Part shown: in pieces, positions 1-39,743 of the stretch
Layout of the letters: each line of letters begins with the position of its first letter
Position numbering within the stretch: the stretch's first letter is position 1
Source: Candidatus Multivorans thiocomprendens
GTDB taxonomy: Bacteria > Acidobacteriota > Thermoanaerobaculia > Multivoradales > Multivoraceae
NCBI GenBank assembly: GCA_027493375.1
Contig: JAPVWO010000056.1
Coordinates: 1-39,743 of the forward strand
Direction: 5' to 3'
Length of the DNA: 39,743 nt
Program-made: the position numbers and the translations under genes
The notes under the pieces: model-generated
What the model was told of the DNA's origin: nothing
What the model saw: only the letters and a program-made list of their open reading frames with translations
The model's database searches: none

Positions 1-1050
1 CCACAGGGCCGCGATCGGCATGGGCCGCGCCGCGAGGTGCCGCCGGAGCACCGCGTCCAGAGCGGTCAGGACCAGCCTTCCCGGCCGGAGCGTCCGGTAG
101 AGGGGCGACTGCCGGAGCCGCGCGACGATCGAGTCCCGACCCGCGATCAGCCCCGCCTGAGGGCCGCCGAGGAGCTTGTCGCCGCTGCCGCAGACCAGGT
201 CGCAGCCGGCTTCGATCAGGTCGTGGAAGCTCTGGTGGCGGAGGAGCCGGGGCGTCGCCTCCGCTCGCAGCATGCCGCTGCCCTCGTCGACCAGGAGCGG
301 GAGGTCGTGGCGGTGGGCGAAGTCGGCGAGCGTCGCGGGGTCGACCTCTTCGACGAAGCCCCGGATCCGGTAGTTGCTCGGGTACACCTTGAGCACCAGG
401 GAGACGCACGGACGGAGGGCGCGCTCGTAGTCGGCGATGCGGGTGCGGTTCGTCGTGCCGACCTCGACCAGGCGCGCGCCGCTCGCCTCGAGGATGTCCG
501 GAATCCGGAACGAACCGCCGATCTCGACCATCTCGCCCCGGGACAGCAGGACCTCGCGGCCGGACGCCAGGCTGGAGAGAGCCAGGGCCAGGGCGGCGGC
601 GTTGTTGTTGACGACCAGCGCCGCCTCGGCGCCGGTGAGGGCGCGCAGGAGGCTCTCGACGCGCCTGCCGCGGTCGCTGCGCCGCCCCGTCTCGAGGCTC
701 ATCTCCAGGTCGCAGTACGCGTCGAGGCGATCCGCCAGATCGGCGACGACTTGGCGGGGCAGGGGCGCCCGGCCCAGGTTGGTGTGGAGGAAGATGCCCG
801 TCGCGTTGAGCACGCGCCTGAGCGGCGGCGCCTCGGCCTCCAGAGCGGCGCGGACGCGTTCCGGGATCTCGCGGATTCTCTCCGCCAGTTGGTCGTCCTC
901 GATTCCGGTCCGGATCTCGGCCCTCACCGCGTCGAGAACGCGGGTCGCTTGGACCCTCAGCGCTTCCCTTCCGTATAATCCAGTGAGTTCGGCAAGCGGG
1001 CTCTCCTGCAGCAGATGTCCGACTGCGGGTAGTCGTCGCAGTTGACTCAC
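1..1050 (-). CDS. selA: L-seryl-tRNA(Sec) selenium transferase, 3' end beyond the window
   Basis: SelA is a PLP enzyme that converts Ser-tRNA(Sec) to Sec-tRNA(Sec) with selenophosphate, the key bacterial step of selenocysteine synthesis. The minus frame is open from a GTG at 1050 (start MSQLRRLPAVGHLL) to the window edge, giving 350 codons of a family usually about 460 long, so the C-terminal part is missing. Clear family blocks are NATGIFLHTNLGRAPLP, the SRGEMVEIGGSFRIPDI stretch, EVGTTNRT, and SGDKLLGGPQAG, in which Lys292 should be the PLP lysine (compare Lys295 of E. coli). The GTG is chosen because it gives the usual short N-terminus; no ATG fits. It faces the TPR gene at 1100 with 49 bp between. 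selB, selC and selD are not in the window; selB could lie just past the left edge. Recognition is confident. Confidence 0.95.
   Translation of the reverse strand, partial: MSQLRRLPAVGHLLQESPLAELTGLYGREALRVQATRVLDAVRAEIRTGIEDDQLAERIREIPERVRAALEAEAPPLRRVLNATGIFLHTNLGRAPLPRQVVADLADRLDAYCDLEMSLETGRRSDRGRRVESLLRALTGAEAALVVNNNAAALALALSSLASGREVLLSRGEMVEIGGSFRIPDILEASGARLVEVGTTNRTRIADYERALRPCVSLVLKVYPSNYRIRGFVEEVDPATLADFAHRHDLPLLVDEGSGMLRAEATPRLLRHQSFHDLIEAGCDLVCGSGDKLLGGPQAGLIAGRDSIVARLRQSPLYRTLRPGRLVLTALDAVLRRHLAARPMPIAALW
949..979 (+). promoter_or_regulatory. possible sigma-70-type promoter for the TPR gene at 1100
   Basis: TTGGAC (949-954) and a perfect TATAAT (974-979) are separated by 19 bp on the plus strand. 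The spacing is longer than ideal. It lies inside the 5' part of selA, about 120 bp before the TPR gene. A TATAAT is rare in such GC-rich DNA, but this is a motif match only. Confidence 0.3.
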
Positions 1051-1099
1051 GTCCCGAGGATCCTAATCCGCCAACTCCGATCCCGCGCGAAAGAGCCAC

Positions 1100-2353
1100 A
1101 TGACTGCCATGAAGACGATGTCGAGAGCGATGGTGCTGGCGCTGGCCTGGCTGATGGCCGGGCCGGGCCTGCCGGTCGGCGGTGTTCCGGAGGGCGCGGC
1201 GCAGACGGTCGAGCCTGCGACGGCGGAGGTCCGGAACCTCGACTTGGCGATCGCGGCGCAGCGCAAGGTGGTCGGCGACCAGACCCGGTCCGCGGATCGC
1301 GCGAGCGCGCTGAACGACCTGGCGAACCTGCTGGAACTGCGCGGGGATGTCGAGGGGGCGTTCGAGCACTACCTGGCCGCGATCGCGGCGGACGGCGCCT
1401 GGGCGCCCGCGCACTACAACTTGGCGCTGCTCGCGTACACGACCGGCGACAGTGAGCTGGCCTCGGCGCACCTCGAGACGGCGGTCGAACTCGATCCGGG
1501 GAACGCCTGGGCGCGTTACCAGCTCGGCCGGATCGCGGACGACGACGGAGACGCGGCCGCTGCCGTGGATCACTACGTCCACGCCCTGAGCCTGGACACG
1601 CGCCTCGCCTTCACCGATGTGAACCCGCACTTCGCGGTCAACCGGTTCGCCACCGAGGTGCTCCTCAAGGCGGATCGAAGCCGGCTCGAGACCCTGCCGC
1701 CGCGCACCTACTCCCAACCGGGCCGCATCAGCAGCCTGCTGTTGCCGAGGGTGGAGCAGGGAGCGGCGGCCGGTGACGCGGGCGACGCCGTCGAGGCGGC
1801 GGAGGCAACAGAGACGTCCGAGCCGGACGGGGATCTTCCCCGGAGAGCGAGCCGGGTGCCCGGAGGCGAGGGCGCGCGCGCCGACGGCATAGGAAGAGTG
1901 ATCCAGTCGCCGGGGAGCTTGCCGGCGCCGGCCACCAGCGACCGTGTCCTGAACGGGCCGCTCGACCGCGCCGCTCCCCTCCAGGCCCTCGAAACGGACT
2001 GGGACGCCGGCGACGCAAAGCTGCAAGCCGCCGACTCCGAGCGTGAGTCGGACGCAGGGCGCACCGGGGAGCGGCCGCGGGTCTTCACCCGGGATCACCT
2101 GCGAACGCGCACGCTCGGGGCCGCTCCCATGGTGACCGGTGCACGGCCGGGCGGCGCTCCGGCACAGGCGATCCCGCTCGGGGGTTCCCGCGGCGGCGTT
2201 CAGCTCGGAACGCCGGTCGGCCCCGGCGGCAGGCAGTCGACTCCTCCCGCGGCCGGGACCTTCCGCGGCAGCGGTGGACGTTTCCAGCCCAGCGCTCGCA
2301 GCAGCGCGCAGCTCGAGACGACGATCCGCCGGCCCACCGTGCCCGCGCCCTAG
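1100..2353 (+). CDS. exported TPR-repeat protein of unknown function
   Basis: This is a 417-residue protein. An N-terminal hydrophobic stretch (about residues 9-35, ending near AAQT) looks like a signal peptide, so a periplasmic location is inferred. Residues about 60-185 form three to four tetratricopeptide repeats (AHYNLALLAYTTGDSELA, ARYQLGRIADDDGDAAAA), a scaffold for protein contacts. The C-terminal half is low-complexity, rich in Gly, Pro, Ala and Arg, with no domain I recognise. ATG at 1100 is used; ATGs at 1109 and 1118 are also possible and would shorten the region before the signal peptide. Its stop overlaps the stop of the convergent tldE-like gene (2350-2352), so no room is left for a terminator. 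The function cannot be assigned. Confidence 0.8.
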   Translation: MTAMKTMSRAMVLALAWLMAGPGLPVGGVPEGAAQTVEPATAEVRNLDLAIAAQRKVVGDQTRSADRASALNDLANLLELRGDVEGAFEHYLAAIAADGAWAPAHYNLALLAYTTGDSELASAHLETAVELDPGNAWARYQLGRIADDDGDAAAAVDHYVHALSLDTRLAFTDVNPHFAVNRFATEVLLKADRSRLETLPPRTYSQPGRISSLLLPRVEQGAAAGDAGDAVEAAEATETSEPDGDLPRRASRVPGGEGARADGIGRVIQSPGSLPAPATSDRVLNGPLDRAAPLQALETDWDAGDAKLQAADSERESDAGRTGERPRVFTRDHLRTRTLGAAPMVTGARPGGAPAQAIPLGGSRGGVQLGTPVGPGGRQSTPPAAGTFRGSGGRFQPSARSSAQLETTIRRPTVPAP

Positions 2354-3780
2354 CCGATCGCCTCGACCTGCAGCCCGGTCAGCAGCAGGGTCGGAGCGCC
2401 GACTGCCCCGGGCGCGGGCAGGAAGCGAAGATCGTCGCCGATGGCGCGGATGCCCTGGAGCAGTTGCCGCACGGAGCCGGTCAGCCTCACCCTGGGGGCC
2501 TCTCCCAGGACGGCGCCGCGACGGATGACCAGGCCGATCGCGTCGACTTCGAAGTGTCCCTCTCCCAGACGTCCCGCGCTGCCGTTCGTCGAGGGTTCGA
2601 ACGTCGCATGACACTGGCCGTCGTGCGCCCTGTCCAGCAGGTAGCAGCCATGCACGATGCCGGTCCGGATCGACTCCGCGGGTTCGGAGCCGCCCGCGAT
2701 GTAGAGGTGGGAGTGGCAGAGTTCCGGTAGCGCTCGCCATCCCGACCTGCGCCGGCAGCCGGCGGCGGCGAAGCCCGACCAGCCGTCGTCCTCCCAGCTC
2801 AGGAGGGGCTCGCCGGGTTCGCCGTCGTGTACCAGGGCCACGGCCCGGGTCGGCACGCCCTCGTCGTCCAGCGCCGCGCTCATCCAGCCCGCATCGAGGG
2901 CGCCGTCGTCCACGATCTGCAATTGCGGCGGCCCGAGCGGCCGGTCGGCGCCGAGTTTCCGCAGCCGCCGCCAGCCGTTGCGCCCCCGCAGCAGAGGCGC
3001 GAGCAGGGCCAGCAGGTAGCAGCCGAGTGCCGGCGACACGGCAACCTCGCCGGCCGGCAGGAAGGGTGGAGCGGGGGCCGTCGCCAGCGTCAGACGCTCC
3101 GCGATCTCGCTCGCGATGGAGTCGGCGCTGAGCAGGTGGAGGTTCGAGGCCGCGCGGTAGAGCCTGCAGTGTCCAAGACGGCCGTCCCGTGAAGCGGCGG
3201 AGTCCAGTTCAACCGTTGCGAGCCGCAGCGCGGTCCGTCCGGTGACGCCGGTCGTGCTGGCGAGCACCGCGGCGCTGGCTCCGCAATCCAGCCGACCCCG
3301 GATGAGACGGGCCTCGGGCATGCGCTCGCCGAGACCCCGCAGGACGCCTTGCAGGAGTGCCAGGCCGGCCGCTTCCTCGTCGTCCGGCTCGCGTTCGCCC
3401 GCGCCGGCACTCGCGGACGGCGTAATCCCGGGCGAGGTTTCGGAGGATGGCGCCGGCAGCCTGAGGGTGCCCGGCCGCGGGGAGTGGCGGCTGAGGCGCT
3501 TCCATCCGTTCGGCTCCGGGAGGGGCCCGGAGTCGGCGAGAAAAAGGGCGCGGTTGGCGCCCCCGGCGCGCAGCGCCCACCCCCGCTCGTCCAGGATGGA
3601 CACCTGGGCAGGCAGGTCGTCCGGGTCGGCGGGCGGGGGCGTCGTCCAGGGATCGATCTCTATCCGGCGGGTCCGTCCGACCTTCACGTAGAGCTCGGCA
3701 CCGGCGGCGCCGGTCCGTTCGCGCACGGCGCCCAGGGCCAGCTTGAGGCTCCGCGTGCCGGGCAGCCGAGCGGACTTCAA
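2350..3780 (-). CDS. TldE/PmbA-family protein (partner of the TldD-like protease)
   Basis: This is a divergent member of the TldD/PmbA family, whose non-catalytic TldE partner pairs with TldD in a metalloprotease that degrades or matures small peptides in the cytoplasm. The evidence is the C-terminal pattern ([20 protein letters not shown] and [10 protein letters not shown] at the end), typical of TldE tails, and its position directly after the tldD-like gene. A TTG at 3780 is chosen as start (476 aa): it overlaps the TldD stop as TTGA, which implies translational coupling. An upstream in-frame ATG at 3861 would overlap tldD by 85 bases and is less likely. The N-terminal half is weakly conserved. 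Its stop abuts the TPR gene stop from the other strand. Family assignment is good; the substrate is unknown. Confidence 0.75.
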
Positions 3781-5117
3781 TCGGCCACCTGCAGTCCTTC
3801 GAGGCGGACCGACGGGCAGCGGGCCCAGACCGGCAGCAGTGCGCCGTCCTTCGCGCACCAACCGGCGCCGCCCGCGAGCGGACGATCCCCGACCGCGGCG
3901 ACCGCCGCGAGAAGATCGACGGCCCGCGACCGGATCTCGATCGGACCCGTGTGGTCACGCGGTCCGGTCGCTCCGATTCGCCGGCCGCACGGCGCCCGGA
4001 GCACGCACCGGCCGTCGAAGGGATCCAGATTGCCCCTGTCGAACTCGCCGATGTAGAGGCCGCCCGCGGCCTCGGCGAAGAGCTCCCTCTCGGGAATGGC
4101 GCCGGGAAGCAGTTCGAGGTGGGTGGTGCGCGGTCCGGGGAGCCGATGCCGGCTCGCCCGGCGGGCGGCGCCCGGGATCATGCTCGGGCAGCGTTCGGCC
4201 CAGGCAAGGTCGGCCAGGGGTTGCCGGACCCGGCCGCGCCTGAGCAGCCAGCGGCTGATCGCCGCCGTGCCCTCGTCGTCGCTCGAGCGCTTGCAGGCCA
4301 GCGGCGCGGAACGCGGATCGTCGACCACGTCGAGCTCGGGGCCACCGAGCTTCAGCCCGACAACCTGGTCCGGAGAGCCGGAGAGGGCCAGGGTGTCCGC
4401 CTCCAGCGCGTGCGCGACGACTTCGTGGAGCAGGACCGCGGCGGCGTTGGGCCCGAGGACGATGACGCCGGGACCGGGCCGGTGGGGCGGCAGGCCTCGC
4501 GAGCGCAGCCGGTCGACGAGGCAGAGGGCGACCGGGTCCAGGTCCTCGGCCGCGAGCGACGGCAGCAGACCGCCCCAGACGCCCCACGGCGTCTTCACGT
4601 GCAGGCTGAAGTACTCCTCGAACTGCGGCGGCGCGGCCATCCGGCTGCGGATGACCTGTACCTGTCGGCGATGACGGCGCGCGGTGATCTCCATCGGGAA
4701 TCCGACGCGCCGTCGGTTCACGGCACGGGTGAGCCTGGATTCCGCCTGTTCGATCTGGGCGAGGCGCAGCGCCGGCCACCTGCCGGTCCTGATTCGCGGC
4801 GGTGTCGTGCCGATCGACCGCGTCGTTCCCGCCACCCGGTCGCAGCAGGCGGCGAAGGCGGGTCCCGAGATCGTGTCGGCCGCCGCCAGACGGCTCCTGC
4901 CGTTCTCGATCTTCCTCACCGCGAGCCCCTGTTCCTTCCTCAGCCGGACACGGTTGGGAGCGCCCTTCGGCAGCAGCTCGACGCTCTCGACGCGCTCGAA
5001 GAACGCCTCGAACTCCTGGTCTCCGCGGGCGACCAGTCGGGTCAGGGCGTCGGCCGGGGCGGCAACGTCGGAGGTCAGCAGCGGTCGCTGCTCGGCACCG
5101 TTGGCGTTCGACCTCAT
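3777..5117 (-). CDS. tldD: TldD-family metalloprotease
   Basis: This is the catalytic subunit of a TldD/TldE-type protease. In known systems this complex opens unfolded peptides and matures RiPPs such as microcin B17, or inactivates antitoxins. The 446-aa protein carries the zinc motif [11 protein letters not shown], with His231, Glu232 and His236 matching the family pattern HExxxH. It also has the C-terminal block typical of the family ([26 protein letters not shown], here split as [15 protein letters not shown] and [11 protein letters not shown]). The ATG at 5117 is followed by a short polar N-terminus. A TAGAAT hexamer on the minus strand at 5124-5129 could be a -10 element, which would make the transcript almost leaderless. 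It is the first gene of a two-gene unit with the TldE-like partner. No RiPP precursor-like ORF is evident beside it. Confidence 0.85.
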
Positions 5118-5192
5118 CGCCTGGATTCTAGGGGTACTTCGCGCGGAACCGGCCGCCGGCGGTACGTGAGGTTCCCCTTGCGCGCCTGTGGT

Positions 5193-6794
<1,602 letters not shown>

Positions 6795-6857
6795 GCGAGC
6801 GGCGTCACGGACGACACATCGACACATCACCAGCAGCGACGCGGAGATCAGGAGCGA

Positions 6858-7367
6858 ATGAGCGACATCAGAGTGGGCATCGTGATGGGCAGCGACTCGG
6901 ATTGGCCGACGATGAAGAAGGCGGCGAAGGTCTGCGCCGATTTCGGGGTCGGCTGCGAGGCGCGGGTTCTCTCGGCCCACCGGACCCCGCGGGAAACGGC
7001 CGAGTGGGCCGAAGGCGCGGCCGAACGTGGCATCGGCGTGCTGATCGCCGGCGCCGGCGTTGCCGCCGCGCTTCCGGGCGTCGTGGCCGCCGCGACGACC
7101 CTGCCGGTGGTCGGCGTCCCGGTGGCGAGCGGTCCGCTGAACGGTGTGGACGCTCTGCTGGCGATCGTGCAGATGCCCCCCGGGATCCCGGTCGCTACCG
7201 TGGGCGTGAACCGTGCCGACAACGCCGGCCTGCTGGCTCTCCAGATCCTGGCGCTCGGCGATCCGGATCTGGCCGCCGCGCTGAAGGGCTACCGCGGCGG
7301 GATGGGCGAGCGCGTTGCCGCCGCGGACGAGCGCGTGCGGCAGGATGCGGTTACGCTCCAGGAATGA
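6858..7367 (+). CDS. purE: N5-carboxyaminoimidazole ribonucleotide mutase (PurE class I)
   Basis: PurE converts N5-CAIR to CAIR in purine synthesis. The 169-aa protein has GSDSDWPTM at residues 11-19 and SAHRTP with the catalytic His41, then PVASGPLNGVDALLAIVQMP and GVNRADNAGLLA; the last resembles the shorter loop seen in Thermotoga-type PurE. The normally strict GAGGAAHLPG loop reads GAGVAAALPG here (Val68 and Ala71 in place of Gly and His), which is unusual. An AGGAG sits a few bases before the ATG. Its stop overlaps the start of the small basic ORF as ATGA. purK is not adjacent. Assignment is secure; full activity with the altered loop is not proven. Confidence 0.94.
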   Translation: MSDIRVGIVMGSDSDWPTMKKAAKVCADFGVGCEARVLSAHRTPRETAEWAEGAAERGIGVLIAGAGVAAALPGVVAAATTLPVVGVPVASGPLNGVDALLAIVQMPPGIPVATVGVNRADNAGLLALQILALGDPDLAAALKGYRGGMGERVAAADERVRQDAVTLQE

Positions 7368-7600
7368 GAGAGAAGGATCGCAAACTCCGTCGTCGCCGCC
7401 AGCGCCGGCTGAAGCGCCTCAAGCAGCGCCGCCGCGAGGAGGCCGCGGCCCGGGAGGCGGCGCCGCGGGCGGTGAAGGTGCGGCGGACCAAGGCCAGGGC
7501 GTCCAGGAAGAAGGCGTCGAGCAAGAAGGCGTCGAGCAAGAAGACCAAGGCGTCGCCAGCGCCGCCCGAGCCGGAACCGGAAACGGAGTCCGGGGAGTAG
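7364..7600 (+). CDS. small, extremely basic Lys/Arg-rich protein
   Basis: This is a 78-residue ORF whose ATG overlaps the purE stop (ATGA) and which ends 8 bases before rpiB, so it is read as part of the purE-rpiB transcript. Residues 1-30 are an Arg/Lys-rich stretch, predicted helical (RKLRRRRQRRLKRLKQRRR). Residues 45-62 hold KKASSKK-type repeats like the tails of bacterial histone H1-like or ribosome-associated proteins. The last 15 residues are Pro/Glu-rich and acidic. I do not recognise a family. Binding to nucleic acid is a plausible inference from charge only. The tight overlap and lack of stops support translation, but GC-rich DNA easily yields basic spurious ORFs. Confidence 0.6.
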   Translation: MREKDRKLRRRRQRRLKRLKQRRREEAAAREAAPRAVKVRRTKARASRKKASSKKASSKKTKASPAPPEPEPETESGE

Positions 7601-7608
7601 CCCGGCGG

Positions 7609-8067
7609 ATGAAGTTCGCGGTCGGCGCGGATCACGCCGGGGTCGAGCTGAAGAACCAGCTCGGCGAGGTGCTGCGGGCGCGCGGCATCGAGTTCGTGGA
7701 CTTCGGCGCCGACGGTTCCGGGTCCGTCGACTATCCGGACAAGGCGGCCCAGGTCGCCCGCGCCCTCGCCGCCGGAGAGGCCGACCGCGGACTGCTCGTC
7801 TGCGGCACGGGAGTCGGCATGGCGATGTCGGCGAACCGCTTCGCGGGCGTCCGGGCCGTCAACCCCACCGACAGCTTCACGGCGCGCATGTCCCGCGCCC
7901 ACAACGACGCGAACGTCCTGGCCCTCGGCGCCCGCGTCCTCGGCGCCGGCCAGGCGACCGAACTCCTCGAGGTCTTCCTCGACACTCCCTTCGACGGCGA
8001 CCGCCACACCGCCCGCGTCGCGAAGATCGACAGCGCCGCTGACCCGGCTACGGCCGGAAGCCCGTGA
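7609..8067 (+). CDS. rpiB: ribose-5-phosphate isomerase B
   Basis: RpiB interconverts ribose 5-phosphate and ribulose 5-phosphate in the pentose phosphate pathway, here next to purE, whose pathway uses ribose phosphate. The 152-aa length is normal. Motifs are GADHAG at residues 6-11, LLVCGTGVGMAM with the catalytic Cys65, and SRAHNDANVLALGAR with His98 and Asn99 of the phosphate and ring-opening site. The ATG at 7609 gives the standard N-terminus MKFAVGADHAG. The last 20 bases overlap the 3' end of folC on the other strand. The family also contains RpiB-like sugar isomerases, but the conservation here is that of true RpiB. Confidence 0.93.
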   Translation: MKFAVGADHAGVELKNQLGEVLRARGIEFVDFGADGSGSVDYPDKAAQVARALAAGEADRGLLVCGTGVGMAMSANRFAGVRAVNPTDSFTARMSRAHNDANVLALGARVLGAGQATELLEVFLDTPFDGDRHTARVAKIDSAADPATAGSP

Positions 8068-9340
8068 CCACTTTCCTTGCGGCGGGAGGTACGTTGTAGC
8101 GGCCGCGCAGGGCCGATCGGACCTCGCCGACGAGGTACAACGAGCCGGTGACGACAAGGGCGTGGTCCGGGCTCGACGGTGCCGCGAGGCAGCGTTCGAG
8201 TGCGTTCGAGGCGTCTTCATGGATGACGGCGCGACCTGCCGGCAGCAGCGGCGCCAGCGCTTCAGGCGACGCCGCCCTGGGGTGGTCGAACGCCGTCAGC
8301 GCGACCCGGTCCGCCTTCTCGGCCAGTACGGGAAGGCACAGTTCCGGCTCCTTCTCGGCGAGCGATCCGTAGAGGAGATCGAACCGGAGCCCGGTCTCGT
8401 CGAGGTAGGTGCGGAGCGCGGCCGCGCCGGCAGGGTTGTGGGCGGCATCGAAGAGCACCCGGCGGCGTGCCCCATGGGCCTCCAGATCGACCCACTCCAG
8501 GCGGCCGGGCCAGCGCAGTGCGTCGACGCCATTCCTCACGGCTGCGGCGGGGAGTTCGCTTTCGGCGAGGGCGCAGAACTCCTTCGCGGCCCGAATCGCG
8601 AGCGCGACGTTGCCGAGCTGGTGGCGGCCGGCCAGTGGCGCCTGAAGACGGTCGAGCTCGGCACCGACGCTCGCGTCGACGAGACGCGCGCCGCGGACCG
8701 CGGCGCAGCGGCGGAGCTCACGCTGCACCTCCGGCCGGCCGGGCCAAGTCAGGCAGGTGCGGCCGGGGCGCATCACGCCGGCCTTCTCGCCGGCGATGGA
8801 GGTCAGGGTCCAGCCCAGTTGCGGTGCGTGGTCGCGCGCCACCTGGGTGATCACGGAGAGCAGGGGGTCCGAGACGTTCGTCGCGTCGAGTCGGCCGCCC
8901 AGGCCGACCTCGAACACCGCGGCGTCCACGCCGTGATGGGCGAAGTGCAGCCAGGCCGCCGCGGTCAGGCTCTCGAAGTAGGTCGGCGGCGCCTCGCCGG
9001 CCGCGTCCAGCACCCGCCGGAGCCAGTGCCCGAGTTCGGTCTCCGATATCGCCGTGCCGTCGATCCGGAGCCGCTCCTCGACGTGCTCGAGGTGCGGCGA
9101 GGTGTAGAGGCCGCAGCGGAAGCCGGCGGCGCTCAGGATCGAGGCGAGCGCGGCGCTGGTCGAACCCTTGCCGTTGGTCCCCGCGACCAGCACCGCCGGC
9201 ACGCGCTGCTGCGGCCTGCCGAGCACGTCGAGCAGGCTCCGCGTGGCGTCGAGGCCGAGCTTCTGTCCCCAGACTTCGAGGCGGTCGAGGATCTCGCTCG
9301 CCGAGGGTTTGGTCGCGCCGGTCACGTGGCGGCGCAGCAT
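8048..9340 (-). CDS. folC: bifunctional folylpolyglutamate synthase / dihydrofolate synthase
   Basis: FolC adds glutamate to dihydropteroate and then to folates, using ATP. The 430-aa protein has the P-loop AGTNGKGSTSAAL near residue 54, YTSPHLEHVEERLRIDG, FEVGLGGRLDATN, the DHAPQLGWTLTSIAGEKAGV block and the C-terminal-domain start LFDAAHNPAGA, all in the Mur-ligase-like order. ATG 9340 gives MLRRHVTGATK; a GTG at 9325 is an alternative start. Only 14 bp separate it from the divergent yebC, so its promoter must lie in the yebC coding region. The 3' end overlaps rpiB tail-to-tail. accD, a frequent neighbour, is absent. Confidence 0.94.
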   Translation of the reverse strand: MLRRHVTGATKPSASEILDRLEVWGQKLGLDATRSLLDVLGRPQQRVPAVLVAGTNGKGSTSAALASILSAAGFRCGLYTSPHLEHVEERLRIDGTAISETELGHWLRRVLDAAGEAPPTYFESLTAAAWLHFAHHGVDAAVFEVGLGGRLDATNVSDPLLSVITQVARDHAPQLGWTLTSIAGEKAGVMRPGRTCLTWPGRPEVQRELRRCAAVRGARLVDASVGAELDRLQAPLAGRHQLGNVALAIRAAKEFCALAESELPAAAVRNGVDALRWPGRLEWVDLEAHGARRRVLFDAAHNPAGAAALRTYLDETGLRFDLLYGSLAEKEPELCLPVLAEKADRVALTAFDHPRAASPEALAPLLPAGRAVIHEDASNALERCLAAPSSPDHALVVTGSLYLVGEVRSALRGRYNVPPAARKVVTGFRP

Positions 9341-9354
9341 AAGATAAACGAGCG

Positions 9355-10119
9355 ATGTCCGGTCACAGCAAGTGGAGCACGATCAAGCACAAGAAGGCGG
9401 CCCAGGACGCCCGTCGCAGCAAGGTCTTCACTCGCATCCTGAAAGAGGTGTCGGTGGCCGCCCGGCTCGGCGGGGGCGATCCCTCGGGCAACCCGAGACT
9501 CCGTCACGCCCTGTCGGAGGCGAAAGCGCAGAACGTGCCGGGAGACAACATCGACAGGGCGATCAGGAAGGGCACCGGAGAACTCGAAGGCGTGTCCTAC
9601 GAGGAAGTCACCTACGAGGGGTACGGCCCCGGCGGCGTGGCGGTGCTGGTCGAGACCCTCACCGACAACCGGAACCGGACCGTTTCGGAGGTCCGGCACC
9701 TGTTCACCAGGCACGGCGGCAACCTGGGCGAGAACGGCTGCGTCGCCTGGATGTTCCATCGTCGCGGCTTCTTCGCCTTCGATCGCGCTGCCCTCGAAGG
9801 CTCCGGCGTGGACGAGGAAGCGCTGGTCGAGCTTGCCCTCGAACTCGAGGCGGAGGACTTCTCCGTCGAGGACGAGAGCTATAGCGTCTACACCTCGGTC
9901 GAGGCGTTCCATGCGACGAAGGATGCGATCGAGGAGCGCGGCCTGACCGCGACCGTCGCGCAACTGACGATGGAACCGCAGAACCTGGTCCAGGTCGACG
10001 AAGGGGGCGCGGGTCCGCTCATGCGCCTGATCGATGCGCTGGAGGATCAGGACGACGTGCAGAACGTCTGGGCCAACTTCGACCTGGACGACGAACTGCT
10101 CGATCGGCTGGCGTCCTGA
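9355..10119 (+). CDS. yebC: YebC/PmpR family protein (transcriptional or translational regulator)
   Basis: This is a 254-aa member of the YebC/PmpR/TACO1 family. It shows the hallmark N-terminus MSGHSKWSTIKHKKAAQD, then GGGDPSGNPRLRHALSEAK, VPGDNIDRAIRKG, YEGYGPGGVA and LTDNRNRT, and the three-domain length. Members were described as DNA-binding regulators; more recent work links the family to relieving ribosome stalling in translation. It is followed after 19 bp by ruvC, a widespread bacterial pairing (yebC-ruvC). It starts 14 bp from the divergent folC start, so promoter elements must lie inside folC. Start and family are certain; precise role in this organism is not. Confidence 0.95.
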   Translation: MSGHSKWSTIKHKKAAQDARRSKVFTRILKEVSVAARLGGGDPSGNPRLRHALSEAKAQNVPGDNIDRAIRKGTGELEGVSYEEVTYEGYGPGGVAVLVETLTDNRNRTVSEVRHLFTRHGGNLGENGCVAWMFHRRGFFAFDRAALEGSGVDEEALVELALELEAEDFSVEDESYSVYTSVEAFHATKDAIEERGLTATVAQLTMEPQNLVQVDEGGAGPLMRLIDALEDQDDVQNVWANFDLDDELLDRLAS

Positions 10120-10138
10120 CCGTCTCCGTGGCGTTGCG

Positions 10139-10654
10139 GTGATCGTCCTCGGGATCGATCCCGGGAGTCGCTACACGGGGTTCGGCGTGGTGGAGCAGGA
10201 GGGGTCGAGGGTTCGCCAACTGGACGCGGGCCGGATCGCCCTCGCTTCCGAGCCGACGCCGGCGGCGCGCATGGCGCGATTGGCGGAGGGCGTCGAGGAG
10301 ACGCTCGACCGCTGGCAGCCGGCGGCGGCGGTGCTCGAGTCCCTCTTTCACGGGCGCAACAGCCGCTCCCTGATCGCGCTGGCTCAGGCCCGGGGCGTCA
10401 TCCTGTCCGTGCTTGGGCGGCATGGCCTGGACGTCCGCGAGTTCTCGCCGGCCGAGGTCAAGCAGGCGGTCTGCGGCAGTGGCCGGGCCGACAAGACCCA
10501 GGTCTCCCGCATGGTCGACGTGCTGCTGGGGCCAGCGCCGGTGCGGCGCAGCGCCGACGTATCCGACGCTCTGGCCGCCGCCCTCTGCTACCTCCACCGC
10601 CGGCCTCTGGAGCGAGTCGTGAAGGCGGCCGCCGCGTCGCCGGAACGTGGTTGA
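10139..10654 (+). CDS. ruvC: crossover junction endodeoxyribonuclease RuvC
   Basis: RuvC resolves Holliday junctions during recombination, acting as a dimer with RuvAB. The 171-aa protein starts with GTG (MIVLGIDPGSRYTGFGVV), chosen because the next residues match the family N-terminus and no ATG is near. The acidic catalytic set is present: Asp7, Glu67 (VLESLF), Asp140 and Asp143 (SADVSDALAAAL). It lies 19 bp after yebC and is presumably co-transcribed. ruvA and ruvB are not in the window. Confidence 0.95.
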   Translation: MIVLGIDPGSRYTGFGVVEQEGSRVRQLDAGRIALASEPTPAARMARLAEGVEETLDRWQPAAAVLESLFHGRNSRSLIALAQARGVILSVLGRHGLDVREFSPAEVKQAVCGSGRADKTQVSRMVDVLLGPAPVRRSADVSDALAAALCYLHRRPLERVVKAAAASPERG

Positions 10655-10662
10655 TCGGGCGG

Positions 10663-10690
10663 TTCCAAAGCCGAACCCGTGTGCTATATT
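10663..10690 (+). promoter_or_regulatory. putative promoter of the exbB operon
   Basis: TTCCAA (10663-10668), a 16-bp spacer and TATATT (10685-10690) preceded by TGC form an extended -10 promoter. It lies in the 171-bp gap between ruvC and exbB, in a relatively AT-rich spot. A start near 10697 would leave a leader of roughly 130 bases that contains the hairpin at 10706-10741. It is a motif-based call. Confidence 0.5.
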
Positions 10691-10705
10691 GCTCCACCGT
10701 TCCAA

Positions 10706-10741
10706 GGTGAGCCAGGCACCCCTCCCGGTGTAGGGGTCACC
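10706..10741 (+). promoter_or_regulatory. hairpin in the exbB leader
   Basis: The inner arms ACCCCT (10718-10723) and AGGGGT (10732-10737) enclose an 8-base loop. GGTGA (10706-10710) can pair with TCACC (10737-10741), giving a bulged stem just after the predicted transcription start. It could attenuate or stabilise the operon mRNA. There is no T-tract, so it is not a simple terminator. No known riboswitch class was recognised. Confidence 0.3.
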
Positions 10742-10825
10742 GCATGTCCAGAATCGCGTCCGCCTGCTGGCGGGCGGTTCAACCAGGCCCGTAGACGGCG
10801 GGCGTAGTCCTGAGGAGGTAGCTAG

Positions 10826-11491
10826 GTGAACATTGGTGGCACGTTCTGGAAGTTGATGAACGAGGGCGGCCCCGTCATGTGGCCATTGCTCGCTTTCTCC
10901 GTCATCGCGGCAGCGGTGGTGGTCGAGCGACTGATTGCGCTGCGGCGGGCCCGGATCAACGTTCACGAGTTCCTCCCCAAGGTGCGGAAGGCGCTTGTCG
11001 TGAACCGCTCGATTCGTGAAGCGGTCAAGGTATGCGAGGAGTACCGCGGGCCGGTCGCCTCGATCCTCAAGGCCGGCCTGATGAAGTACGGCCAGCCCAA
11101 GGAAGACGTCGAGAAGACGATCGAGAACGCGGCGCTGTTCGAGATGGGCCGCCTCGAGCGCGGCCTCGCGGTGCTGGCGACGACGGCCAACGTCGCCCCG
11201 CTGCTCGGGTTCTTCGGCACGGTGACCGGCATGATGGCCGGTTTCGACGCCCTGGCGGCACAGGGCCTGTCGAACCCCGGCGCAGTCGCCACCGGCATCA
11301 AGGAGGCGCTGACCACGACCGCCGGCGGTCTGGCGGTCGCCATTCCGACGCAGCTCGCCTACAACTACTTCATGAGCCGGATCAACAAGTTCGTCCGCGA
11401 CATCGAGACGTCGGCGAACATGCTGCTCGAGACCTTCGGCGAGATGGAGCGGAGCGGCATCCCGCCGGAGTCCGGCGGCGACGCCAGCTAG
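10826..11491 (+). CDS. exbB: ExbB/TolQ/MotA-family proton channel subunit
   Basis: ExbB is the inner-membrane subunit that, with ExbD, converts proton-motive force into movement of TonB (or Tol). The 221-aa protein has a first membrane segment at about residues 17-38 and two more in the conserved C-terminal block (VAPLLGFFGTVTGMMAGF and ALTTTAGGLAVAIPTQLAY), which carries the family Thr and Gly/Pro pattern. GTG 10826 is chosen because GAGGAGGT lies 6 bases upstream, the best ribosome-binding site in this operon. It is followed 6 bp later by exbD. With two ExbD genes and tonB downstream, a TonB system is more likely than Tol; no tolA, tolB or pal is present. Confidence 0.9.
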   Translation: MNIGGTFWKLMNEGGPVMWPLLAFSVIAAAVVVERLIALRRARINVHEFLPKVRKALVVNRSIREAVKVCEEYRGPVASILKAGLMKYGQPKEDVEKTIENAALFEMGRLERGLAVLATTANVAPLLGFFGTVTGMMAGFDALAAQGLSNPGAVATGIKEALTTTAGGLAVAIPTQLAYNYFMSRINKFVRDIETSANMLLETFGEMERSGIPPESGGDAS

Positions 11492-11497
11492 ATCGAC

Positions 11498-11926
11498 ATG
11501 AAGCTCAAGGCAACCATCGAGCACAAGCCGAACATCCCGACGGCCTCGATGGCGGATATCGCCTTCCTGCTGATCATCTTCTTCATGCTGACGATCACCT
11601 TCGAGGTCGACAAGACCCAGGTGCAGTTGCCGAAGACGACGCTCAGGTACGAGATCCCGAAGCAGTCCGCCTACGTCTCGATCGATCCGAACGGGCGCAT
11701 CCGGGTGTCGGACGGCAACGAACAGAGCGCGCTGGTCAGCGCGGCCGACGAGGTGCTCTCGATGGCCGCGGGGGTCATCGCGATGGACCCCCAGAAGGTC
11801 TTCGTGGTCAAGTCCGACGGCGACGTGCAGTGGGAGAAGGTCGACGAAGTGATCGACGCGCTGAAGCGGGCCAAGGTGCGGGACGTGTACCTGCTGTCCG
11901 ATCAGCGAACCGTCACCGACGGGTAG
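11498..11926 (+). CDS. exbD: ExbD/TolR-family protein, first copy
   Basis: This is a 142-aa biopolymer-transport protein with one N-terminal membrane helix (SMADIAFLLIIFFMLTITF, about residues 17-35). That helix contains the conserved Asp20, which carries protons through the ExbB channel. The rest is a periplasmic domain that touches TonB and the cell wall. It follows exbB after 6 bp and precedes a second, divergent exbD after 25 bp. Paired ExbD paralogues behind one ExbB are common in Acidobacteriota-like genomes and may form a mixed dimer; that is inference. The start ATG gives MKLKATIEHKPNIPTAS. Confidence 0.9.
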   Translation: MKLKATIEHKPNIPTASMADIAFLLIIFFMLTITFEVDKTQVQLPKTTLRYEIPKQSAYVSIDPNGRIRVSDGNEQSALVSAADEVLSMAAGVIAMDPQKVFVVKSDGDVQWEKVDEVIDALKRAKVRDVYLLSDQRTVTDG

Positions 11927-11951
11927 GCTTGACGATGGATGGAGACGCAAG

Positions 11952-12389
11952 ATGAGACTTGATCGTGATCGCCCGGACGATGAGATCCCGACCTCCTCGA
12001 TGGCGGACATCGCCTTCCTGCTGATTGTCTTCTTCATGATCACGACGACGTTCACCGCGACCCGCGGACTGGACTTCGCGCTTCCCGAGGACGACGACGA
12101 TCCGCCGGTGGTCGAGAAAGAGGAGTCGGTGCTGATCGAGATCCTGCCGACCGGCGAGTTGATCGTCGACCAGGATCCGATGCCGTTGCACGAGATCATC
12201 CCCTACCTGAAGCCGAAGCTGGAGCGGAACCCGAAGAAGCCGGTGATCATCCGGCCGGACACGGCGACGCCGTACCGGTACATGGTCCAGGTGTACGACG
12301 AGCTGCGCCAGGGCGAGGATCACGGGTTGGCGGAGCCGATCAACATTTCCGTTCCCACGCAGCGCGAGATCCAGAGCTTCTGGTACTAG
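11952..12389 (+). CDS. exbD: ExbD/TolR-family protein, second copy
   Basis: This 145-aa paralogue of the preceding gene has the same membrane block with the channel Asp (SSMADIAFLLIVFFMITTTF, Asp18) but a different periplasmic domain. It includes an acidic cluster EDDDDPP after the helix and ends in QREIQSFWY. Outside the membrane helix the two copies differ strongly, so this is an old duplication with divided roles rather than redundancy. It is followed by an 83-bp gap with a weak GAAGAGGGG site before tonB. Confidence 0.9.
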   Translation: MRLDRDRPDDEIPTSSMADIAFLLIVFFMITTTFTATRGLDFALPEDDDDPPVVEKEESVLIEILPTGELIVDQDPMPLHEIIPYLKPKLERNPKKPVIIRPDTATPYRYMVQVYDELRQGEDHGLAEPINISVPTQREIQSFWY

Positions 12390-12472
12390 AGAGCGGAATA
12401 CGCCGAACCCGGCTGGACGTTGAACCCAGACACCAACGCGACACAAGAACCTGACCGAAGAGGGGTAACCGG

Positions 12473-13231
12473 ATGAGTGACGAGAACCTCGAACAGGCTG
12501 CATCCCCCGCGGAAGACTCCCCGGCAGACGGGCCCGCGAAGGACGAAGCGACCGCGCTGACCTCCGCCGAGCAGGGCCTGCTGACCTACGTGCAGGAGAC
12601 CCGCGAGGACAACAAGACCTTCCGCTACTCGCTGGGGCTGGCGGTCATCCTCCACGGCATCCTGCTGATCGTGAAGCTGCCCGACCTGTACGGCGACGTG
12701 GTGGCGCCGCCGCCGAAGCCCAAGGTCTTCGTCGTGCAGCAGGTGCGCTTCAAGCCGCCGCCGCCGAAGGAAGAGCAGCAGATTCCGAAGCCGAAGTCGA
12801 AGAAGGTTCCGATCCCCGATCCCACGCCTGACGAGCCGGAGCCGATCCGGATCGACGAGCCCGAGGAGATCGACATTCCCGAGGTCGACGATCTCGATCT
12901 CTTCGACCTCCCCGAGGCGCCGCCACCGCCGGAACCGACCGGGCCGATCTACGTCACCGGCGACGTGACGAAGCCGGAGAAGATCAACGAGATCCAGCCC
13001 CAGTACACCGAGATCGCGCGCAAGGCGCGGATCCAGGGTGTCGTCATTCTCCAGGCGACGATCGACAAGAACGGCGACATCACGGACATCAAGGTCCTGA
13101 AGCCCCTGCCGATGGGCCTTGCCGAAGCCGCCGTGTCGGCGGTGCAGCAGTGGAAGTTCAAGCCGGCGACGCTGAACGGCAAGCCGGTCGCCGTCTACTA
13201 CAACCTGACCGTCAACTTCCAGCTTCAGTAG
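12473..13231 (+). CDS. tonB: TonB family energy transducer, copy 1
   Basis: TonB spans the periplasm and transmits ExbB-ExbD energy to outer-membrane receptors. The 252-aa protein has a cytoplasmic tail of about 50 residues, longer than in E. coli TonB. A membrane helix follows at about 52-69 (YSLGLAVILHGILLIVKL), then a Pro-rich periplasmic linker (KPPPPKEEQQIPKPKSKKVP, then acidic Pro/Glu repeats). The C-terminal TonB domain spans about 170-252 (ARIQGVVILQATIDKNGD, AVSAVQQWKFKPATLNGKPV). It is in the exbB operon. A second copy at 15229 is nearly identical at DNA level from 12598 to 12890. No TonB-dependent receptor is present, so the cargo is unknown. Confidence 0.92.
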   Translation: MSDENLEQAASPAEDSPADGPAKDEATALTSAEQGLLTYVQETREDNKTFRYSLGLAVILHGILLIVKLPDLYGDVVAPPPKPKVFVVQQVRFKPPPPKEEQQIPKPKSKKVPIPDPTPDEPEPIRIDEPEEIDIPEVDDLDLFDLPEAPPPPEPTGPIYVTGDVTKPEKINEIQPQYTEIARKARIQGVVILQATIDKNGDITDIKVLKPLPMGLAEAAVSAVQQWKFKPATLNGKPVAVYYNLTVNFQLQ

Positions 13232-13250
13232 AGCGGAGGATCACGGCCCA

Positions 13251-15029
13251 ATGACTACTCGCCGATCCGTACTCGCACTTGCTGCTATCTGCGCACTGCT
13301 GACCGCGTCGGCGGCCTTCGCCGGCTGGGACGAAGGCGTCGCCGCATTCAGGTCCGGCAACTACGCTCAGGCGATCGCCGAGTTCCAGCAGTTCGTCGAG
13401 GAGCGCCCGGACCAGCAGGCCGGCTACCAGATGCTGGGCCGTTCCCTTCTCCGGGGCGGCAAGGCCGGCGAAGCGATTGCCGCGTTCCAGAAGGCGATCG
13501 AGATGAAAGCCGACGACATCGGCAGCCAGGTGTTGCTGGGTCAGGCCTTCTACCAGAGCGGCAAGCCCAGGGAGTGCATCTCGACCCTGAGCAGGCTCAA
13601 CATCGGCGGGTTGCCGGCGAACATCCAGGTCGGGGTGTACGAGACGCGCGGCGCCAGCTACGCGCGGCTGGGCAACACCGGCAGCGCGGCTGCCGACCTG
13701 GGGAGGGTTGCCGACCTGAAGCCCAGTGACGCCGGGGCTCGCTTCGAGTACGGCCAGATGCTCCACAACGATGCGCAACTCGACCCGGCGATCGCCGCCT
13801 ATGAGCGAGCGATCTCGATGGACGGAAGCCAGGCGGAGTGGAAGAGGGTTCTGGTGAACGCGCTGAAGGTCAAGGGTCGGCGCACCCAGGGCTCGGCCAA
13901 GACCGGCGTCTACCGCAAGGCGGAGGACGTGGCCAGAAGCCTGGTAGGGGCCAGCCCCTCGTACGACAACCTGCTGCTGCTCGGCGAGGTGCAACTCGGC
14001 GCCAAGAACTACGACTCGGCGGCTTCGACCTTCCAGCAGGGGATCTCGAAGAAGAGCAACGACTGGCACGCGCACTTCTACCTCGGGCAGGCGTTCGGCT
14101 CCCTCGAGCGTTACAGCGACGCCGAAGGACCGCTGAACACCGCACTCCCGCTGGCTTCCGATGAAGCCGACAAGAGGCAGATCCTCGACTATCTCGGCTT
14201 CGTGCTCTCGAAGCAGAACAAGTACGCGGCGGCGATTTCGGCCTATGAGCGCGCGGGCAACGCGGGCGGCGCGGCTCGGGTCCGTGAGAACCAGCAGATC
14301 GCCCAGGAGGGTGCGCCGGCGTCCCCGCCGGCTGCCGCCGAAGGCGGCCAGAGAGACGCGCCGGCCGTTAGGCCGGCTCCGCATAGCCGCAGCTGGACTA
14401 CGGCAGTGGGCGAGATGACCCCTCCTGGCAGCTTGCTGGCTTGGGCGGCGGCCTGTCTTGCCCTGAGTCCGGCGGCCTTCGCGGACTGGCAGGCGGGCAT
14501 CGACGCTTACAAGGCGTCGAACTTCGAGCAGGCCGTGGCGGAGTTCCAGCAGTTCGTTGACGAACGGCCGGATCAGCACGCCGGCCACCTCATGCTCGGC
14601 CGCTCGCTGTTCGCCGCCGAGCGCTACAGGGCTGCGGCCTCCACCCTGCGGCGGGCGATCTCGCTCGATTCGGACGATTGGCAGGCGTACGTCGTTCTCG
14701 GTCAGACGTTCGCTCAACGAGGGCGCTACAAGCGGGCCGAGGTCCCGCTTCGGGCCGCTCTGCGATTGGCCGACGGCGAGGACAGGAACCTGGTCTGGAA
14801 CTGGCTCGGCTTCGTCTTGTACGGGCAAGGGCGATACGCAGAGGCGGCGGACGCCTACCACAGCGGCGGCAACTCCGAAGCCGCTCAGGAGGTGCGGGAG
14901 GCCCAACGGCGCGCGAGGGAGGAAGCGGAGGACTTCGAGGCCCGGGTGGAGGCGATAGGTCGGGGAGGACCGCCGAAGTGGCTCCCCGGGGACTTCTCTG
15001 ACGACTCCGGAGTCGCTGGGGGCCGCTGA
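13251..15029 (+). CDS. fused double TPR protein with an internal signal peptide
   Basis: This is a 592-codon frame made of two related secreted TPR proteins. Part A (residues 1 to about 352) has a signal peptide (LALAAICALLTASAAFAG) and many tetratricopeptide repeats. Part B starts at Met389 (14415) with its own signal peptide (LLAWAAACLALSPAAFAD), and its first repeat AVAEFQQFVDERPDQHAGH closely copies AIAEFQQFVEERPDQQAGY of part A. Between them, 14309-14380 is a copy of a dispersed palindromic repeat read in frame as APASPPAAAEGGQRDAP. Part A seems to have lost the coiled C-terminus still visible in the decayed copy at 16200-16406. Part B may be translated separately from 14415. GGAGG lies before the ATG at 13251. 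A periplasmic partner role with TonB is inferred from context. Confidence 0.75.
   Translation: MTTRRSVLALAAICALLTASAAFAGWDEGVAAFRSGNYAQAIAEFQQFVEERPDQQAGYQMLGRSLLRGGKAGEAIAAFQKAIEMKADDIGSQVLLGQAFYQSGKPRECISTLSRLNIGGLPANIQVGVYETRGASYARLGNTGSAAADLGRVADLKPSDAGARFEYGQMLHNDAQLDPAIAAYERAISMDGSQAEWKRVLVNALKVKGRRTQGSAKTGVYRKAEDVARSLVGASPSYDNLLLLGEVQLGAKNYDSAASTFQQGISKKSNDWHAHFYLGQAFGSLERYSDAEGPLNTALPLASDEADKRQILDYLGFVLSKQNKYAAAISAYERAGNAGGAARVRENQQIAQEGAPASPPAAAEGGQRDAPAVRPAPHSRSWTTAVGEMTPPGSLLAWAAACLALSPAAFADWQAGIDAYKASNFEQAVAEFQQFVDERPDQHAGHLMLGRSLFAAERYRAAASTLRRAISLDSDDWQAYVVLGQTFAQRGRYKRAEVPLRAALRLADGEDRNLVWNWLGFVLYGQGRYAEAADAYHSGGNSEAAQEVREAQRRAREEAEDFEARVEAIGRGGPPKWLPGDFSDDSGVAGGR
14309..14380 (+). 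repeat. dispersed double-hairpin repeat, copy A (inside a coding frame)
   Basis: It has two GCCGGC-based palindromes: GCCGGCG-TCCC-CGCCGGC at 14315-14332 and GCCGGCC-GTTA-GGCCGGC at 14360-14377. It shares GGTGCGCCGGCGTCCCCG with copies at 25018, 36131 and 38889, and ends in GGCTCC like the 38889 copy. It sits at the joint of the two TPR halves and contains no stop in the TPR frame. Confidence 0.8.
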
Positions 15030-15228
15030 AGCCGCGCCTTCCAGGGAGTCCGGCCGCGTCCGGGTCTCGGGGGGCTCCAGCGGGCAGACGACCAGCGATT
15101 GGCAATGACCTGGCCTCGGCCGAGGTCGTGGGGGTCTTCGTTCTGAAGGTCGGAATAGGCCTAAACCGACTGGACGTTGGAACTCAGACACCACGCGGCA
15201 GAACACCCGACCGAGGAGGGAGAACCGG
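15030..15228. repeat. intergenic DNA whose right half duplicates the tonB copy 1 upstream region
   Basis: I see no gene in these 199 bp. From about 15146 to 15228 the sequence aligns with 12393-12472, just before the first tonB: shared blocks include CTGGACGTTG, CAGACACCA and AACCGGATG. The match shows that the duplication that made the second tonB included its leader. The left half (15030-15145) follows the TPR stop and shows nothing recognisable. Confidence 0.7.
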
Positions 15229-15969
15229 ATGTGTGACGAGGAGCTCGAACAGGCGGCATCTCCGGTGGAGGCGCCCGCGAAGGAGGAACCGGCCGCGCCG
15301 ACCTCCGCTGAACAGGGCCTGCTGACCTACGTGCAGAAGACCCGCGAGGACAACAGGGCCTTCCGCTACTCGTTGGGGCTGGCGGTCATCCTCCACGGCA
15401 TCCTGCTGATGGTGAAGCTGCCCGACCTGTACGGCGACGTGGTGGCGCCGCCGCCGAAGCCCAAGGTCTTCGTCGTGCAGCAGGTGCGCTTCAAGCCGCC
15501 ACCGCCGAAGGAAGAGCAGCAGATCCCCAAGCCGAAGTCGAAGAAGGTCCCGATCCCCGATCCCACGCCCAAGGAGCCGGAGCCGATCCGGATCGACGAG
15601 CCCGACGAGATCGACATTCCCGAGGTCGACGCTCTCGATCTCAGGCTCCCCGAGGCACCGCCTCCGCGGGAACCGGAGGGGCCGATCAACGTCGCTGGCG
15701 ACGTGACCGAACCGGAGAAGCTGAGCGCTCCGCAGCCCCAGTACACGGAGATCGCGCGCAAGGCGCGGATCCAGGGCATCGTGGTCCTCCAGGCGACGAT
15801 CGACAAGAACGGCGACGTCACCGACACGAAGGTCCTGAAGCCCTTGCCCATGGGGCTGGCCGAGGCCGCCGTGTCGGCGGTGGAGCAGTGGAAGTTCAAG
15901 CCGGCGACGCTGAACGGCAAACCGGTCGCCGTGTACTACAGCCTGACCGTCACCTTCCAACTCCAGTAG
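15229..15969 (+). CDS. tonB: TonB family energy transducer, copy 2
   Basis: This 246-aa paralogue of the TonB at 12473 has the same layout: cytoplasmic tail, membrane helix YSLGLAVILHGILLMVKL, Pro-rich linker, C-terminal TonB domain ending in AVYYSLTVTFQLQ. The central part is almost identical to copy 1 even at silent positions, while the N-terminus and the stretch after the linker differ and are a few residues shorter. It has a GGAGG-like site (GAGGAGGGAG) before the ATG. Its stop is directly followed by the ATG of the decayed TPR gene. The frame is intact, so it is probably functional and could serve a different receptor set. Confidence 0.9.
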   Translation: MCDEELEQAASPVEAPAKEEPAAPTSAEQGLLTYVQKTREDNRAFRYSLGLAVILHGILLMVKLPDLYGDVVAPPPKPKVFVVQQVRFKPPPPKEEQQIPKPKSKKVPIPDPTPKEPEPIRIDEPDEIDIPEVDALDLRLPEAPPPREPEGPINVAGDVTEPEKLSAPQPQYTEIARKARIQGIVVLQATIDKNGDVTDTKVLKPLPMGLAEAAVSAVEQWKFKPATLNGKPVAVYYSLTVTFQLQ

Positions 15970-16406
15970 ATGACTAACTGCCGATTCGTGTATGCCTTGA
16001 TCGCGTGCTGCCTCCTGCTGGCCGCCAACGCCGCGTTGGCCGACTACGAAGCTGGAGCTGCGGCCTTCAGGTCCGGGAACTAGCCACGCGAAGCTGGGGA
16101 ACACGGGAAGCGCCGCTAACGAGAGCCCTGGAGTTGGCCTCAGGCGTGGACGCGAAGGCCATCTGGGCGTATCTGGCCTTCGTGCTCGAGAAGCAGAAGA
16201 AGTTCAGTGAGGCGATCGAGGCTTACGGGAGGGCCGGAGATCCGGAGGGAGCTGCCCGTGTCCGGGAGAACGAGCAGATCGTCGCCGACAACAAGGAAGC
16301 GGACGAGCACAACGCCACGATCGAGGTGATCAAACAGCGGATGGACGAGATCCAGAGGGAACTGGACGAGATCACCGGAGGCTCAAAGGAACCGCCGCGC
16401 CGCTAG
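15970..16406 (+). pseudogene. decayed third TPR gene (pieces in three frames)
   Basis: The first 37 codons (MTNCRFVYALIACCLLLAAN to AAFRSGN) match the signal peptide and start of the TPR gene at 13251, then hit a TAG at 16081. Directly after, SHAKLGNTGSAAN (from 16082, another frame) matches SYARLGNTGSAAA of that gene near 13656. From about 16130, in a third frame, LELASGVDAKAIWAYLAFVLEKQ matches LPLASDEADKRQILDYLGFVLSKQ near 14146. So two internal deletions of roughly 300 and 430 bp have occurred. The tail (EQIVADNKEADEHNATIEVIKQ and on to RR-stop) is coiled-coil-like and probably shows the ancestral C-terminus. The 19-bp spacer with the ribosome-binding site before the 13251 gene is missing here. 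Confidence 0.85.
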
Positions 16407-16492
16407 CGGTCAGCCAGCTTGCGGCGCAGGATCTCCTGGGCGGCTCGAGGTTCGGCGCTGCCGCGTGAAGCTCTCATGATCTGGCCGACCAG
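16403..16492 (-). pseudogene. out-of-frame remnant of the gatB 3' end
   Basis: Read from 16492 in a frame different from the gatB frame, this encodes LVGQIMRASRGSAEPRAAQE and then ILRRKLADR-stop. This is the normal end of GatB (family pattern LVGQVMKxxxGxxxP...iLxxxL). Its stop overlaps the stop of the decayed TPR gene on the other strand. It shows that the gatB change is an internal deletion of about 190 bp not divisible by three, not a simple early stop. Confidence 0.85.
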
Positions 16493-17705
16493 TCGATAGC
16501 TCGCCGGAGTCGACCAGGGCGACTACGGCGGCGAGGCGCTCCGGCGCGACCGCTCGCTCCACGTCGATGCTCCGCTCCTTCAGCTCGCGCAGGAGTTCCG
16601 TCATCACCCAGTTGGCGATCGTTCTCTTGCCCTTCGGGTGGGCGGCGACGGCCCGCTCGTAGTAGGTCGCCAGGGCGACGCTGCCGGAGAGCAGCGCCGC
16701 CTCTTCCGAGCGTAGCCCGTAAGCGTCGCGGAAACGGGCGCTCTTCTTCCACGGCAACTCCGGAAGCTGGTTCGCCTGCCGCTCGATGCGTTCGCCGGAG
16801 AGCACTACGGTGGGCAGGTCGGGCTCCGGAAAGTAGCGGTAGTCGTGCGCCTCCTCCTTCGACCGGAGCGACCGGGTCACGCCGGTCGAGGGCTCGAAGC
16901 TCCGTGTCTCCTGCTCGACCCGGCCGCCCGTCGTCAGCACGTGCAACTGGCGTTCCCGTTCGTACTCGAGCGCCTTCGCCACGTGGCGGAAGGAGTTCAG
17001 GTTCTTGACCTCCGTCTTCGTGCCGAGTTCCGTCTGGCCGACCGGCCGGAGCGAGAGGTTCGCGTCGCAGCGCAGGCTGCCCTCCTCCATGTTGCCGTCG
17101 CTGGCGCCGGTGTAGAGCAGGACCTGGTGGAGCACCTGCAGGTAGGCCTGCGCGTCCTCGGGCGAGCCGATCTCCGGCTCGGTGACGATCTCCACCAGGG
17201 GCACGCCGCAACGGTTGAAGTCGACCAGGCTCCGGCCCGGGAGCGGTCCCCCTCCGGGCACTTCGTGGAGCAGCTTGCCGGCGTCCTCCTCCAGGTGGAG
17301 CCGGTGGATGCGTACGGTGTGCCCTGACGGCAGCGGTACGCCTCCTCCCTCGGCCAGGGGCTGGTCGTACTGGCTGATCTGGTAGCCCTTGGGCAGGTCC
17401 GGATAGAAGTAGTTCTTGCGTGCGAATACCGACCGGGGCCGGACTTCGCAACCGAGGGCCAGCGCCAGGCGGATGGCAAGGTCGACGGCGTGCTGGTTGG
17501 TCACCGGCAGCGTGCCCGGATAGCCGAGACAGACGGGGCAGACGAGCTCGTTCGGTTCGGCTCCGAAGCGGTTCTCGCAACGGCAGAACATCTTCGTCCG
17601 GGTGCGTAGCTGGACGTGGACCTCCAGTCCAATGACCGTTTCCCATCCCGTGTCGACGGGACCTCCGACGGCCCCCGCCCCGGTCGTGCTCTGCGCTACG
17701 CTCAT
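16410..17705 (-). CDS. gatB: Asp/Glu-tRNA(Asn/Gln) amidotransferase subunit B with a damaged C-terminus
   Basis: GatB of the GatCAB complex phosphorylates and amidates Glu-tRNA(Gln) or Asp-tRNA(Asn). The body is fully conserved: ETVIGLEVHVQLRTRTKMFC, CPVCLGYPGTLPV, NYFYPDLPKGYQISQYD, DFNRCGVPLVEIVTEPEI, DGNMEEGSLRCDANLS and TEVKNLNSFRHV. The tail is not: after LVDSGELS (about residue 403) the frame continues with unrelated residues to a stop at 16410. About 62 residues normally found here are missing, and the conserved end lies in another frame (16403-16492). The protein is 431 aa instead of about 475. ATG 17705 is the only good start and overlaps the ATG of the divergent gene at 17704. gatA and gatC are not in the window. 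A local assembly error is possible. Confidence 0.88.
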   Translation of the reverse strand: MSVAQSTTGAGAVGGPVDTGWETVIGLEVHVQLRTRTKMFCRCENRFGAEPNELVCPVCLGYPGTLPVTNQHAVDLAIRLALALGCEVRPRSVFARKNYFYPDLPKGYQISQYDQPLAEGGGVPLPSGHTVRIHRLHLEEDAGKLLHEVPGGGPLPGRSLVDFNRCGVPLVEIVTEPEIGSPEDAQAYLQVLHQVLLYTGASDGNMEEGSLRCDANLSLRPVGQTELGTKTEVKNLNSFRHVAKALEYERERQLHVLTTGGRVEQETRSFEPSTGVTRSLRSKEEAHDYRYFPEPDLPTVVLSGERIERQANQLPELPWKKSARFRDAYGLRSEEAALLSGSVALATYYERAVAAHPKGKRTIANWVMTELLRELKERSIDVERAVAPERLAAVVALVDSGELSTGRPDHESFTRQRRTSSRPGDPAPQAG

Positions 17706-18441
17706 GGCCGTCTCAATGGCCGCGGCATCCTACAGCAGCCCGTCGGCGAACGACGCACTCGCGGTCTACCACCGAGGGCCGGTGTGGGCCGCGTTTCTTG
17801 GCGCGGTGCCGCCGGCGGAAGCCGCCGGCCCGGAGGATGCCCTCGAGATCCTGGCGCGCCAGGTTCCCGCGGCGGACGCGGCAGCGCCGGCCTGGCTTCG
17901 CCAGCGGCACGGCGCCGACGCGTTGAGAGCGACGGGGCCCGGGCCGACCGGCGACGGGGATGCGCTGATCGTGTCGGCGTCCGGAGTGGCGGCCACGGTC
18001 TTCGTCGCCGACTGCGTGCCCGTGCTGATTGCCGCCGGCGATTCGGTGGCGGCCGTCCACGCCGGCTGGCGCGGGCTCGCGGGCGGAGTGCTGGCGTCGG
18101 CCGTCCGCGAGTTGAACGGCGGCGATTCGTTCCGTGACGGGGCGCGGGCGGAAGCCTGGATCGGTCCGGCGATCGGACCCTGTTGCTATGAGGTCGGCGA
18201 AGACGTTGCCGTCCAGGTGGCGTCCCGGAGCGGTGCGGAGGTGGTCGCTCGACGACCCGGCCGGAAGCCGCGCCTCGACCTGGCGCTGGCCGCGTCGCGG
18301 CAGCTCGCCCGTCTGGGTGTCGCCCGGGTCTCGACGGTGAAACGCTGCGTGCGCTGCAGTCCGGACTGGTGGAGCTACCGGCGAGACGGCGCCCGGGCGG
18401 GCCGCAACTACGGGTTCATCTGGCGCGAAGAGTGCTACTGA
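17704..18441 (+). CDS. pgeF: PgeF/YlmD-family polyphenol oxidase (purine nucleoside-active) protein
   Basis: This is a 245-aa member of the 'laccase domain' family. Studied members act on purine nucleosides (phosphorylase/deaminase activity), and E. coli YfiH/PgeF was linked to correcting peptidoglycan errors. Metal and active-site motifs are RQRHGAD, VADCVPVL with the Cys, AVHAGWRGLAGG with the His, and GPAIGPCCYEVGEDV. ATG 17704 overlaps the gatB ATG on the other strand (CATG); ATG 17716 gives 241 aa and is equally acceptable. The 3' end overlaps the small minus-strand gene at 18435 by 7 bases. Confidence 0.9.
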   Translation: MAVSMAAASYSSPSANDALAVYHRGPVWAAFLGAVPPAEAAGPEDALEILARQVPAADAAAPAWLRQRHGADALRATGPGPTGDGDALIVSASGVAATVFVADCVPVLIAAGDSVAAVHAGWRGLAGGVLASAVRELNGGDSFRDGARAEAWIGPAIGPCCYEVGEDVAVQVASRSGAEVVARRPGRKPRLDLALAASRQLARLGVARVSTVKRCVRCSPDWWSYRRDGARAGRNYGFIWREECY

Positions 18442-18734
18442 CGGGAAGTCCGGCTGCGGGCCTTGCGTGTCGGATCGATCCCGACCGACCGGAGGAAGGC
18501 GAGGTCGCGACCGTTGATCCTGAAGGGCGGCGCCGGTACAGGCCGACGACTCGCCTCATCCTCGGTCTCGGCCTCGTCGTCGCTCTCGAACGGTTTGCAG
18601 TCGAGGAAGAGGTTCAGCGTGTAGCCTTCCTGCCGGATCGACTCGAGCCGGTCATGGACCTCGGACGAGTCCGCGATCGCTTCGCACAGGGAGCGGGTGA
18701 GGTCTTTGAGCAGTTGCTTGAGCCGGGGTTCCAT
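18435..18734 (-). CDS. small conserved-looking protein of unknown function
   Basis: This 99-aa protein starts at ATG 18734 (MEPRLKQLLKDLTRSLCEAI). Residues 1-45 look helical, with SLCEAIADSSEVHDRLESI; an acidic stretch ESDDEAETEDE lies near the middle; the C-terminus has INGRDLAFLRSVGIDP and a basic end. No membrane segment, signal peptide or known domain is seen. Its ATG overlaps that of the divergent kinase gene in CCATGG. The frame runs further upstream to a possible start at 18821, but that would overlap the kinase gene. No function is proposed. Confidence 0.6.
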   Translation of the reverse strand: MEPRLKQLLKDLTRSLCEAIADSSEVHDRLESIRQEGYTLNLFLDCKPFESDDEAETEDEASRRPVPAPPFRINGRDLAFLRSVGIDPTRKARSRTSRQ

Positions 18735-19785
18735 GGCAGCGAGATCATTATCCCAAAGAGACGCTCCGCGCGACAGTCGGGATCCGCCACGGGGCGATCG
18801 GGGTCTCTGGGGGCCGATCATCGAAGGGCTTGGAGCCGCGGGCTTCCGGCCTGCTTCTTTCGAACCGCTGGCCGGCGACGTTTCCGCGCGGCGCTATGCA
18901 CGGCTGCGTCTCGCGGGCGGCGAGCAGTTCGTTGTCTGCGCCTACCCGGACGACATGGCGGATGTGGCGTCGCGTTTCCTGGCCGCGACGAAACTGCTGG
19001 GTTCGGTCGGCGTGCCGCTGCCAGGGGTCGAGCGGCACTCGCCCGGCGAGCCGGTCTGGATCCTCCTGGAAGACCTGGGACCAGAGACGGTCTTCGACCG
19101 GTGGAAGGGCGGTCGTCTGAGCCCGGCCGCACTTGACCGCTGCCTGACCGAGGCAGTTGCGCACATTGGCCGCATCCAGCTCCTGTCTCCGGTCAGCGTG
19201 CGCTCTCTCGGCTCGCCGCCGCTCGACCGGAAGCTGCTGATGGCGGAGCTCGACCTGACCTGGGAGCGTTTCCTCGAGCCGCGCGGGCTGGTGGGAGACC
19301 GGACCCTGGCCGCGGAACTGCGCGCTCTTTGCAACGCCGTCTGCGAGCGTCTCGGCTCGGCGGCGCCCGTGCCCTGTCATCGCGACTTCATGGTCCGCAA
19401 CCTGATGCTGCGGGCCCGGGCCCCGGAAGGGGCCGAGCCGGAGGTCGTCGTCATCGATCACCAGGACCTGCGTCCGGGGCCGCCGCACTACGACCTGGCC
19501 TCGTTGCTGAACGACAGCCTGACTCTCTCGGCCGGCGAGCGGCGGGACCATCTGGCCGTTCTCGGGGAAGACGTGGAGGAGCTTGCCCTTTACAACGCCG
19601 CGGTGGCGCAGCGAATGCTCAAGATCGCCGGTACGTTCTCCCACTTCGCCGCGCTCGGCAACGACCGTCACCTGCCGCTGATTGGCTCAGCTCTGCGGCG
19701 GTTCTTCGCCGCGCTGGACGCCCTTCCCGAGGGCCGTGAACTCGCTCCCCGCCTGCGCCGGGAATGGACGGCGTTCAACTGCTAG
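18733..19785 (+). CDS. APH-fold phosphotransferase, similar to cell-wall amino-sugar kinase AmgK
   Basis: This 350-aa kinase of the aminoglycoside-phosphotransferase fold has LAGDVSARRYARLRL as the N-lobe nucleotide loop and ILLEDLG as the hinge. The catalytic HRDFMVRNLMLR is followed by VVIDHQDLRPGPPHYDLASL, which holds the metal-binding Asp. This arrangement is typical of AmgK-type enzymes, which phosphorylate MurNAc/GlcNAc at C1 in peptidoglycan recycling; the sugar substrate is an inference. The usual partner murU is not adjacent. The start is uncertain: ATG 18733 overlaps the divergent small gene, and a GTG at 18697 is also in frame. tatA follows after 28 bp. Confidence 0.8.
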   Translation: MAARSLSQRDAPRDSRDPPRGDRGLWGPIIEGLGAAGFRPASFEPLAGDVSARRYARLRLAGGEQFVVCAYPDDMADVASRFLAATKLLGSVGVPLPGVERHSPGEPVWILLEDLGPETVFDRWKGGRLSPAALDRCLTEAVAHIGRIQLLSPVSVRSLGSPPLDRKLLMAELDLTWERFLEPRGLVGDRTLAAELRALCNAVCERLGSAAPVPCHRDFMVRNLMLRARAPEGAEPEVVVIDHQDLRPGPPHYDLASLLNDSLTLSAGERRDHLAVLGEDVEELALYNAAVAQRMLKIAGTFSHFAALGNDRHLPLIGSALRRFFAALDALPEGRELAPRLRREWTAFNC

Positions 19786-19788
19786 AAT
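19780..19788 (+). promoter_or_regulatory. extended -10 element before tatA
   Basis: TGCTAGAAT overlaps the last codons of the kinase gene (TAG is its stop), about 25 bp before the tatA ATG. The TGC extension fits an extended -10 promoter; no good -35 is visible. The same 9-mer occurs before the fis-like gene. Confidence 0.4.
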
Positions 19789-19813
19789 CCCGACCTTCCA
19801 ACAGGAGAACCCC

Positions 19814-20008
19814 ATGCCTTCCATCGGCATCCAAGAGCTTCTCATCATCTTCGTCATCCTGATGGTCATCTTCGGCGGCAGCAAGCTGCCGCTGCTTGGC
19901 CGGGGGATGGGCGAGGGTATCCGCAACTTCAAGCGGGGGCTGCGGGGCGACGACTCCTCCGAGCTGGAGGAGGAAAACGCGTCTTCGTCGGGCGCCAAGA
20001 GCAGCTAG
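19814..20008 (+). CDS. tatA: Sec-independent protein translocase TatA/TatE
   Basis: TatA forms the pore of the twin-arginine pathway for folded proteins. The 64-aa protein has the classic plan: short N-terminal helix IGIQELLIIFVILMVIF in the membrane, the FGGSKLP hinge, an amphipathic helix LGRGMGEGIRNFKRGLRG and a charged, Ser/Glu-rich tail. AGGAG (19803-19807) lies 6 bases before the ATG. tatB and tatC are not in the window, so this may be the standalone TatA copy. It ends 25 bp before the stop of the convergent transglycosylase gene. Confidence 0.92.
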   Translation: MPSIGIQELLIIFVILMVIFGGSKLPLLGRGMGEGIRNFKRGLRGDDSSELEEENASSSGAKSS

Positions 20009-20033
20009 CTGACGCCGCGGGCCGCTAGAGCCG

Positions 20034-20783
20034 CTAGCCGCCCGCCAGCACCGCGAAGTCGAGCCCGCCCGGATTGACGGCGGCCCAGGCCGCGCGGTGG
20101 TGCGCGATGTAGACGCGGAGCACGCTGTTCGTGAATCCGCGCGTCTCGCGGAAGGGGGGCAGACCGCCGAAACGGTCGACGGCGCCGGGACCCGCGTTGT
20201 AGCCCGCGAGAGCCAGGACCAGGTCGTTCTCGAAGCGGAGCAGGAGGTAAGCGAGGTAGCTCACGCCCGCGTCGACGTTCTGGCCGGGGTCGCAGGCATC
20301 GGCGACTCCCAACTGCTCGGCGGTCGTCGGCATCATCTGCATCAGGCCGAGGGCGCCCCGCGGCGAGACCGCCTCCGTGTCGAATGAGGACTCGGCCTGG
20401 ACGATGGCCGCCACGAGGAGCGGGTCGACGCCGTGCCGCTCGGCGGCACCGAGGATCAGGTCGCCATACGGAACACGGCGCATCCGGTCGCGGACCGCCT
20501 CCTCGTCGGCGGCGCCGATGAACAGCTCGAAGCTCTCCCGGCGCACCTGAATGCGCTCGTACAGTGGACCTCCGCCCAGGTATGCGGAGGCGGCGCCGGT
20601 CGCCGGTTCAAGCCAGGCATGAATCTGCTCGAAGAGAACGACGTCTTCCAGCGGCAACGACACGGGCAACGGTTCCATGTGCCGACCGGGCGCGGTTTCG
20701 CGGGGCGCGGCGATCAGAATCGCGACCGCCGCCACGGCCACGGCGATGGTCCGGTTCCGGAGGCTGGGTTTCTGGGAAGTCAT
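20034..20783 (-). CDS. lytic transglycosylase (SLT domain), membrane-anchored or exported
   Basis: This 249-aa protein has an N-terminal hydrophobic segment (RTIAVAVAAVAILIAAP, about residues 10-26), acting as signal peptide or anchor. The C-terminal goose-lysozyme-like SLT domain contains VAAIVQAESSFD with the catalytic Glu, SPRGALGLMQMMP and ALAGYNAGPGAV. It cleaves peptidoglycan glycan strands to 1,6-anhydro products in the periplasm. ATG 20783 is chosen, as it places the hydrophobic segment at the usual distance. It is the last gene of the long minus-strand run, 184 bp after the fis-like gene. Confidence 0.9.
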   Translation of the reverse strand: MTSQKPSLRNRTIAVAVAAVAILIAAPRETAPGRHMEPLPVSLPLEDVVLFEQIHAWLEPATGAASAYLGGGPLYERIQVRRESFELFIGAADEEAVRDRMRRVPYGDLILGAAERHGVDPLLVAAIVQAESSFDTEAVSPRGALGLMQMMPTTAEQLGVADACDPGQNVDAGVSYLAYLLLRFENDLVLALAGYNAGPGAVDRFGGLPPFRETRGFTNSVLRVYIAHHRAAWAAVNPGGLDFAVLAGG

Positions 20784-20967
20784 GAGGACGTTGGCGCCGT
20801 CGTCGGCCCCACCGAATTGCTGGCGGGTGAGTCCGTCTTCTGACGGCGTCAGGCGCTCGCTGCCAGCGGGCGGACCTGACCAGGTTGCGAAAGAGGAAGC
20901 TGCATGCCGGCCTGATCCGGGTCGGATGAAGGTTCGGGCCGGCGAGTCTGCGATGCGTTTCGGAGCG
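20784..20967. other. 184-bp intergenic region with inverted repeats, no gene seen
   Basis: It lies between the fis-like gene and the transglycosylase gene, both on the minus strand. GCCGGCC (20909-20915) and GGCCGGC (20938-20944) form a 7-bp inverted repeat enclosing ATCC-GGGTC-GGAT. ACCTG-AC-CAGGT occurs near 20875-20886. It could be a structured leader of the transglycosylase mRNA, a small RNA or a relative of the dispersed GCCGGC repeats. No known RNA family could be confirmed by eye. Confidence 0.35.
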
Positions 20968-21261
20968 TTAGCTCGACTGAATCCTCTTGCTGGAGCCTCG
21001 GTAGTCAGCGGCTTGTATCTGAAGCGCTGCGACCTTGTTCCGCAACGTGTTGCGATGGAGGCCCAGGTGGTTTGCCGAGTTGGTGATGTTGCCCTGGTTG
21101 AGTCGTAGGGAAGCGAGGATGAACTGCCGTTCGAAGATCTCGCGGGCCTGTGCCAGGGTGACACCCTGGGAAGCCAACTGGTTCACGAGGCGATCAAGCT
21201 GGCCGTTGAGATCGTCGTTCGCGTCGTCCGGAAAGCGGTCGTCTGGGCTGAGTGGCTTCAA
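20968..21261 (-). CDS. Fis-family helix-turn-helix protein
   Basis: This 97-aa protein has a C-terminal Fis/NtrC-type HTH (FERQFILASLRLNQGNITN followed by SANHLGLHRNTLRNKVAAL, residues about 43-81), preceded by an acidic Asp-rich N-terminus and a helix DRLVNQLASQGVTLAQ. Fis-like proteins bend DNA and act as global regulators; the same HTH caps NtrC activators, but no ATPase domain is present. A TTG at 21261 must be the start or lie close to it, since TGA occurs in frame 2 codons upstream and no ATG or GTG fits better. An extended -10 element sits at 21286-21294. It follows bamD by 57 bp. Regulatory targets are unknown. Confidence 0.8.
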   Translation of the reverse strand: MKPLSPDDRFPDDANDDLNGQLDRLVNQLASQGVTLAQAREIFERQFILASLRLNQGNITNSANHLGLHRNTLRNKVAALQIQAADYRGSSKRIQSS

Positions 21262-21285
21262 CGCGAGTCACATGCCGAAACAACG

Positions 21286-21294
21286 ATTCTAGCA
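21286..21294 (-). promoter_or_regulatory. extended -10 element before the fis-like gene
   Basis: TGCTAGAAT on the minus strand lies in the 57-bp gap after bamD; transcription would begin near 21279, about 18 bases before the TTG start. It would give the regulator its own promoter inside the run. No convincing -35 is seen. Confidence 0.4.
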
Positions 21295-21318
21295 CAGGAA
21301 CGCCGGCGCGAGCCCCGT

Positions 21319-22194
21319 TCAGTTGTCGGCGTTCTCTTCCGTGAGCGGGCCATCCGGTCGATCCCGGTCCGGCCGGATGGGCGAAGCCGGCACCTTGACT
21401 CGGAGTTTCCGGAGCTGCTCCTCCGAGGGCGCCTTCTTGAGCCAGGGGCTGTCCGGGAACTCGCTGCGCAGCCGATCGCAGGCTTCGCGCAGGTACTCGT
21501 AGCGGTCGAGTCCCAACCTGCTCGGAATCTGCTGGAGCACCAGCCGGTACGTGAGGCACATGTGGGCGAGGATCTTGTCGGGCTCCGGGTAGTCCGGGTA
21601 TTGCTCGAGCATCTCCCTGAAGCGATTCCCCGCAGCCGTGGGAGTACGGAAACGGTAGTAGAAGGCCCCGACGACGAACTCATGCTCCGCCAGGTGGTTG
21701 CGGACCTCGACGATGCGCTGGGCGGCCTGACCGGCGAACTGACTGGTCGGATACAGCCGGCGGACGTTCTCGAACTCGGTCAGCGCCAGCCGGGCCGTCT
21801 GCTGATCGCGGTCCGGCTTCTCCATTCGTTCGGCGAGCGAGGCGGCGAGACGGAACTGGGCGTACGCCGCCTGGTCGGAGGTCGGGAAGCGGTTCAGGAA
21901 GTCCCGGTAGCGCTGCTCGGCTTCTACGTACGACTGGTAGCCGCCACGCTGGAACAGGGCGTCCGCGGCCAGCAGAAGTCCTTCACGGCCGGTCTCGGAG
22001 TTCGGTTCGACCTCGAAGGCATGGACGAGGTGTTCGCGCGCCTGCGTGAACTTCTCGTCTTCCAGCAGTTGCTTGCCGATCTCCAGGGCCTCGGCCGACG
22101 AGAGCCGGAGGAGGGGATCGTCCTTGACGCCGCCGCACGCGGCGGTCAGGGCCAGCGCCGCCGCCAGCAGGATTTGCGCGCCGCGACGGTTCAT
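21319..22194 (-). CDS. bamD: outer membrane assembly lipoprotein BamD
   Basis: BamD is the essential lipoprotein partner of BamA in inserting beta-barrel proteins into the outer membrane. The 291-aa protein has a lipoprotein signal ending in the lipobox LTAAC (Cys20), then TPR-like repeats: ARLALTEFENVRRLYPTSQFA, GAFYYRFRTPTAAGNRFREM and LEQYPDYPEPDK. These match the YfiO/ComL signature (EFVVGAFYYR). The charged C-terminal tail from about 265 on (PIRPDRDRPDG) is probably disordered. Its ATG overlaps the rpe stop (ATGA), so the two are translationally coupled. Confidence 0.9.
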   Translation of the reverse strand: MNRRGAQILLAAALALTAACGGVKDDPLLRLSSAEALEIGKQLLEDEKFTQAREHLVHAFEVEPNSETGREGLLLAADALFQRGGYQSYVEAEQRYRDFLNRFPTSDQAAYAQFRLAASLAERMEKPDRDQQTARLALTEFENVRRLYPTSQFAGQAAQRIVEVRNHLAEHEFVVGAFYYRFRTPTAAGNRFREMLEQYPDYPEPDKILAHMCLTYRLVLQQIPSRLGLDRYEYLREACDRLRSEFPDSPWLKKAPSEEQLRKLRVKVPASPIRPDRDRPDGPLTEENADN

Positions 22195-22844
22195 TCGCCC
22201 GCCTGCCGTCGGAGCGCGGTCAGGGTCTCGACCGGCCGGTCCGCCGCGAAGACGCCGGAACCGACGACGGCGACATCGACGCCGGCGGCGGCCACTTCGT
22301 CGAGGTTGCCGGGCTTGATGCCGCCGTCCATCTCGATGCTCACGGGCAGACCCCGCTCGTCGACGACGGCGCGGAGGCGCCGGGCCTTGTCGAGCACCTC
22401 GGGGTGGAAGGCCTGGCCGGCGAAACCGGGCGCCACCGACATGAGCAGGACGAAGTCCAGTTGGTCCAGGTAGGGCAGGAGTTCGTCCAGCGGCGTCGCC
22501 GGGTTGATCGCCACGCCGGCGCCGGCGCCGCGCTCGCGGATGCGCGCCGCAAGCCGACCCGGCTCCTCCGTCGCTTCGTGATGGATCGACACCCAGGCCG
22601 GCCCGCTGTCGAGATACCGGTCGAGGAGCGCTTCGGGGTTCGAGACCATCAGGTGGATGTCGAAGCCGACGCGCGTTCGCCTGGCCAGGTCGACGATCAC
22701 CGGCGGGCCGAAGGTCAGGTTGGGCACGAAGTGGCCGTCCATCACGTCGACGTGGATCAACTGCGCGCCGCCGTCCTCGCAGAGTCCGACCGCGGAGGCG
22801 AGGTCGGCGAGGTCCGCCGCCAGGATCGAAGGCGCAATCTTCAT
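22191..22844 (-). CDS. rpe: ribulose-phosphate 3-epimerase
   Basis: Rpe interconverts ribulose 5-phosphate and xylulose 5-phosphate. The 217-aa TIM barrel has the expected blocks: MKIAPSILAADLADL, HVDVMDGHFVPNLTFGP with a metal-binding His-Asp, DIHLMVSNP, MSVAPGFAGQAFHPEVL, SIEMDGGIKPGN with the second Asp, and VVGSGVFAA for phosphate. It is the 44-bp neighbour of the PASTA gene and overlaps bamD by 4 bases. Confidence 0.96.
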   Translation of the reverse strand: MKIAPSILAADLADLASAVGLCEDGGAQLIHVDVMDGHFVPNLTFGPPVIVDLARRTRVGFDIHLMVSNPEALLDRYLDSGPAWVSIHHEATEEPGRLAARIRERGAGAGVAINPATPLDELLPYLDQLDFVLLMSVAPGFAGQAFHPEVLDKARRLRAVVDERGLPVSIEMDGGIKPGNLDEVAAAGVDVAVVGSGVFAADRPVETLTALRRQAGE

Positions 22845-22888
22845 CGTTGGGTTCTTGCGGGCGTGCTTTGCAGGTTCAGCGAGCGGGT

Positions 22889-23671
22889 TCAGCGGCTGTC
22901 TTGCGCGGCTACGACGAGGGCGATCGAATCGCTCTGGCGCAGGGGGTGACCCGGAAGCGGGTATTGACGCAGGATGATCCCGGCTGGGACGCCTTCGTAG
23001 GGTTCGTACTTTACCCTTCCGAGCCGGAATCCGCGCGTCTCGAAGAAGTCGCGGACCGGGTCCTCTGGCAGGTCGATCAGGTCCGGCATGACGTACGTCG
23101 CCCCGGGGTTGGCCAGGCTGACCATCAGGTCCACCTGGGACGAAGGGTCGATCCGGCTGCCGGCGGGAGGGTCCTGGCGGACCACGGTGCCCGGCACGCC
23201 GGACTCGGCGAACACGCTCCGGCTCCTGCCCATCTGCAGGCCCGAGGCCGTCAGGCTCACCTGGGCCGTCTGCAATACCTGGCCGCTCAGGTCCGGCGTC
23301 TCGACGAGCTCCCGGCCGCGCGACAGGTACACGATCACGCCGCTGCCTTCCTTGACCGCGCTGCCGGCGGGCGGGTCCTGCCGGAGCACATGGCCCGCCG
23401 GGACCGCCTCGTCGAAGCGGTCGTCCTCCACGCGCTGCAATGCCAGGCCCGCGGTGGCGAGGCCCGCTTCGGCCTGGCTTCGGTCAAGGCCAACCAGGTC
23501 GGGTACCGCGATGACGCCGCTGCGGACGAAGTTCGAAAGCGCCAGGTAGGACGAAGCGCCCAGCAGGGCGACGAGCAGGCCCCCGTAGGCCGCGAGGAGC
23601 ACGCCTCGCCTGAGCCAGGGATGGCGTATCGCCTTGCCCGTCCAGTCCCGGAGTTTGCCTGCCATCGTCAT
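22889..23671 (-). CDS. membrane-anchored PASTA-domain protein without a kinase domain
   Basis: This 260-aa protein has a cytoplasmic N-terminus of about 22 residues, one membrane helix (GVLLAAYGGLLVALLGASSYL) and three PASTA repeats outside the inner membrane. Each repeat shows the pattern 'xPDLxGxxxxxA...G...RQDPPAGS' (VPDLVGLDRSQAEAGL, TPDLSGQVLQTAQVSL, MPDLIDLPEDPVRDFF). PASTA repeats bind muropeptides or beta-lactam-like ligands in kinases and penicillin-binding proteins. Here no kinase or transpeptidase is attached, so a periplasmic binding or scaffold role is inferred. ATG 23671 or 23665 can start it. It follows rseP by 11 bp, which places it in the envelope operon. Confidence 0.88.
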   Translation of the reverse strand: MTMAGKLRDWTGKAIRHPWLRRGVLLAAYGGLLVALLGASSYLALSNFVRSGVIAVPDLVGLDRSQAEAGLATAGLALQRVEDDRFDEAVPAGHVLRQDPPAGSAVKEGSGVIVYLSRGRELVETPDLSGQVLQTAQVSLTASGLQMGRSRSVFAESGVPGTVVRQDPPAGSRIDPSSQVDLMVSLANPGATYVMPDLIDLPEDPVRDFFETRGFRLGRVKYEPYEGVPAGIILRQYPLPGHPLRQSDSIALVVAAQDSR

Positions 23672-23682
23672 CGGGACCGCCT

Positions 23683-24993
23683 TCAGCGCCCGAGGCCGGG
23701 CAGGTTCTTCACCAGGTCGGAGTAGATCGCGAACAGCATGATGGCGACGACCAGAGCCAGGCCGAACTGGGTGACCAGGCTCTTGACCTGGAGGGAGAGG
23801 TCGCGTCGCAGGACGCTCTCGAACAGCAGGATGGCGAGCTGGCCGCCGTCGAGGATCGGGATGGGCAGCAGGTTCAGGATGCAGAGGTTCAGGCTGATCA
23901 GGGCCATCAGGAACACCAGGTCGCTGAAGCTCCTGCGAGCCGCCTGACCGCTGATCCGGCTGATCTCGATCGGGCCGGCCAGCGCGCTCCGCGGCGAAAC
24001 GCGCCGTTCCAGCATGCCGCCCAGGAAGTCGAAGATCTCCGTCGTCGTCTCCCAGTTGATCCGGGCGCTTTCGGCGATGGCCGCGACCGGGCCGACGCGC
24101 TGATAGGAGAAATGGCTGATCGCGATGCCGGCGCGGCCGACCCCGCCCTCCTCCTCCGGCACGAGCGGCAAGACCAGACGATCCTCGCCGCGGCCGATCT
24201 CGAGGCTCACTTCCTGGCCCGCGCGCGGCTCGACGAGCCGCCGGAAGTCGTCCGCGTTGGCGACGGGATGGCCGTCGACGGCGTAGAGCGTGTCTCCGTA
24301 GCGCAGCCCCGCCTGCTCGGCCGGGGTGTCTTCGAACACCTGGCGCACCCGCGGCAGGAGGCTGGCGTAGAGCCCGGCGTCGCCCAGCTCGTAGCGCGGC
24401 ATCCGGCGAGGGACCAGGACCGTGCTCAGCGCTTCGCCGTCGCGCTCGAAGTCGATCGCGAGCCGGCGCTCCGGCGACATCAGGACGGTGTTCGAAACCT
24501 CTCTCCAGTCCGACACTTCCTCGCCGTCCAGGCGCAGGATGAAGTCGCCCGCAAGCAGCCCGGCTTCGGCCGCGGCCGAATCGGGCGCCACGCCGCCGAT
24601 CTCGGTGCTCAGGTCCCGCGGTCCCGCCAACTCGGTCCCGGCCATCAGCACCGCCGCGATCAGGACGATCGACAGCACGACGTTGGCCGCCGGGCCGGCC
24701 AGGAGAACGACCATTCGCTGCCAGCGCGGCTTGGCGGTGAAGTCGCCGGCGTCGCCGGTCGGGTTCGCGGCGTCGATTCCCGAGAAGGCGACATAGCCGC
24801 CGAGCGGAATCATGGCCAGCCGGTACTCCGTGCCGTTCCGCTCGAAGCCCCAGAGGCGGGTACCGATGCCGACGGAGAAGACCCGGACCCTGATCCGGAA
24901 CAGCCTCGCGGCCAGGAAGTGCCCCAGTTCGTGGATGAAGATGATCACCCCGATCACGACCAGGAAGGCCAGGATGTTGCTCAGGAAGTTCAT
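23683..24993 (-). CDS. rseP: site-2 protease RseP (RIP zinc metalloprotease)
   Basis: RseP cleaves membrane substrates such as anti-sigma factors within the bilayer. The 436-aa protein has the zinc motif HELGH at residues 21-25 in the first helix, followed by GYVAFSG and a second helix (VVLLAGPAANVVLSIVLIA). Two PDZ domains follow in the middle (SAAAEAGLLAGDFILRLDG and TPAEQAGLRYGDTLYAVDG), and then the C-terminal block LNLLPIPILDGGQLAI with the third zinc ligand. ATG 24993 gives the standard N-terminus. It lies in the classic cdsA-dxr-rseP order, though 104 bp containing a dispersed repeat separate it from dxr. An rseA/rpoE pair is not visible. Confidence 0.95.
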   Translation of the reverse strand: MNFLSNILAFLVVIGVIIFIHELGHFLAARLFRIRVRVFSVGIGTRLWGFERNGTEYRLAMIPLGGYVAFSGIDAANPTGDAGDFTAKPRWQRMVVLLAGPAANVVLSIVLIAAVLMAGTELAGPRDLSTEIGGVAPDSAAAEAGLLAGDFILRLDGEEVSDWREVSNTVLMSPERRLAIDFERDGEALSTVLVPRRMPRYELGDAGLYASLLPRVRQVFEDTPAEQAGLRYGDTLYAVDGHPVANADDFRRLVEPRAGQEVSLEIGRGEDRLVLPLVPEEEGGVGRAGIAISHFSYQRVGPVAAIAESARINWETTTEIFDFLGGMLERRVSPRSALAGPIEISRISGQAARRSFSDLVFLMALISLNLCILNLLPIPILDGGQLAILLFESVLRRDLSLQVKSLVTQFGLALVVAIMLFAIYSDLVKNLPGLGR

Positions 24994-25017
24994 CGTTCGA
25001 GAGACCGCGGAACGCGA

Positions 25018-25087
25018 GCGGCAGCACTGGGTGCGCCGGCGTCCCCGCCGGCATCCGGCGCGAAGCGCGGGCTTCCGGATCTGCCGC
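25018..25087 (+). repeat. dispersed double-hairpin repeat, copy B
   Basis: The core CACTGGGTGCGCC then GGCGTCCCCGCCGGC runs from 25025 to 25052 and matches copy C exactly. The right half differs: ATCCGG...CCGGAT around GCGC-GAA-GCGC, and the whole is framed by GCGGCAG (25018-25024) and CTGCCGC (25081-25087). It occupies most of the 104-bp gap between dxr and rseP, so their co-transcription may be affected. Confidence 0.8.
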
Positions 25088-25097
25088 GCTAGCGACT

Positions 25098-26294
25098 CTA
25101 ACCGCCGACGCGCGCGAGGACTTCCCGGGCACGGCGGCGACCCCAGGAATCCCATTCCAGCGCCTCGTCGATCGTCGCCGGCTCCGCGCCGCCGGCCTCG
25201 CGGACGTGACGGTCGGGCACTTCCGCCACTGCCGGCACGATGGCGGCAAAGGGCGCCGTGCCGCCCAGGAACGCCGCCACCGCCGTTTCGTTCGCCGCGT
25301 TGAGCGCCGCGGGCGCGCCGTTCCCCCGGCTGAGCGCTTCACGGGCCAGAGACGGCGCCGGGAACACGTCCGGGTCCACTCTTCTGAACTTGAGTTCGGA
25401 GGCCGCCTCGAGCAGTTCGCTCAGCCCGTTCGCGGCGCCGTCGTCGGGGAGCGGCCAGCGTTCGGGATGGGACAGGGCATAGCGGATGGGGTGCTCCATG
25501 TCGTTGGCGGAGATCTGGGCGATCGAGTTGCCGTCGCGGAACTCGACGATCGAGTGAACCAGCGACTGCGGGTGGATCAGGATGTCGATCCGGGATCCCG
25601 GCACGTCGAACAGGTAGCTGGCCTCGATCAGTTCCAGTCCCTTGTTCATCAGCGTCGCGGAGTCGACGCTGATCTTGGCCCCCATGTTCCAGGTCGGATG
25701 GGCCGTTGCCTCGGCCGGAGTCACCGTGTCGAGGGTGGCCGGGTCGCGGTCCAGGAACGGGCCGCCCGAGGCGGTCAGCACGAGGCGCCTGACCTCGCGG
25801 AGTCGCCCCGCGCGCAGCGCCTGGTGGATCGCGGCGTGTTCACTGTCGACCGGCAGGATCTTCGCGCCCGAGGCGGCCGCCAGCCGGCGGAGAAGAGGGC
25901 CGGCGGCGACCATCGCCTCCTTGTTCGCGAGCGCCAGGTCGGCGCCGGCGGCGAGGGCCGCGGCGGCGGGCCTGAGTCCGGCCGCGCCGACGATCGCCGT
26001 CAGGACCAGATCGACGTGGCTGCCGCCGACCGCGTCGACCAGGGCCGCTTCGCCCCGACCGACGCCTGTGCCTGGCGGCAGGTCGGCGCGCAGTCGCCCC
26101 GCGGCTGCTTCCGTCTCGACGACGATCCGCCGGGGCCGGAACTCGCGTGCCAGCTCCGCGAGCCGCGCGGGCTTCGTGCCTCTCGCCGCCAGCACGCACA
26201 CCTGGAGCCTGTCCGGGTGCCGGCGGGCCACGGCAAGGGCCGCCTCACCGACCGAGCCGGTGGCGCCGAGTACGGCCAGCTTTCGCGCGCTCAC
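25098..26294 (-). CDS. dxr: 1-deoxy-D-xylulose 5-phosphate reductoisomerase
   Basis: Dxr makes methylerythritol 4-phosphate in the MEP isoprenoid pathway. The 398-aa protein has the NADPH loop LGATGSVGEAAL, ALANKEAMVAAG, PVDSEHAAIHQAL with the metal-binding Asp and Glu, TASGGPFL, the flexible loop and HPTWNMGAKISVDSATLMNK, and NAANETAVAAFL. GTG 26294 overlaps the cdsA stop (GTGA) and gives MSARKLAVLGATG, so it is the preferred start over the longer upstream frame. The product feeds undecaprenyl phosphate, fitting its envelope neighbours. Confidence 0.95.
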   Translation of the reverse strand: MSARKLAVLGATGSVGEAALAVARRHPDRLQVCVLAARGTKPARLAELAREFRPRRIVVETEAAAGRLRADLPPGTGVGRGEAALVDAVGGSHVDLVLTAIVGAAGLRPAAAALAAGADLALANKEAMVAAGPLLRRLAAASGAKILPVDSEHAAIHQALRAGRLREVRRLVLTASGGPFLDRDPATLDTVTPAEATAHPTWNMGAKISVDSATLMNKGLELIEASYLFDVPGSRIDILIHPQSLVHSIVEFRDGNSIAQISANDMEHPIRYALSHPERWPLPDDGAANGLSELLEAASELKFRRVDPDVFPAPSLAREALSRGNGAPAALNAANETAVAAFLGGTAPFAAIVPAVAEVPDRHVREAGGAEPATIDEALEWDSWGRRRAREVLARVGG

Positions 26295-27139
26295 GGCAGG
26301 AGCGATGGCGTCGCCCCGCCCTGGATGGCGACGTAGAACGCCGGCGTCGCCAGCAGAACGCTGTCGAGACGGTCGAGCAGTCCGCCATGGCCGGGCAGAA
26401 GGCCCCCCGTGTCCTTCACCTGCACGGCCCGCTTGAGCATCGACTCGACCAGGTCTCCGGCCTGTCCGGCGCCTCCGCATAGCAGCGCCACGACAGGGAC
26501 GTCCAGGCCGAGTGCTTCGGGACCGCGCCAGACCAGGACGACCGCGACCCCGGCCGCGCAACTGGCGGCCAGGCCGCTCACCGCGCCCGCGATCGTCTTC
26601 TTCGGGCTGAGGACCGGCGCCAGCGGCCGGCGTCCGAGCAGGCGGCCGCCGTAGTAGGCGCCGATGTCACCCAGGGACACGACGACCAGGACCCAGAGCA
26701 GGAGCACCGGCTCGACGACGTGGAGGTTGATGGCGGCGACCAGGAACAGCCCGAGCCAGAGGGCGCCGAACGCGAACAGAGCCGAGGTCAGGAGCCGATC
26801 GCGGATGTCGGCGTGGCTGGCGAGTCCGACCGCGGTGGCCAGGGCGAGGATGGCGGCCGCGGCGGCGAACCAGGTGCCGGCGCCGCTCAGGCCGGCCGGC
26901 AGCGGCACGTCGATCAACTCGTTCGCGGTCGTGTCGGCCAGGGCCAGTATGCCGACGGCGAGCCATAGCGCCCAACTCACGGTGCGCGAGACGACGATCC
27001 GCTGCACCAGGGTGCTGTACTCGGCCGCGGCCACGAGAATCACGAGCGTGGCCGCCACTCCGAACAGGACGGGGTCGAGGTAGAGGACCAGGGCGGCCGT
27101 CAGCGCCGCGGTCACGACGCCCGTGACAACGCGTTTCAT
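26291..27139 (-). CDS. cdsA: phosphatidate cytidylyltransferase (CDP-diacylglycerol synthase)
   Basis: CdsA makes CDP-diacylglycerol, the precursor of all major phospholipids, at the inner membrane. The 282-aa protein has about seven to eight hydrophobic segments and the family C-terminal signature: SPKKTIAGAVSGL, then GDLVESMLKRAVQVKDTGGL and LPGHGGLLDRLDS. ATG 27139 overlaps the truA stop (ATGA). It precedes dxr with a GTGA overlap. uppS, usually just upstream in this cluster, is absent and truA takes its place. Confidence 0.94.
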   Translation of the reverse strand: MKRVVTGVVTAALTAALVLYLDPVLFGVAATLVILVAAAEYSTLVQRIVVSRTVSWALWLAVGILALADTTANELIDVPLPAGLSGAGTWFAAAAAILALATAVGLASHADIRDRLLTSALFAFGALWLGLFLVAAINLHVVEPVLLLWVLVVVSLGDIGAYYGGRLLGRRPLAPVLSPKKTIAGAVSGLAASCAAGVAVVLVWRGPEALGLDVPVVALLCGGAGQAGDLVESMLKRAVQVKDTGGLLPGHGGLLDRLDSVLLATPAFYVAIQGGATPSLLP

Positions 27140-27894
27140 TTGCGGGAATCGTATTCCACGCTGTCCAGGCACAGGCCGCGGGCGGGGGCGTTCGGTCCGG
27201 CGGCGCTGCGGGGACCGCCCTCGAGCAGCGCCGCCAGATCGCCCGGCGTCCGGCGGCCGCGGCCCACCTCCAGCATCGTGCCCACCAGGGCGCGGACCAT
27301 GCCGCGAAGGAACCCGTCGCCGGCGACCCGGAACCGGATCTCGTCCCCCTGTTCGGTCCATCGGGCTTCGCGAATCGTCCGCACCGGACTCCTGTGGCTG
27401 CCGCCCGCCTTGGCGAAGGCCGAGAAGTCGTGCCGGCCCGCGATCAGCGCCGCGGCCGCCTTCATCGGCTCGAGGTCGATCCTTCGCGGCGCCGGGACGA
27501 CGAAAGGCGCCCGGAACGGGTCGATGACGGCCGCGGTGCAGAACCGGTAGCTGTAGACCTTGAACGAGGCGCTATTGCGGGCGTGAAACGAGTCGTCGGC
27601 GGCGTCGGCGGCGAGCACCCGGACCGCCGCCGGAAGATGGTGGTTCACACCCTGGACGAGCGCCCGGCGGGTTTCGGCGGACGGCACGTTCCCGGCGGGA
27701 AGCTCGAGGTGCGCCGTCTGCCCGGAGGCGTGGACGCCGGCGTCGGTGCGGCCGGCCCCATGGACCGTGACGTTCCGGCCGACGACCGCCGCCACCGCCT
27801 CCTCCACCACCTGCTGGACCGCCAGGGCGTTGTCCTGGCGTTGCCAGCCGGCGTAGTCGGTGCCGTCGTAGGCGATCAGCAGGCGGTACTTCAC
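27136..27894 (-). CDS. truA: tRNA pseudouridine(38-40) synthase TruA
   Basis: TruA makes pseudouridine at positions 38, 39 and 40 of the tRNA anticodon arm. The 252-aa protein has IAYDGTDYAGWQRQ at the start, GAGRTDAGVHASGQ with the catalytic Asp, NSASFKVYSYRF and the C-terminal FLRGMVRALVGTMLEVGRG. The GTG at 27894 overlaps the stop of the upstream glycosyltransferase (GTGA) and gives a normal N-terminus (MKYRLLIAYDG). Both ends overlap neighbours, so it is firmly in the operon. Confidence 0.95.
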   Translation of the reverse strand: MKYRLLIAYDGTDYAGWQRQDNALAVQQVVEEAVAAVVGRNVTVHGAGRTDAGVHASGQTAHLELPAGNVPSAETRRALVQGVNHHLPAAVRVLAADAADDSFHARNSASFKVYSYRFCTAAVIDPFRAPFVVPAPRRIDLEPMKAAAALIAGRHDFSAFAKAGGSHRSPVRTIREARWTEQGDEIRFRVAGDGFLRGMVRALVGTMLEVGRGRRTPGDLAALLEGGPRSAAGPNAPARGLCLDSVEYDSRK

Positions 27895-29291
27895 GGTGGC
27901 GGTGCCCCGGATCGTCGGTGTGCGAGCAGCAGCAGAGTCAGCGGCGGCAGCCATACGGCGCCGTAGACCCAGGGAAAGTACGGGACTCCGGCGAGAGCCG
28001 GAAGATACGCCAGGGGCAAAGTCGCGGAGAGCACGAGGACCGCGCGGGTGCCGGTCAGCGCCGCCCAGGGGAGTATCCAGATCAGGTACCACGGGTAGAA
28101 CGTGGGGCTCATCAGGAGAACGACGGCGAGGGCTCCGAACGCAGCCGCGACCGGTTCCGGGCGCCGCCGCCACAGGCGAAGCCAGAGAACCGCGGCGGCG
28201 ACCAGGAGGACGAGGCGGGCGAGGAACTGGGGATAGGCGAGGGAATAGAGAGTGCTCCAGGGCGCCGCCTCGACCTCGCCGCCGAAGATCGACCGCACGA
28301 GGTGGACGATCCCGGAAGCGGCCAGGTCGAGCCGCGGCACGCCGATCAGGCGCCACAGCGGTTCGTAGAGAGGACCGTTGTACTCCCAGCGCAGCGCGTA
28401 CTCCACGAGACCCGGTGGAACGCCGCGAGTCCACGGCAGCACGGCGACCGTCGCCGGCAGCAGCAGCGAGGCAGCGCCGACCGCGAACGTCCGTTGCCCC
28501 CGGCCGCGCACATGCCGCCACCAGAGAGGCAGCACCGCCAGAGGCACCAGCTTCGCCAGCACCGCAAGCGCGGCGGCGCCGCCGGCCGCGGCTTTCCTTC
28601 CCACCGAGAGCAGCCGGACGCAGGCGATGACCAGGGAGGCGCCGAGCACGTCGATATGCCCCATGCCGGCGCCCTCCACGACCAGGAGCGGATTCCAGAC
28701 GTACGCGAGAGCCGCCCAGCCGTTGCCGCGACGGCGCGCCAACGCCAGCAGCAACACGCAGCCGGCCAGGTCCACGGCGGCCAGCGCCAGCTTGTAGGCG
28801 AGCAGCGGCTCGGGCAGGACCGCGGCGCCGGCGAACATTGCCAGCGCGAGCGGCGGATACACCGTGGCGACGTCGCGATGAGCGGTCTTCCGCCACAGGT
28901 CGTCACGCAATTCGGCGAGGCTCTCGTCGTCCGGCGTCAGGAGATACGGGTTCGCTCCCGACGCGGCGACCCGTCCGTCCCAGAGGTAGCGGTAGACGTC
29001 GTCCGAGAGGCTCGGGGTCAGCGGCAGAGCGAGCAGGCGGAGCACGACGGCCACCGCCAGGACGCCCGCGACCGGAACCGCGCGCCGCGAGTCCGGCTCC
29101 GCGCCCAGGCGGCGCAGCCCCCACCACAGCGCGGCGAACGCCAGCAGCAGGACCAGCAGGAAGGAGACGCCGGCGCCCGGAGCGCCCGGCGCCGGTCCGA
29201 GCCCGGCGAGGTCGAGGGCCAGGAGCGACGCGAAGCAGGCAAGCAGAGGCCAGGACGCCGCCAGCAATCCGAACCCCTGTCGCCTTGCCAT
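27891..29291 (-). CDS. GT87-like polytopic glycosyltransferase (mannosyltransferase-type, GT-C)
   Basis: This 466-aa membrane protein has roughly 11-12 hydrophobic segments. The first periplasmic loop holds SLSDDVYRYLWDGRVAASG and NPYLLTPDD, followed by ATVYPPLALAMF; this pattern is typical of polyprenol-phosphate-sugar-dependent GT-C enzymes (GT87/DUF2029). An acidic pair (Asp-Asp) in that loop is the expected catalytic site. Later blocks AALAYVWNPLLVVEGAGMGH and FYPWYLIWILPW also fit. The donor, probably a lipid-linked hexose, and the acceptor cannot be told. ATG 29291 is chosen because it leaves a short cytoplasmic N-terminus before helix 1. It is the first gene of the minus-strand operon; the large inverted repeat at 29311-29366 lies directly upstream. 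Confidence 0.82.
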   Translation of the reverse strand: MARRQGFGLLAASWPLLACFASLLALDLAGLGPAPGAPGAGVSFLLVLLLAFAALWWGLRRLGAEPDSRRAVPVAGVLAVAVVLRLLALPLTPSLSDDVYRYLWDGRVAASGANPYLLTPDDESLAELRDDLWRKTAHRDVATVYPPLALAMFAGAAVLPEPLLAYKLALAAVDLAGCVLLLALARRRGNGWAALAYVWNPLLVVEGAGMGHIDVLGASLVIACVRLLSVGRKAAAGGAAALAVLAKLVPLAVLPLWWRHVRGRGQRTFAVGAASLLLPATVAVLPWTRGVPPGLVEYALRWEYNGPLYEPLWRLIGVPRLDLAASGIVHLVRSIFGGEVEAAPWSTLYSLAYPQFLARLVLLVAAAVLWLRLWRRRPEPVAAAFGALAVVLLMSPTFYPWYLIWILPWAALTGTRAVLVLSATLPLAYLPALAGVPYFPWVYGAVWLPPLTLLLLAHRRSGAPPP

Positions 29292-29310
29292 ATCGTCAAC
29301 GTCCGTGCTG

Positions 29311-29366
29311 CCAGGAGCTTGCGCCGTAGAATGCCACTCGTGAATTCTGCGGGCGCAAGCTCCTGG
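29311..29366. repeat. perfect 15-bp inverted repeat between two divergent glycosyltransferase genes
   Basis: CCAGGAGCTTGCGCC (29311-29325) and GGCGCAAGCTCCTGG (29352-29366) are exact reverse complements 26 bp apart. Inside, TAGAAT and ATTCTGC extend the pairing with one bulge, so nearly the whole 56 bp can fold. It occupies over half of the 98-bp gap between the GT87-like gene (-) and the GT2 gene (+). It may be an operator for both promoters, or a palindromic repeat element. Confidence 0.75.
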
Positions 29367-29389
29367 TGAGGTGGGGGCTGGGGCCAAAC

Positions 29390-30892
29390 ATGGAGTCAGC
29401 GACAGGTTTGGCGGCGCTGGTGGTCTACTACGCCGTTCTCGGTACGCTCGCTCTCTACGGACTGCATCGGCTGGTCCTGCTCCTGGTGCTTCGCATGTCG
29501 CGATCGCCGGTCGCCGGCGAGGATGGCGGCACGGACTCCGCTGAGGTCCAAGATAGCGCGCAGGGCAATGCCGCGTGGCCCCTGGTCACCGTCCAACTGC
29601 CGATCTACAACGAGCGCTACGTCGCGCCCCGGCTGATCGCCGCCGTCCTCGACTTCGACTACCCCGCGGACCGGCTCGAGGTCCAGATCCTCGACGACTC
29701 GACCGACGACACCGCCGACCGGGTCGAGGCCGAGCTCGCCCGGGCGTCCGGGCGGAACCGGCCGCTGCCGCTCATTCGGCACCTGCGGCGGAAGGACCGG
29801 CGGGGTTTCAAGGCCGGTGCGCTGGCTGCCGGTCTGGAGCAGGCGCGGGGGGAGCTGGTCGCGATCTTCGATGCCGACTTCGTGCCGGAACCCGACTTCC
29901 TGCGGCGGACGGTGCCGGCCTTCCGCGATCCCGGCCTGGGCATGGTCCAGGCGTGCTGGGGCCACATGAACCGCAAGGACTCGCTCCTGACCCGCGCCCA
30001 GGCGGTATTGCTCGACGGCCACTTCCTGGTCGAGCAGGCGGCTCGCTACCGGGCGGGCTGCTTCTTCAACTTCAACGGCACAGCGGGCGTCTGGCGGCGG
30101 CGCGCGATCGAGGAAGCGGGGGGTTGGCAGGTCGACACCCTGACCGAGGATCTCGATCTCTCCTATCGGGCCCAGCTCGCCGGATGGCGCTTCAAGCTGA
30201 TGACGGACCTCGCCGTGCCGGCGGAACTACCGGCCCGGGTCAACGACTTCAAGAGCCAGCAACACCGCTGGGCCCGGGGATCGGCCCAGACGATGCGCAA
30301 GCTCCTCGGGCGCATCCTGCGCAGCCGGGTGAGGCCGCGGGTCAAGCTGGCGGCTGCCGCGCACCTCACGTCCGGCATCTGCTATCCGTTGCTCGTGGCT
30401 CTCGGCCTTCTCCTGTTGCCGGCGATCCTGGAGCGGCAGGAGTCGCCGCACCTTCTGCTGTGGATCGACGCGCCCCTGTTCCTGCTCGGGACGGTGGCGG
30501 TTGCCGGTTGCTACGCCGCCGGCCAGCGCCGGGCCGGGAGGCGAGGATCCAGGTTCTGGTTCGACGTGCCGCTCGCGATGTCCATCGGCATCGGTCTGTC
30601 GCTCAACAACTCGGCCGCGACGATCAGCGGGCTGTTGCGCCGGGGCGGCGTCTTCGCCCGCACGCCGAAGATCCCGGCGGCCGCGCGGAACCCGCCGGCG
30701 CTCTACCGGTCGGCCGCGGTATGGAGTCTCTGGGGCGAAGCGACTCTCGCGCTCTACTTCTGGGTCTGCGTCGCCGCCGCGGGACTCTACGGGCGCTGGT
30801 GGTCCCTGCCTTTTCTCTACCTGTTCGCCCAGGGGTATAGCCTGATTGCCCTCGGCGGCGCCCTGCCCAGGCTGGGGCGCCGCACCCTGTAG
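29390..30892 (+). CDS. GT2 processive-type glycosyltransferase (cellulose/mannan synthase-like)
   Basis: This 500-aa protein has one N-terminal membrane helix (residues about 5-27), a cytoplasmic GT-A domain and four or so C-terminal helices. The GT2 synthase signature is complete: TVQLPIYNE, the first Asp pair in ILDDSTDDT, IFDADFVPEPD, TLTEDLDLSYR as the catalytic base region, and QQHRWARG (QxxRW). This set is found in glucomannan, cellulose and related synthases and in some glycolipid synthases, so it may make a polysaccharide or transfer sugar to a lipid. ATG 29390 is preferred; a GTG at 29366 would add 8 residues but lies in the inverted repeat. The GNAT gene follows after 2 bp. Confidence 0.88.
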   Translation: MESATGLAALVVYYAVLGTLALYGLHRLVLLLVLRMSRSPVAGEDGGTDSAEVQDSAQGNAAWPLVTVQLPIYNERYVAPRLIAAVLDFDYPADRLEVQILDDSTDDTADRVEAELARASGRNRPLPLIRHLRRKDRRGFKAGALAAGLEQARGELVAIFDADFVPEPDFLRRTVPAFRDPGLGMVQACWGHMNRKDSLLTRAQAVLLDGHFLVEQAARYRAGCFFNFNGTAGVWRRRAIEEAGGWQVDTLTEDLDLSYRAQLAGWRFKLMTDLAVPAELPARVNDFKSQQHRWARGSAQTMRKLLGRILRSRVRPRVKLAAAAHLTSGICYPLLVALGLLLLPAILERQESPHLLLWIDAPLFLLGTVAVAGCYAAGQRRAGRRGSRFWFDVPLAMSIGIGLSLNNSAATISGLLRRGGVFARTPKIPAAARNPPALYRSAAVWSLWGEATLALYFWVCVAAAGLYGRWWSLPFLYLFAQGYSLIALGGALPRLGRRTL

Positions 30893-30894
30893 CG

Positions 30895-31458
30895 ATGACC
30901 AGCCCCCTGACACGTCATCCACCGCCTCCTCCCGCGATCGACGTCGTCGTGCGGCCCGCGCAGCCTTCGGATGCGGCGTTCCTCCGTCGCTGGCGCGCCG
31001 AACCCGCCGTGCGCCGCTACCAGCCACTCCACAACGTGTCCGTCGCCAGGCTGCGCGCGGACCTTGCGGCGCAGCGCCCCAGTGACCTCTACCGCGGTCG
31101 CGGCGAGCGCTACACCTGGATGATCGAAACCGACCGCGAGCGCTCGGGCTGGATCACGCTGGCGGTCGTGAACTGGGAGCACGGCCTGGGCGAACTCGGC
31201 TACGCGCTGGCGACGCGGCACCACGGCCGCGGCATGATGACCGCCGCGCTCGGCCAGTTGCTGCCCGAGCTCCTGCTGCGTACGCCGCTTGAGCGCCTCG
31301 AGGCCCGCTGCGCGATCGACAACGACGCCTCCCGCAGGGTGCTGGAGAAGCTGGGGTTCGTGCGCGAAGGCAGGCTCCGTTCCTACTTCGTGCTGCAGGG
31401 CCGCCGCACCGACCACTACCTGTACGCGCTGCTCCGCGAGGACTACATTCCGCTGTAG
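30895..31458 (+). CDS. GNAT-family N-acetyltransferase, RimJ/RimL type
   Basis: This 187-aa protein has the GNAT fold of the RimJ/RimL branch (Acetyltransf_3): VVRPAQPSDAAFLRRWRAEP at the start, GELGYALATRHHGRGMMTAA as the acetyl-CoA loop, and the end ARCAIDNDASRRVLEKLGF with VREGRLR. Such enzymes acetylate protein N-termini, amino sugars or antibiotics. The 2-bp gap to the GT2 gene suggests co-expression and perhaps acetylation of a sugar or its product; the substrate is inferred only. A Pro-rich N-terminus of about 15 residues precedes the domain. Confidence 0.86.
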   Translation: MTSPLTRHPPPPPAIDVVVRPAQPSDAAFLRRWRAEPAVRRYQPLHNVSVARLRADLAAQRPSDLYRGRGERYTWMIETDRERSGWITLAVVNWEHGLGELGYALATRHHGRGMMTAALGQLLPELLLRTPLERLEARCAIDNDASRRVLEKLGFVREGRLRSYFVLQGRRTDHYLYALLREDYIPL

Positions 31459-31542
31459 GAGGCGCCAATTCTGCGCTAGGGTTGCGCGTTCCGAGTGGTC
31501 GGTAGGCCGAATGGTCGGCAGGCGTCGAGTCGGAGGTAGTGG

Positions 31543-32043
31543 ATGGCGAGCAGCGGGGCTGGGTCTGAGGCGGCGGACGCCGCGTTGAAGAAGCTCGAAG
31601 CCGGGATCGAGCTGTTCCACGGGGATCGGGTCCCTGAAGCCCGGGCCGAGTTCGAGGCGGTGATCGCCGCGGGGGCGGAGAGCCGCCTCACGAGCCGCGC
31701 CAGGGACTACCTCACGGCATGCGGCCGGGCTGAAGCGTCAAAGGACGGGAAGGGCGGCGACGCGTTCATCGAGGCGGTCATGGCCCGGAACGACGGCGAC
31801 CTGGAGGGCGCCCTGAAGATCTGTACGGCGGGATCGCGCACCAGGGACGGTCGCTTCGTCTACCTTGCTTCCTGTATCCGCGCCCTGCTGGGCGAATCGG
31901 AGTCCGCGCTCGATTCGCTCGCGAAGGCGGTCGAACTGGATCCGACGAACCGGGTGCGGGCCTTTCACGACACGGACTTCGAATCCCTCAACGAAGACGA
32001 GCGCTTCCTGAGCCTCGTCCATGACCACAGCGACGGAGGATGA
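31543..32043 (+). CDS. small cytoplasmic TPR-repeat protein
   Basis: This 166-aa protein has no signal peptide or membrane helix. Residues 14-60 (LKKLEAGIELFHGDRVPEARAEFEAVI, here in pieces LKKLEAGIELFHGDR and AEFEAVIAAG) and 85-130 form TPR-like helix pairs; FVYLASCIRALLGESESAL and LAKAVELDPTNRVRAF make the last unit. It ends with HDTDFESLNEDERFLSLV, a tail also seen after TPRs in Acidobacteria-type proteins. GGAGGTAG lies a few bases before the ATG. Its stop overlaps the glmU start (ATGA), so it is coupled to glmU, but a functional link is unproven. Confidence 0.75.
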   Translation: MASSGAGSEAADAALKKLEAGIELFHGDRVPEARAEFEAVIAAGAESRLTSRARDYLTACGRAEASKDGKGGDAFIEAVMARNDGDLEGALKICTAGSRTRDGRFVYLASCIRALLGESESALDSLAKAVELDPTNRVRAFHDTDFESLNEDERFLSLVHDHSDGG

Positions 32044-33320
32044 CGTCCGGCACCGCCGCGGCGGTCGTCCTCGCCGCCGGTCACGGCAAGCGTCTCCGTT
32101 CGGAACAGCCGAAGGTCCTTCACCGGGTGGGCGGCAAGCCGCTCGTGTCCTGGGTCGTGCGGGCCGCGCGCGAGGCGGGCTGCGCTCCGATCTGCGTCGT
32201 TGCAGGCAGCGACGCGGACGAGATCCGGTTGGTGCTCGAAAGCGAGGGCGCGGGCGACATCGTCTGGGTGGAGCAGCCGGAGCAGCGGGGCACGGGACAC
32301 GCGCTGTCGATGGCTCGCGAGTTCCTGCGCTCCGAGGGGCTCGCCTTGGTCCTCTCGGGCGACGCGCCCCTGGTGCGCCCGGAAACCCTGCGAGCCCTGC
32401 TCGATGCAGCCGGCGCCGGCTGGGGCAGCGTTGCGGTCGCCGACGACGACACGCTCGTGCTTCGTACGGTCAACGCCGGCCACTATGCGCTTCCCGTTCC
32501 GGAGATCTTCGACTGGCTCGAGAAGGTCGACGCCGGCAGCGCCGGGGGCGAGTTCCATCTGACGGATGCCGTCTCGGCCGCGGCTCGCGAGCAGCCGGTG
32601 GCGGCGGTCCGGGTCGAGGACGCCTCGGAGGTGCTGGGAGTCAACTCGCGGGCCGAGCTCGCGGCCGTTCAGCGCGTCTTCTACCGGCGCGGCGTCGATG
32701 CCCTGCTTGCCGCGGGCGTCACCGTCCTCGACCCGGAGAGCGTCTGGATCGATGCCGGCGTGACGGTCGGCGCCGACTCGATACTGCATCCCAACGTCAC
32801 CCTGCTCGGCGCCGCCAGCCTGGGGAGCGGCTGCACCGTCCACGCCGGCGCCTGGATCCGCGACAGCGTCCTCGCCGACGGCGTCGAGGTGCTGCCCTAC
32901 TCGGTGCTCGATGGCGCGCGCGTCGCCGCCGACTGCACGATCGGCCCCTTCGCCCGTCTGCGCCCGGAGGCGGTGCTCGAGGACGGCGCCAAGGTGGGCA
33001 ACTTCGTCGAGGTCAAGAAGGCGACGCTGGGTCCCGGCGTCAAGGCGTCCCATCTCGCCTATCTTGGCGACGCCTCGGTGGGCGCCGGCGCCAACATCGG
33101 CGCCGGGGTCATCACCTGCAACTACGACGGCAAGAAGAAGAGCCGGACGGTGATCGGCGAGGGCGCCTTCGTCGGCAGCGACTGCATCCTGGTGGCGCCG
33201 GTCGAGGTGGGCGCCGGCGCCTACACCGGCGCCGGATCGGTGATCACGAAGGACGTGCCCGAAGAGTCGCTCGCGGTTGGGCGCGCGCGACAGAAGAACA
33301 TCAAGCGCCGCCCCCGGTGA
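32040..33320 (+). CDS. glmU: bifunctional UDP-GlcNAc pyrophosphorylase / GlcN-1-P acetyltransferase
   Basis: GlmU makes UDP-GlcNAc, the start of peptidoglycan and lipopolysaccharide synthesis. The 426-aa protein, slightly shorter than the usual 450-460, has the N-terminal nucleotidyltransferase (VVLAAGHGKRLRSEQPKVLH, QPEQRGTGHAL, LSGDAPLV, GVNSRAELA). A C-terminal left-handed beta-helix follows (RLRPEAVLEDGAKVGNFVEV, ASHLAYLGDASVGAGANIG, TCNYDGKKKSRT) with the acetyltransferase His, Tyr and Lys in place. The loop reads GHGKRL where GKGTRM is common. It overlaps the TPR gene by 4 bases and lies 4 bp before pcrA. Confidence 0.95.
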   Translation: MTSGTAAAVVLAAGHGKRLRSEQPKVLHRVGGKPLVSWVVRAAREAGCAPICVVAGSDADEIRLVLESEGAGDIVWVEQPEQRGTGHALSMAREFLRSEGLALVLSGDAPLVRPETLRALLDAAGAGWGSVAVADDDTLVLRTVNAGHYALPVPEIFDWLEKVDAGSAGGEFHLTDAVSAAAREQPVAAVRVEDASEVLGVNSRAELAAVQRVFYRRGVDALLAAGVTVLDPESVWIDAGVTVGADSILHPNVTLLGAASLGSGCTVHAGAWIRDSVLADGVEVLPYSVLDGARVAADCTIGPFARLRPEAVLEDGAKVGNFVEVKKATLGPGVKASHLAYLGDASVGAGANIGAGVITCNYDGKKKSRTVIGEGAFVGSDCILVAPVEVGAGAYTGAGSVITKDVPEESLAVGRARQKNIKRRPR

Positions 33321-33324
33321 CGGC

Positions 33325-35658
33325 GTGGACTTCCGTTCCCGCCTGAACCCGGAACAACTCGCGGCGGTCACCCACGACGGCGGCCCGTTGCTCGTCGTCG
33401 CCGGCGCCGGATCGGGCAAGACGCGGGTCATCACCTACCGGATCGCCTGGCTGAACGCCGAGCGGAACGTCGAGCCGTGGCGGATCGCGGCCGTCACCTT
33501 CACCAACAAGGCCGCGGACGAGATGCGCGGGCGGGCGCTCGACCTGGTCGGGGGCAATGCCAGCGTCTTCGTCGGCACCTTCCACCGTTTCTGCGTCCGT
33601 CTGCTGCGGCGCTACGGCGACCGGGTCGGTCTGCGGCCGGACTTCGCGATCGTCGACGCGCCGGACCAGTTGCGGCTGATCAAGGCGTCGCTCAAGGCCG
33701 AGAACCTCGACGAACAGGCGTTCCAGCCGCGCGCGGTCCAGGGGCGAATCAGCGGGGCGAAGAACCGCCTGCTGACGCCGCCCGCGTTCGAGAAGGAGGC
33801 CGAGGACTTCTTCGACCGTCACGTCGCCCTCGTGTTCCGCCGCTACCAGGCCGAGCTGCGCCGAACCGGCGGCGTCGACTTCGACGATCTGATCGCGCTC
33901 GCCGTACGCCTCCTGCGTGACGACGAGGAGGTCGGCGCGCGGGTCAGGGGACGGTTCCGCCACCTGCTCGTCGACGAGTTCCAGGACACGAACGCGGCCC
34001 AACTGGAACTGGTCAAGAACCTGGTGATCGACCCGGACGGTACCGTCTCGGGCCTGACCGCGGTCGGCGACGAGGACCAGAGCATCTACGGCTGGCGCGG
34101 GGCCGAACTCGACAACCTGCTGCGGTTCGAGAAGCACTTCCCGGGCGGCTGCGTCCGCAAGCTGGAGCGGAACTACCGCTCGACCCAGAACATCCTCGAT
34201 GCTTCGGGCGCCGTCATCTCCCGCAACGAACAGCGCCGGGGCAAGACCCTGTGGACGGACAAGGGCGCCGGCGACCCCCTGGAGCTCTTCTACGCCGGCG
34301 ACCACGAGGACGAGGCGCGCTGGGTCGTCGGGCGGCTGGCGGAACTGCGCACGGAGGACTTCGAGTTCGGGGACATGGCCGTGCTGGTGCGGACGAACGC
34401 GCAGACCCGGGCCATCGAGGACCAGTTGCTGCGCAACGAGATCCCCTACTCCCTGGTCGCCGGCATCCGCTTCTACGAGCGCGCCGAGGTGAAGGACCTG
34501 ATCGCCTACCTGCGGGTCATCGCCAACCCGCGGGACAACCTCTCCCTGCGCCGGATCCTGAACCAGCCGCGGCGGGGCATCGGCGGCAGGACAGAGCAGG
34601 TGCTGCTCGAGCGCGCCGCCGAAATGGGCAACTCCCTGTGGGACGCGATCCGCCTCGACCCCCTGCAGGAGTTGCCGGCCCGCGGCCTGCGAGCGGTCCG
34701 GAACTTCAAGGGCCTGATCGAGGCGCTGCGCGGGGAGGCGGAACGCCAGCCCCTGGCCGAACTCGTGCGGGGCACGATCGTCGCCGCCGGCTTCGAGGCG
34801 CTCTACGGCAAGGGCGACGAGGAGGCCCAGGAACGGCTGGAGAACCTGAACGAGCTGGTGTCTTCGGCCCACGATTTCGAGACCCTGCACGGCCTGAGCG
34901 GCGTTCCGGCGAGGACCGCCGCCGTTCCCGGCGACGGGGAGGGCACGGATACCGGCGAGGCGCCCCTCTTCGACGACGGGTCGAACGCGGCGGAGCCAGC
35001 CGTCAGTCCCCTCGTGAATTTCCTGGACTACGTCTCCCTGGTCAGCGACACGGACGGCCTGAACGCCGAGCTGGGCGTCGCCCTGATGACCCTGCACAGC
35101 GCCAAGGGCCTCGAGTATCCGGCCGTCTTCGTCACCGGTCTCGAGGACGGCCTGCTCCCGCACTTCCACGCCGGCTTCGCGGCCCGCGACATCGAGGAGG
35201 AGAGGCGGCTGTTCTACGTCGGCATGACCCGGGCCGAGCAGCGGCTGTTCCTCAGCGGCTGCCGCCGCCGGATGGTCGCCGGACAGTTCCAGGACCAGCA
35301 GCCGTCGCCCTTCCTCGCCGACCTGCCGGAGGAACTCGTCGAAACCACGCGCAGCACGGAACTCTGGGGCGGCCCGCGGACCGCCGGCGTGCGCAGCTAC
35401 TTCGGCGGCGACCGCGCCGGCGGAGGTGCGTCCTTCCGGGCAGCGCGAGACACCGGCGCCAGGCCGGCAAGGAAACCGCCGAGCGAACGGATTGCCGGCG
35501 TGCTTCGACCCGGCGCCGTCGTTCGCCATGCGACCCTGGGCAAGGGCGTCGTCCTGCAGCTCGACGGAGACGGCGAGAACGCGAAGCTGACCGTCTTCTT
35601 CGACAAGGCCGGCAAGCGGAAGCTCGTCCGCCGCTACGCCCCGCTCGAGGTGCTCTAG
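33325..35658 (+). CDS. pcrA: ATP-dependent DNA helicase PcrA/UvrD (SF1)
   Basis: This 777-aa 3'-5' helicase acts in excision repair, replication-conflict handling and recombination control. All SF1 motifs are in order: NPEQLAAV (Q), VAGAGSGKTRVITYR (Walker A), FTNKAADEM, GTFHRFCVRLL, VDEFQDTN (Walker B), GDEDQSIYGWRGA, LERNYRSTQNIL, TLHSAKGLEYP, and EERRLFYVGMTRAE. The C-terminus from about 725 (VVRHATLGKGVVLQLDGDG, LTVFFDKAGKRKLVRRY) is the Tudor-like tail that in PcrA/UvrD contacts RNA polymerase. GTG 33325 is taken as start, 4 bp after glmU; a start inside glmU at 33277 is possible but adds residues unlike the family. The 3' end is 10 bp from a convergent tRNA gene. Confidence 0.95.
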   Translation: MDFRSRLNPEQLAAVTHDGGPLLVVAGAGSGKTRVITYRIAWLNAERNVEPWRIAAVTFTNKAADEMRGRALDLVGGNASVFVGTFHRFCVRLLRRYGDRVGLRPDFAIVDAPDQLRLIKASLKAENLDEQAFQPRAVQGRISGAKNRLLTPPAFEKEAEDFFDRHVALVFRRYQAELRRTGGVDFDDLIALAVRLLRDDEEVGARVRGRFRHLLVDEFQDTNAAQLELVKNLVIDPDGTVSGLTAVGDEDQSIYGWRGAELDNLLRFEKHFPGGCVRKLERNYRSTQNILDASGAVISRNEQRRGKTLWTDKGAGDPLELFYAGDHEDEARWVVGRLAELRTEDFEFGDMAVLVRTNAQTRAIEDQLLRNEIPYSLVAGIRFYERAEVKDLIAYLRVIANPRDNLSLRRILNQPRRGIGGRTEQVLLERAAEMGNSLWDAIRLDPLQELPARGLRAVRNFKGLIEALRGEAERQPLAELVRGTIVAAGFEALYGKGDEEAQERLENLNELVSSAHDFETLHGLSGVPARTAAVPGDGEGTDTGEAPLFDDGSNAAEPAVSPLVNFLDYVSLVSDTDGLNAELGVALMTLHSAKGLEYPAVFVTGLEDGLLPHFHAGFAARDIEEERRLFYVGMTRAEQRLFLSGCRRRMVAGQFQDQQPSPFLADLPEELVETTRSTELWGGPRTAGVRSYFGGDRAGGGASFRAARDTGARPARKPPSERIAGVLRPGAVVRHATLGKGVVLQLDGDGENAKLTVFFDKAGKRKLVRRYAPLEVL

Positions 35659-35668
35659 CGGGGTGCCG

Positions 35669-35745
35669 TGGTGCGCCCGAAGGGATTCGAACCCCTGACC
35701 TACGGCTCCGGAGGCCGTCGCTCTATCCAGCTGAGCTACGGGCGC
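35669..35745 (-). tRNA. tRNA-Arg (anticodon CCG), CCA encoded
   Basis: The cloverleaf folds fully: acceptor GCGCCCG/CGGGCGC, D arm GCTC...GAGC, anticodon stem ACGGC/GCCGT with loop CTCCGGA, T arm AGGGG/CCCTT with loop TTCGAAT, discriminator A and genomic CCA. It reads CGG codons. It is the last gene in the four-tRNA array. Confidence 0.97.
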
Positions 35746-35772
35746 GCGAACGGGACGATGTCGGAGTCGAGA

Positions 35773-35849
35773 TGGGGTGGATGAGGGGACTTGAACCCCC
35801 AACCACTTGAACCACAATCAAGCGCTCTACCGGTTGAGCTACATCCACC
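35773..35849 (-). tRNA. tRNA-His (anticodon GTG), CCA encoded
   Basis: The acceptor GTGGATG pairs with CATCCAC. An extra G at position -1 (35849) faces discriminator C, the hallmark required by histidyl-tRNA synthetase. The anticodon stem is CTTGA/TCAAG with loop TTGTGGT. The CCA is encoded. Confidence 0.97.
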
Positions 35850-35879
35850 AGACATCCTTGAACCGAACTCTCAACGATC

Positions 35880-35956
35880 TGGCCTGCCTGGAGGGACTCG
35901 AACCCCCGACCCGCGGCTTAGAAGGCCGCCGCTCTATCCAGCTGAGCTACAGGCAG
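35880..35956 (-). tRNA. tRNA-Arg (anticodon TCT), CCA encoded
   Basis: Acceptor CTGCCTG/CAGGCAG, anticodon stem GCGGC/GCCGC with loop CTTCTAA, T stem GGGGG/CCCTC with loop TTCGAGT, discriminator G, genomic CCA. It reads AGA/AGG, rare codons in this GC-rich sequence. Confidence 0.97.
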
Positions 35957-35999
35957 GCGAAAGCGACAGATTAGCCGAGGTCCGGGCTAGCGAGCGATA

Positions 36000-36073
36000 T
36001 CGGGGCGCCCAGATTTGAACTGAGGACCCCCTGCGCCCAAGGCAGGTGCGCTACCAGACTGCGCCACGCCCCG
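36000..36073 (-). tRNA. tRNA-Pro (anticodon TGG), CCA not encoded
   Basis: Acceptor CGGGGCG/CGCCCCG, anticodon stem CCTGC/GCAGG with loop CTTGGGC, T stem CTCAG/CTGGG with loop TTCAAAT, discriminator A. The next bases are TAT, so CCA must be added by the nucleotidyltransferase, unlike its three neighbours. It is the first gene of the array. Confidence 0.96.
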
Positions 36074-36089
36074 ACAGGCAAGGCGCGGG

Positions 36090-36098
36090 ATGATAGCA
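36090..36098 (-). promoter_or_regulatory. extended -10 element of the tRNA array
   Basis: TGCTATCAT on the minus strand ends 16 bp before the 5' end of tRNA-Pro. It is followed by a GC-only stretch (CCCGCGCC), as in discriminators of stringently controlled stable-RNA promoters. A good -35 is not visible (GAGTCA at 17 bp). It would drive all four tRNAs as one transcript. Confidence 0.45.
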
Positions 36099-36130
36099 CC
36101 GCTGCAAGTCTGTGACTCCGTCGACGGTTC

Positions 36131-36199
36131 ACACTGGGTGCGCCGGCGTCCCCGCCGGCCTTCCGAAGGGAAAGAGCGCGCGGCCGAAGGCCTTGCTCC
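36131..36199 (+). repeat. dispersed double-hairpin repeat, copy C
   Basis: It begins with CACTGGGTGCGCC and the perfect hairpin GCCGGCG-TCCC-CGCCGGC (36142-36159), as in copy B. The right hairpin is degenerate (CGGCC-GAA-GGCCT near 36181-36192) and the copy ends in GCTCC. It fills the gap between the tRNA promoter and the heptosyltransferase gene. Two longer start choices for that gene would read through it. Confidence 0.8.
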
Positions 36200-36216
36200 G
36201 CTTATGCTCTGACGGA

Positions 36217-37299
36217 ATGACCCGCGAGCAGAAACCAGGCCGGCCGCTCCGCGTCCTGCTCGTGCGCCTTTCCGCGATCGGCGATTGCCTCCACGCCGCC
36301 CCGGTGGTGTCGGCGCTCCGTCGCGCCCATCCGGAAGCGTTCATCGGCTGGGCCATCCAGGAACCGGCCGCGAGCCTGCTGCGCGGCCATGCCGGCGTCG
36401 ACCGCGTCCACCTGTATCCGCGACGGACCCGCGGCATCGGCGCCCATCTCGACGCGCTCAGGCGCTTTCGCCGCGAACTCAGGAGCTGCCGGTACGAAGC
36501 GGCGCTCGACGTCCAGGGCCTCACCAAGAGCGGCCTGGTCGCCTGGTGGAGCGGCGCCGGGGAGCGGGTCGGCTTCCGCGGCGGGCCGGCGATGGGCAGC
36601 CGCGAGCTGAACGCCCTGTTTCTCAACCGGCGCTTCGCCGTCGACCTGGATGTGAGGCACGTCGTCGACCGCAACCTCGCCCTGCTTCGCGCTTCCGGGC
36701 TCGCCGGAGACGCCGGCCAGGACGTGGAGTGGCGCCTGCCCGACTACGCCGAGCCCGCGTCCCTCGCGTTTCTCGAGAGCCACGGTCTGGGCGACGGCCG
36801 CTACGCGGTGGTGTCGCCCGGAACGGTGTGGCGCACGAAGCACTGGCCCCCGCGGCACTTCGCGGCGGTCGTCCGGCGTCTCGGGAGCGAGCGCGACCTG
36901 CCGGTCGTCGTCGCCTGGGCGGGCGAAGACGAGCGACGTGCGGCCGAGGAGATCGTCTCGGGCGCCGGGGACGCCTGCCGCGTCCTGCTGGCGCCGCCGA
37001 CCGGCCTCCGCGAACTGGCGACGCTGCTGCGGCGCGCGGCCCTGTTCCTGGGCTGCGACTCCGGTCCCGCCCACCTGGCGGCGGCGCTGGGCGTGCCCTG
37101 CGTTTCGGTATTCGGCCCGACCGATCCTGCCCGAAACGGTCCCTACGGGCCCCGGTCGGCCGCGGTGCGACTCGATCAGCCGCTGGACTGCCAGCCGTGC
37201 TGGCGCCGCGCCTGCAGCCGCGGCGACTTCGCCTGCATGGAGCGGCTCGATGCCGACCGGGTCGCGGCAGCCTGCCTGGCCAGACTCGACACGGCATAA
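36217..37299 (+). CDS. GT9 heptosyltransferase-family protein (lipopolysaccharide core)
   Basis: This 360-aa GT9 enzyme adds a heptose from ADP-heptose to lipid A-Kdo or the inner core on the cytoplasmic face. Evidence: the N-terminus LRVLLVRLSAIGDCLHAAPV with the ASIGD-like loop, QGLTKSGLVAWWSGAGERVGF, SPGTVWRTKHWPPRHFA, LGCDSGPAHLAAALGVPCVSVFG (in two pieces, LGCDSGPAHLAAALG and PCVSVFGPTDPARNGPYG) and a Cys-rich end (DCQPCWRRACSRGDFACM) usual for this group. It is closest in style to WaaC/heptosyltransferase I. ATG 36217 is chosen; the longer frame to 36112 reads a dispersed repeat and is rejected. Confidence 0.88.
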   Translation: MTREQKPGRPLRVLLVRLSAIGDCLHAAPVVSALRRAHPEAFIGWAIQEPAASLLRGHAGVDRVHLYPRRTRGIGAHLDALRRFRRELRSCRYEAALDVQGLTKSGLVAWWSGAGERVGFRGGPAMGSRELNALFLNRRFAVDLDVRHVVDRNLALLRASGLAGDAGQDVEWRLPDYAEPASLAFLESHGLGDGRYAVVSPGTVWRTKHWPPRHFAAVVRRLGSERDLPVVVAWAGEDERRAAEEIVSGAGDACRVLLAPPTGLRELATLLRRAALFLGCDSGPAHLAAALGVPCVSVFGPTDPARNGPYGPRSAAVRLDQPLDCQPCWRRACSRGDFACMERLDADRVAAACLARLDTA

Positions 37300-37311
37300 G
37301 CTCCCCGGGAG

Positions 37312-37566
37312 ATGCCGGAAACCCCCGACGACGCCTCGCCGATCATCCGGCCGCCGACGTTCGACCGGACCGCCGGCCGCCTGCTCGCGGCGGCCATCGT
37401 CGTGGGCGGACTCACGATCGGGATCGTCATGCTCTGGCGGGAGTTCAGTTGGCTGATGGCGCTCTCGAGCGGAGCGGGAGTCGCGGTACTCATCTTCTTC
37501 AGCGGCCGGGCCATTCGCGTCCTGCGCTTCGAGTACCTCCGTCCGCCCTTCGAGCGGGAGGACTGA
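37312..37566 (+). CDS. small two-helix membrane protein of unknown function
   Basis: This 84-aa protein has two hydrophobic helices (about residues 24-42, LLAAAIVVGGLTIGIVML, and 47-65, LMALSSGAGVAVLIFFSG). A short polar N-terminus and a charged C-terminus (RVLRFEYLRPPFERED) flank them. It lies 12 bp after the heptosyltransferase gene and 14 bp before the NUDIX gene, so it is expressed with them. I do not recognise a family. Confidence 0.7.
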   Translation: MPETPDDASPIIRPPTFDRTAGRLLAAAIVVGGLTIGIVMLWREFSWLMALSSGAGVAVLIFFSGRAIRVLRFEYLRPPFERED

Positions 37567-37580
37567 AGGTTGAGGCCAGG

Positions 37581-38147
37581 ATGAAGGTCCGTCCCTGGCA
37601 GGTCGAGGCCGCGCGCACCGAGTTCGACCACCCTCTTCTGCAGCTCGAGGCGCAGGAGCTGCGCGCCGGCGCGGACCGGCGTCAGGCGGTCGTCCTGCGG
37701 TCGGCGGACTGGGTCAACGTGATCCCGCTGATCGAGGCCGAGCCCGGGGTGGACGCCAAGGGCGCGACGGTTGTCTTCATCCGCCAGTGGCGCTTCGGCC
37801 GCGCCGCCGAGTCGCTGGAGATCCCCGGCGGCATCGTCGAGCCGGGCGAGGACGGGGGAGTCGCCGCGGCGCGGGAACTTCACGAGGAGACCGGATACCG
37901 GGCGGGAACGATCGAACGGCTCGGCGAGGTCGAGCCGAACCCGGCGATCCTGGACAACGTCTGCTCCCTCTGGCTGGCCCGCGACCTGATCCACACCGGC
38001 GACCCGATCGGCGACGGAAGCGAGGAACTCGAGGTGGTCCACGTGCCGCTGCGGGAAGTTCCGGAGCGCATCGCCGGCGGCGAGATCAGCCACTCCCTCG
38101 TGGTCACGGCCTTCTACTTCTACGCCCGCCGGTACGGTTTCTCTTGA
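37581..38147 (+). CDS. NUDIX hydrolase, ADP-ribose pyrophosphatase-like
   Basis: This 188-aa protein has a complete NUDIX box, GGIVEPGE at the start and AARELHEETGY at the end, with the metal-binding Glu residues. The N-terminal WVNVIPLIEAE and FIRQWRFGRAAESLEIP match the ADP-ribose/nucleoside-diphosphate-sugar branch (EIPGG preceding the box). It likely removes ADP-ribose or a nucleotide sugar. Its stop overlaps the start of the HAD gene as TTGA. ATG 37581 is preferred over the longer frame, which extends back through the heptosyltransferase. Confidence 0.9.
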   Translation: MKVRPWQVEAARTEFDHPLLQLEAQELRAGADRRQAVVLRSADWVNVIPLIEAEPGVDAKGATVVFIRQWRFGRAAESLEIPGGIVEPGEDGGVAAARELHEETGYRAGTIERLGEVEPNPAILDNVCSLWLARDLIHTGDPIGDGSEELEVVHVPLREVPERIAGGEISHSLVVTAFYFYARRYGFS

Positions 38148-38875
38148 CCGGGGGCGGACGAGAGAGTCCGGTCGCCGCGGGTCGCGACGGCCTGTCGCGG
38201 GTCCGGGGCGTCTCGCTGGACGCGACCGGAACGCTGATCGCCTGCCCTCGGCGCGGCGAGATCTACGCCGAGGTCCTCGCCCGCCACGGTCTCGAACTCT
38301 CCGCCGCCGAGATCGAGCGGGGCTTCCTGACCGCCTGGAAGGAGTTCGAGTGCCGCCTCGCCCGCGGCGAGGACCGGTACAACAGCCATCCGAACGGAGC
38401 TCGCGGCTTCTGGGGCGATCTGCTGGAGCGCATGTGTCTTCTGCTCGAGCGGGAAGCGCCGGGACCCTTCGCCGGCGCGGAGCTCTTCGCCCGCTTCGAA
38501 CGCGCCGACGCCTGGGAACTCCGGCCCGGCTGCCGGGAGGTGCTCACGAAACTGCGTCGCCGGGGCCTGCGAGTCGTGGTAACCAGCAACTGGGACCGAC
38601 GCTTGCCGCGGGTGCTGGCCAATCTCGGACTAGGGCGCTACCTCGACGCCGTGGTCTGCTCCGAGGAAGTCGGGTCGGCGAAACCGGCCGAACCGATCTT
38701 CCTGGCCGCCTGCCAGGAACTGGCGCTTGAGCCGGCCTCAGTGCTTCACGTCGGCGACGCGAAGATCGAGGACCGCGAAGGCGCACTGGCGGCCGGCCTC
38801 AAGGCGCTGTGGCTGGATGCGGCGCACGGCGACATCGGCTCGTTGGCCGAAGTTCTCGACTACGTGTCCCTCTAG
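38144..38875 (+). CDS. HAD-superfamily hydrolase (REG-2/HDHD3-like)
   Basis: This 243-aa HAD hydrolase starts at a TTG that overlaps the NUDIX stop (TTGA). Motif I reads SLDATGTL, so the second Asp of the usual DxD is Thr, as in several REG-2-like members. A helical cap follows, then VVVTSNWDRRL (motif II Ser/Thr-Asn), GSAKPAEPIF (motif III Lys) and VLHVGDAKIEDREGALAAGL (motif IV). The Thr in motif I may change the reaction, since that Asp normally acts as acid/base, so the catalytic role is uncertain. No ATG or GTG is available near the domain start. Confidence 0.82.
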   Translation: MTGGGRESPVAAGRDGLSRVRGVSLDATGTLIACPRRGEIYAEVLARHGLELSAAEIERGFLTAWKEFECRLARGEDRYNSHPNGARGFWGDLLERMCLLLEREAPGPFAGAELFARFERADAWELRPGCREVLTKLRRRGLRVVVTSNWDRRLPRVLANLGLGRYLDAVVCSEEVGSAKPAEPIFLAACQELALEPASVLHVGDAKIEDREGALAAGLKALWLDAAHGDIGSLAEVLDYVSL

Positions 38876-38888
38876 GCAGGCCGTCGCA

Positions 38889-38963
38889 CACTGGGTGCGC
38901 CGACGTCCCCGCCGGCTGCCGTCGCCGACGGCCCATGAAACGCGCCGGCCGAAGGCCGGCTCC
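38889..38963 (+). repeat. dispersed double-hairpin repeat, copy D
   Basis: It starts with CACTGGGTGCGCC and a left hairpin with one mismatch (GCCGACG-TCCC-CGCCGGC), then an internal GCCGTC-GCC-GACGGC palindrome. The right hairpin GCCGGCC-GAA-GGCCGGC (38944-38960) is perfect. It ends in GGCTCC at the integrase stop codon, so on the minus strand its right hairpin lies just downstream of the integrase gene and could act as an imperfect terminator (no T-run). Confidence 0.82.
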
Positions 38964-39743
38964 TACTCGTCGCTGTCTTCGAAGTACCGTGCGACGGCGC
39001 CGTTTGCGGCGAGTTCGTTGGCGGCGTAGCGGGTCGCGGTTCTCTCGTCGGTCCACCTGCCGGCCTGCATGAGTTCGGCGGTCGAGGCTCCCCTGGCAAC
39101 GAGTGACTGGGCGCTGCCGACACGGAGCGAGTGCCCGCTCATCCTGCCCTCGATCCCCGCGGCCCGCGCGCGGCGCCGGATGACCCTGGGGACGGTGCTC
39201 TCGCTCAGCGCCGTCGCTCTGGCACGGGTTCCGTCCCTGGAGATGGCGCGGAACAGCGGTCCGGAAGAGACGCCCGAAGCTTCTCGCCAGGCGCCGATGG
39301 CGGCCATCGTCGTGCGACAGACGTAGAGCGTCTTGCCCTCTCCCTCCTGGTCCGTCTTGCTCCGGCGCAGCCTGAGACTGCCACTCCCGTCCTCTCCTTC
39401 CTCCAGGTGCTCCACCTCGACGGCGGCGAGTTCGCTGATCCTCAGAAAGGCGTCGCTACCGAGGCGCAGCAGCGCGGCGTCGCGCAGGCCGAGCAACGTG
39501 CCCTCTGCCGCCGCGAGGCGGGCGACCGCGTCGACGTCTTTCCGTCTCAGGCCGTCGACCTGACCGCGCCCTCGCTCGGCGTGTTGCCTCTTCAGGGCGC
39601 GGAGAGTGCGGGCCGTCAGTGGTCCGCGCGGGTCGTCCGCGTCAGCGAAACGCGCGGCGGCGCCGATCGCTGCGTGAATCAGTGACAGCGACGCCGGGGC
39701 GAGTCCCCGTTCGGCCTCTTCCTTGAGGAACGCGGCAACGATC
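38963..39743 (-). CDS. tyrosine recombinase (integrase/Xer family), 5' end beyond the window
   Basis: The minus frame is open from the right edge to a stop at 38963, 259 visible residues of about 300. Residues 1-65 form the SAM-like core-binding domain (FLKEEAERGLAPASL, the AIGAAARF helix, RTLRALKRQHAERGRGQVDG). The catalytic domain has Arg101 (LRISEL), Lys129 (SKTDQEG), His204-Ser-Leu-Arg207 (GHSLRVG), Trp230 (AGRWTDE) and the nucleophile Tyr239 (TATRYAA). All five to six active residues are present, so it looks functional. It could be a phage or element integrase, or a Xer-like resolvase. Only a later TTG can serve as a start inside the window, but the coding pattern runs further upstream. 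Confidence 0.9.
   Translation of the reverse strand, partial: IVAAFLKEEAERGLAPASLSLIHAAIGAAARFADADDPRGPLTARTLRALKRQHAERGRGQVDGLRRKDVDAVARLAAAEGTLLGLRDAALLRLGSDAFLRISELAAVEVEHLEEGEDGSGSLRLRRSKTDQEGEGKTLYVCRTTMAAIGAWREASGVSSGPLFRAISRDGTRARATALSESTVPRVIRRRARAAGIEGRMSGHSLRVGSAQSLVARGASTAELMQAGRWTDERTATRYAANELAANGAVARYFEDSDE

Follow-up and report, generated by a model that had tools for sequence, protein, structure and literature searches.

Two exported TPR genes joined through a dispersed palindromic repeat, probably by a 132-bp deletion, in a draft acidobacterial genome

Deletion of a stop codon is a standard route to gene fusion. Protein sequence can also be drawn from short dispersed palindromes: REP elements and Rickettsia palindromic elements are mostly intergenic but are sometimes read in frame as 20 to 30 residues, and some REPs abut or overlap the ends of ORFs (PMC3733652, PMC10969869). 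In Rickettsia and other genomes, palindromic repeats have been turned into protein sequence by insertion (PMC10969869, PMC3733652). Among periplasmic TPR proteins, CpoB (YbgF) of the Tol-Pal system combines TPRs with a coiled coil and is a partner of TolA (PMC7391070). A literature search on TPR genes in ExbB/ExbD/TonB operons or on repeat-bridged fusions returned analogies only. The locus described here shares with known stop-deletion fusions a pair of adjacent, co-directional paralogues, the first of which lacks its 3' end and stop so that one frame results; unlike the usual case, its linker derives from a repeat, and each partner has a signal peptide. Like REP and Rickettsia elements, the joint is a short dispersed palindrome read in frame; those elements have been described as inserting into genes, whereas here an intergenic repeat was probably pulled into the frame by deletion.

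The locus lies in a 39,743-nucleotide stretch (herein the window) of a 4.84-Mb draft genome, in 339 contigs, from an uncultured member of the Acidobacteriota. Among named genomes, its closest relatives were assembled from metagenomes and are labelled Acidobacteria, Thermoanaerobaculia or Holophagales; codes of isolates such as COS and RHO may point to an origin in marine sponges. The gene order is RuvC, ExbB/TolQ-like, two ExbD/TolR-like, TonB1, A, B, TonB2 and a decayed gene C, facing gatB (Table 1). Gene adjacency suggests that A and B had a role in a TonB/Tol-type operon. A shares with CpoB the combination of TPRs and a coiled coil and a place beside genes of the TolQ/ExbB, TolR/ExbD and TolA/TonB types; it differs in having the coiled coil at the C terminus and a TPR solenoid that far exceeds the three repeats of CpoB. 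A family match was rejected, as the tol_pal_ybgF model (TIGR02795) scores 61.7 bits against the fusion and 45.3 against A of one relative (G001) versus a cut-off of 90.1; CpoB may thus serve as an analogue of A, by analogy only.

Table 1. Features of the locus, in window coordinates
Feature	Position	Strand	Remarks
ExbB/TolQ-like, operon head	10826-11491	+	Pfam PF01618
Two ExbD/TolR-like genes	11498-11926, 11952-12389	+	Pfam PF02472
TonB-family protein 1 (TonB1), directly 5' of A	12473-13231	+	PF03544; 99.7% DNA identity to G001
Part A: TPR solenoid behind a signal peptide (residues 1-24)	13251-14308	+	Orthologue 390-391 aa; here cut at residue 353
Deletion junction	14308-14309	.	132 bp of G001, G002 and G011 missing; 0-1 bp microhomology
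Dispersed palindromic repeat, three hairpins, without the conserved left end AC[T/C]	14309-14382	+	Translated as GAPASPPAAAEGGQRDAPAVRPAP
Former A-B spacer, now coding	14383-14414	+	As far as the B start, conserved in G001 and G011
Part B, with an ATG of its own (Met389): signal peptide (about 389-411), a short TPR domain and a helix at the C terminus	14415-15029	+	
TonB-family protein 2 (TonB2), paralogue of TonB1	15229-15969	+	Lies between A and C in G005, G008 and G017
C, decayed paralogue of A	15970-16406	+	At least 2 internal deletions versus the intact G017 copy; coiled-coil end kept
gatB	16410-17705	-	191-bp deletion at 16491/16492 versus relatives

Translation of 13251-15029 gives 592 codons without a stop. 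In this GC-rich genome the opposite strand is itself open for 664 codons, so the length of the frame alone is little evidence; the evidence that counts for a fusion frame is that both halves have homologues. An earlier note on this DNA had proposed two secreted TPR proteins sharing one frame, with a second signal peptide from Met389, and this proposal stands: Pfam TPR repeats lie on either side of the joint, and among the 19-residue stretches of the 592-residue protein, hydrophobicity is highest in the N-terminal one (residues 7 through 25; mean Kyte-Doolittle 2.19) and in a signal-like segment opened by Met389 (residues 393 through 411, GSLLAWAAACLALSPAAFA; mean 1.60). A stop codon within 14300-14400, looked for there, is absent from the given sequence. 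The region around the start of B (GTGGGCGAGATG) is the same as in the relatives, and B yields NG86 dN/dS values of 0.20 to 0.28 against G002, G001 and G011, although it is broken in two of these (G001 and G011). Judged by these ratios, B is a real gene that has been under purifying selection.

Comparison across the genus bears on how the two halves came together. A close orthologue of A is present in 20 of 21 genomes, the window's own included (the exception is G012), and all 12 aligned orthologues carry a coiled-coil end, typically ENREADEFNENIAELERQREELRRQLEEVPGATNEPPRR, which Part A lacks, as the earlier note had remarked. B-type genes follow A in three other genomes: in G002 B is an intact gene of its own, in G001 it is frameshifted and in G011 it has an internal deletion. 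In all three, A keeps its coiled-coil C terminus and its own TAG (by direct translation, after 391 codons in G001 and 390 in G011), followed by a short spacer, a complete repeat and then B. The open-frame lengths listed by the search for G001 and G011 (607 and 555) disagree with this translation, which is the one used here. In G001 and G011, B shares the reading frame of A, and the G001 spacer holds a TAA that would still part them. The earlier note had proposed checking relatives for separate genes without the repeat; the genes are separate in these three, but the repeat is present in each. Partial repeat copies also lie 3' of A's stop in four genomes without B (G005, G008, G010 and G018). 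At this site, then, the repeat predates the fusion. The same long frame without repeat-like DNA at the joint was not seen in the relatives.

Relative to G001, G002 and G011, the window has lost an identical 132 bp between CAGGA and GGGTGCG, a segment that held A's codons from residue 354 on with their stop, the spacer and the leftmost bases of the repeat. Microhomology at the 14308/14309 breakpoint amounts to 0 to 1 bp, and the retained repeat and spacer are 92.5% and 94.3% identical to G001 and G011. Since the same 132 bp are missing relative to all three relatives and the repeat is without its left end, a deletion made the fusion; since 132 is divisible by three and A and B were already co-framed in G001 and G011, the frame continues out of A, across the repeat and on into B. 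The partners are separate in G001, G002 and G011 and the missing DNA includes the stop, as in fusion by stop deletion. We consider it probable that an ancestral arrangement of tonB1, A, palindromic repeat and B, in which an operon of the ExbB/ExbD/TonB type would have encoded A and B as two distinct exported TPR proteins, was converted by this deletion, essentially without microhomology, into one coding chain, in a process resembling decay. Comparison with the relatives shows that the event took A's coiled coil together with the stop codon, the spacer and the initial bases of the repeat.

Searched against this genome, the joint (14309-14382) has matches of 84 to 100% identity at 40 or more sites, and copies of about 75 to 80 bp are 82 to 100% identical; the earlier note had likewise recognized it as one copy of a dispersed repeat. 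Many short, near-identical palindromic copies in one genome are what is expected of a REP-like family of dispersed repeats. A genus-wide search, with 22 candidates scored per genome, gave at least 20 to 27 matches per genome in all 21 genomes; outside the genus, matches were absent or weak. Directly 5' of the core, AC[T/C] is found in all 28 other copies lined up from this genome, and the core GGGTGCG itself in 26 of them, with one base different in the remaining two; the joint has GGA in place of AC[T/C]. Mobilization by a RAYT transposase, as in a REPtron, was considered and rejected: PF01797 (Y1_Tnp) has no match in this genome (95% complete), whereas 5 of 14 control genomes matched. No Rfam family was found at the joint.

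These data bear on the suggestion of the earlier note that A lost its stop when the repeat arrived at its end. Two points speak for such a transposition into the 3' end of A. In-frame insertion is known of palindromic elements in Rickettsia (PMC10969869), and the repeat family differs between close genomes at two intergenic sites: G001 has about 120 to 130 bp of extra palindromic repeat-like DNA at window 2346-2354 and about 75 bp at 35654-35667, where the window has none or 12 bp, though it is otherwise 99% identical. On this comparison, the family does turn over by presence and absence between close genomes. At the joint, however, the same complete repeat already occupies the same place, between the stop of an intact A and B, in G001, G002 and G011; the window copy is shortened on the A side; and an insertion would add sequence, whereas 132 bp of ancestral DNA are missing. 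The same position of the repeat between two genes sets the locus apart from the Rickettsia type, in which the element inserts into an ORF. What stands of the original interpretation is the ancestral separation of the genes, their joining in one frame through the repeat and the loss of the coiled coil; arrival of the repeat as the cause is extremely improbable.

Several other copies in this genome have features of their own. Some, at L051 and L073, lie inside a longer inverted repeat of their flanks (GGAACTGGCCGCC ... GGCGGCCAGTTCC in L051), as if the element occupied a hairpin loop. Frames with an outer membrane efflux protein domain (L059:1477-2946, minus strand) and a sulfatase domain (L057:1418-3073, minus strand) each continue into a repeat copy near their end, and repeat-encoded tails are possible in both. 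Many spurious ORFs cross repeat copies; a Pfam domain was present in 2 of 10 tested.

The RNA fold of the joint contains three hairpins (about 14315-14332, 14334-14348 and 14360-14377) rather than the double hairpin first described, and its stability is mildly above that of shuffled sequence (z of about -1.5 to -1.9). Stalling or drop-off of ribosomes at these GC-rich hairpins, with B translated from 14406 or 14415, would yield two proteins from the deleted locus. The three strong hairpins and the B start region shared with the relatives fit such a scheme, and because that start region is unchanged, some separate B may also be made. There is no in-frame stop between A and B, however, and elongating ribosomes normally melt such hairpins. 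The region has no terminator-like site on the plus strand, and no sigma-70 promoter was found in it. Two separate products are rather unlikely, and a single polypeptide is the most likely product of the fused frame.

The structure model of this polypeptide has two well-predicted TPR solenoids (about 26 through 353 and 407 through 540; pLDDT >90 over most of residues 30 through 345), a disordered stretch at residues 355 through 400 (pLDDT <50) and a long C-terminal helix (542 through 571). The breakpoint coincides with the end of A's last well-predicted helix (338 through 353); the TPR fold of A is still complete and the conserved coiled coil is gone. A PDB fold search retrieved generic TPR solenoids only. 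The ribosome would read from A through the repeat into B, producing one 592-residue chain, exported via the signal peptide of A, in which two TPR solenoids are separated by a linker of about 45 disordered residues that would end in the former signal peptide of B. This segment is predicted to be borderline in hydrophobicity for membrane insertion.

The same deletion might instead have produced an adaptive fusion, in which a two-module exported TPR protein replaces A and B and the C-terminal helix of B substitutes for the coiled coil of A. The frame has been kept, B is intact here and broken in G001 and G011, and the model combines two good solenoids with the long helix; yet in stop-poor, GC-rich DNA about one such event in three would stay in frame by chance, the coiled coil retained by every aligned orthologue is lost, and there is no sign of spread past one genome. 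We regard this alternative as quite unlikely. More specifically, it is very doubtful that the product is a selected new exported protein in which the repeat served as a stop-free flexible linker for deletion fusion of tandem secreted paralogues and the signal peptide of B became an internal membrane anchor.

We favor the reading that the fusion was probably accidental and would reflect the decay of a redundant tandem array rather than a selected innovation. Other genes near the fusion show decay: C, gatB, and B of G001 and G011. The decayed copy of A had been placed at 16200-16406; its coiled-coil end is indeed kept, but its true extent is larger (Table 1). In gatB, the 191-bp deletion shifts the frame of the final 26 codons and costs the protein most of its YqeY tail. 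Against neutral decay, B is intact in the window and the 5' part of A is strongly conserved. We read the fusion as recent and its function as putative.

The fusion is known from one draft assembly, and a contig that joins two related strains, with A and B separate in reality, has to be weighed. The window is about 99% identical to G001 over most of its length, but about 14111-16451 is far more diverged than its flanks, with B at 84% identity; there are nine SNPs in 14111-14282 versus two in 13251-14110. This tract likely stems from homologous exchange in one lineage or the other. Because its divergence far exceeds that of the flanks, recombination or strain mixing also acted near the junction, and because a chimeric contig could look similar, the tract bears on the assembly question. 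An artefact would accord with the 339 contigs, with the divergence of 14309-16491 from G001 and with gene-damaging deletions, in A and in gatB, at both ends of that segment. At the breakpoint, however, the 0 to 1 bp shared, and likewise the gatB junction, offer an assembler no overlap for a mis-join. Divergence already begins inside A, about 200 bp short of the deletion. On the gatB side, the 40 bp leading up to the junction match G001 exactly, and the tract seems to end ahead of it; the deletions are therefore not clearly the edges of the tract. The rest of the assembly yielded neither a missed 3' end of A nor a second gatB; 16410-17705 is the sole gatB found. A lethal gatB defect was considered as proof of misassembly, an argument weakened by the AsnRS and GlnRS models, both of which have matches above cut-off in the genome: with these genes present, loss of GatCAB may be tolerated and a damaged gatB need not be lethal. 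On balance, an assembly or strain-mixture artefact is unlikely.

With outgroups at hand, the steps at this locus are cleanly ordered, the repeat first and the fusion second. An intergenic repeat can thus become protein sequence via a neighboring deletion as well as by insertion and, since this deletion route exists beside insertion, lists of "in-frame palindromic elements" may mix the two. They can be separated by whether the end of the element is intact. The combination of repeat and stop deletion, with outgroups that order the events, makes this a tidy example; it is not a new kind of system and is otherwise ordinary.

A further difference from G001 lies at the end of the window (38877-39743), where collinearity stops at a repeat copy (38883-38963). 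Past this copy, the window aligns with G017 (91% identity) as far from A as would be expected, which makes it probable that G001, not the window, was rearranged.
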